A stretch of DNA of 64,000 nucleotides from Aurantibacillus circumpalustris (GTDB lineage: Bacteria > Bacteroidota > Bacteroidia > B-17B0 > Aurantibacillaceae). Position numbers and translations under genes: made by a program. The stretch is taken from the NCBI RefSeq assembly GCF_029625215.1, contig NZ_CP121197.1:3224001-3288000 (forward strand), read 5' to 3'. Shown one piece after another: positions 1-64,000 of the stretch. Numbering within the stretch: position 1 is the stretch's first letter; every line of letters begins with the position of its first letter. Below the pieces are notes generated by a model. That model saw only the letters and a list, made by a program, of their open reading frames with translations. It searched no databases and had not been told where the DNA came from.

Positions 1-1
1 G

Positions 2-1570
2 ACCTACTCAAATTCACTCTACACTGCCTTTGAAAAAATTGGTGCAAATACGATTAGAACAACAAGCGACGACGTTCCTTATATTCTGTTTGGGCAAAAA
101 GGAATGAGCGCTGGGCAAGGACATGAATTAAAAGGCACCAGTAAAAAATCAATTATATATTTGGAGGACAGCATAAAGACCCGTTGGCACAGTGGTTATG
201 TGAGTTCCGAAATTATTGGTCCTTCCTACAAGTGGAACAGTTTACATTGGCGCGTAAAAAGTAGCGATGGGCTTATTGGTGATACAACAGTTTTAAAATT
301 AGTCGGCATTCAAAAAAACGGACAAATAGATACACTTGCCAGTTTCAAACAAGATAGCAGCGATGTAATAAATCTTTCATCTTATGTAGACGCAATAAAT
401 TATCCAAATATTAAATTGATTGCCTACATGCACGATAATATAAACCGCACATCCCCTCAACTACAACATTGGCAAGTTTTATACGATGAAGCGCCAGAAT
501 GTGCTATAAACCCTTTAAAGGGTTTTGCGAGTATCAACGATAGCTTACAAGAAGGAGACGAGGTAACGTTTAAATTTCCAATTGAGAATATTGGCGTTAA
601 AGATTTTACGGATAGTTTAGTTGTTACCTATTGGATAGAAAATAAGGACTTTGTGAAAATACCTTTGGCTCCTAAATTGAAAGCGGGTCCTTTCACTTCA
701 GGTCAGATAATAGTTGACACAGTAAAAATAAATACCTTAAATTATAAAGGAAGTAATGCCTTATGGATTTTTGTAAATCCTTTAAATGATCCGCATTACC
801 AATACGAACAAAGTCAGTTTAATAATATTGGAAGGTATCCATTTAACGTAACTACCGATATTACCAATCCATTGTTAGACGTCACCTTTGATGGTATTCG
901 GATCTTGAACGGAGACATCGTTTCTGCAAAACCTAGTATTTTAATCACCTTAAAAGATGAAAATAAGTTTTTAGCTTTAAATGATACCAGCGCCTTCACT
1001 ATTTTCCTGCAAACACCAAATCAAGGTCAACAGCGGATTTATTTTAGTGAACAATTGAGATTTACGCCAGCTAACCTACCAAAAAACAGTTGTAGTATTA
1101 ATTATAACCCTATTTTTCCTTTGGATGGAAAATATACGCTTATAGTGCAAGCTAAAGACAGAAGTAAAAATGTTTCTGGTGCAAGAGAATACAGAGTTCA
1201 GTTTGAAGTAAATACAAGGCCAAGTGTTACGCAAGTGATGAATTATCCAAATCCATTCACCACTAGTACTCGTTTTGTATTTACACTTACAGGTAGTGAA
1301 ATACCCGAAGTGTTCACCATTCAAATAATGACCATTACAGGAAAAATCGTTAAAGAAATAACCCGCGCTGAACTCGGAAACCTGCATATTGGTAGAAACA
1401 TTACGGATTATGCCTGGGACGGCCGCGATAATTTTGGAGACCGCCTTGCCAACGGTGTTTATTTGTACAGGGTAATCACAAAATTAAACGGACAAACTAT
1501 TGAAAGAAATTCCTCCGGCGCTGATAAATTTTTCACAAAAGATTTCGGAAAAATGGTACTGATGCGCTAG
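2..1570 (+). CDS. C-terminal part of a PorU2-like C25-family surface peptidase (partial)
   Basis: The frame is open from base 2, so the gene starts upstream of the window and only about 522 C-terminal residues are visible. The C25 catalytic domain would lie upstream and cannot be checked. What is seen is a chain of beta-rich segments: a jelly-roll-like part with LHWRVKSSDG, a CARDB-like part with PIENIGVKDF, a part beginning TFDGIRILNGDIVSAKP, and a FlgD-like end with NYPNPF and FGDRLANGVYLYRV. This order is what I know from the C-termini of long Bacteroidota proteins annotated as putative T9SS sortase PorU2, which would act at the outer surface on T9SS cargo. The family call rests on tail resemblance only; another large T9SS surface protein is the alternative. 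It ends 133 bp before the next gene. Confidence 0.6.
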   Translation, partial: TYSNSLYTAFEKIGANTIRTTSDDVPYILFGQKGMSAGQGHELKGTSKKSIIYLEDSIKTRWHSGYVSSEIIGPSYKWNSLHWRVKSSDGLIGDTTVLKLVGIQKNGQIDTLASFKQDSSDVINLSSYVDAINYPNIKLIAYMHDNINRTSPQLQHWQVLYDEAPECAINPLKGFASINDSLQEGDEVTFKFPIENIGVKDFTDSLVVTYWIENKDFVKIPLAPKLKAGPFTSGQIIVDTVKINTLNYKGSNALWIFVNPLNDPHYQYEQSQFNNIGRYPFNVTTDITNPLLDVTFDGIRILNGDIVSAKPSILITLKDENKFLALNDTSAFTIFLQTPNQGQQRIYFSEQLRFTPANLPKNSCSINYNPIFPLDGKYTLIVQAKDRSKNVSGAREYRVQFEVNTRPSVTQVMNYPNPFTTSTRFVFTLTGSEIPEVFTIQIMTITGKIVKEITRAELGNLHIGRNITDYAWDGRDNFGDRLANGVYLYRVITKLNGQTIERNSSGADKFFTKDFGKMVLMR

Positions 1571-1678
1571 TATTTAGCTCAAGGGAGATATTGTCTTTAA
1601 TTGATAATAGTTAAGTTATTTTAAGCTTATCCCTTCATAAATTTACATTTGTTTAAGCCATTGGTACTAGAATTATTT

Positions 1679-1686
1679 TACTTTTG
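1679..1686 (+). promoter_or_regulatory. Probable -7 box for the GT-C glycosyltransferase gene
   Basis: TACTTTTG matches the Bacteroidota -7 consensus TAnnTTTG and ends 17 bases before the ATG at 1704. No TTG at the usual 17-23 bp spacing is present upstream, so only half of the promoter is supported. Confidence 0.45.
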
Positions 1687-1703
1687 TACAAATAATAAAC
1701 TAT

Positions 1704-3377
1704 ATGGCTACAAAGGTTTCTGGTAAAGAAAAGTCTCTGAACTCCAAAACAATTTATGACAGACTTGGTAACTATTTTACCAAAAAAAAGTTAGTAAACG
1801 TATTCCTCCTGCTCGGTTCTATTTTCTCAATCATGAGTTTTAATGCTCGCATTAGTGAAGCGCATGACGATTCACTTTACATTGAAGCTGCGTACAGATA
1901 TGTACATGAATTCCCTAACTATTATTACACCTCCAATGCCCCGCTTTATCCTATGTTCCTGGCTTTACTGACCTTAATTGTGGGGACAAACCTTGTAATA
2001 TTTAAAATATTTTCTGTTATATTTTTTGTTTTAGGTGCCTGGGTTTATTACAAAGCAGTAGATAAAAAGATCCCTGAAATTCTGAAATACTTTACTTTCA
2101 TTTTTCTCTGCATCAATTATTTGGTGATTTATTATTCCAGTCAAACTTTTTCAGAGTCCTTTTATCTCTTGATTTACGCCACTTTCCTCTATTATTTTTT
2201 AGAATACAATTTTGGAACGAATCAATTTAAAAACGATTTGAAATCTGATTATAAGAAATGGTTAATGATTGGATTTTTAATGATGGTATTAACCATTGCT
2301 AAAAACATTATGATATTAGGTGTTTTAGCCGTACTCCTATTTTATCTATTTAAAAAAGAATACCGTAAGGCCATCTTCTCTATGGTATCATTTGGCATTT
2401 TTAAGGTGCTCTATGAATTGGTTAAAACACTTATTTGGGGTTCTTCTGGTATTCAATACGGCTCACAAACAAACATTCTTCTTAATAAAGATGCCTATGA
2501 CCCTTCACAAGGCCGCGAAGATATTGCTGGGTTTATTACAAGGTTTATTGATAACATTGGTCTTTATGTTGGAAAGCGCTTCTATCAAATAATTGGTTTT
2601 ATGGATGAGGACTCCACAAAGGTTTCCTACTTCCTGGCTCTTATTGTGCTTGTGTTAACGTTCTATGGTCTCTACAGAGCCATTAAAGCAAAACAAGATA
2701 CTGTTGCATTTATCGTCCTTTTTGCTGGTGTTATTTCTTTTGGGACATTTTTTGTATTGCATGCTAAATGGGATCAAACACGTTTTATCATGGTTCACAT
2801 GCCAGCTTTATTACTTGGTATTTTTTACGGACTCTATAAATTTTTTGAAAAGGATAACAGCAGTCAGATGATACCTGTGGCATTTATGTTACTTATTGTT
2901 TTTTCAATGTTTGGTTCAACTATTAAACGTGGTGTGAACAACATTCCAGTTGTAACAAAAAACCTGAGTGGAGATATTTATTATGGTTACACACCCGATT
3001 GGAGAAATTACTTGGAACTCAGTGCTTGGTGTAAAGACAGTCTGCCTGAAAACAGTTTAGTGGCCTGCAGAAAAGCTCCTATGAGTTTTGTGTACGCAAA
3101 AGGAAAACATTTTTATCCGATCTACTCTGTTATTGCACGCGATACTGTGACAAAACAATCTGATCCGGACAGTGCTCTCGCAATTTTCAAAAAAAATCAC
3201 GTCAGTCATTTTTTAATTGCAAGTTTGCGTATAAACCCCAATGTGAATAGTGGTTATGTGATTAACACCATGCATAATATTGCCGAGCCAATCATGCGCA
3301 AATATCCTTATAAGTTCAGGCTTGTAAAAACAATGGGTTACAGCGAAGAAGCTAGACTTTACGAAATAATGTATTAA
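1704..3377 (+). CDS. GT-C fold membrane glycosyltransferase (GT39/PMT-like)
   Basis: This is a 557-residue polytopic inner-membrane protein. About ten hydrophobic segments fill residues 30-410, and a soluble C-terminal part of about 130 residues follows. The first extracytoplasmic loop carries an acidic pair (AHDDSLYIEAAYR, near residues 52-64), then NAPLYPMFLALL. This layout is typical of GT-C enzymes that transfer sugars from a polyprenyl-phosphate donor on the periplasmic side. The next gene, an FkbM methyltransferase, starts 12 bp after the stop, so the two are probably cotranscribed. The context of methyltransferases and a GT2 enzyme suggests cell-surface glycan or glycolipid assembly. 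Donor and acceptor cannot be read from the sequence. The ATG start follows a -7 box closely. Confidence 0.7.
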   Translation: MATKVSGKEKSLNSKTIYDRLGNYFTKKKLVNVFLLLGSIFSIMSFNARISEAHDDSLYIEAAYRYVHEFPNYYYTSNAPLYPMFLALLTLIVGTNLVIFKIFSVIFFVLGAWVYYKAVDKKIPEILKYFTFIFLCINYLVIYYSSQTFSESFYLLIYATFLYYFLEYNFGTNQFKNDLKSDYKKWLMIGFLMMVLTIAKNIMILGVLAVLLFYLFKKEYRKAIFSMVSFGIFKVLYELVKTLIWGSSGIQYGSQTNILLNKDAYDPSQGREDIAGFITRFIDNIGLYVGKRFYQIIGFMDEDSTKVSYFLALIVLVLTFYGLYRAIKAKQDTVAFIVLFAGVISFGTFFVLHAKWDQTRFIMVHMPALLLGIFYGLYKFFEKDNSSQMIPVAFMLLIVFSMFGSTIKRGVNNIPVVTKNLSGDIYYGYTPDWRNYLELSAWCKDSLPENSLVACRKAPMSFVYAKGKHFYPIYSVIARDTVTKQSDPDSALAIFKKNHVSHFLIASLRINPNVNSGYVINTMHNIAEPIMRKYPYKFRLVKTMGYSEEARLYEIMY

Positions 3378-3389
3378 CAGAAGTACTTA

Positions 3390-4142
3390 ATGGATTTTAA
3401 TTACAACAAAATAAAACTAGGTAACTGGTTATTCAAGAATAGTTTTCCGCTTTATAATTTAATTTACAAACGTTTTAAACTCAAAAACGATTACGAAGAA
3501 ATACGACTTGTAAAAAAGCTGGTGAAACCCGGAGACTCTGTCCTAGACATAGGTGGGAACATTGGTTTTTACGCTTCTTTATTAAGTACACGCGTTGGAG
3601 CCCAAGGAAAGGTTTTTAGCTTTGAACCAGATGTAACAAACTTTAAGCATCTTAAAAAAAATACAGCATCTTTTAGAAACGTTCAAATTTTTAATAATGC
3701 AGTTTCTGATAAAAAAGAAGTCATTAAAATTTACACGTCGAAACTTTTAAATGTTGATCATAGAACCTACCCTGTAAATAACTATGATCAAGTTCACGAA
3801 ATTAACGCAGTAAGCATTGATAATCTGATTGCAGATAAAATAATAGACCGTGTTGACCTTATCAAAATAGACATTCAAGGTTATGAATTGGCTGCTTTTA
3901 CAGGGATGAAAAATCTTTTGCAAAATAGTTTTGATCTTAAAATTATGGCTGAATATTGGCCACACGGCTTTAAAAGAGCCGGAACTTCAGCGGTAATTTT
4001 CTTTGATTTTTTCGATACACTTGGTTACAAATTTTCAATCATTGAAAAAGATAAACTTGTTCCATTAAGCAAAGACTTTGTTGTAAAACACAATGACGAA
4101 CCTTTCGAGTTTAGTTTTAACGTACTAATAGAGAAGAAATAA
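3390..4142 (+). CDS. FkbM family methyltransferase
   Basis: This 250-residue Rossmann-fold methyltransferase has the SAM-binding motif VLDIGGNIGFYASLL near residue 51, the acidic strand-2 end FSFEPD, and the FkbM-type block DLIKIDIQGYELAAFTGM. FkbM enzymes O-methylate sugars or polyketides; in bacterial glycan clusters they usually methylate surface sugars. It lies 12 bp after the GT-C gene, so it is likely the second gene of that operon. Its stop codon ends one base before the stop codon of a second FkbM gene on the other strand. The two share the fold and the DIG(G/A)N-G motif but little else, so they are distant paralogs, not a recent inverted duplication. Confidence 0.85.
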   Translation: MDFNYNKIKLGNWLFKNSFPLYNLIYKRFKLKNDYEEIRLVKKLVKPGDSVLDIGGNIGFYASLLSTRVGAQGKVFSFEPDVTNFKHLKKNTASFRNVQIFNNAVSDKKEVIKIYTSKLLNVDHRTYPVNNYDQVHEINAVSIDNLIADKIIDRVDLIKIDIQGYELAAFTGMKNLLQNSFDLKIMAEYWPHGFKRAGTSAVIFFDFFDTLGYKFSIIEKDKLVPLSKDFVVKHNDEPFEFSFNVLIEKK

Positions 4143-4988
4143 CTACTGCGGCACGGCAATTAAATCGGTTGAGCCATTTTGCGGAATGTACTTTTTATAA
4201 TTACTCAGATTTACTTCCTTATTCGTTTTAGCATCAAACAGTTTGTAATTGAGTGCTTTAAAATAATTGAAATAAAATTCGAAATTAATTTTCTTCTCTT
4301 CCATTAAAAACAAACCAATTTCAAAAATGATTTTTGGTCTGAATTTGCCAATAGCCACATCAGCGCCTTTAAACACTTCGTATTCATGACCATCTGTATC
4401 AATTTTAATAAAATCAATTTTCTCTAGCTTTTGATTAGCAACAAAATCATTTAAACTTATTGATTTCACTCCTTCGGTGCTTTTTGGTGTGCCCCAGTGA
4501 ACAGGATGATCATTTGCCTCCCTCTCTCCGTTTACTTTCCAGCTACTGTAAGCAATTATATTCGGATTGTCACTCGATTTTTCAGAAACAAAAGAATTTA
4601 TTACTGTTACGTTTTTAGTCATTTCGGGATTAAGAGCCAGATTACGCTTAAGCCGTTCAAGTGCATAAAACGTAGGTTCAAAAGAAATCACGCGTCCCTC
4701 ACTAGCGAGTTTAGAGAACTGAAGTGTCATTAAGCCTACATTAGCACCAATATCAAGTATGGTATAATCTTTCTCAATCTTTAAATTTGAATTTTTGGTA
4801 ATATGACTTTGAAATTTATGAAACAAAAATAAAGACAATTCAATTCCCTCAGCTAACTCAACTTCGTACTTTACGCCATCTCTTTCAATAATCCGCTTTT
4901 CTTTCCCAACAAAAAGAGTTGTGATTTTGTAAAGGACTTTAGCACCCAGAATTTTTATTTTTGTTATCGGTAACCAGCTATTAAACAT
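4143..4988 (-). CDS. FkbM family methyltransferase (second, divergent copy)
   Basis: This 281-residue protein has motif I as ILDIGANVGLMTLQFS (residues 77-92), then ISFEP and the FkbM block DFIKIDTDGHEYEVFKGA. A basic, mildly hydrophobic N-terminus of about 30 residues (KIKILGAKVLYKITTLF) precedes the domain and could bind membrane. The gene runs against the preceding one with stop codons exactly adjacent, so neither has room for its own terminator. A good -7 box lies upstream on its strand (5007-5014). It probably methylates a sugar of the same surface glycan system; the substrate is unknown. Confidence 0.85.
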   Translation of the reverse strand: MFNSWLPITKIKILGAKVLYKITTLFVGKEKRIIERDGVKYEVELAEGIELSLFLFHKFQSHITKNSNLKIEKDYTILDIGANVGLMTLQFSKLASEGRVISFEPTFYALERLKRNLALNPEMTKNVTVINSFVSEKSSDNPNIIAYSSWKVNGEREANDHPVHWGTPKSTEGVKSISLNDFVANQKLEKIDFIKIDTDGHEYEVFKGADVAIGKFRPKIIFEIGLFLMEEKKINFEFYFNYFKALNYKLFDAKTNKEVNLSNYKKYIPQNGSTDLIAVPQ

Positions 4989-5006
4989 AATTCAAAATAA
5001 TAGCTG

Positions 5007-5014
5007 CAAATATA
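5007..5014 (-). promoter_or_regulatory. -7 box for the minus-strand FkbM gene
   Basis: Read on the minus strand this is TATATTTG, a perfect TAnnTTTG box, followed by GCAGC. It lies 18 bases upstream of the ATG at 4988. The nearest TTG on that strand is 24 bp further up, slightly more than the usual spacing. Confidence 0.55.
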
Positions 5015-5179
5015 CTTGAATTATGCTTTAATCAGCCACAAAAAAACGTCTATAAACCCTCAGTGTACTAACAAGCTTGAATCCCTTTCACGCCTTATGA
5101 TTGGCCTTAAAAAATTAAAACTTAGCTAAAGAAAAACTCCAAAAGCTCCTTTATTTTATTAATTTTACAAACCGCATTT

Positions 5180-5932
5180 ATGTTTAAAAAATACGTCATA
5201 CCCTACCATCTCGATGATCCAAAAACTACACTGGCTCATAGAGAAATTATTCTTGAAAAACCGTTTTTAAAACGTTTGTATTTAGATTGGTACAATGTTT
5301 TTATTAAAGAAGCTAAAAAACATAAAAATGGGGAACATCTTGAAATTGGATCTGGTGGCGGATTTTTAAAAGAAGTGTTTCCTGAAGTCATTACCTCTGA
5401 TATTTTAAGTCTCCAAAATGTTGATAAGGTTTTTAGTGCTGAACAAATGCCCATAGGTGATAATCAACTGGCGAGCATAATGATGCTAAATGTTTTTCAC
5501 CACATTCCGAAACCGTATTTATTTTTAAAAGAAGCAGAAAGAACACTTGTAAAAGGAGGCGTGATAATTATGACAGAGCCAGCCAATAGCGCACTTGGAA
5601 GATTTATTTACAAACGTTTTCATCACGAACCCTTCGATGAAAAAGGTGGTAGAGAAATTGAAGCTGGGAATCCCTTGTCAAACAGTAATCAAGCGCTTCC
5701 TTATATTTATTTTGAAAGAGACTTAGATCTTTTTAAAAAAGACTTTCCGCACTTAAAAATTCGTTCAGTAAAATACCACTCTCCTTTTTCTTATGTAATA
5801 AGCGGCGGTGTTTCAAGAAGTGCCATGTTGCCTTATTTTATGTACTCTCTTGTAAAAGCCTCAGAATGGCTCTTATCTCCGTTCTCACGGCAACTTGGCT
5901 TGTTTTGTACGGTAGAGATTGAAAAGGTTTAA
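5180..5932 (+). CDS. Class I SAM-dependent methyltransferase
   Basis: The 250-residue protein is a Methyltransf_11-type enzyme. SAM motif I is HLEIGSGGGFLKEVF (about residues 53-67), the acidic strand 2 is VITSDIL, and motif post-II is MLNVFHHIPKPYLFLKEAER, followed by LVKGGVIIMTEP. The C-terminal third (FHHEPFDEKGG, then a hydrophobic end) is the substrate-side extension. It stands 191 bp from the divergent FkbM gene and 55 bp before a methyltransferase-glycosyltransferase fusion, with which it is likely cotranscribed. Enzymes of this kind in glycan clusters methylate sugars or lipid-linked intermediates; the substrate is not visible. Confidence 0.8.
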   Translation: MFKKYVIPYHLDDPKTTLAHREIILEKPFLKRLYLDWYNVFIKEAKKHKNGEHLEIGSGGGFLKEVFPEVITSDILSLQNVDKVFSAEQMPIGDNQLASIMMLNVFHHIPKPYLFLKEAERTLVKGGVIIMTEPANSALGRFIYKRFHHEPFDEKGGREIEAGNPLSNSNQALPYIYFERDLDLFKKDFPHLKIRSVKYHSPFSYVISGGVSRSAMLPYFMYSLVKASEWLLSPFSRQLGLFCTVEIEKV

Positions 5933-5987
5933 AAACAAGGTCAAATTGCGATATTTTTTATAAATTTAGGCTCTATTTTTAAAAACA

Positions 5988-7406
5988 TTGGTTCCACTCA
6001 TACAGTATTTTGATTCTCTGGCTAAAAAGCGTAAACAACGCGGTTTTAGTGCCTATTATTGGAACGAAATCTCAAATTACATTAAGTACTTTTCGCATGA
6101 AGACGGCTCCGTTTTAGAAGTCGGTTGCGGAAGTGGTGATCTCTTAGCAAAAGTTTCAGGCAAAAGAAAAGTAGGAATCGATTTTAGCGAAGAACACATC
6201 AATTGGGCCAAAGAAAAACACACTAATGCCGGTATTGAATTTTTGGTAATGGACGCCAATTCTATTCAATTAGATCAAACATTTGATCTAATTGTAGTGA
6301 GTAATCTAATTGGTTACGTGGATGATATTCAAAATGTATTTGAGCAAATTAAAAAATGTTCACATCCAAACACAAAAGTGGTCGTTCAATTTTACAACTC
6401 CATTTGGGAACCGATTATTAAGTTTGCTGAACTCATTGGTTTAAAGCACAAAACACCTACGCAGAATTGGTTAAGCACGCGCGACATCAACAATCTTTTA
6501 TTTGTATCGGGTTTTGATGTATACAGGAATAGTAAACGTCTTATTTTACCTTTCTTTTTCCCCCTACTCTCTTTTATTTTTAATAAGTACTTGGCGAAGT
6601 TTCCAATTTTTAGATTCTTTAGTTTTAATATTTACAGTTTTGCCAAGCCTTTGCCTGAGAGTCACGAAGAAAATTATTCGCAAAAATATTCCACAACGGT
6701 TGTAATACCGGCACGAAACGAAAGTGGGAATATTGAGAACGCTATTCTTAGACTTCCAAAATTTGGTAAACATGTGGAGATTATTTTTATTGAAGGAAAC
6801 AGTACTGATGATACTTGGGAAAAAATTCAAGAGATTCAGAAAAAATATGCTGCTACCCATGATATAAAAATTGGGCAACAAAAAGGAAAAGGAAAAGCAG
6901 ATGCTGTGCGGGAAGGATATAAAATTGCTACAGGAGACATTCTCATGATCTTAGATGCTGATCTAACGGTTCCACCAGAAGATTTACCTAAGTTTTATAA
7001 TGCCATTGCCAGTGGCAAAGGTGATTTTATTAATGGTACCCGCCTTGTTTATCCAATGGATAAAGAAGCGATGCGTTTTTTAAATTATCTTGGTAATCAT
7101 TTTTTCAGTTGGGCATTTACTTGGTTACTCGATCAACGCTTTAAGGACACGCTTTGCGGAACGAAAGTAATGTTTAGAGAAGATTATATTAAACTCACGA
7201 AAAACAGAAAATACTTTGGTGAGTTTGATCCTTTTGGTGATTTTGATCTTTTATTCGGCGCCCATAAATTAAATCTTAAAATTGTGGAAGTTCCCATTCG
7301 TTACCGTGAAAGGACCTACGGCTCAACAAATATTTCCCGATTTAAACACGGCGTTATTCTGTTGCGCATGTGTGCTTTTGCAAGTAGGAAGTGTAAGTTT
7401 ATTTAA
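5988..7406 (+). CDS. Fused class I methyltransferase and GT2 glycosyltransferase
   Basis: This 472-residue protein joins two enzymes. Residues about 30-150 form a methyltransferase (VLEVGCGSGDLLAKV, GIDFSEEHI, LIVVSNLIGYV). A hydrophobic stretch follows near 185-215. From residue 237 a GT2 domain begins (TTVVIPARNESGNI), with the metal-binding DXD motif as LDADLTV near residue 323 and the acceptor-side motif RERTYGSTNI near the end. The start is a TTG: the frame closes at a TAG at 5967 and no ATG or GTG lies before the SAM motif. GT2 enzymes of the polyprenyl-phosphate-sugar kind (DPM-like) would supply the donor used by GT-C enzymes such as the one at 1704, an attractive but unproven link. 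Both domains look intact. Confidence 0.85.
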   Translation: MVPLIQYFDSLAKKRKQRGFSAYYWNEISNYIKYFSHEDGSVLEVGCGSGDLLAKVSGKRKVGIDFSEEHINWAKEKHTNAGIEFLVMDANSIQLDQTFDLIVVSNLIGYVDDIQNVFEQIKKCSHPNTKVVVQFYNSIWEPIIKFAELIGLKHKTPTQNWLSTRDINNLLFVSGFDVYRNSKRLILPFFFPLLSFIFNKYLAKFPIFRFFSFNIYSFAKPLPESHEENYSQKYSTTVVIPARNESGNIENAILRLPKFGKHVEIIFIEGNSTDDTWEKIQEIQKKYAATHDIKIGQQKGKGKADAVREGYKIATGDILMILDADLTVPPEDLPKFYNAIASGKGDFINGTRLVYPMDKEAMRFLNYLGNHFFSWAFTWLLDQRFKDTLCGTKVMFREDYIKLTKNRKYFGEFDPFGDFDLLFGAHKLNLKIVEVPIRYRERTYGSTNISRFKHGVILLRMCAFASRKCKFI

Positions 7407-7419
7407 TATTCTCCCATTT

Positions 7420-7466
7420 TAACCACGGAGTAAACAGAGGAAGGCACAGAGTAACACGGAGCTTTA
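7420..7466. repeat. Purine-rich CACAGAG/CACGGAG intergenic repeat remnant
   Basis: Between the fusion gene and the permease there are four related heptamer-like units in about 40 bases: ACGGAG, CAGAGG, CACAGAG and CACGGAG, separated by short spacers. Such CACAGAG-rich stretches recur between genes in many Bacteroidota genomes, from my general knowledge. The function is unknown, and no inverted partner is visible here. The rest of 7407-7568 shows nothing else. Confidence 0.4.
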
Positions 7467-7568
7467 AAGTTTCTGCTAGATCAGCGTATTTGAATCAACG
7501 CATTCGTGATAGATTAATAATGTGGTATTTTCAAAACTCCCAATATTGCTCGCTGTCGCTTTTTATTT

Positions 7569-8885
7569 CTATGGATTTTCTTTAACCACAGCTTTCCTAT
7601 TCGTGACAAAATAAATAGCAAATCCAACCAACACAGTAACCAATCCGTATATTGATTCTACAGGCCTTTCATTAATAATATGAAAAAGAATCCATGAAAT
7701 AATTACCAAAAAGATTATTGGTGTTACAGGATACAAAGGTGTTTTATAAGGTGTTGGAATATGTTTAAATTTTATTCGCAAAACAAAAACACCCATTACC
7801 GTTAAAAATGTGAAGAGATTTAAGGTGAAACTTACGTAGGTAATTAATGACTCAAACGAAGAAGTTGTTACAAGCATCAATGCGATTAATGATTGAAAAA
7901 TAATGGCCACATAAGGCACATTGTTTTTATTGGCAATGGCAAAGAAACGTAAACCTTTAATGTTTGTCCCCATACTTTGCATGACCCTGGGGCCTGCAAG
8001 AATCATAGCGCTGATGGTTGAAATTAAAAGTACGGCAATTACCAGACTCATAAACTGTCCAACTTGTGCGCCAAAAATTTTGCCGGCACTTAAGTAACCA
8101 ACTTCTAACACGCCCTTTAATTCAGAAATTGGAACCGTATACAAAAACACATAATTCAAAAGTGTGTAAATAATCATTACGGCCAATGTTCCAAGAAACA
8201 ATGCACGCGGCAAATTGCGATTTACATTTTTAATTTCACCGGAAATGTATGCAGCTGCGTTCCATCCGCTATAAGCATAAGTCACATAAATCAAGGATCC
8301 TGCGAAGGCCGATGAAAAAACGTCGTGCCAGGCATCTGGTCCGGGTGATAAACTGATAGTGTGATCAGGAATATAAAACAAGCCAAAACCAATAAACATC
8401 ACTATACAAATAACCTTAATCCAGGTAAAGGCACGTTGAAAAAGACTTCCAGCTTTTAAATTAATAGAATGTATAATGGTGATAATAACAATCACAGAAC
8501 TAGAAAGTACTAAACCATTTACAGAAGGATAAATTTTGGTAACATATTTTGAAAGTGCTACTGAAGCCGCCGCGATTGGTGCTGCAAAACCGACCGTTAC
8601 ACTTACCCAACCACTTAAAAAACCCAAGGCGGGATGGTAAAGCTTTGAAAGATAATTGTACTCTCCCCCACTCTCAGGAAACGCAGAACCAATTTCACCG
8701 TACGAGAGTGCGCCACATAAAGCAATAACTCCCCCAAGCACCCACAATAAAAGAATAGAAAAAACAGAACTCATGCCCATTACTTGAAAACCCAGACTTG
8801 TAAAAACGCCAGTGCCAATCATGTTAGCAATAACAACTGATACGGCGGTGTTAAATCCAATTTTGTGCTGAGACATGGTCGGCAA
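7569..8885 (-). CDS. APC superfamily amino acid permease
   Basis: The 438-residue protein is almost entirely hydrophobic, with about 12 membrane helices. The N-terminal signature of the amino acid-polyamine-organocation family is clear: VVIANMIGTGVFTSLGFQ near residue 17, the unwound first helix that binds the substrate, then ALSYGEIGSAFPESGGEYNYL in helix 3. The C-terminus has the family's usual NRKA basic end. It would import or exchange amino acids across the inner membrane. It stands alone, divergent from the oxidoreductase at 9023. The specific amino acid cannot be told from sequence. The ATG start gives a short 10-residue cytoplasmic tail, normal for the family. Confidence 0.9.
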   Translation of the reverse strand: MPTMSQHKIGFNTAVSVVIANMIGTGVFTSLGFQVMGMSSVFSILLLWVLGGVIALCGALSYGEIGSAFPESGGEYNYLSKLYHPALGFLSGWVSVTVGFAAPIAAASVALSKYVTKIYPSVNGLVLSSSVIVIITIIHSINLKAGSLFQRAFTWIKVICIVMFIGFGLFYIPDHTISLSPGPDAWHDVFSSAFAGSLIYVTYAYSGWNAAAYISGEIKNVNRNLPRALFLGTLAVMIIYTLLNYVFLYTVPISELKGVLEVGYLSAGKIFGAQVGQFMSLVIAVLLISTISAMILAGPRVMQSMGTNIKGLRFFAIANKNNVPYVAIIFQSLIALMLVTTSSFESLITYVSFTLNLFTFLTVMGVFVLRIKFKHIPTPYKTPLYPVTPIIFLVIISWILFHIINERPVESIYGLVTVLVGFAIYFVTNRKAVVKENP

Positions 8886-8956
8886 AGTAAATAAATTCTT
8901 ACCGACTGTTTAACATCCTTTAAAAATTATTTTCATACTGTTGAATTTGACAGTTA

Positions 8957-8987
8957 TTGTAATAACGTTTTAAGATGTTTATTTTTG
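8957..8987 (+). promoter_or_regulatory. Bacteroidota promoter (-33 TTG, -7 TATTTTTG) for the oxidoreductase gene
   Basis: TTG at 8957-8959 and TATTTTTG at 8980-8987 are separated by 20 bp, which fits the TTG-(17-23)-TAnnTTTG pattern. Transcription would begin near 8993, leaving a leader of about 30 bases before the ATG at 9023. Confidence 0.65.
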
Positions 8988-9022
8988 ACACTATATTTTT
9001 TACAGTATTAAATTAAAAAAAC

Positions 9023-9697
9023 ATGAAAATTGCAATTTTAGGTACAGGTGGTGTTGGCAAGGCCTTCGCTACAAGGTTAACAGACTTAGGACATGAAGTG
9101 TGTGTTGGAACAAGAGACGTTTCAAAAACTTTAGAAAAAGATGGCGAAGCGGGATTTAAACACTTTCAATCACTAAACCCAAAAGTAAAACTCGCGACAT
9201 TTTCTGATGCGGCAGCATTTGGTGAAATAGTAATCAATGTATCAAAGGGTGCAAACACCATGGACGTGATTAAGGCTGCAAGCAGTAACTTGAAAGGGAA
9301 AGTTCTTGTAGATATTTCGAATCCTCTTGATTTTAGTAATGGAATGCCACCTTCTTTAATACCGGAATACAGCAACACAAATTCACTGGGCGAAGAAATT
9401 CAAAAATATTTACCCGATACTAAGGTTGTAAAGACATTGAATACCATGTGGAACGGTTTAATGATTAATCCGGCACTTATTGGAAATGGAGATCATGTAA
9501 ATTATATCTGCGGTAACGATACTGAAGCAAAGAAAAAAGTAATTTCTCTTTTAAACGAGTTTGGTTGGAAAAAGGAATCCCTACTCGACCTTGGAGATAT
9601 TAATGCCGCCAGGGCAACGGAAGCCGTACTTCCAATTTGGTTAAGAGTTTACGGAGCTAAACAAAGTGGCGCGTTTAATTTTAAAATCGTGAGCTAG
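9023..9697 (+). CDS. F420H2:NADP oxidoreductase-like NAD(P)-binding protein
   Basis: The 224-residue protein starts with a Rossmann nucleotide-binding fingerprint (MKIAILGTGGVGKAFATRL) and then GTRDVSKTL, where the basic residue after strand 2 suggests NADP rather than NAD. The later part (VLVDISNPLDFSNG, KVVKTLNTMWNGLM) matches the F420_oxidored family found widely in bacteria that do not make F420. Length is normal. These proteins are probably NADPH-dependent reductases of unknown substrate. It is a single gene with its own promoter and a weak terminator directly after it. The link to F420 itself should not be assumed, because no F420 biosynthesis gene is seen here. Confidence 0.8.
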   Translation: MKIAILGTGGVGKAFATRLTDLGHEVCVGTRDVSKTLEKDGEAGFKHFQSLNPKVKLATFSDAAAFGEIVINVSKGANTMDVIKAASSNLKGKVLVDISNPLDFSNGMPPSLIPEYSNTNSLGEEIQKYLPDTKVVKTLNTMWNGLMINPALIGNGDHVNYICGNDTEAKKKVISLLNEFGWKKESLLDLGDINAARATEAVLPIWLRVYGAKQSGAFNFKIVS

Positions 9698-9710
9698 ATT
9701 GAAATATTCA

Positions 9711-9736
9711 GGTAACTAGTTTACCACGATTTTTTT
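9711..9736 (+). terminator. Weak intrinsic terminator after the oxidoreductase gene
   Basis: GGTAA (9711-9715) and TTACC (9721-9725) form a short stem with a 5-base loop, followed by ACGA and eight T. It sits 14 bases past the stop codon and between convergent genes. Confidence 0.5.
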
Positions 9737-9750
9737 TGTTGAATAAAAAA

Positions 9751-12330
9751 CTAGTCCTTAATAACTATTTTTTTTGCTGGAAGACTAAAGTTATTTCCTT
9801 TGCAAAGCAAAGTATAAACGCCAACATCTAAGTTGTGTTCTAATTGAAAATTGCTTTTACCTTTTTGAAGATGAATATTTTTTTCGAAAACGATTTTTCC
9901 TAAGGCATCAATAATAATGAGTTGAACCTCGTTGTAATTTTGATCTAATTCAAACTGAATATTTAATTGAGAGTCAGTGGGATTAGGATAAATAAGCATG
10001 TTATTATTTGTGTTATTACAAGTATTTGCAATAACTTCAAAACTTTGTTTATGTCCATCAAAATCAACTTGTGTCAATCGGTAATAAACTACATCATTGT
10101 TTTTAAAAGTATCATTTGCGGAATAGTCTTTTACTGAACTACTATTTCCTGCGCCTTTTTTGCGATCAAACTCCATCCATTTTTCGCCGTCCAAACTTCG
10201 TTCGACGATAAAATAATTGTTATTGTTTTCTGATGCTGTTTTCCAATTCAATAAAATAGTATTTGAAATACAAGTCGCTTTAAATTCCAACAGTGTTATT
10301 GGTAGTGGATTAACCCCTGCTGATTTTGAACCAAAAGTGAAGGGACTAAAAGCTGTAACCACAGCAGTTGTTGTTATCGTTCCAGTACCAGTTCCAGAAC
10401 AGGTTGATCCACCAACTGTAGAACCTGCCCTTTCATCCCAGGAAGCCCCGTTCCATCGCGCAATGGTAAGATCAGGACAATCATTAATAACACTTTGCCC
10501 GGCGTTTTCCCAATACAAGGAAACGTTTGCATTTCCAGTACCAACGGTTCTATCAATTTGCCAATATTCTAACTTACTTATGTTATTAAGTGGCGAATTA
10601 ACCGGCGCGGTATTTGTGAACGCTGCATCAAAATACTCAGCTCTATATGTTGAAGAAGCTGAAATATTAGTTACTGCTGCCCTTCTCCACTTAGTTCCCT
10701 TACCGGTAGGAAAAACAAAATTTGCTGTGCCTGCTTTTGATATGGGACCAGAAATAAAACTACTTGCTGAACCACTTGTAGAAGTGGCGCCTGTGCCCAA
10801 TGCTAAAATGTTGGTTGCTGTTGTGTTCACAATACCAGAAGTCAAAGTTAAGTTGCCAGATACACTTACGTCCTTATTAAGAACAATTGTTGGATTAGAG
10901 CTATAGGTATTGTTAATGGTTAAATTGGTTAAATTATAAGTACCAGCACCTGAAATATTTTGCTCTTGAACATTGGACGAAGTGCTATTCAAATTAATAG
11001 CACTTGAGCCAGTGCCGCCATTAATAGTGCCACAGTTAGTTATGTCATATGTTACTGAAAGTACTCTGTTGTTGCCAAAACTTAGTGTGACTCCTGTTCT
11101 AACCCACAAAGATGCGATTTGACCGCTGGTATTATAATTTGGTTGATTTGTTACATTCGGCAAAATAATATCGTCACCAGAACTCGGCGCAGAACCAGAA
11201 GCCCAATTGGCGTTAGTAGTCCAATTAGTATTAGTTGATCCATCCCAAACCGCTGGTTCAACCGAAATGCTGTAAAACGTTGAAGGTGAACTTTGATTGT
11301 TATATTCTGTTAGCAACCAATCTGCTGAAAGAACTGATTTTGCTACATGCACTTCATCGATTCTTCCATTTAAACGATTTCCTGTTTCACCCGCTGCGGT
11401 TTCACCAGCAATGGAACAATTTCCATTATCTGTTCCCCAATTATTGAGATATGAGCCTGATGCTACTTGCACACCATTAACGTAAATTCGCTTTATTTTG
11501 TTAGTTATATCTGCAACCGCGGTTAAAAAGTACCAGGTATTATTAGTTATTGTGTTATTTGGAGTATCTAAACTTACAGGATTTGATGATCTGGAAAAAA
11601 ACCGTAAAGCTCCAGAACCCGGATCGCCCAAACTCAAAGCATAGCCTCCCGTATTGTTTACATCATCACAAAACATACGCTGACCGGCAGTTCCAACATT
11701 CCCAGAATACATCCAACCCGACATGGTAAAATCTGTTGTTAGGTTAGGAAACGAACTGGAAACTTCTAGCCACTGTGTTCCATTATTAGCCCGTCCATCG
11801 TTAATAAATGCTGGTGATTGATTGGTTGTGCCATTATTTGTTACGTTGTTGCCGCTTGGTGAATTGTCTACAAAACTAGAATTTTCAAGGTGCCAAACGC
11901 CATGATAATTTGTCCAAACATTAGAACTAGATTGGTTTGTAGTAAAGGTTGTACTACCATAATACATATAAATATCTGTATTAATACTTGTTGAAAGATT
12001 CGGAATAAGCACCCATGCAGTATACTGACCGTTCGTGGACGTATATTTTTCCATTTGAAAAGTTAGCAAAGTAATGCCGTCACTAGCTGTAAAAACAATA
12101 TCAAAACCGCTCGTGCTTTCAACATGTCCAGAACTACCGGTATGGCGCAAGTCATTGTCTGATGCAATATTTATAAGTACTGGAAAATTTGTAAGGTCAC
12201 TAGGCCCCATTACTTTTGTGGGATCAAAAGTGATTCTTTTACGATAGTTATAAGAACAAATTACTTGTGAAAATAACTGCAAGCAAAAAAACAAACATAA
12301 TACACTACTAAGAAAACGCTTAGTGTTCAT
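9751..12330 (-). CDS. T9SS type A cargo with DUF2341 and LamG domains
   Basis: The 859-residue protein begins with a signal peptide (hydrophobic 8-20, cleavage near LFSQ). Residues about 28-150 match DUF2341 (YNYRKRITFD, TNFPVLI, MYYGSTTF). Residues 150-350 form a LamG/concanavalin-like sandwich with VWHLENS, INGVQVASG and GRIDEVHVAKSVLSADWLLTEY. A long Ser/Thr/Asn-rich beta region follows, then a fibronectin-like segment (LLNWKTASENNNNYFIVERS) and the type A sorting domain with IYPNPTDSQLNI and VGVYTLLCKGN. It would be exported by the T9SS and anchored or released at the cell surface, probably as a glycan-binding adhesin. The last 180 residues are clearly related to those of the next gene upstream. 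The ligand is unknown. Confidence 0.85.
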   Translation of the reverse strand: MNTKRFLSSVLCLFFCLQLFSQVICSYNYRKRITFDPTKVMGPSDLTNFPVLINIASDNDLRHTGSSGHVESTSGFDIVFTASDGITLLTFQMEKYTSTNGQYTAWVLIPNLSTSINTDIYMYYGSTTFTTNQSSSNVWTNYHGVWHLENSSFVDNSPSGNNVTNNGTTNQSPAFINDGRANNGTQWLEVSSSFPNLTTDFTMSGWMYSGNVGTAGQRMFCDDVNNTGGYALSLGDPGSGALRFFSRSSNPVSLDTPNNTITNNTWYFLTAVADITNKIKRIYVNGVQVASGSYLNNWGTDNGNCSIAGETAAGETGNRLNGRIDEVHVAKSVLSADWLLTEYNNQSSPSTFYSISVEPAVWDGSTNTNWTTNANWASGSAPSSGDDIILPNVTNQPNYNTSGQIASLWVRTGVTLSFGNNRVLSVTYDITNCGTINGGTGSSAINLNSTSSNVQEQNISGAGTYNLTNLTINNTYSSNPTIVLNKDVSVSGNLTLTSGIVNTTATNILALGTGATSTSGSASSFISGPISKAGTANFVFPTGKGTKWRRAAVTNISASSTYRAEYFDAAFTNTAPVNSPLNNISKLEYWQIDRTVGTGNANVSLYWENAGQSVINDCPDLTIARWNGASWDERAGSTVGGSTCSGTGTGTITTTAVVTAFSPFTFGSKSAGVNPLPITLLEFKATCISNTILLNWKTASENNNNYFIVERSLDGEKWMEFDRKKGAGNSSSVKDYSANDTFKNNDVVYYRLTQVDFDGHKQSFEVIANTCNNTNNNMLIYPNPTDSQLNIQFELDQNYNEVQLIIIDALGKIVFEKNIHLQKGKSNFQLEHNLDVGVYTLLCKGNNFSLPAKKIVIKD

Positions 12331-12437
12331 TTATTAAAAATACAAAAAAAACAAAATGGTTTAATGCAAAAAATATCTAGATTTTAGTACCCTTTTGTTA
12401 ATTACCTCAATGGTTTACTAATATTTCGACTAAATCT

Positions 12438-14375
12438 TTACTGAATAATTAGTTTCTGAGATGAGAAGTTAACTAATTCCGAATGAAGCAAAAGCGTATA
12501 CGCGCCGGATTTCAAACTTAAAGGGATTTTAATAGTTACATTTCCTTTTTTAAGTTCCATTTTCTCCAACAAACACAATTTCCCTAATGCATTGATGATT
12601 TTAATTTCGGCTGTTCCGTAATTTTTAGAAAGATTTAATTCCACAGATAATTCATTTATTGCTGGATTTGGATATATAATCATTTTATCATCTCCATTGA
12701 TACAATTTGAAGAAATGAGGTCGAACGTTTCTGTGTTTCCATCATAATCAACCTGAGTTAACCGGTAATATCGCAATTCATTTTTTTTGAACCCATCGGT
12801 GAACGAATATTTTTTATAAGTCTTTGTAGTTCCCGAACCTTCAATATGTTTAAGGTCCAGCCAGTTCTCTCCATCCGAGCTTCTTTCTATCACAAAAAAG
12901 GCATTTCCCGTTTCAGAAATAGTAGTCCAATTTAAATCAATTGTTTTTTCATGGCAAGTGCTTCTAAATTCTGTTAATTCAATTGGCAAAGGCGTAGTTC
13001 CTGGACTTACTGAACCTATAGTAAAATAATCACCATCGCTAAAATTTACTCCAGCAACTGTAAATAAATTTCCAGTTAAAATACCAGTCAAAGGTGCTAC
13101 ATCATTATCCGCAAAGCCATCTCCGTCACCGTCTATCAGCAGTCTAAGGTCGGCCTGAACTTTCGCTCCCGGAACTATACTTAAATCAATGGAAAAATCA
13201 ACCGTACCAATATTACCAGTGTGAGCAACGCGCCATACTCTGCTTAACCGGCGTAAAACTGCTGATCCATCCACGTCTACTGTATTTGGTGTAATCATTG
13301 TAGCATTATTGCTTCCCCACATTAAAAAGTCCCCATTACTTAAAGCACTTGGGTTTTGCATACGGATAAAGTCATTACTACTTTGGTTCTTACTATTACT
13401 TTGATTAAGTCCCGAACCGTTATCTTGACCAATGCCTGTAATGTCTGTTACATACCCACTGTGTGTAGTCGTTGCTGGATAAATAACGGTTCCACCAGAA
13501 GAAAGGTAATTTATTGAAGTACTTTGATTTAGCGAAAACCCATATTTTATTGCAAGGTAAGATTCAATTCTTTGTTTATTTGTGGCTGATGGGATGTTGT
13601 TGTAGATAACTATTTCGCTTAAATCTCCATTCATTCCTCCTGTAGTATTTGTGGCGTGCCTGCCAATTCGCATATTTGGCGGTGTTGTTGTTTCAGACGC
13701 ATTACTTTGTGTTGCTTCTAAAATACTATTTACATAAATACGCGATAAGGTATTTGAAGAAGAGTTATAGACGCGGTCGATACTCACCAATTGAAATCCG
13801 TTTGGATCGATAACAGTAGTAGATGTGGGGCCGCCTAAATTTCCACCACCATCATTTCTTTTTTGAAAGAAAAACCGATTTGTACCACCAGAAGCAACTA
13901 CTTTAATGTCGTATAACTCGTTAGTTCCTGTAGTTCTATCAAGTACATAATCACCGGCTCCATCATTAGTTCCGCCGGCATTTGCTGAAGTTAATTTTAC
14001 AACAAAAAAACCAGAATAGTCACTTGTACCGTTTATACCTAAACTAGCAACGTCTAAAAAGTGTGTTCCTGCAAATCTTACGACTGGATTCCCATTTGCA
14101 CCTGAACTAAAATAAGTCGGTCTTACACCTGAAGTAGCTTGGGTAGCGTTAAAACCATTTCCACTCAAATCATTCCATTGCTGAACAGCTGTATTGTTTG
14201 CACATAAAGTCGTACCAGCATTTTGGTATACACTAGAATTGGCTTTAACCCAAAAGCGCATACCAGTTGAATACCCTCCTGGTGATTGTGCGTTAAGAAG
14301 ATTAATTAAACTACAACAGGAGAAAAATAAATAATAATAAAACCGATTTCTAGTATTCCTATATCTCAATAACAT
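12438..14375 (-). CDS. T9SS type A cargo with LamG-like domain
   Basis: This 645-residue protein has a signal peptide (YYYLFFSCCSLINLLNAQS) and a concanavalin-like sandwich over residues about 35-270 (MRFWVKANSSV, WNDLSGNGFNA, MNGDLSEIVIYNN, IESYLAIKYG). A middle beta region of the type common in these proteins follows (SNDFIRMQNPSALSNGDFLM, then WRVAHTGNIGTVDFSID). A fibronectin-like segment (LNWTTISETGNAFFVIERS) and the type A sorting domain (IYPNPAINELSVEL, KSGAYTLLLHSE) end the protein. It lies 107 bp upstream of the DUF2341/LamG gene on the same strand; the shared tails show that they are paralogs. It is likely a secreted or cell-surface binding protein of unknown ligand. Confidence 0.85.
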   Translation of the reverse strand: MLLRYRNTRNRFYYYLFFSCCSLINLLNAQSPGGYSTGMRFWVKANSSVYQNAGTTLCANNTAVQQWNDLSGNGFNATQATSGVRPTYFSSGANGNPVVRFAGTHFLDVASLGINGTSDYSGFFVVKLTSANAGGTNDGAGDYVLDRTTGTNELYDIKVVASGGTNRFFFQKRNDGGGNLGGPTSTTVIDPNGFQLVSIDRVYNSSSNTLSRIYVNSILEATQSNASETTTPPNMRIGRHATNTTGGMNGDLSEIVIYNNIPSATNKQRIESYLAIKYGFSLNQSTSINYLSSGGTVIYPATTTHSGYVTDITGIGQDNGSGLNQSNSKNQSSNDFIRMQNPSALSNGDFLMWGSNNATMITPNTVDVDGSAVLRRLSRVWRVAHTGNIGTVDFSIDLSIVPGAKVQADLRLLIDGDGDGFADNDVAPLTGILTGNLFTVAGVNFSDGDYFTIGSVSPGTTPLPIELTEFRSTCHEKTIDLNWTTISETGNAFFVIERSSDGENWLDLKHIEGSGTTKTYKKYSFTDGFKKNELRYYRLTQVDYDGNTETFDLISSNCINGDDKMIIYPNPAINELSVELNLSKNYGTAEIKIINALGKLCLLEKMELKKGNVTIKIPLSLKSGAYTLLLHSELVNFSSQKLIIQ

Positions 14376-14460
14376 TTATCAAAATGTACTTTACTTTGAG
14401 ACTGCAAGGTATGTAATTTAAGTTTACTACCATTGGAATTTCGACGAATACGTTTGAAGA

Positions 14461-15798
14461 TTACTTGTAAAACAACCATTTACCAAGCTCCCGCCAGCTG
14501 GTTTTTTTACCGTACATTAAAATTCCGGTTCGGTAAATCCTACCTGCTAACCAAGTCATTAATATAAAAGATACAAAAAGAATAAATAAGGATAATACTA
14601 ATTCCCAGGCAGGAACCCCGCTTGTAATGCGCGACATCATAACAATAGGGGAGGTAAACGGAATCATGGATCCCCAAAATACAGTGGACGAATCGGGATC
14701 TGTTAGGGTTTTGATGGCAATAAAATAACCTGCCATCATGGGAATCATGACGGGAGTAATGAACTGCTGAGAGTCTGCCTCTGAATCTACCGCACTACCA
14801 ATGGCAGCCATTATTGAACTGTAAAACAAATAGCCTAAAATAAAGTATAGAAAAAAACAAACAAAAACCTGAGTGAAATTTATCTTCTCTATTTTTTGAA
14901 GTGTGTCAAACAACTCCAATTTATCATCAAATTTTTCAAGTTTACTGAAGTCTACATTGGTGCCGTTTTTTTTCACCAGCTCTTGTTGTTCTTGGAATAC
15001 TTTTAACTGAGCTGTTGCATCCTTTAAGAAAAACACCGATAACAAAGTGCTTAGACCAAAAGTAATGATGCCCATAATTACAAACTGAATGATGCCAAGT
15101 GCTGCAACACCTAATATTTTCCCAAGCATCAGTTCAAAAGGTTTTACTGAAGAAACAATTACTTCTACAATTCTATTGGTTTTTTCTTCCATTACACTTC
15201 TAAACACCATCATGCCATACATTAAAATAAAAATGAACATGAGGGCACCTGAAATAAAACCAATAAAACCAAAACTGTTTTGTTCTTGAGTTTTTCCAAT
15301 ATCATCCACTTTTGTGAGAATAACTCTTACGCTTTGTTTGGAGTTTAAAATAATATTAGGATCAATATCGTTGGCTTTTAATTTGTTCTCATAAATAATT
15401 TTCTCTAACTGATCTTTAATATAGGTTTGAAATCCAAAGCCTGGCGACTTCTTATAGTAGAGTTTCACAGCTCCTGCTCCACCTTCAATAATGGTTGGTG
15501 AAATCCATAACAAACAAGTAAATCCCTGTTTAGTAAACTGTTCAATAGCCGATTGTAATTTTCTTTCGTCAGAATATGTCAAAGAAATATAATCGTTACC
15601 ACTTAATTTACCACTAAATAATTGCGACTCATCAATTACCAAAACCTTTTGTTCGGTTTTTTCAGAACTTGACATTTTAACTATAAAGGCTATAAAGCCC
15701 GTAATTAAGAGCGGAGCCAGAATAGTCATTATAATAAATGTTTTATTAAATAACTTTGATTTTAATTCGCGGCCTATGATTAATCCTAATTTACTCAT
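14461..15798 (-). CDS. ABC-2 type transporter permease (NatB-like)
   Basis: The 445-residue permease has one membrane helix near residue 22-42 (FIIMTILAPLLITGFIAFIV), a large extracytoplasmic domain to about residue 170, and five or six further helices (for example GFIGFISGALMFIFILMYGM). The cytoplasmic coupling motif RSVMEEKTNRIVEVIVSSVKPFELMLGKILG is the hallmark of this family. It starts 10 bp after the ATPase gene, so the two form one operon and one exporter. The relatives NatAB and YhaQP export sodium or small amphiphiles. An insertion rich in Lys and Gln (FQEQQELVKKNG) lies between helices. The transported substrate is not predictable here. Confidence 0.88.
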   Translation of the reverse strand: MSKLGLIIGRELKSKLFNKTFIIMTILAPLLITGFIAFIVKMSSSEKTEQKVLVIDESQLFSGKLSGNDYISLTYSDERKLQSAIEQFTKQGFTCLLWISPTIIEGGAGAVKLYYKKSPGFGFQTYIKDQLEKIIYENKLKANDIDPNIILNSKQSVRVILTKVDDIGKTQEQNSFGFIGFISGALMFIFILMYGMMVFRSVMEEKTNRIVEVIVSSVKPFELMLGKILGVAALGIIQFVIMGIITFGLSTLLSVFFLKDATAQLKVFQEQQELVKKNGTNVDFSKLEKFDDKLELFDTLQKIEKINFTQVFVCFFLYFILGYLFYSSIMAAIGSAVDSEADSQQFITPVMIPMMAGYFIAIKTLTDPDSSTVFWGSMIPFTSPIVMMSRITSGVPAWELVLSLFILFVSFILMTWLAGRIYRTGILMYGKKTSWRELGKWLFYK

Positions 15799-15808
15799 AT
15801 TGAATTTT

Positions 15809-16762
15809 TTATTCGGTAAAATTACTTTGGGTTCCTAGAATTTGATTTCCCTCATTCACTTTGGTAATAAAGATGTCGTTCATGCTTGGAATTAATTCAT
15901 TATAGGAAATAATTTCGCATGATGATACAAGCGTTTGCAACAAATTACTGGACGAAAAACCAGGTGCCAGTTTAATAACAAAGGTGTGAATATCGTCTTC
16001 GGTCTCTTTTTGCAGCACTTCCCCACCCGTCCATAAAGCATTTGTGAAACCCAAAGCGCTACCTTTAAATGAAACTTTAAAGGTGTTACTTCTATATAAT
16101 TTACGTATTTCTTTTACCGAACCGTCTAGTATTTTTTCAGCTTTATTAATTAAGGCGATGTTGTTACATAACTCTTCAACACTTCCCATGTTATGCGTTG
16201 AGAAAATAACTGTTGCACCTTTTCTCTGTAGTTCAAGGATTTCGTTTTTAATTAATTGGGCGTTTATGGGATCAAAGCCACTAAAAGGTTCGTCGAGAAT
16301 TAACAACTCAGGCTCGTGAATAACGGTAACGATAAATTGCACTTTTTGCTGCATGCCTTTGCTCAACTCTTCCACTTTCTTTTTCCACCAACTTTGCATT
16401 TCAAATTTTGCAAACCAATAATTAAGACGTTTTTTAGCATCCCACTTACTTAATCCTTTTAAACGTGCAAGGTAAAGTACTTGATCGCCAACGGTCATTT
16501 TTTTATAAAGACCGCGTTCTTCGGGCAGGTAACCAATCTGTTCTACATGTCGTGCCTGCAATTTTTCACCTTTAAAAAGTATTTCTCCTGTGTCAGGACC
16601 AGTAATTTGATTGATGATACGAATAAGAGAAGTTTTACCTGCGCCATTTGGACCTAATAGCCCAAACACTGCCTTTTCAGAGACACTTAAAGAGACATCG
16701 TTTAGTGCAACATGATTACTGTAGCGTTTTGAAACATTGTTAATCCTTAGTATTTCTGCCAT
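15809..16762 (-). CDS. ABC transporter ATP-binding protein (NatA-like)
   Basis: The 317-residue ATPase shows Walker A GPNGAGKT (residues 37-44), the signature LSKGMQQK (variant normal for this subfamily), Walker B LLILDEPFSGFDP and the switch histidine in FSTHNMGSVEE. A DUF4162-type C-terminal extension of about 90 residues (from roughly 225) is the usual accessory part of NatA/YhaQ-like exporters. It is the first gene of a two-gene operon with the permease at 14461-15798. A -7 box TAAATTTG lies upstream on its strand (16779-16786), 16 bases before the ATG. It energises export of an unknown substrate. Confidence 0.9.
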   Translation of the reverse strand: MAEILRINNVSKRYSNHVALNDVSLSVSEKAVFGLLGPNGAGKTSLIRIINQITGPDTGEILFKGEKLQARHVEQIGYLPEERGLYKKMTVGDQVLYLARLKGLSKWDAKKRLNYWFAKFEMQSWWKKKVEELSKGMQQKVQFIVTVIHEPELLILDEPFSGFDPINAQLIKNEILELQRKGATVIFSTHNMGSVEELCNNIALINKAEKILDGSVKEIRKLYRSNTFKVSFKGSALGFTNALWTGGEVLQKETEDDIHTFVIKLAPGFSSSNLLQTLVSSCEIISYNELIPSMNDIFITKVNEGNQILGTQSNFTE

Positions 16763-16778
16763 CTTTAAAAATAAAATT

Positions 16779-16786
16779 CAAATTTA
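16779..16786 (-). promoter_or_regulatory. -7 box for the ABC exporter operon
   Basis: On the minus strand this reads TAAATTTG, a perfect TAnnTTTG box, 16 bases before the ATG at 16762. No TTG at standard spacing is seen upstream. Confidence 0.5.
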
Positions 16787-16831
16787 TAAAATTAATTTTT
16801 GCTGAAAAGTATTTTACACAAGCGGAAAAAA

Positions 16832-17401
16832 TCAATCGACATCGGTAACGCCGCCACTTACCACAAACTTCATAGCATTAGAAGCGTCTGCATCTAAAGG
16901 TTTAATGTTTTTTGGAGATACAATAATTAACTTACCAGATAAAGAATATGAAAAAGGTAAATACACGGCTACCTTATCATGAATATTATAATCCCTAAGA
17001 TCCTCCTGCGTAATAAATCCTATTTCGTGAATATCAGCTGTTGGATTCGTGAGTACAAGTACAGGTTTATTGAATTTTCGTTTGTTCCCTACAAAGGCGT
17101 TTGTGAAATCCTTAACAGGTGAATATATATGTCTGATAAAAGGCGCGTGTTCAAGTTTGTCTTCAAAAAAACTAAATGCACTTTTAAAAATATAAGAAGA
17201 AGCTAAAATACCCAACACCAAAACAAATCCAAGTGTGCCAATAAGACCAAGAGCCGCATTTAAAATTGGGTAATTACTAAATCCAACAAATGAGAATAAT
17301 CCAGAAAAAACATCAAATAATTTTACTAAGATGATTCCGGTTATTATAAGAGGAATAAACAAAATTAATCCCTGCACAAAGAAGTTTAAGAAACGTTTCA
17401 T
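16832..17401 (-). CDS. DUF502 family membrane protein
   Basis: I place the start at the ATG at 17401 (189 residues, MKRFLNFFVQGLILFIPL) rather than at a TTG ten codons earlier, because a -7 box at 17407-17414 overlaps that longer N-terminus. Two membrane segments occupy residues about 10-30 and 50-75. A soluble beta-rich domain follows with the DUF502 signatures YSPVKDF, PVLVLTNPTADIHEIGFITQ and VAVYLPFSYSLSGKLIIV, then a short acidic end. DUF502 proteins are inner-membrane proteins of unknown function; a plant homologue is linked to protein trafficking. It is 69 bp before the ABC operon on the same strand but that operon has its own promoter box. Confidence 0.85.
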   Translation of the reverse strand: MKRFLNFFVQGLILFIPLIITGIILVKLFDVFSGLFSFVGFSNYPILNAALGLIGTLGFVLVLGILASSYIFKSAFSFFEDKLEHAPFIRHIYSPVKDFTNAFVGNKRKFNKPVLVLTNPTADIHEIGFITQEDLRDYNIHDKVAVYLPFSYSLSGKLIIVSPKNIKPLDADASNAMKFVVSGGVTDVD

Positions 17402-17406
17402 AAAAT

Positions 17407-17414
17407 CAAAAGTA
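17407..17414 (-). promoter_or_regulatory. -7 box immediately before the DUF502 start (leaderless candidate)
   Basis: Minus-strand TACTTTTG, a perfect TAnnTTTG box. Only five bases separate it from the ATG at 17401, so transcription would start at or within a few bases of the start codon. Confidence 0.55.
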
Positions 17415-18125
17415 TCGAATATTAAGAGCACGAACTTATTTATTTACAACATTTTTTACAAGTTTTTTTAGATTTACAAATTGTTACAAGCGAATATTTA
17501 ATGGTTATTATTGAAAAATTCCTCTCATAAATTTGAACAAAAAACTTACACGTCTATATCGATCATTTTTTTTGCGTCTCATAAGATATCGCTTTATTAG
17601 TTTTATTAGTTTTATTCTTTTAACATTTTATGAGCCTTAACGAATAATTTTAAAACCGATTACTTTACTTATGACCTCTAATAGTTTTCGAACTTCTGAT
17701 AAAAGTTCTAAAGAATTTTATGCGATAAAAAAATTATTTCACTTTTGTTGTCACACATTATTGTTTACTCTTTAAGAACATTTAATCACCAAAGTAGTGT
17801 CAACAATTTTATTTTAATGGTTAGGTTTTTAACTTACATAAATCTTATAGCAGTTTAATTTATAGAACCATCTTACCTAAAATGAATGTCAAAAGCATGT
17901 TTTTGTACTCAAAGAACACTTGATATATGTTTGCAAGATTCGAAAGCGGTTAATTGAAAAAAATAATAGGAAAAATGCTTATTTAATTATTTAACAGTCT
18001 TTAGGAGTTATTACGAAAAAAGTATAGAAAACGAATTTCCAAAAATCCAACAAAAGTTAAACATAAATTGATTAGCATTGATTAATAATCATTTATATTT
18101 AATTAAATTTAACCATTTGAAAGCA
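17415..18125. other. Long AT-rich intergenic region between divergent genes
   Basis: About 710 bp separate the DUF502 gene from the LytS-type kinase. It is strongly AT-rich, with no gene-like frame. It contains TAAATTTG at 17528-17535, a possible -7 box in the plus direction but 590 bp from the next gene; three TTTTATTAG-like direct units near 17591-17615; and a CTCATAA/TTATGAG inverted pair. None gives a firm call. Confidence 0.3.
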
Positions 18126-19418
18126 ATGAAACCCAAAAGAAAAAACACGCTTTATTCCCTTAAAGACAGCTTTTTTAAATTGATTTGTCTTCTTTTTTTA
18201 TGGATTCTTGCTTTTTCCACAAACGAGTATAGGAAGGTAGATACTTTAAAAAGGCAGAATGAAAATTTAATATCAAAAACTGTAAAAATAAGCTTGCAAT
18301 GTTTGATAGCTCACAAAACTACTACTTCTCAGTCATTTCTTAATTTCTTTAATTACGAACCTCACTTAATTAAACTTGTTGGAGCAGGATATGCGTCACA
18401 ACAAAAATTTAATTTGGCTGGAGATAACTTTAAGTTAGGCTTGCTCGTTAATTTCATTGCACTGGTGCCGAAAATTACTTTCAATTTAAAATGTAATTTA
18501 TACAAAAATTTAAGATATGCCATTCAAATGTATTTTGTATACCAATATGGTATTTCAAAGCAAAGCATAGGTACCCAAGTATTTGAAAAAGAACAAAGGT
18601 ACAATCCTAAAAAAATAGAAAGCCAGAATGAAGTAGTGACAATTCAGAATCAGTCTCAATCACAGTATTTAGTCAAAAGAAATCATCTTGTTTTCGGAGT
18701 GATTACCATTTTAATTGTAACAATTCTAATTACATGGCTCATTATTCAGAAAAACAGACTAAAACTGCTCCAACAAAGAGCTGAATTTACCCAAAAACTT
18801 TTACGTTCGCAGATCAAACCTCATTTTATATCTAATAGTCTTTCGGCGATCCAAGGACTTATTTTGTCGGGTGAAGTAAGTCAGGCTGCCGAATACTTGG
18901 CTCGATTCAGCTTGTTTCTGCGGAACATTTTGGATAGTGCTGAGAATCTGTGCATAAGTCTTGATGAGGAAATAAACAACCTTAAACTCTATCTTGACAT
19001 AGAACAAATTCGTTTTGAAAACGATTTCTTTTTGGACTTTAACTGCGAAAGGGATATTGATACTTCCGAAATTCTTATCCCATCATTTATTGCACAACCC
19101 TTTATCGAAAACGCCATCAATCATGGTTTATTACCTCTAAAAGATAGACAGCCAAGATTACGCATATCTATATATACAAAAACAAACTTTATTTTCTTTG
19201 AAATTGAAGATAACGGAGTTGGTCGTGACAAATCCCTTGGTCATAATACAAGGAGGTCAAGGGGCATAAAAATAGTTCTGAATAGTATTGATAATCTGAA
19301 TCAACTTGGTAAAAGTAATGACAATAAGGTCGAAATTTTCGATTTGCATGACGTTAATAATTTACCTTCAGGAACAAAAGTGATAGTAAGACTAAAAAAC
19401 TGCTCATTGAACGAATGA
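18126..19418 (+). CDS. LytS-type sensor histidine kinase with shortened sensor region
   Basis: I choose the ATG at 18126 (430 residues; a TTG 16 codons earlier is possible). One hydrophobic segment near residues 15-30 and one at about 186-208 flank a Lys/Asn-rich region of about 150 residues. That region resembles the TPR-type sensor part of Bacteroidota LytS kinases but is short and has no clear TPR. The kinase core is complete: H-box LRSQIKPHFISNSLSAIQ with His233, N-box PFIENAINHG, G-box EDNGVGRDKS. The H-box differs from the usual QINPHFLFNSLN: Lys replaces the first Asn and Ser the Phe. It overlaps the LytTR regulator by 4 bp (ATGA), so the pair is translationally coupled. Confidence 0.85.
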   Translation: MKPKRKNTLYSLKDSFFKLICLLFLWILAFSTNEYRKVDTLKRQNENLISKTVKISLQCLIAHKTTTSQSFLNFFNYEPHLIKLVGAGYASQQKFNLAGDNFKLGLLVNFIALVPKITFNLKCNLYKNLRYAIQMYFVYQYGISKQSIGTQVFEKEQRYNPKKIESQNEVVTIQNQSQSQYLVKRNHLVFGVITILIVTILITWLIIQKNRLKLLQQRAEFTQKLLRSQIKPHFISNSLSAIQGLILSGEVSQAAEYLARFSLFLRNILDSAENLCISLDEEINNLKLYLDIEQIRFENDFFLDFNCERDIDTSEILIPSFIAQPFIENAINHGLLPLKDRQPRLRISIYTKTNFIFFEIEDNGVGRDKSLGHNTRRSRGIKIVLNSIDNLNQLGKSNDNKVEIFDLHDVNNLPSGTKVIVRLKNCSLNE

Positions 19419-20167
19419 TAACGACTCTTGTTATAGAAGATGAAAAGAAAAGTCTAACGGCTATTTGTGTACTTATAAATAAATATTGCTCCGATCTTAA
19501 CATCTTAGGTGTCGCTACTAACGCTGACGAAGGTTACAAGCAAATTGTGAAATTGAAGCCCCAACTGGTATTTTTAGACATTCACATGCCTGGCCATAGT
19601 GGATTTGCTATGTTACGGCGGTTTAAAGAAATTAATTTTGAGGTAATATTTGTTACAGCCTTCGATAAATATGCTATTCAAGCTTTTGAATTTTGTGCAG
19701 TAGATTATATATTAAAACCTGTATTGGCAGACCGGCTTATCGAAGCGGTATCACATGCTGTTGAACGCATTAACTTTAAAACTGGATCAAATCTTATTAT
19801 ACACTTTGTACATTGTCTTGCCGACAAAGAAGATCTAATTACTAAATTTTCAGTTCATCATAATGGAAACGTTATTTTCATCGAGACAACGGACATTTGC
19901 TCAATAGAATCTGATGGTGAGGCGATTGTACTTAAACTTAATGATGGTGCGCATTATTATTCAAGCAAAAGGCTTCATGAGTTTGAAAAAACTCTCGAAG
20001 AAACACACAACTTCATACGAATTAATAAAAGTGTTTTGATTAATACCAAACACCTTAAAAGCTATTCAAAAGGTGAAATATGTGTTATTGAGTTAAATAA
20101 TAATCAAACATTTGAAGTATCTCGCCGACGCAAAAATGAAATTCTAAAAAAACTAAGGGAACTTTAG
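19415..20167 (+). CDS. LytTR-family response regulator
   Basis: The 250-residue protein has a receiver domain (acidic pocket E8/D9, phospho-acceptor Asp55 in VFLDIHMPG, Thr in FVTAFDKYA, Lys in YILKPV) followed by a linker and a LytTR DNA-binding domain from about residue 150 (ETTDICSIESDGEAIVLKL, HNFIRINKSVLIN, FEVSRRRKNEIL). It should dimerise when phosphorylated by the coupled kinase at 18126 and bind promoter repeats as a 10-stranded LytTR fold. Length is standard. The next gene is a large T9SS surface protein 419 bp downstream, a plausible but unproven target. Confidence 0.9.
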   Translation: MITTLVIEDEKKSLTAICVLINKYCSDLNILGVATNADEGYKQIVKLKPQLVFLDIHMPGHSGFAMLRRFKEINFEVIFVTAFDKYAIQAFEFCAVDYILKPVLADRLIEAVSHAVERINFKTGSNLIIHFVHCLADKEDLITKFSVHHNGNVIFIETTDICSIESDGEAIVLKLNDGAHYYSSKRLHEFEKTLEETHNFIRINKSVLINTKHLKSYSKGEICVIELNNNQTFEVSRRRKNEILKKLREL

Positions 20168-20586
20168 TCGATTTAATTCAAGCTACAGTATTATTCTAAT
20201 ATCAATACAAGGCATCTGAAATCCATGTTAAAATTCTTTTCTAAAGTTTGTTACCAATACTTTCCAAGTTTTATAAATCATACTGAAGCTTAAAATTCTA
20301 AGTAAATTTTCGACAGATATTAACACTTTTTAATCAGTCTGGTTAAAATACCCCATAAACGGCTGAGTTTAAAGATAACTAGTGTGGTTATTTGCCTTCG
20401 TAATTTTTCTTTAACCCATAAACCACTCAATTATGAAAAAACATCGAACATTCAATCAAAACTAAATAATATTAATTTTTAGCGCTCTGAATACTATAAA
20501 TAGGAGCAATAATTATCAATTTCATCCGAACTAAGCGAACGCCGAAAAGCTAGAAAAGAGTAGGCATAAACAAAAAAAATATACTC
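20168..20586. other. Intergenic region upstream of the large T9SS protein
   Basis: These 419 bp hold no frame with coding character. TTTG at 20391-20394 followed by TAATTTTT at 20401 is only a poor promoter match. No LytTR-type direct repeat was clear to me by eye. Confidence 0.25.
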
Positions 20587-23500
20587 ATGAAAACAAAAAA
20601 AATGGTTCCATTAGCGGTCTTTTTACTATTACTAGCTGCTGGAAGATTTAATGCCCAACCTTGCAATTTACTTTGCAATGGAAGTTTTGAAAGTCCATTC
20701 TACAATAATGCTTCTCCCGCACCCGTATCGTCATATTTTGTTGGTACTGGATCGCAGTCTGCTACTTGCTGGCAAAGTTTAAGGCCAGACCCTTTCTCTC
20801 CGCCTCAACTTGTTGGTGGTGGTAATCTAATGGAATATTGGTTTAGTGTAGCAGGTCCGCCATTTGCCTTCGGCGGTGGTCAATTTTTAGAGTTGCAAGG
20901 CTGGGACGCCGACCCAATATGGCAAAATTTTAACGCAACAGCTGGATCGATACTTACGATAGGTTTTGCGCATAGGGGGAGATCAGGAGTTGATGTTATG
21001 AAGGTAGAGATTGGTCCTACTGGTGGTTCTCTAACCAATTTAGGTAACTTCACTGACGGTAATACTGCTTGGGGAGCCTATTCGGCTGCATACACTGTTG
21101 GCAGTACTGGATCCCACACTATTAAATTCACACCAATTTCTTGGGCCAGTCTTAATACTCAAATGGGGAACTTTTTAGATGCCGTTACGGTTACCCAGAA
21201 TTCAGTGAGTTGTGCATTTAATGTCACGCCGCAGGTAACCCAACCAACATGCACAAATACTAGCTCAGTTTACTTACTTACATCAAATAACGGCCCTACA
21301 TATACCTATCAGTGGTCATCAGGATCAGGAAACACCGCATCAGTAAACAACTTGGCTCCTGGTGTTTATCAGGTAACTGTAACCGCTAACTGCGGTTGTG
21401 CTAGTTTTCCTGTTACATCATCCTTTACGATCAATCCAGTCCCCCCAATACCAGTTATAACAGTTTCAGGCACACCGCTCACACGATGTGCGGGAATTCC
21501 GGTAACACTAACTGCTTCCGGAGCGAACACCTATTTATGGTGGCTTCCAGGGCCAACTGTTGTTTCTGGTAACCCAATAAATGTAAACCCTACTGTTGGT
21601 GGTACTTATAGCGTTTTTGGAACCAATCAGTATGGTTGCATAGGCACTGGTACGATCTATGTGCCAGCTCCATTAACAAATCCAGTAATTACTGTCACAG
21701 CTTCACCTGTTTCACGCTGTTTGGGTACACCTGTTTCTATAACGGCGTCAGGTGCTTCTACCTATCTATGGTTACCTAGTAATTGGACTGGAAATCCATA
21801 CTCAGTAAACCCAACAGGTGCTACAACATATACAGTTATTGGCACTGCGGCTAACGGTTGTACATCATCAGCAGTTTATAATTTAGTAGCTCCTCAGCAG
21901 CTTCCTACAATTAATATTATTGCTTCATCTACCTTAATATGTGCAGGATACCCTAACACATTAACGGCTTCTGGTGCCCATTCATATAATTGGTGGCCAA
22001 GTGGAGGAACGGCTAACCCAGTGATTGTGAATCCTACATCCACCACAGTTTACTACGCCTTTGGAACCAATACAATCACAGGTTGTCAGAGCTTTGCAAC
22101 AGTAACCATTACGCCAGGGACTGCTATTCCTCTTAGCGTTCAAAATTCAACTTATTGCAACAATGCTACCTCGAGCACCCCCTTAACCGTGTCTACTACG
22201 TTTAATAGTGGACCGGTTAATTACACATGGTTGCCTGGCACACTAAATGGTCAAAATGTGAATGTTAGTCCCAATGCGTCTACTGTTTATACTGTTTACG
22301 CTACTTCACCTAACGGTTGCCCTGCATCTAATACACTTGCGGTAACAGTGGTTACAAACTGCTGTACACAACCGACAACTGGACTTACTCTTTTAAATTC
22401 AGCAATGCTTAACGGCCCTTTGGCACCAGGATCTTATTTTATTAATTCCAACGTAACTTTAGGAGCTAATACTACACTATCCAGTTCAGAGTTTCTTTTC
22501 ATGCCTGGCACAAAATTAACTGTACCACCAGGCTTGATCCTTGAACTTGATGAGGCACATTTATTTGCGTGCGGAGTTAAAATGTGGGAAGGTATTGAAA
22601 TCAGAGACGGAGGCCGTGTAATTACATCCACCCGCCCAGTCACAAGCCTAATTGAAGATGCTCAGATCGGTATAGATCTAAATAATATTTCGCCAACAAA
22701 TTCTAACCCAAATCCACCAATAGACATTAATAAGGTCGTATTTAACAAAAACTATATTGGTATAAGAATCGCTAATTCCGATGTTCTTCTTAATACACTT
22801 GCCCTTGCAATTGACGAATGTGTATTTACCAGTAGAGACATGCTTTTTGGAACTTACCCTTCTGTTTTAAGTTGGCCAAGTGCTAATAATACTTTTGGTA
22901 ATTTGCGTGCCGCAGCACTTCCTACAACAGGACTGGCGGCGCCATACGACCTCCAGAACTTTACTCCAATCAATATCAAAGGTTCTTGCCATATTACTCC
23001 AACACACGGTTCACAAACGGGACATATTGGTATTGATATTGAAAATATAGGTAATCTTCAAGGTTCTATGCCAAGCGCAGGAATTGACATTGGTTATACG
23101 TTTGGCGGGGGGGTTGGTCGCTTTAACCTTTTCGATGGTCTAGGCGCTGGTTTTTATGTTGAAGATGCCAGTCTAAGTACGGTGAACAATGTTTTTCAAA
23201 ACATGAGTCAATACTCTACTTTGAATGGTTCATTTGGCGGATGGGGCATTCGTCACATTACGAATAGTTTAATGAACTGCGGTTTAAACCTAACGCCAAA
23301 CACACCTGCAACCGATTACGGCAATCGCTTTTGGGACAATTGGACGGGTGTATATGCAACTAATCTCTATAGTATCGATTTGCAATATGGTTTATTTCGA
23401 AGTAACCATGTAGTTAACCCTATGTTCGGACCTGGTTCGGTAGGTGTAAGTGTATTTACAAACAGGTTTGACAATAATAATATTAGTTTTAACGAGTTTA

Positions 23501-24732
23501 ATAATATTGCTTATAATATATGGTTTGGTGCTGACAACGGTTCTTATGATGTAGGAGGAATAAATAATGGTACTTATGCAGGCAAACTAAGCATTAATCA
23601 AAACTACATTGGCCCTGAAGTAAACAGCCTTAACCCAGTCGCACCTGGATCGTTATATTCTAACTATGGCATAACTTTATGGGGGATGAGCGCTGCTAAT
23701 TGGAACATAACTGGCAATTGTGAGATTTTAAGTAATAAATTAGATCGAGTATACAGAGGTATTCAAGCCAACTCTATGGATTCATATCCTATAGAAATTG
23801 GTGGTAACAACATTCGTTTAGTTGACGACTACTTTTTATTACCAACTACGGAACAATATGGAATATACGCCAATAGAAGTACTGATAACATGTTTATTAA
23901 CTTAAATGATATTACTGGCGATGGTCCTGTTGGAAACAATTGGAATCAAAGAGTGCGGTTGGTACTTTCAGAAAATAACACTAGCTTATCTAGTAATATT
24001 TCGCCAAAAATTACCTGCAACACTACCACCGATGGTTACATTGGTTTCGAATTTGACGGGCCTCAACCTTTCACCGAATGGACAGGCAATGACATGAATC
24101 AAAGAATGCACATTGGCTTATCGCTCATTAACAATGGGCAAGTTGGCACACAGGGTAACCCGACCCAAGCTTGTAACGATGAATGGAATGATCTAGGTAA
24201 CCCGCCACCTTTTAATTGGGTGGGTTCTGGAAACTGGCAGACATTTGTAGATAATTCTAGCACCGCCTTCCCAGGTTCTTTCCTTTGGTGCAATACATTT
24301 TCAAGTGCATGGCCGGTAACGAATGGGGGCGGCATTCCTTTCTCAAACCTTTCGCCTAATGTATCAATTGGTCAGGCAAAGAAAGGGTCGAACGCCGATT
24401 GTTTTTACTTGGTTAATTACCCTACTCTCCCTAACCAACGTGGTGCCTATCCAACAGGAATAAACGTAGCCAGTTCTTCTAATTCAAACTGGATGACTAG
24501 TGTGTTCCCAAATCCATCAAACGGTGAGATTGAAGTAAAAAGTAATATTAATGCTGAGATTCTTGATGTAAAAGTTACAGACATAACTGGAAAAGTAACA
24601 TTTACACAGAAGCTCACTGGTGAATTAGGAAATATAATAAATCTAAAACACTTGCCTCCTTCAATATACATTATTGAAATTAAAGGTGAAAATAATAAGA
24701 CTGTTCGTAAAAAACTTATCATAACAGATTAA
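20587..24732 (+). CDS. Large T9SS type A protein: binding domain, Ig-like repeats, beta-helix
   Basis: The 1381-residue protein has a signal peptide (residues 1-23, ending FNAQP). Residues about 25-205 form a jelly-roll-like, possibly carbohydrate-binding domain (CNGSFESPF, GGGQFLELQGW, HTIKFTPISW). A SprB-like repeat (YQWSSGSGN, LAPGVYQVTV) and four Ig-like repeats of about 75 residues follow (LTASGANTYLWWLPG, ITASGASTYLWLPS, LTASGAHSYNWWPS), to about residue 595. Then a region of about 650 residues has parallel beta-helix character (repeated Asn-rich turns such as NRFDNNNISFNEFNN). The last 80 residues are a type A sorting domain (VFPNPSNGEIEV, PPSIYIIEIKG). It should be exported by the T9SS to the surface. 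It is a single gene with a strong terminator; the LytTR pair lies just upstream. The ligand or enzymatic role is unknown. Confidence 0.85.
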   Translation: MKTKKMVPLAVFLLLLAAGRFNAQPCNLLCNGSFESPFYNNASPAPVSSYFVGTGSQSATCWQSLRPDPFSPPQLVGGGNLMEYWFSVAGPPFAFGGGQFLELQGWDADPIWQNFNATAGSILTIGFAHRGRSGVDVMKVEIGPTGGSLTNLGNFTDGNTAWGAYSAAYTVGSTGSHTIKFTPISWASLNTQMGNFLDAVTVTQNSVSCAFNVTPQVTQPTCTNTSSVYLLTSNNGPTYTYQWSSGSGNTASVNNLAPGVYQVTVTANCGCASFPVTSSFTINPVPPIPVITVSGTPLTRCAGIPVTLTASGANTYLWWLPGPTVVSGNPINVNPTVGGTYSVFGTNQYGCIGTGTIYVPAPLTNPVITVTASPVSRCLGTPVSITASGASTYLWLPSNWTGNPYSVNPTGATTYTVIGTAANGCTSSAVYNLVAPQQLPTINIIASSTLICAGYPNTLTASGAHSYNWWPSGGTANPVIVNPTSTTVYYAFGTNTITGCQSFATVTITPGTAIPLSVQNSTYCNNATSSTPLTVSTTFNSGPVNYTWLPGTLNGQNVNVSPNASTVYTVYATSPNGCPASNTLAVTVVTNCCTQPTTGLTLLNSAMLNGPLAPGSYFINSNVTLGANTTLSSSEFLFMPGTKLTVPPGLILELDEAHLFACGVKMWEGIEIRDGGRVITSTRPVTSLIEDAQIGIDLNNISPTNSNPNPPIDINKVVFNKNYIGIRIANSDVLLNTLALAIDECVFTSRDMLFGTYPSVLSWPSANNTFGNLRAAALPTTGLAAPYDLQNFTPINIKGSCHITPTHGSQTGHIGIDIENIGNLQGSMPSAGIDIGYTFGGGVGRFNLFDGLGAGFYVEDASLSTVNNVFQNMSQYSTLNGSFGGWGIRHITNSLMNCGLNLTPNTPATDYGNRFWDNWTGVYATNLYSIDLQYGLFRSNHVVNPMFGPGSVGVSVFTNRFDNNNISFNEFNNIAYNIWFGADNGSYDVGGINNGTYAGKLSINQNYIGPEVNSLNPVAPGSLYSNYGITLWGMSAANWNITGNCEILSNKLDRVYRGIQANSMDSYPIEIGGNNIRLVDDYFLLPTTEQYGIYANRSTDNMFINLNDITGDGPVGNNWNQRVRLVLSENNTSLSSNISPKITCNTTTDGYIGFEFDGPQPFTEWTGNDMNQRMHIGLSLINNGQVGTQGNPTQACNDEWNDLGNPPPFNWVGSGNWQTFVDNSSTAFPGSFLWCNTFSSAWPVTNGGGIPFSNLSPNVSIGQAKKGSNADCFYLVNYPTLPNQRGAYPTGINVASSSNSNWMTSVFPNPSNGEIEVKSNINAEILDVKVTDITGKVTFTQKLTGELGNIINLKHLPPSIYIIEIKGENNKTVRKKLIITD

Positions 24733-24765
24733 ACTTAACCTGTTTAGTAAGTATACTCAAAAAAT

Positions 24766-24801
24766 AAAAGGGGTCGCTCATAGTATAGCGACCCCTTTTT
24801 T
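24766..24801 (+). terminator. Strong intrinsic terminator after the large T9SS gene
   Basis: A perfect stem AAAAGGGGTCGCT / AGCGACCCCTTTT (24766-24778 and 24787-24799) with an 8-base loop ends in a run of T. It is 33 bases after the stop codon. Confidence 0.92.
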
Positions 24802-24904
24802 GTAATAATTTTTAGGCTTTTATCTTCAATCATCTAATTTATAAAATTTCGCCAGAATAAGTATATTTAAAATTTTATTAAATCCCATAAGGAAGTCCAT
24901 TTTT

Positions 24905-25738
24905 ATGAAAAAACTACTTTTTATTCTGCCCTTAATACTTGTATTCTCATGTACTGTTCAAAAACGTAAATACCAAAATGGTTATTATGTTGAATGGCAT
25001 AATAGGCAGGCAAAAAAGGAAACTAAACTTGTGGTTAATAAAAAAACTTTAAAGGAAGAAAAGGCTAAAAGTGATAAACAAATAGTTGAACAGGTTGAAA
25101 ATACAGAAGCTTTTGCATCCTTAGAAAACAAATTAACTGCTTCGGATTTTAAAAAACCGATTAAGCTTTCTTTTACTGCCCCAGAAGACTCCTGCGACGT
25201 ATTGGTATTTAAAGATGGTGCTGAAATAAGAGGTAAAATAATTGAAAAAAACCAAAACGAAATTAAATACAAACGCTGTGATAGTCCTGATGGCCCCACT
25301 TACATTAGTAAAAAATCGGAACTTTTTATGATTAAGTATTCTAACGGAACACGGGAAGTGATGCGTGTTCAGGAAGAACCTCGTATTATGCGAACTTCTG
25401 AAAATCCAACACCTCATAAGAGTACGAGTAGTTACAGACAAATGCATCCTTCATCAATTTCAGCCCTTTCTTTAGGAATTGCAAGTATTATTGCGCTTAT
25501 TTATGCTGCCTTATTTGCAACTGGAATTGGACTACTCGTGGCAGCAATTATAATTTCGGTCATTTCAGCAGTTGCCGCCGTAATAAGCGGTAAAACATCC
25601 CTGAGTAAAATAAAAGAAAATCCTGAAGTTTTTAAGGGCAAAGGCATGTCTGTAACGGGATTTATAATGGGTTTAGTAGTACTCGGGATTTGGGCTATAA
25701 TCTTAATGCTTACATTACTAGTACTTAGTTTAATATAG
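24905..25738 (+). CDS. Lipoprotein with C-terminal DUF4190-like membrane domain
   Basis: The 277-residue protein begins with a lipoprotein signal (MKKLLFILPLILVFSC, lipobox Cys16). A charged coiled-coil-like stretch follows (residues 30-75). Residues about 90-140 form a small beta domain (VLVFKDGAEIRGKIIEKNQ, YKRCDSPDG, LFMIKYSNGTREVM) of a kind often seen in Bacteroidota lipoproteins. The last 90 residues hold two or three hydrophobic helices (ALSLGIASIIALIYAALFA, GFIMGLVVLGIWAIILMLTL) like DUF4190. Combining a lipobox with multiple membrane helices is unusual and suggests an inner-membrane location. Function is unknown. It converges on the PorE-like gene with 33 bp between stops and no visible terminator. 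Confidence 0.75.
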   Translation: MKKLLFILPLILVFSCTVQKRKYQNGYYVEWHNRQAKKETKLVVNKKTLKEEKAKSDKQIVEQVENTEAFASLENKLTASDFKKPIKLSFTAPEDSCDVLVFKDGAEIRGKIIEKNQNEIKYKRCDSPDGPTYISKKSELFMIKYSNGTREVMRVQEEPRIMRTSENPTPHKSTSSYRQMHPSSISALSLGIASIIALIYAALFATGIGLLVAAIIISVISAVAAVISGKTSLSKIKENPEVFKGKGMSVTGFIMGLVVLGIWAIILMLTLLVLSLI

Positions 25739-25771
25739 TTAGTAAACTCTTCTATTTTAAATAATTCACCG

Positions 25772-27049
25772 TTACTTCGTTTCGTAAAAATAATAGATGT
25801 CATCATCCGTATTATTTTTTCTATTGCTGCTCAAATAACCTTTTTTATTGCCTTTTAAAATAAACACCCCAAAATCATCGAAACGACTATTCATTGGGGC
25901 TCCAGCGTTTTCTGCTTCCTCAAAAAGTTTATCTTTTGCCTTAGATGCTTTAGAAAAGAAAATATCTAGTCCTCCTAAACCGGGTATGTGGTCACTCGAA
26001 AAATACAAAGTACTATCCTCCGCTATGTAAGGAAAAACTTCGTTACCAGCGCTATTAACCTGTGGACCAACATTTTTTGGAGCAGACCAGCCGTTGCTTG
26101 TCCAATCGCTCACAAAAATATCTACTCCACCCAAAGAACCCTTCATATTACTTGCGAAAAATAAACGCTTACCATCCTTACTTAAACAAGGCTGCATAAA
26201 ATCGTAATCAGGAGAGTTGTATCTAAATGCTTTTATTTCTGGTTCAAGATTATCTATTGTACTCATGGTTAACGTATACAATTGAAATCGAAAAAAATCA
26301 CTTGTGCTTTTAATTTTTAATTCTTTATTGGAGACAGCACGCGCAAAATACAGTGTGGCAGCATCAGGTGAAAAACAAAAAGAACCTTTTATGGGTAATA
26401 AGTGTAACCTTTCATTCAGAATACTTGGAAATAAACTCAAGGAATCTTTTTTAAGCGCACCTCCAATATGCTGTGTTTCTTCATTGTTGAGTGTGTAAAA
26501 AGTTCGAGGTGATCTGATAAGATCTGAAACATAATAAAATTTATCTTTCAAAATTAAAGGATTTGATTCAGGAAGTTCAGTATTTAATCCGTTTACCTCA
26601 ATTACTCTTGTCGCAGCTGAGTCAATGTAAAGCGCTGCGGGGTTTAAATACATTTTACCCCAGGCAGCCAAAGATTTGTCTTTGCTTCTACTCAAAACCA
26701 TAAAAATTTTCTTTGCTTGTGGAATTCGGTTATTCGCCAACAGAGACTTGCCATATTCTAAATAATCCTTTTCAGTGGCGTCACTGCTTTCAACAACAAT
26801 AGGCCAATGATCAATTGCATCATCGGGTTTATTTAGTTTATTGTAACAAAGCGCTGCCTGACGTTCAGCATAATACTCTCTAGGATATTTTTCGAGGTAC
26901 TTTAGATAAACTTCCACAGCAGCTTCGTAATTACGGTTAATAAATAACTTGTCAGCTTTTAGAAGTGTACCATCTAAAACCTCCTGAGATAAACAGTTGG
27001 TAAAAAAAACAGAAAGTAAAAAAATAGAAAAAATGGATTTCCTCAACAT
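25772..27049 (-). CDS. PorE-like TPR/PD40 protein lacking the OmpA domain
   Basis: The 425-residue protein has a signal peptide (FLLSVFFTNCLSQ), a TPR-like helical part over residues about 25-135 (FINRNYEAAVEVYLKYLEKYP, ERQAALCYNKLNKPDDAI), and a PD40 beta-propeller from about 150 to the end (LSKDGKRLFFASNMKG, LGGVDIFVSDW, DSTLYFSSDH, GLGGLDIFFSKA, GYLSSNRKNNTDDDI). T9SS component PorE and its paralogs share this order but continue into a carboxypeptidase-regulatory domain and an OmpA peptidoglycan-binding domain. Both are absent here, and downstream DNA carries no remnant. It may act as a periplasmic accessory or scaffold protein. The Cys in NCLSQ could instead be a lipobox. The SGNH hydrolase lies 41 bp upstream on the same strand. 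Confidence 0.7.
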   Translation of the reverse strand: MLRKSIFSIFLLSVFFTNCLSQEVLDGTLLKADKLFINRNYEAAVEVYLKYLEKYPREYYAERQAALCYNKLNKPDDAIDHWPIVVESSDATEKDYLEYGKSLLANNRIPQAKKIFMVLSRSKDKSLAAWGKMYLNPAALYIDSAATRVIEVNGLNTELPESNPLILKDKFYYVSDLIRSPRTFYTLNNEETQHIGGALKKDSLSLFPSILNERLHLLPIKGSFCFSPDAATLYFARAVSNKELKIKSTSDFFRFQLYTLTMSTIDNLEPEIKAFRYNSPDYDFMQPCLSKDGKRLFFASNMKGSLGGVDIFVSDWTSNGWSAPKNVGPQVNSAGNEVFPYIAEDSTLYFSSDHIPGLGGLDIFFSKASKAKDKLFEEAENAGAPMNSRFDDFGVFILKGNKKGYLSSNRKNNTDDDIYYFYETK

Positions 27050-27090
27050 GACTTTATTTCGAATAGAATACTAAGTAAAGTATAAAAATA

Positions 27091-28356
27091 CTATTCGTTT
27101 TTTATAAAACAAGAATTGGCTTGCGCGTTATTATTAGAAATTTTAATATAGTAAATACCATTTTCAAATGAAGACACGTTCAAATACCCTTTAAAATCAG
27201 ACTGTTCAATAACTTGACCTAAATAATTTGTGACGGTTATTTTCGAAACATTCTCATCAAAAATATTTCCTGCTTGTATGATTAATTGTGTTGAACAGGG
27301 ATTCGGATAAAGTCGGATTTCCTGTCCTTTATGCTTTAAAAGACCTACCGTTGTAGCAACCTGAATAGTTGACGCGGTAGAATCAATCAAGCAATTGGCA
27401 GCATTTTTAATAATCAGGTTGACCATATAATTACCGCTTAGGGTGTAGGTGTGTGAAGGATTAACTGCTGTTGACACTGATCCATCTCCAAAATTCCAGA
27501 AATGTGAAAAATTTGGAGCTCCAGATGTAAACTGAAAAACAGTTGTTGATTGCGCGTTAGCTGTAAACGAAGCTACAGGCTTATATTTAGGGATATTCGT
27601 AATAACAGTGCTATCGGTAACCAATTGGTGCGCCACCTGATTTAGTAAAGTGACAGTGGAAGAACCTATGCCGGGATTATAAGTGCTACTTAAAACAGAT
27701 TTTTGAAAAAGAGTCTCGTAAAAAACAGCCGCTGCCAAATACGAGCCTTCTATCAAAGGATGACTCTCATCACTCTGATAAAAATCAATAAGTGTATTTG
27801 TTGCTCGTGCCAACCGCCAAGCCTCGCCAACTGGAGCCATCAATCCATGAACGGTATCAGCAAATAACCTGTAAGAATCTCTTAAACGATTTTGCATTCC
27901 AAGGTAAGTACAAATTGGTGGATAAAACGGACAATTGGCAGCGTCGCCATTTTTACGTCCCCATGTTTCATAAAAAACAGTGTAAGCGCAAGGATTGTAG
28001 TGTTTAATAATACTATCTAATTTAATAGCGTAAGGAAGTGTTTGGCCGCTAACTTGTCCTGGTGAAAAAGAAGGCTCCTGACTCTGAGCTTGCAATACCA
28101 CATAATCCCAATTACCAAGACTTATTTTTGAAAGTGTTGCTGCATCAGACGCATGATTGTTGAAGGTATAACCACCCGGGCAATAACTATCGAAAACAAG
28201 CGTGTCTCCAAGCGACAGAGCTAAATCATGGGCCAGCTGCGGTAGATTATTAACGTAGGTATAACTATTTCCCAAAAAAAGAACTCTTATTTTCTTTAAT
28301 GAAGATTGAGAATTTAACAATAAGGGTAAACAAAATAGAAGTAATGTTTTTTTCAT
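27091..28356 (-). CDS. SGNH-type hydrolase with PKD domain and T9SS type A tail
   Basis: The 421-residue protein has a signal peptide (LLLFCLPLLLNSQ). Residues about 25-250 fit an SGNH/DUF4886-like esterase: block I is FLGNSYTYVNNLP with the probable nucleophile Ser in GNS, a Gly in YCPGGYTFNNH, an Asn/Gln block VVLQAQSQEPS, and the acid-base pair in SDESHPLIEGSYLAA. A PKD domain follows (FWNFGDGSVSTAVNPSHTYT). The end is a type A sorting domain (LYPNPCSTQLIIQ, FENGIYYIKISNN). It should be a secreted or surface esterase acting on acylated glycans or similar substrates. It is probably cotranscribed with the PorE-like gene 41 bp downstream. The substrate is not predictable. Confidence 0.82.
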   Translation of the reverse strand: MKKTLLLFCLPLLLNSQSSLKKIRVLFLGNSYTYVNNLPQLAHDLALSLGDTLVFDSYCPGGYTFNNHASDAATLSKISLGNWDYVVLQAQSQEPSFSPGQVSGQTLPYAIKLDSIIKHYNPCAYTVFYETWGRKNGDAANCPFYPPICTYLGMQNRLRDSYRLFADTVHGLMAPVGEAWRLARATNTLIDFYQSDESHPLIEGSYLAAAVFYETLFQKSVLSSTYNPGIGSSTVTLLNQVAHQLVTDSTVITNIPKYKPVASFTANAQSTTVFQFTSGAPNFSHFWNFGDGSVSTAVNPSHTYTLSGNYMVNLIIKNAANCLIDSTASTIQVATTVGLLKHKGQEIRLYPNPCSTQLIIQAGNIFDENVSKITVTNYLGQVIEQSDFKGYLNVSSFENGIYYIKISNNNAQANSCFIKNE

Positions 28357-28447
28357 GGAATAAAAATAGGATTTTTATTTTTACAATAAATCATTAATTC
28401 GTAAATGGTTTAATTGAATGAGTAAAGAATAGATTTAATAGAAGAGT

Positions 28448-28669
28448 TTATTTCCCTATCAGAGAAACATACATGTCTTCTACCTTTTTTCTTGCCCAAG
28501 GTGTTTTTCTCAAAAATGTTAAACTTGACTTTATACTTGGATTCTCATTAAAACAACGAACATTTATTTTTGTACCGAGGTGATCCCAACCATAATAATT
28601 TACAAGATGTTCAAGTATCATTTGAAGTGTTTTTCCATGCAAAGGATCTTTCGAAGTTGGCTTATCCAT
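28448..28669 (-). CDS. VF530 family DNA-binding protein (DUF2132)
   Basis: The 73-residue protein matches the small VF530 family along its full length: [21 protein letters not shown], then [19 protein letters not shown] and [18 protein letters not shown] Vibrio member has a known structure and the family is described as DNA-binding on structural grounds; the biological role is unknown. Its start overlaps the end of the RNase H gene by 8 bp, so it is translated as the second gene of that operon. Confidence 0.88.
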
Positions 28670-29126
28670 GATTTAAAACGTTTTTTCTTACTAATTTTCT
28701 TACAATAATATCAACTTCCCTATTTATTTCATCTCCATCTTTTTGATGCGCTTTTACTTTTGTGAAGTCTATATCGTGACTTTCAATAAGCTCAATTAAC
28801 AACTTAACGAGATCACTATTTTGTACTTCGGTTCCCTTATTCGTTATAAATTTTTTCTGTTTAAGCTTTTCTTTGCGACTTAATAAGTTAACAACATATT
28901 GACTATCAGAATACACTTCTATTTTACTTGAATTAAAATTTCTTTCATCTACATAATTTACTGCTTTAATAACAGCTAGTAATTCCATGCGGTTGTGCGT
29001 TGTTTCTTCCACATCACCTTGCAAAATAATCTTTTCTTCACCAATAAAAATAATTGCTGCCCAAGCTCCCAGAAGTAATTGCGTGTGACAACTTCCATCG
29101 GTATATATTCGGATAATCGGTTTCAC
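28662..29126 (-). CDS. rnhA: Ribonuclease H (RNase HI type)
   Basis: The 154-residue enzyme keeps all four carboxylates of the RNase HI active site: Asp10 (IYTDGS), Glu48 ([11 protein letters not shown]), Asp74 (VYSDSQYVV) and Asp139 (REVDIIV), plus the loop histidine H127 in [16 protein letters not shown]. It cleaves RNA in RNA-DNA hybrids in the cytoplasm. In most bacteria the last Asp lies in NxxAD; here it is NREVD, a mild variant that keeps the Asp. The start codon is GTG. It is followed, with an 8-bp overlap, by the VF530 gene. Confidence 0.88.
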
Positions 29127-29220
29127 GTTAAATATTCTATTAACAGAACAAAAGTTAATTAATTTCGCTAAGATAGATACTTATCTTTTATATTACTTTT
29201 ATATTTAAAGCTTTGCAATT

Positions 29221-29619
29221 ATGAAGACACTAATTCCGCCTGAAAATGCTACCGAAATTACCGCCTTTTGGACCTGGATGGGTGAGGACGGAATTTGTAG
29301 GACTAAAACAAAACCTATGGCAGAAATATCCATAAAGGAAGCTATTGAAAATTCTGCTGCCGTATCATCTTATTACACAGACAAAAAATTTCCATTATTA
29401 ATTGATGCACGAAATATTAAATATATGGAACGTGAAGCCCGTAAACATTTTTCAACAAATGGGCGTGACATTAAAATAAACTGTTTTGCTATAATGGTTA
29501 AATCTCCGCTTAGCCGCATGATTGGTAATTTTTTTATGGGACTAAATAAACCTTTTATTCCTGCACGTTTATTTGACGAGGAAGATAAAGCGATTAAATG
29601 GTTAAAAGAATATTTGTAA
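29221..29619 (+). CDS. STAS-like DUF7793 family protein
   Basis: The 132-residue soluble protein has an alternating beta-alpha pattern: an N-terminal strand pair (TAFWTWMGEDGICRTKTKP), a helix (ISIKEAIENSAAVSSYY), the central strand and loop FPLLIDARNIKYMEREARKHF, and KINCFAIMVKSPLSRMIGNFF, ending in a helix IKWLKEYL. This fits the STAS/SpoIIAA-like proteins of Bacteroidota grouped as DUF7793, from memory. It is the first gene of an operon: the kinase starts 3 bp after its stop and the regulator follows. A role as an input or antagonist partner of the kinase is inferred from this order only. Confidence 0.6.
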   Translation: MKTLIPPENATEITAFWTWMGEDGICRTKTKPMAEISIKEAIENSAAVSSYYTDKKFPLLIDARNIKYMEREARKHFSTNGRDIKINCFAIMVKSPLSRMIGNFFMGLNKPFIPARLFDEEDKAIKWLKEYL

Positions 29620-29622
29620 TCG

Positions 29623-30420
29623 ATGCCTTTAACAACTAAGAATATTGATAAATTTAATAAGGAAAGGGTTGAGAACATTCTAAATGTTGTTATGTCTTAT
29701 GCGCAACTTGATTTTTCAAAAAAAACTGAAGTACTGGGTAATGAAGATGTTCTGGATGCCATTGGTGCTGGAATTAACATGTTGGGAGAAGAATTGGAAA
29801 ATTCAACAGTTTCCTTAAAAGAAAAAGAACAGCTTTTAAAAGAGGTTCATCACCGGGTTAAAAACAACTTACAAATTGTATCGAGTTTACTAAATTTACA
29901 ATCAGACAATATTCTAGATGAAAAATATCTGGCAATTATAAAAGACAGTCGTAACCGTATTAACTCCATGGCTATTGTTCATGAAATGCTATACGCCTCA
30001 AGGGATCTAAGTAAAATTGAAATTAAACAATATATTGAAAGGCTTTGCGAAAGTATTCATCAGTCCTTTTCTCGTCCTGGTTCCGAAATTAATTTTAAGT
30101 TTAAAATAGATCAAAATCTTTATTTTGAAATAGATCATATGATTCCGCTTGGATTAATTATAAACGAAGTAGTAAGCAATTCTTTTAAATATGCATTTCC
30201 AACTAACAAGGGCGAAATATCTATTAAATTACATTCAGAGAACAATGAATTTAAGCTCGATCTAAGTGATAACGGTATTGGCCTGCTAGAAAATTTTGAT
30301 CCTAGTAGGGATGGTCAACTTGGCATGCAACTAATAATAATGCTAGTAGAGCAAATGGAAGCCAAAGTGGCTATAGACCAAAAAAATGGCACAGCTTTTT
30401 ATATCACATTTAAAATTTAA
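29623..30420 (+). CDS. Soluble HisKA_2-type histidine kinase
   Basis: The 265-residue kinase has no membrane helix. A 70-residue N-terminal helical module (VMSYAQLDFSKK, DAIGAGINMLGEELENS) leads into the HisKA_2 H-box LLKEVHHRVKNNLQIVSSLL with H76/H77. The ATPase part has the N-box GLIINEVVSNSFKYAF and G-box LSDNGIGL, then LGMQLIIMLVEQM and the end GTAFYITF. The N-terminal module is a short dimerising coiled coil common in such Bacteroidota kinases. It starts 3 bp after the DUF7793 gene and shares one base with the response regulator (TAATG), so all three are coupled. The cytoplasmic location suggests an intracellular signal passed by the STAS-like partner. Confidence 0.85.
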   Translation: MPLTTKNIDKFNKERVENILNVVMSYAQLDFSKKTEVLGNEDVLDAIGAGINMLGEELENSTVSLKEKEQLLKEVHHRVKNNLQIVSSLLNLQSDNILDEKYLAIIKDSRNRINSMAIVHEMLYASRDLSKIEIKQYIERLCESIHQSFSRPGSEINFKFKIDQNLYFEIDHMIPLGLIINEVVSNSFKYAFPTNKGEISIKLHSENNEFKLDLSDNGIGLLENFDPSRDGQLGMQLIIMLVEQMEAKVAIDQKNGTAFYITFKI

Positions 30421-31118
30421 TGCAATTTCAACCTCACATATTTATTGTAGAAGACGAAGAAAATCTTGCGAATACAATCTCCCTTAACTTAAAATTTGAA
30501 AATTATCTTGTAAGTATTGCTCGTAATGGATCAGAAGCATTGCAGTTTTTTAAAAAGAATCAAGAAACCATACACCTGGTAATTCTTGATGTAATGCTTC
30601 CCGACATTAATGGATTTGATCTATGCAAAGAATTTAAAAACGCACTACCCGATTTACCAGTCATTTTTCTAACAGCAAAAAATCAAATGGCAGATAAAAT
30701 AGACGGATTAAAACTCGGAGCCGATGATTATATTACAAAACCATTTGATCTTGAAGAACTTTTGCTAAGAATCAGCAACCTATTAAAACGTACTCAAAAA
30801 GAAAATACGGCAGTTTTTAGTTTTGATAACTGTCATATCAATTTTCAAACATTCGAAATAATGGATGCTAAAGGTACCGTTCAAACATTATCGAAACGCG
30901 AAATAGGTTTACTTGAACTTTTAACAGCAAATACCAACAAAGTAATTTCTCGTGATGAAATCATTGAAAAACTCTGGGACGTTAGCGAGAATGCTTCCTC
31001 TCGTACCATTGATAATTATATTCTTAATTTTAGAAAGTATTTCGAAAAAGACCCAAAAAATCCTCAACACTTCCACTCGGTACGTGGTGTCGGATACAAG
31101 TTTATCGTAAATAGTTAA
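30420..31118 (+). CDS. OmpR/PhoB-type response regulator
   Basis: The 232-residue protein has a receiver domain (acidic residues E11/D12/E13, phospho-acceptor Asp57 in VILDVMLPD, Thr in FLTAKNQ, Lys in YITKPFDLEELL) and a winged-helix domain from about residue 130 (TLSKREIGLLELLTANTNK, RTIDNYILNFRKYFE, HSVRGVGYKF). HisKA_2 kinases pair more often with receivers lacking DNA-binding domains or with other output domains, so direct coupling to an OmpR-type regulator is a notable combination. Its ATG overlaps the kinase stop by one base. Confidence 0.92.
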   Translation: MQFQPHIFIVEDEENLANTISLNLKFENYLVSIARNGSEALQFFKKNQETIHLVILDVMLPDINGFDLCKEFKNALPDLPVIFLTAKNQMADKIDGLKLGADDYITKPFDLEELLLRISNLLKRTQKENTAVFSFDNCHINFQTFEIMDAKGTVQTLSKREIGLLELLTANTNKVISRDEIIEKLWDVSENASSRTIDNYILNFRKYFEKDPKNPQHFHSVRGVGYKFIVNS

Positions 31119-31126
31119 TACCTTTG
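31119..31126 (+). promoter_or_regulatory. Possible -7 box for the DEAD-box-like gene
   Basis: TACCTTTG fits TAnnTTTG and begins one base after the regulator stop codon. The ATG at 31156 lies 29 bases after it. No upstream TTG at standard spacing is seen. Confidence 0.4.
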
Positions 31127-31155
31127 CTAAATATAGTATACCAAAAAAAACATTC

Positions 31156-31767
31156 ATGTTTAAAGAAAAATTGCATAAAAAACTTGTGTCTGCACTAGAA
31201 GAATTTAAACTCGAAACGCCTAAACTACTGCAAAGTCAATGCCTTTCTAAAATAAATGCTGGAAGCGACTTAATTGGTATTGGTCCAAACGGTTCAGGCA
31301 AAAGCACACTCATAGTAATATCAACTATCCAAAAAATACAACGCGCTTTAGATGATTTACCAAAAGCATTAATTTTAGTTGGTAATAAAGAAAGCGGACT
31401 TGAAATGAATGACCTATTTAAACATTTAGCAAAAAACACCGACTTAAGAATTAATTGTGCTTTTGAGGATGGTGATATTGATAAACAAAGTATTGAAATA
31501 TACGAGGGGACTGATATTTTGATAGGGACAGCCAAACGCATTCTCGATCTTTATTTTAAACGCAGCTTAAATCTCAATAAAATAAAACTTTTTGTAATTG
31601 ATGATGCTGAGCTAATGATTAAAAACTCATGGCAAGGACAAATTGATAGACTGGCCTTGAGTCTGCCAAAATGCCAACATCTTGTCTTTACGAATGAAAT
31701 GGATGCAAAAATTGAAAAATTAATTAGCAAATTTATTATTGCTCCACATCTAGTTGAAGTGGACTAA
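31156..31767 (+). CDS. DEAD-box-like protein with a single RecA domain
   Basis: The 203-residue protein corresponds to the N-terminal half of a DEAD-box RNA helicase only. A Q-motif-like segment (ETPKLLQSQCLSKINAGSDL) is followed by motif I as GPNGSGKST (about residues 41-49), GTAKRILDLYFKR in the position of motif Ib, motif II as DDAE in place of DEAD, and LVFTNE in the place of motif III (SAT). The second RecA domain with motifs IV-VI is absent, and the stop codon is followed by a terminator, so this is not a frameshifted full gene. Without domain 2 it should not unwind RNA by itself. It may bind RNA or act as a regulatory partner. It is 37 bp after the response regulator. Confidence 0.75.
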   Translation: MFKEKLHKKLVSALEEFKLETPKLLQSQCLSKINAGSDLIGIGPNGSGKSTLIVISTIQKIQRALDDLPKALILVGNKESGLEMNDLFKHLAKNTDLRINCAFEDGDIDKQSIEIYEGTDILIGTAKRILDLYFKRSLNLNKIKLFVIDDAELMIKNSWQGQIDRLALSLPKCQHLVFTNEMDAKIEKLISKFIIAPHLVEVD

Positions 31768-31785
31768 ACATTGTGAATGTAAAAC

Positions 31786-31807
31786 CACAGAAATTCTGTG
31801 CTTTTTT
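31786..31807 (+). terminator. Intrinsic terminator after the DEAD-box-like gene
   Basis: CACAG (31786-31790) and CTGTG (31796-31800) pair around a 5-base loop that can extend the stem; six T follow. The stem belongs to the CACAGAG-type intergenic sequence also seen near 7436. Confidence 0.65.
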
Positions 31808-31880
31808 ACTTTAATCTTTTACTAACTATTCTGTACATCTCCTTCTCTAATTCCTCTGCGTTAAAACTTGTGATGTTAAC

Positions 31881-31911
31881 AAAAAAGCCCCTATTACAAA
31901 TAGAGGCTTTT
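31881..31911 (-). terminator. Intrinsic terminator for the small secreted protein
   Basis: A 13-bp stem with one mismatch (31883-31895 with 31899-31911, loop ACA) is followed on the minus strand by six T. It lies 19 bases after the stop at 31930. Confidence 0.8.
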
Positions 31912-31929
31912 CATTTCAATAAATTAAGA

Positions 31930-32247
31930 CTAATGTTTTTCAGTTTTTGTAGGCTCTGCCTTTTTACCTTCTATTTGTTTAGCAGGAGTTGGCGTTCCCT
32001 TTTCAGGATTTACCATTTTTGGATTGTTTTGAGCTTTTTCTTCAACTTTTTTATCAGTTGGAGCTGATAGTATGTTATCATTAGCTACAGGAGCTGCCGT
32101 TGCTGAGGGCATTTGAGATAAAGTTCCATCTGGATTTACAGTTTCAACCTTAGCTGGTTCTGATTTTTGAATATTATCAGAACTTTGAGCGTTTAACATT
32201 GTGCCAAATACGGCAACAAATGCAATGGTGTAAATATTCTTTTTCAT
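31930..32247 (-). CDS. Small secreted Pro/Lys-rich protein of unknown function
   Basis: I choose the ATG at 32247 (105 residues), giving the signal peptide MKKNIYTIAFVAVFGTMLNAQ; a longer frame upstream adds residues not typical of a signal. The mature part is low in complexity and rich in Pro, Ala, Lys and Glu (SEPAKVETVNPDGTLSQMP, NPEKGTPTPAKQIEGKKAEP), with no cysteine and no fold that I recognise. It is likely exported to the periplasm and unstructured. It is a single gene with its own terminator. Confidence 0.6.
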   Translation of the reverse strand: MKKNIYTIAFVAVFGTMLNAQSSDNIQKSEPAKVETVNPDGTLSQMPSATAAPVANDNILSAPTDKKVEEKAQNNPKMVNPEKGTPTPAKQIEGKKAEPTKTEKH

Positions 32248-32304
32248 AAGCATAAATTTAGTTAGACATTTAAGTACAAGTAAAGCTAACAAATTCTTAG
32301 GACT

Positions 32305-33198
32305 TTACAATTGACTGTCGAGATTTTTTAATTCTTCTACTTTTTCCAAATAACCAAGTTTTTCATAGGAAAAAATAAGATTGTTCAGGCAACGTTTTAA
32401 TATTTCAACATTGCTACATGGGAGGTAATATTTAGCTTCGGGCTCTAAGTTTAATTGTTTTAAGAATTGATCAATGTCTTTTTGATTAAATATAAGTCCT
32501 TTACTAAACGGATTTATATAGAATAGAATATTATTAGAAAGTGTTTTATTATTTACGTCTATTAAATTGGCGTTGTCGTTAATGTAAGATAATACAAAAT
32601 GTTGAGGGAGATTAATTCCATAAACAGGAATATTAAGTTCTTTACAAATAAGCATGTACACAACACTTAACATCAAAGGATTTCCCTTTTTACTCTCAAG
32701 CACGTTATTAATAAACGAATTTTGCGGCGCATGATAATTGGTAATATTTCCACTAAAATTATGTACTTCAAACAAAATATGATTTATGATTTTTACCTTT
32801 TCTAGAGCGGTTAAATCTTCATGTAACTCCAACCAAACATCTTGTTTAATTTGCTGGAGTTGTTTTCTTATTTTATTTTCGTCTAAATCGGGGTACTGAT
32901 ACCGAGCAAGAATAATTACACCATTTAAAAGATCATCCGAATCGTCCTTGGCCCAGAATTTTAAAGCCTTTTGAAGAGTTTCAAATTGAATAGTATGTAT
33001 GATTGTTTCGATGCGTTTTTGCATGATAGCATCAAAACTGTTTTCCCAAGCAGTCTCAAGATGCGGAATAGTTGGAGGACCTAGAGTTACAAAACGTTCC
33101 TTTACCTGAGAATAAATTATTTCATCAGGATCGTCTAACAATGTAATCAGTGCAATTACTTCTTTCAGGCTTATTTCTGTTTTACGTTTCGCTGCCAT
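32305..33198 (-). CDS. SirB1/transglutaminase-like family protein
   Basis: I start it at the ATG at 33198 (297 residues, MAAKRKTEISLKEV) because the earlier TTG lies inside a -7 box. Residues about 1-110 are helical (ITLLDDPDEIIYSQVKERFVT). Residues 120-240 match the transglutaminase-like core of SirB1 proteins: SKKGNPLMLSVVYMLICKEL, then IPVYGINLPQHFVLSY and ANLIDVNN. The family is widespread and of unresolved role; enzymatic cysteine-protease activity is not established and the canonical Cys is not evident here. The C-terminal part resembles a TPR-like tail. It lies 384 bp downstream of the metalloprotease with its own promoter box. Confidence 0.8.
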   Translation of the reverse strand: MAAKRKTEISLKEVIALITLLDDPDEIIYSQVKERFVTLGPPTIPHLETAWENSFDAIMQKRIETIIHTIQFETLQKALKFWAKDDSDDLLNGVIILARYQYPDLDENKIRKQLQQIKQDVWLELHEDLTALEKVKIINHILFEVHNFSGNITNYHAPQNSFINNVLESKKGNPLMLSVVYMLICKELNIPVYGINLPQHFVLSYINDNANLIDVNNKTLSNNILFYINPFSKGLIFNQKDIDQFLKQLNLEPEAKYYLPCSNVEILKRCLNNLIFSYEKLGYLEKVEELKNLDSQL

Positions 33199-33204
33199 TA
33201 AAAA

Positions 33205-33212
33205 CAAAAATA
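33205..33212 (-). promoter_or_regulatory. -7 box immediately before the SirB1-like start (leaderless candidate)
   Basis: Minus-strand TATTTTTG, a perfect TAnnTTTG box. Six bases separate it from the ATG at 33198, so the transcript would begin at or next to the start codon. Confidence 0.55.
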
Positions 33213-33258
33213 ATTGTATAATAGCTACGGGGATGGGCGCTTAATTTTAATTCTTAAC

Positions 33259-33472
33259 AAAAGCCCTGTTTATACCTTTGAACAAAGTTCTTTTAATAAA
33301 AAGGGCGTCAATTTTAATGTTTATAACTTTTGAACCAAATAATAACCATTGTAATTTGTTAAGTAGTTCAAAGGACTCACATAACAAATTACAATGGTTA
33401 TGCCGATATAATAAAATAGTTGCAAAGTTAATTGGACTATCTATTTTATATAATCGGTATAACCCCGCTTTG
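33259..33472. repeat. Hairpin-rich element with imperfect terminal inverted repeats (MITE-like or structured RNA)
   Basis: This 214-bp stretch between two tandem minus genes is built of nested inverted repeats. The ends pair: AAAGC at 33260-33264 with GCTTT at 33467-33471, and TTATACC at 33270-33276 with GGTATAA at 33456-33462. Inside, GCCCT/AGGGC (33263-33267, 33302-33306) encloses CTTTG-AAC-AAAG. A perfect 20-bp inverted repeat follows (33342-33361 with 33382-33401), with a 20-base spacer that can itself pair (AGTTC/GGACT). Directly next comes a 19-bp inverted repeat with 15 matches (33401-33419 with 33441-33459). Short frames on both strands here look like by-products. No clear target-site duplication was found. 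It could be a small non-autonomous transposon remnant or a structured RNA gene. Confidence 0.6.
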
Positions 33473-33507
33473 CATGTAATTAAAGTGTAGAACAAGTAAG
33501 GTCCATT

Positions 33508-33536
33508 AAAAAAGACAGACCAAAACTGATCTGTCT
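33508..33536 (-). terminator. Intrinsic terminator after the M43 metalloprotease
   Basis: AGACAGA (33513-33519) and TCTGTCT (33530-33536) form a 7-bp stem with a 10-base loop; on the minus strand six T follow. It lies 46 bases after the stop at 33583. Confidence 0.8.
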
Positions 33537-33582
33537 CTTAAAAACATGTGAATTTACTGATTAAAATAAATACAAATTACAT

Positions 33583-35232
33583 TTATTTACTTAAAATGAG
33601 TTTTTTCAAAATCCTTTCTTCACCGCCAGTAATGCTAAGTGTGTAGATACCATCTGAATAATTATTTAAATCTAAGGTAATCGTATTACTACCTGCAACG
33701 GTATAATCTTTAGCAAACACTAATTGTCCTAAAGAATTAAATACGGTAACAGATACCTCTTTAGAAACAGTAAAATCGATATTCAAATTAAATATACCAG
33801 TGCTTGGATTTGGACTCAAATTAATTTTGTTGGCAATTGAATTTTTTCTCAAACCAGTACAGTCTTCCACTTGAAACGCCACTGTTTGAGAACTGACCCC
33901 AAGACTATTGGTGGCAACCATTGAAAGAGTGTAATCACCAGTATTTGGAAAATTAATATTTGGATTTGCGTTGGTACTAGAAGGTGAGAATGTAACACCA
34001 TTAGATGGTAACACTGACCAAGAGTAGGTTGGCGCAGGGGTGCCACTCGTTACGTTTTGCGGCTGATATCCAGAATTAATACACACAATTGCCTCGTAAT
34101 TAATATCAGCTAGCGGCATTCCGTCGCATAACGAGAATGAACTCGTGCTAAGCAAAAATCTAAAATAACCATTTAATAATGCCGTCTGCATTCGATCACT
34201 TTGATCAGGAGTAAACATGTAACTAGTGGCGTCATCTGTATAATCCATAAAGTTCATAAACATATCACCAATTTGTGAAGAGCAGCTGAACGCATGAACA
34301 GGGTATGGTGGAGTTCCAAAGTTCTGACCATATTGCCCACCGCTATATCCTCCTTTTTGTGGAGGAGTGTCGTCACAATAATCGGTTGCTAAGCAATCAC
34401 CATTTAGATTGCCGTTACCATCGCCTCCAATATGCCTTAAACCAAGCCAATGTCCTGTTTCGTGCACAGCAGTTCTGCCACGATTATATGGAGCAACAAC
34501 TGAACCCGTATTTCCAAATGCTTTTGCTGAAACCCAGATTCCGTCGGTAACTGAATTTCCAATATTCGAAGTTATACCGGATAAAGTTGAACCACCAGGA
34601 AAAGTCGCAAAGCCTAAAAGTTGTGTATTTTGGTTCACATCACTTACCCAAATGTTGAAATAATAGGTTGGATCCCAAATACTGTTAGGTTTTACAGTGC
34701 CATCCATATACGATTGAAACGCAGAAGTAGATGTTGGACCTGTTGGACTTGGCCAACCCATTGTATTATAGTTAACGCGATCGATACCAGGTTCGCTTAG
34801 AGGGATTCCATTTGGATCAAGTTGAGCCAAACAAAAAGTAATGTTTGTGTTTGCCGCACCAACAACTGAAAAACCAGTGTTAGCAAGCTGTCCCGAATTA
34901 AAACCAATACCTGCAAAATCTTTATTCAGCACATTTATTTGTGAATAGATTTGGGCTGAAGATATATTGGGAAAAAGACCAATAGTAGATCCTGGATGAA
35001 TAACATGCACAATTACCGGTATAACAATCGAAATGGATTCCGTTTTATTATTACGTTTATTGTCTTTAAACTCCTCAACTTTTTTATTAAACCAGGCATC
35101 CCATTCTGCACTTGGAGCTACTGTTCCGCATCCCCGCTTATTGATTGTTGGATCTTCTAAGACTGTGTTTTGCGATTTTGTTATGAGCGATAAACTTAAA
35201 GCTGCAATAATAAGTTTGAAATTAATTTTCAT
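33583..35232 (-). CDS. Secreted M43 (pappalysin-like) zinc metalloprotease with T9SS type A tail
   Basis: The 549-residue protein has a signal peptide (LIIAALSLSLITKSQ) and a propeptide-like stretch (RGCGTVAPSAEWDAWFN, SIVIPVIVHVIHPG). The catalytic motif is HETGHWLGLRH with zinc ligands His257, His261 and His267, followed by the cysteine-containing loop GDCLATDYCDDTPPQ and the Met-turn MNFMDYTDD, all classical for family M43. A PKD-like domain (about 370-455) and a type A sorting domain (LSPNPSTGIFNLN, NYSDGIYTLSITGG) complete it. It should be exported by the T9SS and degrade protein outside the cell. It is monocistronic, with a terminator right after it. Confidence 0.93.
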   Translation of the reverse strand: MKINFKLIIAALSLSLITKSQNTVLEDPTINKRGCGTVAPSAEWDAWFNKKVEEFKDNKRNNKTESISIVIPVIVHVIHPGSTIGLFPNISSAQIYSQINVLNKDFAGIGFNSGQLANTGFSVVGAANTNITFCLAQLDPNGIPLSEPGIDRVNYNTMGWPSPTGPTSTSAFQSYMDGTVKPNSIWDPTYYFNIWVSDVNQNTQLLGFATFPGGSTLSGITSNIGNSVTDGIWVSAKAFGNTGSVVAPYNRGRTAVHETGHWLGLRHIGGDGNGNLNGDCLATDYCDDTPPQKGGYSGGQYGQNFGTPPYPVHAFSCSSQIGDMFMNFMDYTDDATSYMFTPDQSDRMQTALLNGYFRFLLSTSSFSLCDGMPLADINYEAIVCINSGYQPQNVTSGTPAPTYSWSVLPSNGVTFSPSSTNANPNINFPNTGDYTLSMVATNSLGVSSQTVAFQVEDCTGLRKNSIANKINLSPNPSTGIFNLNIDFTVSKEVSVTVFNSLGQLVFAKDYTVAGSNTITLDLNNYSDGIYTLSITGGEERILKKLILSK

Positions 35233-35366
35233 TTAAAGTGGCAATTGTTTAGTTAAATTATATTTCACTAAAATACTGCTTTAAGGAAGAAGTTTCAAAT
35301 TAAAATAGCCTTTCTTTTCAATAATTGCGGTCAATTCAGCAATTTTTAAGGTGGTTTTTAGTATGA

Positions 35367-35400
35367 AAAAGACCTTCCTAATTAAATTGGAAGGTCTTTT
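35367..35400 (-). terminator. Intrinsic terminator after P5C dehydrogenase
   Basis: A perfect 12-bp stem (35367-35378 with 35389-35400) with a 10-base loop is followed on the minus strand by T residues. It lies 22 bases after the stop at 35423. Confidence 0.9.
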
Positions 35401-35422
35401 GTATAAGCATTCAAACTAAATA

Positions 35423-37054
35423 TTAATCCGCTTGCAAAAATGGGTACTTATAATCTACAGGAGGCACAAACGTTTCTTTAATTGTACGAGGCGAAACCCA
35501 TCTTAATAAATTGATTTTTGCGCCTGCTTTATCGTTTGTACCACTACCTCTCGCTCCACCAAAAGGCTGCTGACCCACAACTGCACCAGTACATTTATCA
35601 TTGATATAAAAATTACCTGCCGAATTACTTAGTTTTTTCGCTGCCAATTCAATCGCATAACGATCAGTAGCCAGAATAGCCCCGGTTAAGGCATAAATAG
35701 AGGTCTTGTCAACCAATTCTAAAGTTTCTTCAAATTTATCTTTGTCATAAACATATATAGAAAGAACCGGACCAAATAACTCTTCGCACATAGTTACATA
35801 ATTTGGATCTTTAGTAACTATAATGGTTGGCTCAATAAAATAACCTTTGCTCTTGTCGTAATTACCACCAGCAATCACTTCAACGTTTTTATCATTCTTG
35901 GCTGCATCGATATATTTAGCAAGCTTATCAAAACTTTTTTCATCAATTACCGCATTGATGAAGTTAGTAAAGTCTTCGGTTGGACCCATTTTCATTGATT
36001 TCAAATCTTCCAAAACAAATCCTTTTACTTCTTCCCAAAGATTTGATGGAATATAAGCGCGCGATGCCGCCGAACATTTTTGTCCTTGATATTCAAAAGC
36101 TCCACGTGAAATAGCTACTGCTAAAGATTTCGTTTCAGCTGACTTGTGAGCCATAATAAAATCTTTACCGCCTGTTTCTCCCACAATACGAGGGTAAGAA
36201 CGGTATTTATGAATATTATTTCCAATTGTTTGCCAAATATTTTGGAATACTTCAGTACTTCCTGTGAAGTGAATCCCAGCAAAATCTTTGTGATTAAATA
36301 CCACTTCAGCAGCATCTGGCCCGCTCGGATAAATTAAATTAATAACACCATCTGGTACACCAGCCTTTTTAAAAACCTCCATTAATACGTTGGCGCTGTA
36401 CACCGCTGTATTACTAGGTTTCCAAACCACTACATTTCCCATCATCGCACAACTGCTTGGTAAATTTCCAGCAATAGCTGTAAAATTAAACGGCGTTAAC
36501 GCATAAACAAATCCTTCCAAAGGCCTCCATTCTAATCTGTTCCAAACGCCAGGAGAAGAAATTGGCTGTTCATTATAAACTTCTGTCATGTATTGAACGT
36601 TGAATCTCAAAAAGTCAATGATCTCACAAGCGCTATCAATCTCAGCCTGGAATGCATTTTTACTTTGTCCTAACATGGTTGCAGCGTTTAATTTTGCACG
36701 GTAAGGACCAGCAATTAACTCAGCAGCTCTTAAAAATATACTTGCGCGATGTTCCCAGCTTAGTGCTGCCCATTTTTCTTTAGCAGCTAAAGCCGCATCT
36801 ATCGCCATGGTAACATGCGATTTATCACTTTTATGAAAATGACCTAATACATGCTGATGATCATGAGGAGGATACATGCGAACTAGAACATTACTTTCTA
36901 CCTCTTTACCGCCAATATACATGGGGATATTTATTTTTTGACTGCGCAATTCTTTAAGCATTGCCTGAAGTTCTTTGCGTTCCGGACTTCCGGGAGCGTA
37001 ACTCTTAATGGGTTCGTTTACCGCTACGGGTACTTTGTAAATTCCTTTTGGCAT
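35423..37054 (-). CDS. pruA: L-glutamate gamma-semialdehyde (1-pyrroline-5-carboxylate) dehydrogenase
   Basis: The 543-residue aldehyde dehydrogenase oxidises glutamate semialdehyde, formed from proline or arginine, to glutamate with NAD. It has the family's general base Glu in VGETGGKDF and the catalytic Cys in YQGQKCSAASRAY. The cofactor strand region PFNFTAIAGNLPSSCAMMGN and the C-terminal NFYINDKCTGAVVGQQPFGG, which is specific for P5C dehydrogenases, are also present. Length equals that of stand-alone bacterial and mitochondrial P5CDH. No proline dehydrogenase gene is nearby. It has its own terminator and is divergent from the MMPL gene with 148 bp between start codons. Confidence 0.95.
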   Translation of the reverse strand: MPKGIYKVPVAVNEPIKSYAPGSPERKELQAMLKELRSQKINIPMYIGGKEVESNVLVRMYPPHDHQHVLGHFHKSDKSHVTMAIDAALAAKEKWAALSWEHRASIFLRAAELIAGPYRAKLNAATMLGQSKNAFQAEIDSACEIIDFLRFNVQYMTEVYNEQPISSPGVWNRLEWRPLEGFVYALTPFNFTAIAGNLPSSCAMMGNVVVWKPSNTAVYSANVLMEVFKKAGVPDGVINLIYPSGPDAAEVVFNHKDFAGIHFTGSTEVFQNIWQTIGNNIHKYRSYPRIVGETGGKDFIMAHKSAETKSLAVAISRGAFEYQGQKCSAASRAYIPSNLWEEVKGFVLEDLKSMKMGPTEDFTNFINAVIDEKSFDKLAKYIDAAKNDKNVEVIAGGNYDKSKGYFIEPTIIVTKDPNYVTMCEELFGPVLSIYVYDKDKFEETLELVDKTSIYALTGAILATDRYAIELAAKKLSNSAGNFYINDKCTGAVVGQQPFGGARGSGTNDKAGAKINLLRWVSPRTIKETFVPPVDYKYPFLQAD

Positions 37055-37190
37055 AAAATAAGTTTATAGTTTTTAGTCAATACTTTAATTAGAACACATT
37101 TTACTAAAGTGAGGAGCAAAGATACTATCTTTCAATAAATAGGAATACAAGAAAACAAATAATTAGGGTTTTTTACACTTGTTTTGTTAT

Positions 37191-37198
37191 TAGCTTTG
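37191..37198 (+). promoter_or_regulatory. -7 box four bases before the ATT start of the MMPL gene
   Basis: TAGCTTTG matches TAnnTTTG. Bases CAGC follow and then the proposed ATT start at 37203, so the transcript would begin at the start codon. A standard -33 TTG is not seen. Confidence 0.5.
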
Positions 37199-37202
37199 CA
37201 GC

Positions 37203-39449
37203 ATTAAAAATCAAAACACATATTACGGGTTTGTTCTCTTTCTTGTTCTTGCATTCTCGGTTTTTTGTGCAACGCGACTAGTAAACCTTAAATTTAATTA
37301 CGACTTTGAAGCCTTTTTCCCCAATGAGGATAACGAACTTGAGCATTACAACAGTTACCGTGAGACCTTTGAGTACGACAACGAATTTGTATTAATTGCA
37401 CTTGAAAATAAAAAAGGAATTTTTAGAAAAGATTTTCTTTTACGTGTTGATAGCTTAACCAAAGACATTTCTGCTCTTAAATACGTAAAACACATTAACT
37501 CGCCAACAAATTTAAAAAGTTTGGTTCTTGGAGGTTTTGTCCCTATCCAAACACCTTTGCTGCATTTTGAAGATGAAAGTGCGTATTTAAAGGATAGTTC
37601 AGTCATTTATAATTCTCCGTTTTTGGTTGGTTCCTATTTTCCTCAAAACGCCCAATCATTGAGTTTATTTATTAAGACAGACGATGTTCTTACAAAAAAA
37701 CAATGCGATCAACTTGCTGAAAGTTTAGAAAGTAGTATTCAAAAATACCGCTTTGATGGAGTTCACATGGTTGGCCGCATCTTCGCGCAAAACATTTACC
37801 TGGTCAATCTTCAAAAAGAGTTCAGCGTTTTTCTTCTCATTTCTTTTGTGCTTGTATTAATCTTTTTGTGGTTTAGTTTTAGATCTATATACGGTATCAT
37901 AGTTCCGGTAACTATTGTAATCATTGCAATTTTATGGACTCTCGGAATTATGGATCTAATGGGTAAATCAATTGACATTATGTCGGCCATGTTACCAACC
38001 ATGATTTTTGTTGCTGGAATGAGTGATGTAATTCACTTTTTTTCAAAATATTTTGAAGAATTAAGTAAAGGAACTGAGCCACAAAAAGTTTATAAACTCG
38101 TCGTGAAAGAAGTCGGTTTCCCAACCTTCCTAACACTAGTAACAACAGTTGTAGGCTTCTTATCCCTTTTATTTTCAAGCATTCAACCCATTCGTGAATT
38201 CGGAATTTACACCTCGGTTGGTGTCACCATGGCTTTTATTCTCACCTATACCCTACTTCCCGCTCTTTTGCATTTTTTTAAACCCAAAAAATTAATCAAA
38301 ACTCATAGTCAAAATAACCGCAGCAATAATTTACTTCAAAAAGGATTGTTTCTAATTTTTAGAAATCAAAAAACAATTCTACTCGTTACTTCAATTGTTA
38401 TTGTGGTTTCGGTGATTGGCATCAATAAAATAAAAATCAATAATATTTTACTCGAAGATTTGAGTGATAAGGTGAAACTAAAACAAGACTTTAATTTTTT
38501 CGACAAGAATTATAGTGGAGTCAGGCCTTTTGAGTTAAGCGTTACAGTATCCGACACAAATCACTCCGTTTGGGATTATGAAGTAATAACTGAATTATAT
38601 AAGCTGGATGAATTTATTAAAAAGGAGTACAACGCAGGATTTATATTGTCTCCAGCGGGTATGGTAAAAAATATTTACGTTAGTTCAGTTAACGATGCCG
38701 GAGATCGATTTCCTGACAAAGAAGACTACGAGAGCATTGCCAGCTATTTTAAGAAAAACAAAAAAAACAAAGACATCAAACGTTTGGTAAGTGAAGATGG
38801 CAGAAGCACACGAATTAGCGGTAAAATAGCCGATTTGGGAAGTATAAAAATTAACGAACACGACAAAAATTTATTGGCCTACATTGAAAAAAATATTAAT
38901 AAAGATCTCTTTCACTTCGAAATAACAGGAGCAGCACATTTAATTGACCGAAACAACGAATACATGGTTAAAAACATGACTCAAGGTTTTGTTTTTTCAA
39001 TCATCGTCATTGGTCTGTTGACCTTCTTCCTACACCGCAGTTGGCGTATGGTGGTGGTGTTTATCATTCCTAACATTATTCCCTTAATTGTTATTGGCGG
39101 TATTATGGGTTATGCTGGCATTGAGTTAAAGGCGGCCACATCTTTAGTATTTAGTATTGCATTTGGAATAGCAACCGATGATACCATTCATTTTATCTCC
39201 CGTTTAAAGATCGAATTAGCTTACGGTAAAAGTCTGATTTACGCCTTTAAACGTACTTATTTTGAAACTGGCAAGCCCATTGTATTAACCACCTTTATCT
39301 TAATGGGGGGCTTTATGAGTTTAATGATTAGCAATTTTGAAAGCACTTTTTATTTTGGCTTTTTAATTTGTATTACGGTGATTGTGGCACTTATAGCCGA
39401 CCTGTTTTTGTTACCAGTTTTGTTACTGGCGATTTACAGAAAAAAATAA
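37203..39449 (+). CDS. MMPL/RND family transporter (non-canonical ATT start)
   Basis: The protein has about 748 residues, with the RND layout of two repeats of one plus five helices around large extracytoplasmic loops. The conserved N-terminus (MKNQNTYYGFVLFL, then ATRLVNLKFNYDFEAFFP and NEFVLIALE) is in frame, but its region has no ATG, GTG or TTG until codon 107 (37521). A TAG at 37191 closes the frame upstream. The only start giving the family's normal first helix is ATT at 37203. The repeat motifs IMSAMLPTMIFVAGMSDVIHF and SLVFSIAFGIATDDTIHF mark helix 4 of each half with the proton-relay Asp residues. It would export lipids or other hydrophobic molecules with proton drive. The substrate is unknown. 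Confidence 0.85.
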   Translation: MKNQNTYYGFVLFLVLAFSVFCATRLVNLKFNYDFEAFFPNEDNELEHYNSYRETFEYDNEFVLIALENKKGIFRKDFLLRVDSLTKDISALKYVKHINSPTNLKSLVLGGFVPIQTPLLHFEDESAYLKDSSVIYNSPFLVGSYFPQNAQSLSLFIKTDDVLTKKQCDQLAESLESSIQKYRFDGVHMVGRIFAQNIYLVNLQKEFSVFLLISFVLVLIFLWFSFRSIYGIIVPVTIVIIAILWTLGIMDLMGKSIDIMSAMLPTMIFVAGMSDVIHFFSKYFEELSKGTEPQKVYKLVVKEVGFPTFLTLVTTVVGFLSLLFSSIQPIREFGIYTSVGVTMAFILTYTLLPALLHFFKPKKLIKTHSQNNRSNNLLQKGLFLIFRNQKTILLVTSIVIVVSVIGINKIKINNILLEDLSDKVKLKQDFNFFDKNYSGVRPFELSVTVSDTNHSVWDYEVITELYKLDEFIKKEYNAGFILSPAGMVKNIYVSSVNDAGDRFPDKEDYESIASYFKKNKKNKDIKRLVSEDGRSTRISGKIADLGSIKINEHDKNLLAYIEKNINKDLFHFEITGAAHLIDRNNEYMVKNMTQGFVFSIIVIGLLTFFLHRSWRMVVVFIIPNIIPLIVIGGIMGYAGIELKAATSLVFSIAFGIATDDTIHFISRLKIELAYGKSLIYAFKRTYFETGKPIVLTTFILMGGFMSLMISNFESTFYFGFLICITVIVALIADLFLLPVLLLAIYRKK

Positions 39450-39550
39450 ATCAGTGAAGGAATTACTTCTCTAAATCTATCAAATAAAACAATCCTAATA
39501 TTAATTTTCTACTTAATCTGCACATTTAGTTTTTGATTCTTTAAATGGAT

Positions 39551-39558
39551 TATATTTG
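39551..39558 (+). promoter_or_regulatory. -7 box for the first giant gene
   Basis: TATATTTG, a perfect TAnnTTTG box, lies 62 bases before the TTG start at 39621. TTG at 39533-39535 is 15 bp upstream, slightly closer than usual. The second giant gene has the same box sequence. Confidence 0.5.
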
Positions 39559-39620
39559 TTATAAGTTTAATAAATATCAAACTTATCGCCCTTGATTCAC
39601 ATACATTAGTTTAATAGATT

Positions 39621-42600
39621 TTGAAAACATTTTACAAGAAACTCAATAAGGCTTTTTATGGCATTTTCTTGCTATGCCTGTTTAACTCAGCACTCAAAGC
39701 GCAGCCCGCGGGTGCGCTTAATTTCGATGGTATTAACGATAACATCAATTTTACGTATAACGCATCGCCCTGGGTGCTGGGCAACGCCTTCACTATAGAG
39801 ATGTGGATTAAGCTGACTGCATACTCCGATCAGTTGATCGTGCACCCAGGTTACGGCTGTAGTTATTGCCCTGCTTATGCAGTAAGCATAGGAAATGAGA
39901 CAACATGTTATAGTTTAGCGGGTAATACGGGTAAATTAATTTTCCAGGGCTCTGTAGGCAAAATCATGTCCGATGCGGCATTGCCTCTAGGAGTATGGAC
40001 ACATGGGGCAATAACTTACGACGGCAGTGTTTTAAAAATGTATATCAACGGCGTTTTGCAACAGCTTATGCCGCAGGTTACTGGCACTGTAACAACTGGA
40101 ACCAATCCATCTAATCAACACAGAATGTTTGGTGCCGATAACGGTGGCTGTGGCATGAGAAGGCCTTTTAATGGCAGTGTTGATGAGTTCAGAATCTGGA
40201 CTGGGGCTCGCAGCCAGTACGAAATCCAATCGTATATGAATTGTGAAGTTTCTACCAGCCCGGCCAGTTTAACCGCCAATTATCATTTTAATCAAGGTAT
40301 AGTTAACGCAAATAATACCGCAGTAAGTACAGTAACAGACGCCTCTATAAGCGGAATAAGTGGCAGCCTGCTATCCTTTAACCTTACAGGTTTAACTTCT
40401 AATTGGGTTGCCGGTGCTATTGTAAACGGTTTCTCAGTGCCTGTTCCGCCACTGGTTAACATAAACGTTCAGGGAAACGGAACAACCATTAGCGACGGAG
40501 ATATAACACCATCCATAACTGACCATACCGATTTTAACGGTGCCCTTACCCGCACTTTTGTGATCCAGAACACAGCCATAGGCAACTTAAATGTTGTACC
40601 TTATTTAACGGGTCCAGACGCCACTTGTTTTTCAATCACCACCCTTCCTTCTCAAAATATTTCAGGTATTGGAAGTACTTCCTTTGTGGTTACAATGATT
40701 ACCGGCGGTACCAAATCAGCTACTCTAAATATTAATTGTAACGATGGCACCAAACCTATTTATGACTTCGTGATCACAGCAACGTCAAGCAAATATGAAG
40801 CTATAAATTTTGACGGTGTTAATGATTACATTTCTATTCCAAGAACCATTGAATATGATTTTACGATAGAGTTTTGGATGCGAAGTACACAAACAACCAC
40901 CAATGGTAGTGCTCAATGGTACCAAGGTGCAGGCCTGGTCGATGGAGATATAGGTGGTTTTAATGACGATTTTGGAGTAGCTCTTGTTACCAACAAAATT
41001 GGATTTGGGATTGGCAGCGGCGGCGGAGACTTGACAATTTTTTCAACATCAGCTGTAAATACGGGGCAATGGGTACATGTGGCAGCAACCAGGAATAGTA
41101 ATACTGGAGCTATGAATTTGTATATAAATGGCGTGCTAGAGGCGTCTGGCAGTGGCTCATGCTGTTGGAAAGGCGCTCCCGCGAATCTAACACTTGGATC
41201 TTTAACTTACTTGTCGGGTACGGGTTTTTATAATGGAGACATGGACGAGTTGAGACTCTGGAACGTTATTAGAACACAAAACGAAATTCAAAATTATATG
41301 AATAGTGAAATTCCTAATGCAACTGTAGGACTTCTTAATAACTATCATTTCAATGAGGGAACAGCAGCCGGAAATGCTTCCGTTACGACCCTTGTTGACC
41401 TGTCTGGTCAAAATTATTATGGTATTTATAATCACGGTAATCTAAATAATTTTGCATTAACCGGTGCCACCTCTAATTGGATAACGCCAGGAAGAGTAAT
41501 AACTAATTACGCCACACCTGCCTCTTCATTAGCGGTTATTAATCTAAAAGGAAACACCAACGCAATTGCCAATAACGCGAGTACCACGAGTACACTTAAT
41601 TTTACCAACTTCCAATCTAACAGCACCAGAACGTTTGTAATTGAGAATACGGGTACGGGTATTTTGAATATAAATGCAGTGCAGTTAACTGGTGTAAATG
41701 CGTCGGAGTTTTCGGTCACCGTTTTTCCATCAACTACTCTTTCAACAAGCGGAACAACCAGCTTTGTAGTCGCTTTTACACCAACAGCTGGTGGTTTAAG
41801 GAGTGCCAGCGTTCAAATAGCAAGTACTGACAATGCTACTGCTTTATACAGCTTTAAGATAGAAGGAAACGCTCCACCGGCAGATGCCTTAGGTTTTGAC
41901 GGAAGCAATGATTATGCTTCACGGACAATTTTAACAAATAATACTACGAGCGTCACTTTACAAGCAAAAGTATACTGGTATGGTCCAAACACATTTCCGC
42001 AGGTAGTAATGTATAACGGACATTCGAGTATTCGTGGTTCTGGAATTTATGTGATGGCAAACGGTGCTGTACAAGTTCTTTATGGAGGTGTTACTTTTAC
42101 ACCGTATAATTATACGTTAAGTCCCAATACCTGGGTTTCGCTTTCAATGGTAGTAAAGAATGGGCTTGTGGAGTGTTATGTCAACGGCATTTTAGTAAGT
42201 GCCACTAGTGTATCAAATCCTAATACTCCAAATGCTGGCCTTGGTGATTTGTTTACAGTTGGGTCCAACCCTGTTGGTTCTGAAAATTTCAGCGGGAGAA
42301 TAGATGAAGTAAGATACTGGGATAAGGCGCTCACGCAATGCGAAATTCAGACTTATCTTAATTGTGAGATCCCCGGTTCAATGCCGAATTTGCTTGCAAA
42401 CTACCATTTTAACCAAGGCTCGCCAGGCCTGAACAACTCTGGAATTACCAACATCATTGATGACTCAGGAAATAGCAATGATCTGACTCTACTCTATTCC
42501 TCTCTTACAGGCACCTTTGAGAACTGGGTGAGTCCTGGGGCGGTTACCCCAGGATTTACAACAACTTCTGCGCCTTCTTCAAGTATTACCTTAAGCGGAA

Positions 42601-45600
42601 ATAGTAATCCTATTGCGAATAATTCTACCACTGTCACAACTTTAAATAATACAGATTTTGTTTCTGCTGCTTCACGCACATTTGTAATACAAAATTCGAA
42701 TAGCGGAACCTTAAATATCGGCGCACCATATATAACAGGTTTAAATGCTTCTGAGTTTTCACTCACGGTTTTACCTTCTACTACCTTGGCAGCATCAGCT
42801 ACAACTACGTTCGTAGTAGCATTTACACCCACTGTCGGCGGGATAAGAGCCGCTACTGTAAATATTAATAACAATGATTGTAACATACCGATCTTTAATT
42901 TCACGATTAAAGGAAATGCCCCTTTAGCTTCCGCCCTTAATTTTGATGGAGCGGGTGACTATGTAAATTGTGGGACAGATCCTTCTCTCGATATAACGGT
43001 TGGTACCTGGGAAACATGGGTGAATTTAAATGCACTTACTACACAACGGCTCTTTTTTAAAGACCTTGCTGATGCTACCTATACAGGGATGTATGAGATT
43101 TTTTACTTATCAGGTAATTTTTATGCTGCATTAAAAATAGGGCTTACTACCCATGTGATTTTGAGTACGACTATCCCTGTAATAAATACCTGGTATCACG
43201 TGGCGGCTACTTACGACGGAACCGCATTTAAATTGTATATCAATGGTATATTAGAAGCAACTAACCTGGCTCCTTCAGGCCCAATGAATCCCGGAACAGG
43301 TCCGCTAGGGCTCGGAGCTTCAGTGGTTAATCCAACAGCAGTTAACAGCAATTTAAACGCTAAGATGGATGAAACAAGGTTATGGAATGTAGCCCGCACG
43401 CAATGTGAGATCCAGAGCTATATGAACTGTGAGATTCCAACAACAGCGCCCGGACTGGTTATGAATTATCATTTTAATCAGGGTGCTTCAAACCTCGCCA
43501 ACTCTTCTGTAACACTGGTTACGGATGCTGCTGCTTCTAACCAGGGAACTGTTAACGGTTTTGCTTTAACAGGTACAGTATCAAATTGGGTAAGTCCTTC
43601 CATTATTGCGAACGATTTTACGACGAGTGTTGTACCAGGCGCCAGTATTACTGTGACAGGAAACTCTAACCCTATTGCAAATAATTCTACAACAGTAACA
43701 ACTTTAAACTTTACAGATTTTGGTTCAGCTTCAACAGGAACATTTGTGATACAGAATTCAAATACCGGAACTTTAAATATTGGCGTACCCTACTTAACAG
43801 GACTGAATGCTTCTGAGTATTCTATAACCGTTTTACCATCTGCTAGTCTGGCAGCTTCAGCTACTACCTCATTTATAATTGCTTTCACGCCAACAGCAGG
43901 AGGAGTTCGGACGGCAACGGTTAACATCAACAACAACGATTGCAATAAACCTATTTTTAATTTTGTTATAAAGGGTACTGCGGCGGTAGCCTCAGCGCTT
44001 AATTTTGATGGTGTAAATGATTATGTAGATATCCCTTTAAATGGTAATATTCCAGTAGGCTTTACGCCTTATACTATTGAGGCTAAAATTAAACCAAATG
44101 TGCATGGCATGAACGGAATTATTGGCTGGGGAAATTACGGTACATTGAACCAGACAAATGCACTGAGACTTGGGCCTTCCAATACCATAAACAATTATTG
44201 GTACGGTAACGATATTCAGGTAACAGGACCAAATCTTGCAGATGGTAACTGGCATCACCTTGCTGCAACGTTTGACGGAATAGCCAGAAGAATTTACATA
44301 GATGGCATTCTTTACGGACAGGATTTTCCAACCGCACATACAGTGGCCAATAACGCTAACATGCGCATAGGTTCAACCTGTACATCTTGTGGTGGAGAAT
44401 TTTTTAATGGAAGCATAGATGAAGTAAGAGTTTGGAACATAGCCCGCACCGAATGTGAAATTCAATCTTACAAGGACTGTGAGATTCCAACAACAGCATC
44501 GGGACTTGTCTTAAACTATCACTTTAATCAAGGTTCTGCCGGGCTTAACAATACAAGTGTGTCAACAGCAACAGATGCTTCTGCAAGTGCAATTACAGGC
44601 ACACTTACAAATATGAATCTAACCGGATTATCTTCTAACTGGATAAGTCCTGGCTCTGTTGCAAATGGGTATAGTACATCCTTGGTTCCTACAGCCAGTA
44701 TTAGTATTACAGGCAACAGTAATCCAATTTCAAGCAACTCAACAACAGTAACTACTTTAAATCACACCGATTTTGGTTCTGTTGCCACCAGAACATTTGT
44801 TATTACTAATAGCAGCGGCAGTGGTACTTTAAATATTAGCACACCCTATATAACCGGAATTAACGCTTCAGAGTTTTCAGTAACGGTTTTACCTTCAAGT
44901 AGTACTTTAAGTAGTCTAGCAAACACATCTTTCGTTGTTGCCTTTACTCCCACAGGGTCTGGAGTCAGGCAGGCTACGCTTAACATTTCAAACAACGATT
45001 GTACTAAACCTATTTTCAACTTTGCCATTCATGGTGAAGCACCACCAGCAGCTGCTTTGAATTTTGATGGGGTAGACGATTACATTGATCTACCATCCAA
45101 TAACCTACCAAGTGGTAACAATGATTTTACTGTTGAGTTTTGGGTAAAAGTAAAGTCTGTTCAAGCTGGGCACAAGTGGATTACATCTTTTGGTACAGCT
45201 AGTTCTGGTTCACTTCTAACAATTGGATACGACGCATCTAACAGTAATAAAATCAGGATCCATCATTTTGGCCCAGATTTAATCGCAACTACTGCGTCTA
45301 TCCCACAAAATATATGGACGCATGTTGCTGTGAATTACCGAGGTTCTACTTTTTCAAATGAAATTTTCATCAATGGAACTTTTATTGAAACGTTGAATTT
45401 CGGAACGGCACTAACCCTGCCAACCAATCCAGCCTTCCAGATAGGTTCATTTGCGGCAACACCTACCTATTGTCCGCATATGGACTTAGATGAATTAAAA
45501 GTGTGGAACCGTGCATTATGCGCACCCGAAATTCAAAACAATATGAATTGTGAAATTGTTACTACAGGTATGGGACTGGTTGCGAACTACCATTTTAATC

Positions 45601-48600
45601 AAGGTAATATTGGTGTTAATAATTCGAGTATAAACACGTTAACCGATTTTAGTGGAAGCTTAAATACCGGAACCTTAATAAATACTGCACTCACTAGCAC
45701 AATTTCCAATTGGGTGGCACCAGGGGCTGTAACTTCCGGCTCTTCTTGCGGTGTTTACCTTGATCCGGAAATTAACCTAATGGGTAATGGAATTAGTATT
45801 CCCGACGGTAATGCAAGTTCTTCAACCGCCAATAATACTGATTTCGGTGCTGTATGTATCAACACCGTGGTAGTACGAACATTCAGTATCCAAAATTTAG
45901 GTGCTTCTCCTCTAACGGTTAGCTCAATTACAATGAGTGGTTCAAGTGCTACTTCGTTTAGTGTTGGACCATTATCTCCTGTATCACCTATAGCCGTTGG
46001 GAGTTCAGCCACATTCGCTGTAACCTTTACCACCACAACTAGCGGCGTTAAAACAGCTACTCTTAATATCTCCAGCAATGATTGTGACGAAGCTCTTTAT
46101 GATGTGTTGCTAACCGGAACCTGCAACGCTCTTCCTGTTGTTTCTGCAAACACTAGTAACTCAGTTATCTGTAATACAGCTAGTACAAGTGTATTTGGTA
46201 GTGGAGCACATACTTATACGTGGACAGGCACTATACCCGCAGTTAATACTATTCCATTTTCACCTTCAACAACCACAAACTACACAGTAGCAGGTACAAA
46301 TACCTTAACAGGATGCAGAAGCACTAATATTGCTGTAACAACCATAACGGTTAATAGCTTGCCGATAGTGGCTGTCTCAACACTTAGTGGTTCTATTTGT
46401 CTTGGTAACACAACCACTCTTACTGCAACTAATGCGGATACTTACACCTGGAGTCCCGGTTCCTTGAATGGTACAAGCATAACCCCTTCACCGGTTTTAA
46501 CCACAACCTACTCAGTGATAGGTACGAATACACTCACAGGATGCTCAAGCACTAACACAGCTGCTCAAACCATTACTGTGAATGCTATTCCTTCGGTAAC
46601 AGCCACAACACCCAACGCAGCTATTTGCGCCGGAGCCCCGGCAACATTAATTGCCAGTGGAGCAAGCAGCTATACCTGGCTTCCGGGTCCGGTTATTGGA
46701 ACTACCGTTAATCCTATCCCCGCAGGAACGATAACCTACAGTTTAACCGGAACAAGTACTGCAGGTTGTACAAGCACTAATATTGCTAATCAGCTTATTA
46801 CAGTAAATCTGTTACCAACCGTTACTATCAATCCTCTTATTTCGGTTATTTGTTTAGGTGGAACTGCAAGTTTGGTAGCCACTGGTGCAAATACCTACAC
46901 ATGGGCACCGGGTGGACCTGGCACTGCTACGTTAACGCCTTCTCCACCAAGTAATACTGGATACACCTTATCAGGTAGTTCTGCAGCAGGGTGCACAAAC
47001 ACAAACATAGCCGTTCAAATAGTAACGGTTAACGCCTTACCGTCTGTAACAGCAAGTACCAGTAATTCTGTCATCTGTAACAGCGGCACTACTTCACTCA
47101 TTGGTTTAGGCGCAGATACCTTTACCTGGAATCCATTTATTGCAAACGCTACACCTTTCTCACCTTCAGCCACAACGATCTATACCTTAAGTGGATCCTA
47201 TACACTAACAGGTTGCACTAGCACAAACCTTGCAGTACAAACCATTAGTGTAAATTCAAATCCTACGGTTGGGTTAATGGTAATAAATCCTACCGTTTGT
47301 GAAGGAGATTCACCTACCTTAACGGCAAATGGTGCTATTAGTTATACTTGGGAACCTGGTACTTTAACAACTACAGTTATTACCCCTACTCCAGTAATTA
47401 CTACAGTATACAGCCTAACCGGTTCAAGTGCGGCAGGGTGTTTAAGTTCAAACACAGCAACACAACCAATTACTGTGAACCCACTACCATTGGTAACTGC
47501 AAATGCTTCTACTCTTTTGGTTTGTTCAGGAAGCAGTGTTTCACTTTTTGGTAGTGGTGCAACTACGTATACATGGTCAGGTAGTGTGCTTAATAATATT
47601 AGCTTTACACCAAGTGCATCGGGCTCATACACTGTTACCGGTACTGATGTGAACCTCTGTCAAAATACTGCAACAATTTCTTTTACGGTAGATCCTGTAC
47701 CCTCTGTTTCTGCTAACATTACATCAACAACCATTTGCAACGGACAGTCTTTAACCCTCAGTGGAAATGGAGCTACTACTTATTCGTGGACTGGTGGAAT
47801 AACCGACGGCATATCTTTTACTCCTATAACAACGGGGAACTATACATTAAGCGGCTTTAGCACAGCAGGTTGTAGCAATACCAACGTTGTTGTTGCATCA
47901 GTGAGTATTAATCCTTTACCCGCCGTTACAGCTAATGCAAATACAACCGTTATTTGTTTTGGAGATTTAGCAACCCTCACTGGTAGCGGAGCTGTCAATT
48001 ACACTTGGACAGGAGGAGTGTCCAACAACACTCCCTTTACTCCAACAACAACTAACTCGTACACCGTGTTTGGCGAAGATTCCAATACATGTTCTAATAG
48101 TGCAACGATAGATATAATTGTTAATCCACTTCCTCTTTTAACCATTGTAAGCACAGCAACAAGAAGTTGCGAAGCGGATTCGGTGCAACTTACCGCAAGT
48201 GGTGCCAGTAGCTATACATGGACTTTAAATCAAACGAATCAAACCTATATTGTAACGCCAACAATTTCTACAACTTATACTGTAATTGGCAGAGATAATA
48301 ATGGTTGTGTAAATTCAGAAGTATACACCCAGTCTGTAACACCTTGCATCGGAACTTTAACAGCCATTGCAAGTCAAACAAACTTAAGTTGTAGTGATAA
48401 AAAAGATGGTCAAATTTTAATTACCACAACTAACTCCTACTCAAATAGTCAAATAACTTATATTTGGTCACCAGCTACCCTTTGCCCTTTAACCAACTGC
48501 AACCATTTAGAAAATTTAGGCTCGGGAACAGTGAACTTAATTGTTAAGGTAACTTATACGCTTAACAATATTCTCGTAAAAGTAGATTCATTGGTTATTA

Positions 48601-48911
48601 ATCCTATTCATATTCTTGACGAAAATGGACCATGCATTATTAAAGCTTATAGTGGCTTTTCACCGAACGGTGATGGTATAAATGATATTTGGCAAATAGA
48701 TAACATTACCCAATTCCCTTTAAATAAGGTAACCGTATTTAACCGATGGGGACAAGAAGTGTACGAGGTGACTGGCTACGATAATGCAGAAAAATCATGG
48801 CCTGCAGCTGGAGAAGAATCAAAACTAAGTTCAAATACCTACTTTTATCTCATAGATTTAGGCGATGGAAGCAAATTAATAAAAGGATGGGTTGAAGTAA
48901 CTAAAAACTAA
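39621..48911 (+). CDS. Giant T9SS type B surface protein: 6 LamG/anchor-D modules and 10 Ig-like repeats
   Basis: The 3096-residue protein starts at a TTG (frame closed by TAG at 39615; an ATT at 39618 is the other option) and has a signal peptide ending near SALKAQP. Six compound modules of about 355 residues follow. Each is a LamG domain (opening like ALNFDGVNDYV, with WxHVAxTYDG, YINGVL, DEVRIWNVARTQCEIQ, NCEIPTTAxGL and YHFNQG) and a choice-of-anchor-D/ASH Ig-like domain (GNSNPIANNST, TRTFVIQN, FVVAFTPT, NNDC). Ten Ig-like repeats of about 75 residues (SVIC, LTASGASSYTW, GCxSTN) and a SprB-like part lead to the type B sorting domain (FSPNGDGINDIW, VFNRWGQEVYEVTGYDN). It should reach the surface through the T9SS and act as an extended adhesin or gliding-type filament. 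Ligands are unknown. Confidence 0.88.
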   Translation: MKTFYKKLNKAFYGIFLLCLFNSALKAQPAGALNFDGINDNINFTYNASPWVLGNAFTIEMWIKLTAYSDQLIVHPGYGCSYCPAYAVSIGNETTCYSLAGNTGKLIFQGSVGKIMSDAALPLGVWTHGAITYDGSVLKMYINGVLQQLMPQVTGTVTTGTNPSNQHRMFGADNGGCGMRRPFNGSVDEFRIWTGARSQYEIQSYMNCEVSTSPASLTANYHFNQGIVNANNTAVSTVTDASISGISGSLLSFNLTGLTSNWVAGAIVNGFSVPVPPLVNINVQGNGTTISDGDITPSITDHTDFNGALTRTFVIQNTAIGNLNVVPYLTGPDATCFSITTLPSQNISGIGSTSFVVTMITGGTKSATLNINCNDGTKPIYDFVITATSSKYEAINFDGVNDYISIPRTIEYDFTIEFWMRSTQTTTNGSAQWYQGAGLVDGDIGGFNDDFGVALVTNKIGFGIGSGGGDLTIFSTSAVNTGQWVHVAATRNSNTGAMNLYINGVLEASGSGSCCWKGAPANLTLGSLTYLSGTGFYNGDMDELRLWNVIRTQNEIQNYMNSEIPNATVGLLNNYHFNEGTAAGNASVTTLVDLSGQNYYGIYNHGNLNNFALTGATSNWITPGRVITNYATPASSLAVINLKGNTNAIANNASTTSTLNFTNFQSNSTRTFVIENTGTGILNINAVQLTGVNASEFSVTVFPSTTLSTSGTTSFVVAFTPTAGGLRSASVQIASTDNATALYSFKIEGNAPPADALGFDGSNDYASRTILTNNTTSVTLQAKVYWYGPNTFPQVVMYNGHSSIRGSGIYVMANGAVQVLYGGVTFTPYNYTLSPNTWVSLSMVVKNGLVECYVNGILVSATSVSNPNTPNAGLGDLFTVGSNPVGSENFSGRIDEVRYWDKALTQCEIQTYLNCEIPGSMPNLLANYHFNQGSPGLNNSGITNIIDDSGNSNDLTLLYSSLTGTFENWVSPGAVTPGFTTTSAPSSSITLSGNSNPIANNSTTVTTLNNTDFVSAASRTFVIQNSNSGTLNIGAPYITGLNASEFSLTVLPSTTLAASATTTFVVAFTPTVGGIRAATVNINNNDCNIPIFNFTIKGNAPLASALNFDGAGDYVNCGTDPSLDITVGTWETWVNLNALTTQRLFFKDLADATYTGMYEIFYLSGNFYAALKIGLTTHVILSTTIPVINTWYHVAATYDGTAFKLYINGILEATNLAPSGPMNPGTGPLGLGASVVNPTAVNSNLNAKMDETRLWNVARTQCEIQSYMNCEIPTTAPGLVMNYHFNQGASNLANSSVTLVTDAAASNQGTVNGFALTGTVSNWVSPSIIANDFTTSVVPGASITVTGNSNPIANNSTTVTTLNFTDFGSASTGTFVIQNSNTGTLNIGVPYLTGLNASEYSITVLPSASLAASATTSFIIAFTPTAGGVRTATVNINNNDCNKPIFNFVIKGTAAVASALNFDGVNDYVDIPLNGNIPVGFTPYTIEAKIKPNVHGMNGIIGWGNYGTLNQTNALRLGPSNTINNYWYGNDIQVTGPNLADGNWHHLAATFDGIARRIYIDGILYGQDFPTAHTVANNANMRIGSTCTSCGGEFFNGSIDEVRVWNIARTECEIQSYKDCEIPTTASGLVLNYHFNQGSAGLNNTSVSTATDASASAITGTLTNMNLTGLSSNWISPGSVANGYSTSLVPTASISITGNSNPISSNSTTVTTLNHTDFGSVATRTFVITNSSGSGTLNISTPYITGINASEFSVTVLPSSSTLSSLANTSFVVAFTPTGSGVRQATLNISNNDCTKPIFNFAIHGEAPPAAALNFDGVDDYIDLPSNNLPSGNNDFTVEFWVKVKSVQAGHKWITSFGTASSGSLLTIGYDASNSNKIRIHHFGPDLIATTASIPQNIWTHVAVNYRGSTFSNEIFINGTFIETLNFGTALTLPTNPAFQIGSFAATPTYCPHMDLDELKVWNRALCAPEIQNNMNCEIVTTGMGLVANYHFNQGNIGVNNSSINTLTDFSGSLNTGTLINTALTSTISNWVAPGAVTSGSSCGVYLDPEINLMGNGISIPDGNASSSTANNTDFGAVCINTVVVRTFSIQNLGASPLTVSSITMSGSSATSFSVGPLSPVSPIAVGSSATFAVTFTTTTSGVKTATLNISSNDCDEALYDVLLTGTCNALPVVSANTSNSVICNTASTSVFGSGAHTYTWTGTIPAVNTIPFSPSTTTNYTVAGTNTLTGCRSTNIAVTTITVNSLPIVAVSTLSGSICLGNTTTLTATNADTYTWSPGSLNGTSITPSPVLTTTYSVIGTNTLTGCSSTNTAAQTITVNAIPSVTATTPNAAICAGAPATLIASGASSYTWLPGPVIGTTVNPIPAGTITYSLTGTSTAGCTSTNIANQLITVNLLPTVTINPLISVICLGGTASLVATGANTYTWAPGGPGTATLTPSPPSNTGYTLSGSSAAGCTNTNIAVQIVTVNALPSVTASTSNSVICNSGTTSLIGLGADTFTWNPFIANATPFSPSATTIYTLSGSYTLTGCTSTNLAVQTISVNSNPTVGLMVINPTVCEGDSPTLTANGAISYTWEPGTLTTTVITPTPVITTVYSLTGSSAAGCLSSNTATQPITVNPLPLVTANASTLLVCSGSSVSLFGSGATTYTWSGSVLNNISFTPSASGSYTVTGTDVNLCQNTATISFTVDPVPSVSANITSTTICNGQSLTLSGNGATTYSWTGGITDGISFTPITTGNYTLSGFSTAGCSNTNVVVASVSINPLPAVTANANTTVICFGDLATLTGSGAVNYTWTGGVSNNTPFTPTTTNSYTVFGEDSNTCSNSATIDIIVNPLPLLTIVSTATRSCEADSVQLTASGASSYTWTLNQTNQTYIVTPTISTTYTVIGRDNNGCVNSEVYTQSVTPCIGTLTAIASQTNLSCSDKKDGQILITTTNSYSNSQITYIWSPATLCPLTNCNHLENLGSGTVNLIVKVTYTLNNILVKVDSLVINPIHILDENGPCIIKAYSGFSPNGDGINDIWQIDNITQFPLNKVTVFNRWGQEVYEVTGYDNAEKSWPAAGEESKLSSNTYFYLIDLGDGSKLIKGWVEVTKN
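39711..46130 (+). repeat. Six tandem LamG plus anchor-D modules in the first giant gene
   Basis: LamG parts begin near 39711, 40792, 41882, 42931, 43990 and 45051; anchor-D/ASH parts begin near 40444, 41527, 42577, 43640, 44692 and 45762. The period is 1.05-1.09 kb. The sixth module differs: its first Cys block is RALCAPEIQNNMNCEI and its ASH part has an insertion (VRTFSIQN, then PLSPVSPIAVG). YHFN is present in all six. Confidence 0.85.
46131..48340 (+). repeat. Ten tandem Ig-like repeats in the first giant gene
   Basis: Units start near 46131, 46357, 46587, 46813, 47038, 47263, 47485, 47698, 47917 and 48131, about 215-230 bp each. Each has a Pro-hydrophobic opening, a Cys at about residue 15 (SVIC), a GAxxYTW core and, in most, a second Cys in GCxSTN. 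They would form a stalk next to the sorting domain. Confidence 0.8.
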
Positions 48912-49255
48912 TTTTTTTCTCTTTTAATAACCGTACGTTTTTACACCTCTTTTTCATTTTAACCCAAACTTGCTGTAATATTAAATTTAGCACAATTTAT
49001 TTTTGCTCTTTTGAAAGCGGAAAAAATGATTTAAAATCCTAAAAGTGATTTCACTTAATACAATATGTTTTTTTAGTCGCTAAATGATTATTCATCAATT
49101 TTTATACGCTTTTTTTTTATAACTCATCGCATTTTTGTTGTAGTTTATCGAATATCGTTTATATTTGTATGTCGCTGTGTATTATAATTTTAAGTCTTAG
49201 TACTTGATTTTTTAATGCAACAAAAAAAACAAACAAACACAATAAGATATTTACC
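48912..49255. other. Intergenic region between the two giant genes
   Basis: These 344 AT-rich bases hold no frame with coding character. They contain the promoter at 49138-49167. No clear terminator hairpin for the first gene was seen. Confidence 0.4.
49138..49167 (+). promoter_or_regulatory. Promoter of the second giant gene (TTG, 19 bp, TATATTTG)
   Basis: TTG at 49138-49140 and TATATTTG at 49160-49167 are 19 bp apart, a full match to the Bacteroidota promoter pattern. Transcription would start near 49172, giving a leader of about 84 bases before the TTG start codon. Confidence 0.7.
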
Positions 49256-52200
49256 TTGAAAACAATTCTTCAAAAAATTCTAAAACGCTTTTTAGGCATT
49301 GCTATATTCTTTTCTTTTCACTCTATTACTCATGCTCAAGTTGGGCAAACGCTAAATTTTGATGGAGCCAATGATTATGTTCAGGTTTCATCCTTAAGTT
49401 TCGGCACTAACTGGACTGCTGAAACCTGGATTTATCCTACTAATCTTTTTGGTAACTGGAATACCGTTCTAGGTCAGTGTTTCTATAATAACAATCAGGG
49501 ATTTGTTATGGCTGTTCAGAGTGGATCTGTTTTTGTGGATTCGCCATTAATGGGAGGAGCTATATCCACATCAATAACGGGCAGTGTTTGGACTCATATT
49601 GCAGTTACTTACAATAATGGCATTTATGCTTTTTATAAAAACGGACTACTGGTTGGTGCAAAAACAGCATCTTTTACAAATTCAACAAATCCATTTTATA
49701 TCGGAATTAGAACCAACAATAATAATGTTGGATTGATAGATCCGTATCAGGGAAATATCGATGAAGTACGAATTTGGAATGTAACACGGTCGCAATGTGA
49801 TATTCAGCGATTCATGACTGCTGAAATTCCATCAACAGCCGCTGGTTTAGTAGCTAATTATCATTTTAATGAAGGGATCGCTAATGGAATTAATTTCATC
49901 CCAATCATTCTGAATAACAATACTTTAACAGATGCTACAGGAAATGGAAATAATGGAACCCTGAATAACTACGGTCTTTCTTTGGGCGGTTCAAACTCCA
50001 ACTGGACATCACCAGGCTGTAGCGCTCAAGGAAATACCACACCAGCGAGCGCATCAACTGCCACAATAAACGTTACCGGTAATGGTAATACTATAATAGA
50101 CGGAAGCACTTCCCCAACGACTTTTAACCATACCGACTTTGGAACAAATCCTACCAGAACATTTGTAATTCAAAGCACTGGCAGTCAAACTTTAAATGTG
50201 GGAACCCCAATAATTACAGGTGCTAATGCCAACCAGTTCTCAGTAACGGTAATTCCTTCATCTATACTAGCGGCAACAACTGGCTCAACCAGCTTTGTTA
50301 TTACATTTACTCCCACTTCTGTTGGAACAAAAACAGCAACCATACATATCTACAACTCTGAATGTACCAGAACGATTTATGATTTTGTAATAAGTGCTAC
50401 CGCCTCCTCTAACGGTTTGGATCTTGACGGTATAAACGACTATGTAGATTTTGGATCAGCTCCAACAACCATATTTGCAGGTACTTTACCCTATACTATT
50501 GAAGCCTGGGTAAAACGCAAAAGCGGTGGTAATGGAATTATAGCTGGACATCACAATTTTGGGGTTTCAGCTTCATGGAATTTAGCTGTTAATGCAGATG
50601 GTTCCTTACAATCCTACAGAAATCTTGCACCGTGGACTGTTATTTCCGCCCCAAATCTAGTTCCGGAGGATGTTTGGACGCATGTAGCTGCAACGTTTAA
50701 TGGTTCTGCGCTTGTTCTTTGGGTAAATGGCGTGTCTGCAGGATTAACTGTCTTTGGAAGTCAACCTAGTACGACTGCGCCTTTATTACTTGGTGCAGGG
50801 CTCAGTGGCGGAACTCCAAGTACTTTTTTTGGAGGAGAAATTGACGAGTTTAAAATTTGGAATGTAGCCCGCAGCTCATTAGAAATAGCTAACGGAATGG
50901 TTGCTGAATTAGTTGGAAACGAAACCAATCTTGTTGCCTATTATCATTTCAACAAAGGCATACCAAGCGGTGGTAATGCGATATACAACACTGTTTCAAG
51001 TTTACCAGCAGGCATTACAGGCACTCTCACCAATTTTGCTTTAACAGGCTGCAACTCAAACTGGGTTTGCGGCGCTCCTTCTGTGGGTGGTTGTCCAAAT
51101 CAACAAGAAATGACCGTAACCGGAAACTCAGTTGGAATTGTGAGCGGAGCTTCAACTGCTACGTCGACTAATTTTACAGATTTCGGCTCCGTGATAACTG
51201 GCGCAACGCTTACCAGAACTTTTGTCATCAAAAATAACGGTAACCTATCACTGACCATTTCAGCTTCTAATTTAACAGGAAGTGGGGCTTCCAGCTATAG
51301 TATAACTAGTCTACCCACAGGAGCAGTTGCTGGAGGAGGCACTACTTTTATAACAGTAACATTTTCTCCTACAACGCTTGGCTTAAAAAGTGCAACGCTT
51401 TCTATCACAAACAATGACTGTGATGAAAACCCATATAGCTTTGCAATTGAGGGTATAGGAGTTGCTGCAGGTGCAGGATTAAATTTTGATGGGATAGATG
51501 ATAGAGTAGTTGTATCAACTGGAGTAAGTATAAACAATCAACCCATGACAATAGAATTTTGGGCAAAACGTAATGGTACAAATTCAAATGATTATATATT
51601 AGAACAAGGTACTTTTGCAACAAACAATACGTATTTACATGTTGGTTTTAGAAATACAAATCAATTCACTTTTGCATTTTATAATGGAGATTTAGATTAT
51701 ACAGGACCTGAGACAACTGACGGGCTTTATCATCATTGGTCTTGTGTTTACAATCCAACGGCTGTTGGGAAAAACAAATTTATTTATTTGGATGGTATTC
51801 TAGTTGCCGCTAATACTGCAACTTCTAATTATTTAGGCACAGGCACCTATTCTATTGGTGGTAGTAGTAACACCGGCTATTTTATTGGAAATTTAGACGA
51901 ACTCCGCATCTGGAATGTAGCCCGCACACAATGCCAAATTCAATCATTTAAAGACTGTGAAATACCAACAACCGCAACAGGGTTATTGGCTAACTATCAT
52001 TTTAATCAGGGTGTTGCATCGGGGAGCAATTCAACGGTTACAATTCTTGCGGATGCTACTGGTAGTTATAATGGAACGTTAACTGGTCCTTTTGCATTAA
52101 CTAGCACCACTTCCAATTGGGTAACACCAGGAGGAGTAACAAGTGGTTCTATAACTGCTAATCCGCCCCTTGTTTCTTTTGTAGTAAGCGTAAGTGGCAC

Positions 52201-55200
52201 AAACATTGCCCACGGAGCAACTACACCCACATTAAATGTTAATGATTTTGGAACAAATAGTACCCGCAATTTTACCGTTCAAAATACCGGCACAGGTAAT
52301 TTATACATTAACACGGGTTATTTTACGGGTGCTGCGGCTTCACAGTTCAGCGTAACAGTTACTCCTTCAGGCACGCTTAGCACCAGTGCAACTAGTTCTT
52401 TAACAATTGTGTTTACCCCAACGGCTTTAGGCACGCAAACAGCGGTACTTAATATTATTACCAACGATTGTACAAACCCTACATACAGTTTTGTGATCAC
52501 AGCAAGTGCTAGTCCTGCTTCAGCATTAAGTTTTGATGGGGTTGACGATGTTGTAAATTGTGGTACCGACCCTAGTTTAGATATCACTGTTGGAACCTGG
52601 GAAGCATGGGTAAGTCTTTCGACCCTAGCAACAAATAGCCGGATTTTCTTCAAAGAAAATACAGATGTTGTTGGAGGTGGAATGTACGAGTCATACTTTT
52701 GGGCTGCTTCTGGCAAATTTACTAGTGATTTAAAAATTGGGGTAAGCAACTATAAAGTAATAGGAACCACAATTGCGGCAATTAACACCTGGTACCACGT
52801 TGCAGCAACATACGATGGTACATATTTTAAACTTTATGTAAATGGTGTTTTAGACGGAATAACTAATATTTCGGGAGGTAATATGAATCCCGGAACCGGA
52901 CGCTTATGTTTAGGAGCATCGGTTCTCACTCCTACTCCCATTGGTTCTGGATTGACCGGTAAATTGGATGAAGCTAGATTATGGAATGTTGTGCGCACGC
53001 AGTGCCAGATTCAACAATTCATGAATTGCGAAATTACATCGACTGCTTCAGGACTTGTTGCTAATTATCATTTTAATCAAGGCATTCCTTCAGGAGCAAA
53101 TTCTACTCAAACCTTATTAATTGATGCCACTGGTGTAAACAATGGAACACTTACTAATTTTGGCTTAACAACAGGAAGTATTTCAAATTGGGTCTCCCCG
53201 AGCAACATTGTTAATGGATACACAATAGCAAGTGCTCCAACCTCATCTATTGCTTTAAGCGGAAATAGTAATAATATTCCACAAGGCACGTCAACAAGCA
53301 CAAACAACTTAACCGATTTTGGAACAACCACCACAAGAACATTTGTGGTTCAAAATTCTGGCACGGGTACTTTGTCTGTTAATAATATTTCTTTTACGGG
53401 TGCCAACGCTGCACAATTTAGTATAACCTCTAGCCCTGCTTCTACCTTAGGTGCTAGCGCTACAAGTTCGTTTACCATTTTATTTACACCAACGGCTGTT
53501 GGTTCGGCAAGTGCAATTGTAAATATTGTAAGCAATGATTGTACGAATCCGACTTATAGTTTTGTGATCACAGCAAGTGCTAGTCCTGCTTCAGCTTTGG
53601 CATTTGACGGTTCAAATGATCAAGTCTTAATCAATAACACACCTGCACTAGACAATCTTATCACAGGCCCATTCTCTTTTGAAGCTTGGGTAAATCCAAG
53701 TTTATCTAAAAACAACACTATTATCAGTAAAGGCCATGGTGGATACGTAGTAAATGGTGGTGAATATATCTTCCAATTAAATCCTAGCAATCAACTTGCT
53801 TTTTTTCATAGTGATGTAAACGGTTGGAAATATTCTTCAGGCGCAGTTCCTTTAAATGCATGGTCGCACGTGGCGGTTACTTTTGATGGAAGCTACCTTA
53901 AATTTTATATTAATGGGCTTTTGGATGCTACTAAAACCTGTACAGCAAGTTTATTTACAGCAGGTAACAATTCTGTTTACATAGGCAGACAAGGGTATAA
54001 TTGTAACTGTAATTTCTTTCAAGGAGGGTTGGATGAAATAAGAATTTGGACGGTGCCACGTTCTGAATGTGAAATTCAACAATACATGAATTGCGAGATT
54101 CCTACAACGGCAACAGGACTTTTGGCCAATTATCATTTTAACCAGGGAATTCCTGCGGGTAGCAACTCTACCGTTACAACACTCTCAGATGCCACAGGAG
54201 GTAATAATGGGGCTTTATTAAATTTTAGCTTAACAAATGGAAATAATGCTTCCAATTGGGTGAATCCAGGTGGTGTTATTTCAGGCTCTATTACACCGGC
54301 TGTATTAAACACTACTCTTGTTGTTAGTGGAAACGGTAATAACATTGCGCCTGGAAGCTCCACATCAAGTACCCTCAACTTTACAGATTTTGGAACATCT
54401 ACAACACGCACATTTGTGCTTACAAATACCGGAAGCGGAAACTTGCACATTGGCTATGGTTTGTTTACAGGTGCTAACGCTGCCAATTTCTCTATAACCA
54501 CCCTCCCTGGCACACTCATTGCAAGTGGATTAAACACGAGTCTTGTTGTTACTTATAGTGCAACTTCTCTCGGAACAAATAGCGCGGTTTTAAACATCTT
54601 TAGTTCTGATTGTACTAATCCAACTTATAGTTTTGTGATTACAGCAAGTGCTACCCCTGCTTCTGCTTTGGCATTTGACGGGGTGGATGATTATGTTATT
54701 ACACCAAATTTATCTTCTGCTATTACAGTAACCAGCGATATTACCATCGAAGCATGGATTAATCCTAACGGAGCCGGCGTTGTAATTGATGAACGTGGAA
54801 GCACCTCCCTTGCTACATTTTGGAACGCTTCGCAAATAGAAATTCTAACCAATAGTGTTGTGGCTATTAGGGTTTGGAGTAGCGCTCCTGTAGCCTCTGT
54901 AACCTTAGGACCAATTAATTTTGGAACCTGGAACCATATAGTGCTAAGGTACAATCATATGTTGGGCAAACTAGATGGATTTCTTAACGGAGTTTCCTCC
55001 AGTACATTTGTTAATGTTATCAGGGAATCGCCAATAACTAATGGTTATAACCAACATTATGGTATTGGCTTAGGTGATTCGCAAAATTTGGGTAGTGGTG
55101 CTTATTTTAATGGTAAAATTGACGAGGTTCGTATTTGGAATACAGTCCGCACCCAATGCGAACTGCAAACCTATATGAATGCTGAAATTCCAACAACAGC

Positions 55201-58200
55201 AACAGGTCTTGTTGCTAATTATCACTTTAATCAGGGCGGCGATGGGATAAATAATTTGGCTGTGACGACCTTGACAGACGCAACGGGAACGAATACCGGA
55301 ACATTAACGAACATAGCACTTACAGGTACAGTTTCGAACTGGATAGCACCAGGTCCATTTGCATCCGGATATACTGTGACTTCTGCGCCGCTTAGTACCA
55401 TCACACTGAGTGGTAATAGCAATATCATTGCCAACAATTCCACATCTACTTCTACGCTGAATTTTACTGATTTTGGTTCTGCTACATCACGAACATTTGT
55501 TATTCAAAATACCGGTGCAGGAACTTTAACAATAGCAGCGCCATATCTAACAGGAATCAATGCTTCAGAATTTTCAGTCACTGTAGCACCGGCAACTACC
55601 GTGGCCGCATCAGCCTCTACTTCATTTGTGGTTGTGTTTACACCTACAACGGGTGGATTCAGAACAGCGACTTTAAACATCAACAACAACGATTGTGGTA
55701 TTCCTATTTTTAATTGTGCTATTGGAGGAACCCCTTCAGCTGCTGCTGCACTTGATTTTGATGGCGTGAGTGATTATGTTAGTATCGCCCACACGTCTTC
55801 ATTAAACGCATTTCCTTTAACTGTAGAAACGTGGGTTAAAACATCTTACACTGGTAGTACAGCCACATCCTTAGTGGGAAAATATGTAACCAACTCCAAT
55901 AATGGTTGGCTTATTTACTTGACGAATGGAAATCTTATTGCGCATTATTTTAAAGATGCTACCAACTATATAAATTCTATCAACGCTACAACCAGCATCA
56001 CAGATAACAACTGGCATCATCTAGCGCTTGTTATCGATGTGAATGGAGGTCGGTTTTACATAGATGGTATTCTCAGTTCTCCCAATCAGCCATGGGCAGG
56101 AACACCATCGCCACCAACCACAACTCAAAATGTACTCATCGGTAGCTACGATACCTATTTACCAGGCTCAATGGATGAAGTAAGAATCTGGAATGTTGCA
56201 CGAAATCAATGTGAAATCCAATCCTACATGCATTGTGAAATTCCAACCAGCGCTACTGGACTAATGGCTAATTATCACTTTAACCAAGGCGCTGCTGGAT
56301 TAAGCAATCCTACACAGTCGGTTTTGATTGATGCCGCTGGAACAAATAATGGAACTTTGAATACTTTTAATCTTGCGGGCGCTACTTCTAACTGGATAAT
56401 TCCTGGTGGTGTAATTTCAGGCTACACTACAACCGCTGCACCAACTGCATCCATAACTTTAAGTGGAAATTCGAATCCAATTTTAAATAATTCAGTTGTA
56501 ACCTCCACATTAAACTTTACAAATTTTGGAACTACAACAACAAGAACTTTTGTTATACAAAACAGCAATACCGGTACATTAAACATAAGCCTTCCAAATA
56601 TTACAGGTACAAACGCTTCCGACTTCAGCGTTACAGTTCTTCCAACATTATCACTAGCAGCCTCTGCTACAACTTCTTTCATTGTAGTGTTCACCCCAAC
56701 TGCAAATGGATTAAAAACGGCAACTATTAATATTAATAACAACGATTGTAATATTCCGCTTTTCAGCTTCGCAATTGAAGGAACTCCGCCTCCAGGTTCA
56801 GCACTTAGCTTTGACGGAGTTGATGACAGGGTTAACACAATTAACATGAACCCTTCCACCTATTCTGTTCTTACGTTTGAAGCGTGGGTATACAGAGAAC
56901 CGTCAGCTAACGCAATTCAAGTTATTGTCGGTAATGAAGACGGTGGCTATGACAGGTGTTTAGTATCGGATAATCTTGGTCAAATTCACGTTTGGGCAGG
57001 AAGGAGTATTCCAACTGGGCTTACTTCTACATTAAATACCTGGGAACACTTTATGGTTACTTGGTCGGCTGCTGAAGTAAAATGTATTAAAAACGGAACA
57101 GAGGTGTTTATTACCTCTGGTGAAACTGCAAATTCTAGTGCACTGAATGGTGCCGTTGGTGCTTTAGAGGCCGCCTGGCGTTTTCCATTTAAAGGGCGTA
57201 TCGACGAAGCACGTTTCTGGAATGGTACCCGCACACAGTGTGAAGTTCAAACTTACATGAATTGTGAAATTCCTTCCTCTGCACCAGGACTTATTGTGAA
57301 TTATCATTTTAATCAAGGAGCTGCAGCACTTAATAACACTCTAGTAACTACGTCAATAGATGCATCAGGAAGCTCAAACACCGGAACTTTAAATAGTTTT
57401 GCATTAACCGGAACTATCTCAAACTGGGTTGCACCAGGAGGTGTAGTTTCTGGTTATACAACCGCTGCGCCACCAACAGCTTCGATTCAAATTAGTGGAA
57501 ATTCGAGCTCCATTCTAAACGGCTCAACAAGTACATCAACTTTAAACTTTACAAATTTTGGAACTTCAACAACAAGAACTTTTGTTATACAAAACAGCAA
57601 TACTGGTACATTAAATATTAGTGTTCCGTATATCACAGGAACAAATGCTTCTGATTTTAGTATAACAGTATTACCAACTTTATCCCTTAGTGCTTCAGCA
57701 ACAACTTCTTTTGTTGTCGTTTTCACACCAACGGCAAATGGTATAAAAACGGCAACGATTAATATTAATAATAACGATTGTAGTATTCCGCTTTTCAATT
57801 TTGCTATTGAAGGAACGCCGCCGCCAGGAGCTGCTTTGAATTTTGATGGAGTTAATGATAATATCATAACATCAATAGATGCCGATACAGATGTAATTCC
57901 AAATACAACATGGGAAGCATGGATTTATCCAACAACCACTTTAGCATCTTACAGAATGGTGGTTAGCATTGATGATGGCTTTTTTGATAGGTATCTAACT
58001 TTATTTGGAAATGAAATTAGAATTTCAACCTCTAATCCAAATCAAATTACAATAACAACTTATTCAGCTAACCAATGGTATCACCTAGCAGTTGTATATA
58101 CACAAGCAACAAATAAGGCTCTGGTATATGTGAATGGTATTTCCTATGGACCTTACTCTACAAATTTCGCAATTGGTACTACCACAAATAATATCAAAAT

Positions 58201-61200
58201 TGGGGCAAATTTAAGTGGAGCAAACTATTTTGAAGGTCTAATCGACGAGGTAAGGATTTGGAGTACTGCTCGTACACAATGTGAAATACAAACCTACAAG
58301 AATTGTGAAATTCCAACCACAGCACCAGGTCTTATAGCTAATTATCATTTTAATCAAGGATCAAATGCGCTAAACAACACAGGTGTTATAAACCTTAATG
58401 ACGCAACAGGTTCTAATACAGGAACTCTAACCAATTTTTCTTTGCTAACAGGTACTGTCTCTAACTGGATTGCTCCAGGAGCAGTAGTTTCTGGATACAC
58501 GTTAACCTCTCCATCAAGTTCTTCTGTTTCAATTACAGGTAACGGTAATGGCATTGTCGCAGGAAGCACTACTCCAAACCTCACAAACTTTACAGATTTT
58601 GGAGCCGCAAATAGCAGAACATTTGTTATTCAAAGTAGTGGCGGAGGAACCATGTTTATAAATACACCTGTTACTTTAAATGGAGGAAACGCATCTGACT
58701 TCACTGTTGTTAGCCAACCCTCTTCTTCAATAACTACCGGAACAACAAACCTTATTATAAATTTTCTTCCAACAGGCCTTGGAACGAGAACTGCCATAGT
58801 GAACGTGAATAGTTCAGATTGCACCTCACCAAACTATAGCTTTGTAATTACGGCAAGTGCTTCGGCTGGTGCTGCTCTGCACATAAATGGAAATATTGAG
58901 ACTATAGGAACTCCTGTCTTTAACACCCAAACTCTTAATAATACGCTTCAGGCCAAAGTATTTTGGAGTGGAAACGCCTCCAACCAAATGGTGGTATATA
59001 ACGGAAACTCCTCTAACAGCGGTTATGGTATTTATGTTGGGGCTGCTGGTACTCCTTCCTTATTATTTGGCGGTGTTAGCTATTATAATGGAAATTACAC
59101 TTTAACTCCAAATGTTTGGACTTCTTTGTCGGCAGTTTTAAAAAATGGAACTGGTGAATTTTATGTAAATGGCGTTCTCACGAATAGTTTTGCTATCGTA
59201 ACACCTAATACTCCTAATACTAGTTTTAATATTGGTTGTAATTCAGCAGGTACAGAAGTTTTCAAAGGTAGTATTGACGAAGTGCTATTATGGAACAGAG
59301 CACTTACACAATGTGAAATACAAGCCTATTTAAATTGCGAAATTGCAACCTCCGCTTCTTCACTAGTTGCGAACTATCATTTCAATCAAGGTATCGCAGG
59401 TGGATTAAATCCAACGGTGACTGTGCTTACAGATGCATCAGGTAATAATCATCCTTTAACGCTTACAAATTTTAGTTTAAGTGGTTTAAGTTCTAACTGG
59501 ATTGGTCAAGGTGCAGTAACTTCAGGAAGTTCATGCACGGCGTTTGTAGAACCTGATATTAATTTGATAAGCAACGCCATTACAATTCCCGATGGCAATA
59601 CTGTGGTTGCAACAGCTGATAATACTGATTTTGGGAACATTACCTCTACATCGGTAACCGTAAAAAGTTATACCATTCAAAATACAGGTTCGGGTCCTCT
59701 AACGGTTAGCAGCATTACAATGAGCGGCGCAGATGCTTCGCAATTTATTGTTGGTGCATTAGCTCCTGCTTCGCCCATAGCTTCTGGTTCTTTTGCAGTA
59801 TTCTCAGTAACGTTTGCTCCAACAAGCATCGGAACTAAAACAGCTACAGTAAATATAGCGAACAACGACTGCGACGAATCGCCTTACGATTTTGTATTGT
59901 CAGGGTCAGCAAACGTTGCAGCTGCCATTGCGTTTGATGGAACGAATGATTTCATTAATTGTGGTAATATTTTAACCGCTTCTTACACAAAAGAAGCCTG
60001 GGTTAAATTTTCAACCTCTTCTAACGGAAACAATTTTATTAGTGCTGGTAACGTAACCAATGGAAGTGCTTTATGGGCACCTGGTATTTACAATTACAGC
60101 CTTTCGGCCGGACATGACGGTGCCTGGAATCAGGTACAGGATAACGCTGTAATGATTCCTGGAAATTGGTACCACATCGCAGTTAGCTATGATGCACCTT
60201 CCACAACAATGAGTTTATATAAAAACGGAATACTCGTATCAAGTAACACAACAGTTCAACCTTTCACGGGGAATAGTCCCCTGCAAATAGGAGCGTTTAG
60301 CAGCACGTATGTTGCTACAGGTTTAATGGACGAGGTACGTATTTGGAATAGACCCTTGTGTGCCGCCGAAATTCTCAACAACATGAATTGTGAAATACCA
60401 ACAACGGCACCGGGTCTGATCGCTAATTATCATTTTAATCAGGGTATAGGTTTTGGAGGCAATACCACAACCACGCTTGTTACTGATGTTTCAGGAAGCG
60501 CAAATACCGGAACACTCGTTAATTTTGCGGGTACAGGAACAATTTCTAATTGGGTACCTACCAGCACTGTGACAACAGGTTCTTCTTGTGCACCCTACTT
60601 TGCACCGGAAATAAATCTTGTTGGAAACGGTATAACAATTAACGATGGTGCATCAACTGCTACTATTAGTAATCATACTGATTTTGGTGCCGTTTGTGTT
60701 AACGGACAAGTTGTGCGCACATTCACCATTCAAAATACCGGTAATGCAAATTTAACTGTAGGTACCATAAGCGTTGGTGGAGTGAATGCTTCTCTTTCAA
60801 ACATTGGTCCCCTTACCCCTGCCTCGCCGATACTACCAGGAAATTCAGCTGTGTTTTCGGTGACGTTTACTCCTACATCAAGTGGTGTAAAAACGACAAC
60901 ACTATTTATTACTAATAACGACTGCAATGAAAGTCCCTACGATTTTGTAATGACGGGAACTTGTAATCCTTTACCTGTTGTAACAGCTAGTGCCACAAGT
61001 TCGGTTATTTGTAGTGGATTTTCAACAATACTTAACGGTGGTGGTGCCGATACATATACTTGGACAGGAGGCATACCAACAATTACAAATGGTGTTTCTT
61101 TTACACCAACTACAACCTTAACCTATACAGTAATTGGAACAAACACTCTATCAGGTTGTGCCAGTACAAATCTTGCAGTTCAAACAATTACTGTTAATCC

Positions 61201-63088
61201 TAATCCAACCATAACAGCAACAGCAAACAACACGGTTATTTGTGATGGAAGTTCAATTACAATAAATCCTGGTGGTGCTAGTACATACACATTAAATCCA
61301 GGGTCAATCATAGGCACTAGCTTTACAATAGCTCCTTCTAGTAACATTAGTTATAGTGTAAGCGGCACGAGTACTAATGCCTGTGTTGGAATAAATACTG
61401 TTGTAATTTCAGTAACAGTAAATGCTTTACCTGTTGTAACTGCAACGGCAAGTAGCCCTGTAATATGCAACACAGCAACAACATCTTTGATAGGTGGAGG
61501 AGCAGATACTTATACTTGGACGGCTGGAGCAACAAATAATACAGCATTTACTCCATCCATCACAACTACTTATACGGTTATAGGATCGAATACTTTGACA
61601 GGTTGCACGAGTACCAACTCGGCTATTCAAACAATAACAGTAGATGTAACGCCTACAATAACTGCAGTCTCTGTGTCCTCTGTTCTTTGCGAAGGCGAGT
61701 CAGCAACCATAACTGCATCCGGAGCAAGCTCATACACATGGAATCCTGGCAATGTTTCGGTTACTATATATAATCCGACGCCGAGTGTCACAACAAGCTA
61801 TACAGTTGTTGGAACAAGTTCCGCTGGTTGTACAAGTACCAATCTCGCTGTACAAAGTATTAGTGTGAATTCATTACCTAGTGTCACCCCATCCATTTCA
61901 AAGTCAAAAATCTGCGAAGGTGACTCTGTTATACTAACTGGAAGCGGCGCAAGCACTTATACTTGGACTGGTGGCGCCATTGACGGAGTGTTCTTCACTC
62001 CTTTAACTACAGGTGATTTTACGGTAAGCGGCACAAATGTTGCTGGTTGTACAAACACAAATAGTGCGGTAGCGTCAGTAACAGTCAACGCTTTACCATC
62101 TCTCACAATCAGCAGCACTAAATCAGTAATTTGTATTGGCGATCAAACAACTTTGAATGCAAGTGGAGCAGTAACTTATACGTGGACCAACGGTATAATT
62201 AACGGAAGTGCATTTTCACCTTCCGTTACAACAACATACACATTAACCGGTACCGATTTAAATACTTGTGAAAACATGGCTTTAACAACCATAACGGTTA
62301 ACAACTTACCGGTCATTTCATTTACAAGCTCTGCTATTGAAAGTTGCGAAGCACAATCTGTCACATTAACTGTTTTAGGTGCTTCTTCCTATACTTGGAA
62401 TACAACTGAAATGCTCAGTAGTATTGTTGTATCACCAACAACAAGTACTATTTATACCGTTAACGCTATAGATGTTAACACCTGCACCAACACAGCGTCT
62501 TACACACAATCTGTTATTTCATGTCCAGGAACATTTACAGCTTCTACCAGCAAAACCGATGTAACATGTAATGGTAAAGATGATGGTAGTATCAACGTTA
62601 GTTCAGCTAACTCTTATACAGGTTCGACATTGAGTTATTATTGGAACCCATCAATTTTATGTCCAAACAATAATTGCGATAGTCTTAAAAATCTGAAAGC
62701 TGGCACTTACAATTTAACATTAAAACTGACGTACACCTTAAACGGCACTTTAGTTAAAGTTGAATCGATAGTTTTAAATCCAATAACAATACTTGACCTT
62801 AATGGCCAATGTGTTGTGAAAGTATATAATGGCGTTACAGCAAATAATGATGGAGTAAATGACATCTTAACAATTGAAAACATTGAAGAATTTCCGAATA
62901 ATACTGTGAATATTTTTAACCGTTGGGGACAACAAGTATATCAGGTAAAAGGATATGATAACGTAAATAAAGCTTGGCCAAGTAATGGAGATGAAAACAA
63001 TTTATCATCTGGCACTTACTTTTATGTGATTGACCTAGGCATTGGCGGAAAACCAATTAAAGGTTGGGTTGAGTTGATTAAGAACTAA
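49256..63088 (+). CDS. Giant T9SS type B surface protein: 11 LamG/anchor-D modules and 7 Ig-like repeats
   Basis: The 4610-residue paralog of the preceding giant protein starts at a TTG and has a signal peptide (FLGIAIFFSFHSITHAQ). Eleven compound modules follow: LamG (LNFDGxNDYV, HVAATYDG, YVNGVL, DEVRIWN, RTQCEIQ, YHFNQG) and a choice-of-anchor-D/ASH domain. Seven Ig-like repeats, a SprB-like part (TSKTDVTCNGKDDGSINV) and the type B sorting domain (NNDGVNDILTIENI, IFNRWGQQVYQVKGYDN, SSGTYFYVIDLG) complete it. LamG domains commonly bind sugars or proteins with calcium, so many binding heads on a flexible chain are implied. T9SS type B cargo often needs a PorP/SprF-type outer-membrane partner, and none is encoded in this window. 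It is among the largest class of bacterial surface proteins. The frame is intact throughout, without a stop or shift. Confidence 0.88.
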   Translation: MKTILQKILKRFLGIAIFFSFHSITHAQVGQTLNFDGANDYVQVSSLSFGTNWTAETWIYPTNLFGNWNTVLGQCFYNNNQGFVMAVQSGSVFVDSPLMGGAISTSITGSVWTHIAVTYNNGIYAFYKNGLLVGAKTASFTNSTNPFYIGIRTNNNNVGLIDPYQGNIDEVRIWNVTRSQCDIQRFMTAEIPSTAAGLVANYHFNEGIANGINFIPIILNNNTLTDATGNGNNGTLNNYGLSLGGSNSNWTSPGCSAQGNTTPASASTATINVTGNGNTIIDGSTSPTTFNHTDFGTNPTRTFVIQSTGSQTLNVGTPIITGANANQFSVTVIPSSILAATTGSTSFVITFTPTSVGTKTATIHIYNSECTRTIYDFVISATASSNGLDLDGINDYVDFGSAPTTIFAGTLPYTIEAWVKRKSGGNGIIAGHHNFGVSASWNLAVNADGSLQSYRNLAPWTVISAPNLVPEDVWTHVAATFNGSALVLWVNGVSAGLTVFGSQPSTTAPLLLGAGLSGGTPSTFFGGEIDEFKIWNVARSSLEIANGMVAELVGNETNLVAYYHFNKGIPSGGNAIYNTVSSLPAGITGTLTNFALTGCNSNWVCGAPSVGGCPNQQEMTVTGNSVGIVSGASTATSTNFTDFGSVITGATLTRTFVIKNNGNLSLTISASNLTGSGASSYSITSLPTGAVAGGGTTFITVTFSPTTLGLKSATLSITNNDCDENPYSFAIEGIGVAAGAGLNFDGIDDRVVVSTGVSINNQPMTIEFWAKRNGTNSNDYILEQGTFATNNTYLHVGFRNTNQFTFAFYNGDLDYTGPETTDGLYHHWSCVYNPTAVGKNKFIYLDGILVAANTATSNYLGTGTYSIGGSSNTGYFIGNLDELRIWNVARTQCQIQSFKDCEIPTTATGLLANYHFNQGVASGSNSTVTILADATGSYNGTLTGPFALTSTTSNWVTPGGVTSGSITANPPLVSFVVSVSGTNIAHGATTPTLNVNDFGTNSTRNFTVQNTGTGNLYINTGYFTGAAASQFSVTVTPSGTLSTSATSSLTIVFTPTALGTQTAVLNIITNDCTNPTYSFVITASASPASALSFDGVDDVVNCGTDPSLDITVGTWEAWVSLSTLATNSRIFFKENTDVVGGGMYESYFWAASGKFTSDLKIGVSNYKVIGTTIAAINTWYHVAATYDGTYFKLYVNGVLDGITNISGGNMNPGTGRLCLGASVLTPTPIGSGLTGKLDEARLWNVVRTQCQIQQFMNCEITSTASGLVANYHFNQGIPSGANSTQTLLIDATGVNNGTLTNFGLTTGSISNWVSPSNIVNGYTIASAPTSSIALSGNSNNIPQGTSTSTNNLTDFGTTTTRTFVVQNSGTGTLSVNNISFTGANAAQFSITSSPASTLGASATSSFTILFTPTAVGSASAIVNIVSNDCTNPTYSFVITASASPASALAFDGSNDQVLINNTPALDNLITGPFSFEAWVNPSLSKNNTIISKGHGGYVVNGGEYIFQLNPSNQLAFFHSDVNGWKYSSGAVPLNAWSHVAVTFDGSYLKFYINGLLDATKTCTASLFTAGNNSVYIGRQGYNCNCNFFQGGLDEIRIWTVPRSECEIQQYMNCEIPTTATGLLANYHFNQGIPAGSNSTVTTLSDATGGNNGALLNFSLTNGNNASNWVNPGGVISGSITPAVLNTTLVVSGNGNNIAPGSSTSSTLNFTDFGTSTTRTFVLTNTGSGNLHIGYGLFTGANAANFSITTLPGTLIASGLNTSLVVTYSATSLGTNSAVLNIFSSDCTNPTYSFVITASATPASALAFDGVDDYVITPNLSSAITVTSDITIEAWINPNGAGVVIDERGSTSLATFWNASQIEILTNSVVAIRVWSSAPVASVTLGPINFGTWNHIVLRYNHMLGKLDGFLNGVSSSTFVNVIRESPITNGYNQHYGIGLGDSQNLGSGAYFNGKIDEVRIWNTVRTQCELQTYMNAEIPTTATGLVANYHFNQGGDGINNLAVTTLTDATGTNTGTLTNIALTGTVSNWIAPGPFASGYTVTSAPLSTITLSGNSNIIANNSTSTSTLNFTDFGSATSRTFVIQNTGAGTLTIAAPYLTGINASEFSVTVAPATTVAASASTSFVVVFTPTTGGFRTATLNINNNDCGIPIFNCAIGGTPSAAAALDFDGVSDYVSIAHTSSLNAFPLTVETWVKTSYTGSTATSLVGKYVTNSNNGWLIYLTNGNLIAHYFKDATNYINSINATTSITDNNWHHLALVIDVNGGRFYIDGILSSPNQPWAGTPSPPTTTQNVLIGSYDTYLPGSMDEVRIWNVARNQCEIQSYMHCEIPTSATGLMANYHFNQGAAGLSNPTQSVLIDAAGTNNGTLNTFNLAGATSNWIIPGGVISGYTTTAAPTASITLSGNSNPILNNSVVTSTLNFTNFGTTTTRTFVIQNSNTGTLNISLPNITGTNASDFSVTVLPTLSLAASATTSFIVVFTPTANGLKTATININNNDCNIPLFSFAIEGTPPPGSALSFDGVDDRVNTINMNPSTYSVLTFEAWVYREPSANAIQVIVGNEDGGYDRCLVSDNLGQIHVWAGRSIPTGLTSTLNTWEHFMVTWSAAEVKCIKNGTEVFITSGETANSSALNGAVGALEAAWRFPFKGRIDEARFWNGTRTQCEVQTYMNCEIPSSAPGLIVNYHFNQGAAALNNTLVTTSIDASGSSNTGTLNSFALTGTISNWVAPGGVVSGYTTAAPPTASIQISGNSSSILNGSTSTSTLNFTNFGTSTTRTFVIQNSNTGTLNISVPYITGTNASDFSITVLPTLSLSASATTSFVVVFTPTANGIKTATININNNDCSIPLFNFAIEGTPPPGAALNFDGVNDNIITSIDADTDVIPNTTWEAWIYPTTTLASYRMVVSIDDGFFDRYLTLFGNEIRISTSNPNQITITTYSANQWYHLAVVYTQATNKALVYVNGISYGPYSTNFAIGTTTNNIKIGANLSGANYFEGLIDEVRIWSTARTQCEIQTYKNCEIPTTAPGLIANYHFNQGSNALNNTGVINLNDATGSNTGTLTNFSLLTGTVSNWIAPGAVVSGYTLTSPSSSSVSITGNGNGIVAGSTTPNLTNFTDFGAANSRTFVIQSSGGGTMFINTPVTLNGGNASDFTVVSQPSSSITTGTTNLIINFLPTGLGTRTAIVNVNSSDCTSPNYSFVITASASAGAALHINGNIETIGTPVFNTQTLNNTLQAKVFWSGNASNQMVVYNGNSSNSGYGIYVGAAGTPSLLFGGVSYYNGNYTLTPNVWTSLSAVLKNGTGEFYVNGVLTNSFAIVTPNTPNTSFNIGCNSAGTEVFKGSIDEVLLWNRALTQCEIQAYLNCEIATSASSLVANYHFNQGIAGGLNPTVTVLTDASGNNHPLTLTNFSLSGLSSNWIGQGAVTSGSSCTAFVEPDINLISNAITIPDGNTVVATADNTDFGNITSTSVTVKSYTIQNTGSGPLTVSSITMSGADASQFIVGALAPASPIASGSFAVFSVTFAPTSIGTKTATVNIANNDCDESPYDFVLSGSANVAAAIAFDGTNDFINCGNILTASYTKEAWVKFSTSSNGNNFISAGNVTNGSALWAPGIYNYSLSAGHDGAWNQVQDNAVMIPGNWYHIAVSYDAPSTTMSLYKNGILVSSNTTVQPFTGNSPLQIGAFSSTYVATGLMDEVRIWNRPLCAAEILNNMNCEIPTTAPGLIANYHFNQGIGFGGNTTTTLVTDVSGSANTGTLVNFAGTGTISNWVPTSTVTTGSSCAPYFAPEINLVGNGITINDGASTATISNHTDFGAVCVNGQVVRTFTIQNTGNANLTVGTISVGGVNASLSNIGPLTPASPILPGNSAVFSVTFTPTSSGVKTTTLFITNNDCNESPYDFVMTGTCNPLPVVTASATSSVICSGFSTILNGGGADTYTWTGGIPTITNGVSFTPTTTLTYTVIGTNTLSGCASTNLAVQTITVNPNPTITATANNTVICDGSSITINPGGASTYTLNPGSIIGTSFTIAPSSNISYSVSGTSTNACVGINTVVISVTVNALPVVTATASSPVICNTATTSLIGGGADTYTWTAGATNNTAFTPSITTTYTVIGSNTLTGCTSTNSAIQTITVDVTPTITAVSVSSVLCEGESATITASGASSYTWNPGNVSVTIYNPTPSVTTSYTVVGTSSAGCTSTNLAVQSISVNSLPSVTPSISKSKICEGDSVILTGSGASTYTWTGGAIDGVFFTPLTTGDFTVSGTNVAGCTNTNSAVASVTVNALPSLTISSTKSVICIGDQTTLNASGAVTYTWTNGIINGSAFSPSVTTTYTLTGTDLNTCENMALTTITVNNLPVISFTSSAIESCEAQSVTLTVLGASSYTWNTTEMLSSIVVSPTTSTIYTVNAIDVNTCTNTASYTQSVISCPGTFTASTSKTDVTCNGKDDGSINVSSANSYTGSTLSYYWNPSILCPNNNCDSLKNLKAGTYNLTLKLTYTLNGTLVKVESIVLNPITILDLNGQCVVKVYNGVTANNDGVNDILTIENIEEFPNNTVNIFNRWGQQVYQVKGYDNVNKAWPSNGDENNLSSGTYFYVIDLGIGGKPIKGWVELIKN
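49342..60968 (+). repeat. Eleven tandem LamG plus anchor-D modules in the second giant gene
   Basis: LamG parts begin near 49342, 50410, 51472, 52520, 53591, 54662, 55740, 56797, 57828, 58872 and 59922 (period 1.03-1.08 kb). ASH parts begin about 680-720 bp later in each. YHFN occurs in all eleven. The last module carries the variant RPLCAAEILNNMNCEIP and the longer ASH, as in the last module of the first giant gene. Exact 38-bp identity exists between 52487-52524 and 53558-53595 at a module border. Confidence 0.85.
60969..62516 (+). repeat. Seven tandem Ig-like repeats in the second giant gene
   Basis: Units start near 60969, 61201, 61429, 61651, 61876, 62095 and 62308, about 215-230 bp each, with the same SVIC...GAxxYTW pattern as in the first giant protein. 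The second unit has STYTLNPGS in place of the usual SYTW core. Confidence 0.8.
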
Positions 63089-63093
63089 TTTTG

Positions 63094-63176
63094 AATGGAA
63101 AATGTAAAATGTTTGATGGAAAAGGAAAAAACTCCAACCATCCCCATCTTGCATTTTACATCTTCAATTTTCCATC
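63094..63176. repeat. Imperfect inverted repeat after the second giant gene
   Basis: The left arm (63094-63120) and the right arm (63136-63176) share the blocks ATGGAAAA, TGTAAAATG and GATGG in inverted order. The right arm has a seven-base insertion. It lies directly after the stop codon and may end transcription, though it lacks a T run. Similar TGTAAAATGGAAAATG-type spacers recur in Bacteroidota, from general knowledge. Confidence 0.5.
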
Positions 63177-63234
63177 TTAAATAAAACCTCAGTGTTAGTC
63201 ATATTTTAAAACCTAATTATCGTAATCTATTCAG

Positions 63235-63242
63235 TAAATTTA
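63235..63242 (+). promoter_or_regulatory. -7-like box four bases before the ATC start of the flavoprotein gene
   Basis: TAAATTTA differs from TAnnTTTG at the last base only. CGGC follows and then the proposed ATC start at 63247, the same geometry as at the MMPL gene. No TTG at -33 spacing is seen. Confidence 0.35.
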
Positions 63243-63246
63243 CGGC

Positions 63247-64000
63247 ATCGTAAAAAGTTGTATAGTTATAGGAGGTGGAGCTGCAGGTTTTTTTGCTGCT
63301 ATTAACTTAGCAAAAAAAAATCCAAATTATAAAATCACCATTCTTGAAAAAACAAACAAACTACTTTCTAAAGTAAAAGTCTCTGGTGGCGGCCGTTGCA
63401 ATGTAACACACCATTGTTTTGAAAATTCGGAGCTAGTAAAAAATTATCCCAGAGGGAATAAAGAGCTACAACAAGTTTTTTCAAAATTTAGTGTTCAAAA
63501 TACCATAGATTGGTTTAAACAACACGGTGTTATTTTAAAAACAGAAGAAGACGGCCGTATGTTCCCTTACTCCAACGACAGTCAAACCATTATTGATTGT
63601 TTTTTAGAACTTGCCAAAAAGCTAAACATAAAAATCGTAGCGCAGTGCGAGGTCTTTTCAATCCAAAAAAATACTGAACACTTTATTCTTAAAACCAATA
63701 AAGACATTCTATCAGCAGATGTGATAATTTGTGCTTTAGGTGGTCACAATAAAACAGGCGCTTATGATATTTTGAAAAACATTGGGCACACCATTGATAA
63801 ACCAATTCCAAGCCTTTTTACATTAAACCTTCCAAACGAATCCATAAAAAAAGATCTTCAAGGAATTAGTGTAAAAAATGCTCAAGTGCTAATTGAAGGC
63901 ACGAAATTAAATTACAATGGTCCTATTTTAATTACCCATTGGGGTTTAAGTGGGCCAGCTGTTTTGAAATTATCGGCCTTTGCAGCGAAAGAATTTTTCG
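63247..64000 (+). CDS. HI0933/YhiN family FAD-dependent oxidoreductase (partial, non-canonical start)
   Basis: The frame runs off the window end; about 251 residues are seen. The N-terminal FAD fingerprint is KSCIVIGGGAAGFFAAINL, followed by ILEKTNKLLSKVKVSGGGRCNVTHH, the diagnostic HI0933/YhiN block, then DGRMFPYSNDSQ, VIICALGGHN and THWGLSGPAVLKLSAFAA. The family consists of soluble flavoproteins of unresolved reaction. The frame is closed by a TAA at 63235-63237, and no ATG, GTG or TTG lies between it and the fingerprint; ATT (63238) and ATC (63247) are the only near-cognate options. ATC gives the family's usual short lead of a few residues before the fingerprint. Confidence 0.88.
   Translation, partial: MVKSCIVIGGGAAGFFAAINLAKKNPNYKITILEKTNKLLSKVKVSGGGRCNVTHHCFENSELVKNYPRGNKELQQVFSKFSVQNTIDWFKQHGVILKTEEDGRMFPYSNDSQTIIDCFLELAKKLNIKIVAQCEVFSIQKNTEHFILKTNKDILSADVIICALGGHNKTGAYDILKNIGHTIDKPIPSLFTLNLPNESIKKDLQGISVKNAQVLIEGTKLNYNGPILITHWGLSGPAVLKLSAFAAKEFF

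Follow-up and report, generated by a model that had tools for sequence, protein, structure and literature searches.

A conserved AUH start codon on a predicted leaderless mRNA of an MMPL/RND-family exporter in one clade of Bacteroidota

Known leaderless mRNAs start with AUG, and less often with GUG or UUG. They account for about 4-5% of mRNAs in the Bacteroidota studied so far, leaderless mRNAs making up 5.5% in F. psychrophilum, and 5' UTRs shorter than 10 nt ~3.7% in B. thetaiotaomicron (PMC9723704, PMC7366714). The -7 box of Bacteroidota sigma-A, TAnnTTTG, spans positions -12 to -5 (PMC9723704; see PMC7366714). In E. coli, leaderless mRNAs were reported to require AUG (PMC5622118; PMC9031893). 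infC and pcnB have been recorded as AUU-start genes (PMC4245954). Only one AUG-to-AUU switch was counted among 61,358 ancestral AUG starts (PMC5622118), and AUU starts must therefore be very rare. The exporter gene described here resembles leaderless bacterial mRNAs in that a promoter box lies directly ahead of its start codon, but differs from them in carrying AUH (AUU, AUC or AUA) in 38 orthologs, with AUG only in outgroups. Like infC and pcnB of E. coli it is kept on AUU, but it differs from these genes in using AUC and AUA as well, and in encoding an exporter. AUU starts being known mainly from infC and pcnB, such a clade runs counter to expectation. So does the fact that 38 species have retained AUH on an mRNA predicted to be leaderless, given the AUG requirement reported for E. 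coli; laboratory work in that organism suggests that the arrangement should hardly work. No report of leaderless AUH starts was found in the openly licensed literature searched.

The window analysed is a stretch of 64,000 nucleotides from a single-contig 4.6-Mb genome. Re-reading of the sequence confirmed that, as claimed in a first-pass annotation, the transporter frame at 37191-39449 is closed upstream by the TAG at 37191-37193 and holds no ATG, GTG or TTG between this stop and the TTG at 37521 (codon 107); the first in-frame ATG is codon 189. The codons following the TAG are CTT TGC AGC ATT(37203) AAA AAT CAA AAC ACA TAT TAC. The 106 codons ahead of the TTG, earlier read as an RND N-terminus, comprise the first helix, which begins near codon 8, and ~80 codons of the next domain. 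In this search the product scored 116.9 bits against PF03176 (MMPL), above the gathering score of 20.5, and thus shares MMPL domains with MMPL/RND exporters (HAE3, HpnN-like). The best long model was TIGR00921 (HAE3) with 214.4 bits, under the NCBIfam cut-off of 351.9, and the score of 116.9 against the HpnN model was likewise under its cut-off of 751.85. In these scores the protein differs from both HAE3 and HpnN. The features considered are collected in Table 1.

Table 1. Features of the exporter locus and of other genes discussed in the text. Locations without a prefix are positions in the window.
Feature	Location	Strand	Remarks
-7 box TAGCTTTG (consensus TAnnTTTG)	37191..37198	+	its TAG (37191-37193) is also the in-frame stop
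Predicted transcript start (+1)	37203	+	deduced from the box spanning -12 to -5 (PMC9723704)
Start codon ATT	37203..37205	+	same column in 38 orthologs: ATC 18, ATT 16, ATA 4, ATG 0
MMPL/RND-family exporter	37203..39449	+	748 aa (37203-39446), stop 39447-39449
ACA TAT, codons 6-7	37218..37223	+	TAT in 33/36 orthologs
TTG, first canonical in-frame start	37521..37523	+	start-list gene caller begins here; not conserved in orthologs
infC	L096:17544-18179 (G000:C1:4417544-)	-	no ATG/GTG/TTG start; relatives L207-L236, L397-L419
ABC ATPase	L268:12019-13035	-	start column ATT 15, ATC 11, ATA 1, ATG 3; relatives L307-L336
bamD	L253:2949-3815	+	CTG 20/30, TTG 8/30; relatives L277-L306
porT/sprT (T9SS)	L262:4372-5148	-	CTG 15, GTG 2, TTG 2 of 19 species; relatives L337-L356
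TonB-dependent receptor	L380:1661-4150	+	no ATG/GTG/TTG for 86 codons; window's genome only
T9SS-sorted protein	L357:5985-7013	+	ATA at 6024; window's genome only
prfB	L244:8657-9703	-	known programmed frameshift; recovered by the screen, serving as control

Orthologs were taken from genus, family and Bacteroidota MAG records, and were present in the 40 genomes of the genus that were searched, with distant paralogs included in the count; after removal of duplicates, 38 distinct sequences from many independent assemblies remained. Alignment of orthologs, which had been proposed as a check, placed ATH at the column of the ATT in all 38 sequences and ATG in none. Outgroups do have ATG: L034 (g5), L049 (g10) and L069 (g4) carry it exactly at this column, in most of g10 it lies one codon upstream, and elsewhere it is a few codons off. 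Base identity in the AUH clade was ~0.3 upstream except at the box, and rose to 1.00/1.00/0.40 at the ATH codon, after which the changes were mainly synonymous or conservative (AAT/AAC, CAA/CAG, AAA/AAG/AGA). Coding-type conservation thus begins exactly at the AUH codon, which supports the earlier proposal of AUU as the start. In-frame stops were found two codons upstream of AUH in L026, L035 and L038, and three to four codons upstream in L014, L003 and L027; therefore no other conserved codon remains as a start.

These data bear on two other readings of the locus, both rejected on the evidence of the orthologs. Translation might begin upstream or in another frame and enter the exporter frame by frameshifting or recoding, and the window's genome does have one such gene, prfB. 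This is very improbable here, because the in-frame stops lie only two to four codons upstream, the upstream sequence is unconserved save for the -7 box, the orthologs share neither an upstream start nor a slippery site, and the outgroups carry ATG at the ATT column; a frameshifted upstream start was among the outcomes that the first-pass annotation had named as contrary to its view. Alternatively, the exporter could be a truncated protein starting at TTG 37521, or the locus a decayed gene or an assembly error. A standard start list does call the gene as 37521-39449 and loses the first helix, as had been anticipated. But codons 1-106 are conserved, with invariant residues from F31 onward, the TTG is not, and ATH is common to 38 independent sequences, none of which has ATG at the column of 37203, the outcome that would have pointed to an assembly error, so that this reading has a negligible probability.

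A maximum-likelihood tree of the proteins placed the AUH rows, together with two UUG rows, in one clade of 38 with an SH-aLRT support of 99, and all members of its sister clade of 17 had ATG. The two UUG rows are the divergent genus members G014 and G027, which have no AUH and apparently start two codons upstream, at a TTG preceded by a TATCTTTA box. In these comparisons the AUH start is confined to one clade of one family, and the AUH-start exporters belong to 38 related species in a group of uncultured Bacteroidota. Parsimony indicated that the third base of the AUH start changed at least 10 times inside the clade. One AUG to AUH change, kept since, is the simplest history. Fully conserved four-fold columns also lacked G in 4 of 64 cases, or in 3 of 22 among those of similar variability, and the absence of ATG alone is thus only suggestive of selection against AUG.

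A further observation was made at codons 6 and 7. Codon 6 had A as its third base (37220) in 36/36 orthologs despite variation of the residue (T, S, I, K, R), and this was the only such fixed third base among 244 variable columns. Counted from the predicted 5' end, this base-level constraint at codons 6-7 lies at about 18-21 nt.

The gene 5' of the exporter, encoding L-glutamate gamma-semialdehyde dehydrogenase, is in divergent orientation, so the exporter needs its own promoter. The earlier statement that the ATT is preceded by TAGCTTTG and four bases was correct, the spacer between box and ATT being CAGC. From the published box position of -12 to -5 (PMC9723704), it follows that +1 would be the A of the ATT in the window, and this spacing supports the leaderless reading given earlier. 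Boxes were scored out of 6 at gaps of 4-9 nt in the 37 orthologs with enough upstream sequence, and control windows were compared. Boxes of at least 5/6 were present in 33/37 orthologs as against 8.5% of control windows; they were perfect in 22/37 (control, 0.5%) and of exactly 5/6 in 11/37 (control, 8.0%). The gaps of 4-9 nt in the relatives predict leaders of 0-5 nt. The box was poor (score 2-4 of 6) in 4/37, one of which, L134, has a visible TTAATTTTG at a different spacing. In the outgroup L034 the identical box arrangement is followed by ATG. No GGAGG-like Shine-Dalgarno element was found ahead of 37203. An Rfam search at the exporter start gave no match, folding of the first 80 nt was no better than that of shuffles (z -0.01), and a sigma-70 consensus scan, the consensus of which is not expected to fit Bacteroidota, found nothing. 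In a 464-kb sample of the window's genome, TAnnTTTG boxes lay 3-8 nt ahead of ATG in 11/288 genes, which is in line with the leaderless fractions of F. psychrophilum and B. thetaiotaomicron cited above.

By this comparative evidence it is quite probable that the 5' end of the exporter mRNA lies at or near the AUH, i.e. that the mRNA is leaderless. The AUH start might also be true while an ordinary leader is supplied from a promoter farther upstream, in which case the TAnnTTTG box would be a secondary promoter or of no significance. In the same genomes, infC and the ABC ATPase gene do have AUH behind a leader, and the few exporter orthologs with a poor box could be read in this way. But such a leader is unlikely for the exporter, given the excess of perfect boxes over control windows, the lack of a Shine-Dalgarno element ahead of its AUH, and the divergent upstream gene, which leaves no read-through operon to supply the leader. 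The start column, the clade-wide AUH, the box and its spacing are themselves shown by comparison of sequences.

With regard to decoding, one initiator-type tRNA was found among the tRNAs read (L195), with anticodon CAU, a U1:U72 mismatch and three G-C pairs in the anticodon stem, and the Ile(GAU) tRNA was of elongator type. A second initiator tRNA was considered and rejected, the only initiator-type tRNA among those read having the CAU anticodon. The AUH start is most simply explained by fMet-tRNA initiating with a mismatch at the third base, and it is highly probable that the first residue of the exporter would be fMet. Alternatively, Ile-tRNA could initiate on the leaderless mRNA to give isoleucine as first residue, as the column holds each of the three Ile codons and nothing else in the 38 orthologs. 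However, the start codons in the 36 long rows (ATC 17, ATT 15, ATA 4) were unlike the invariant internal Ile columns (ATT 204, ATA 55, ATC 29), and an ordinary internal Ile is therefore disfavoured. The restriction to AUH also has a simple mutational cause, since AUH reaches NUG codons only via AUG. Moreover, UUG is apparently the start codon in the two divergent members of the clade, L034 has ATG behind the same box, and among the tRNAs read none of initiator type carried an Ile anticodon. Initiation with isoleucine is accordingly very doubtful.

The probable explanation, judged from sequence, is a leaderless mRNA with an AUH start that is read by the CAU initiator tRNA, the weak codon being kept for low output. 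A sigma-A type promoter with its -7 box directly ahead of the coding sequence would drive the exporter, and the mRNA would begin at the start codon in the window's genome and within ~5 nt of it in relatives. The ordinary initiator tRNA would read AUU, AUC or AUA via the first two bases, giving an N-terminal fMet. The weak start codon would hold the exporter at low output, and this may well be why it was kept; we give poor initiation about an even chance of being the selected trait. In a reconstituted system, fMet incorporation at AUU by the CAU anticodon was lowered by IF3 (PMC10158994), and some leaderless mRNAs were inhibited by high IF3 (PMC9031893). Because IF3 discriminates against mismatches at the third base and holds back leaderless mRNAs, a shortage of IF3 may raise exporter output, although such gating by IF3 is proposed only tentatively. 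The clade is a natural system for asking how and why the ribosome picks an AUH start.

Other genes without AUG were sought by screening 880 + 483 genes on 2.06 Mb of sequence, or 45% of the genome, for frames that are already coding ahead of their first ATG, GTG or TTG. A gene escapes this screen if a canonical start follows within fewer than 15 codons, and the yield is therefore a lower bound. The exporter was the only leaderless AUH gene found. infC, the ABC ATPase gene, bamD and porT also lacked an AUG start in the window's genome, and this was conserved across the genus. The clade-wide occurrence of AUU, AUC and AUA at the exporter start, and the existence of these further AUG-less genes, go beyond the first-pass annotation. 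Standard start lists would misplace the starts of BamD, PorT, IF3 and the ABC ATPase genus-wide, besides dropping the first helix of the exporter.

In infC, a Shine-Dalgarno element was followed by AUC or AUU in 27/27 pattern-matched loci; the conserved GCGGAGG/ACGGAGG, 5 nt and then AUC or AUU recurred across the genus and family, and Shine-Dalgarno elements with AUH were also seen in relatives outside the genus. The infC of the exporter's own family thus has an AUU/AUC start behind a Shine-Dalgarno element, from which the exporter, without such an element and predicted to be leaderless, differs. infC is a rare Shine-Dalgarno-led gene in Bacteroidota. For the ABC ATPase gene, an in-frame stop was found close upstream of the start column in several species. 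The bamD CTG/TTG sits directly behind a TAnnTTTG-like box, and bamD is a predicted leaderless CUG/UUG start that is conserved in the genus. The porT mRNA apparently has a leader. The TonB-dependent receptor likely starts at the CTG of CTG AAA AAA at 1706, ahead of its signal peptide, and the T9SS-sorted protein likely at its ATA, which shares bases with the stop codon of the gene before it (ATAA replacing the usual ATGA).

It could be imagined that the clade keeps a small gene set on deliberately poor starts, some of them leaderless, as a start-codon-defined regulon for envelope building, with AUH for the RND exporter, the ABC ATPase and infC, and CUG/UUG for bamD, porT and perhaps the TonB receptor. 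Their outputs could then be tied via the level of IF3 or of free 70S ribosomes. We regard this regulon as a rather doubtful prospect.

The next gene downstream of the exporter, at 39621-48911 (+) in the window, encodes a repeat protein of 3096 aa that apparently carries a signal peptide, and seemingly starts with TTG AAA ACA.
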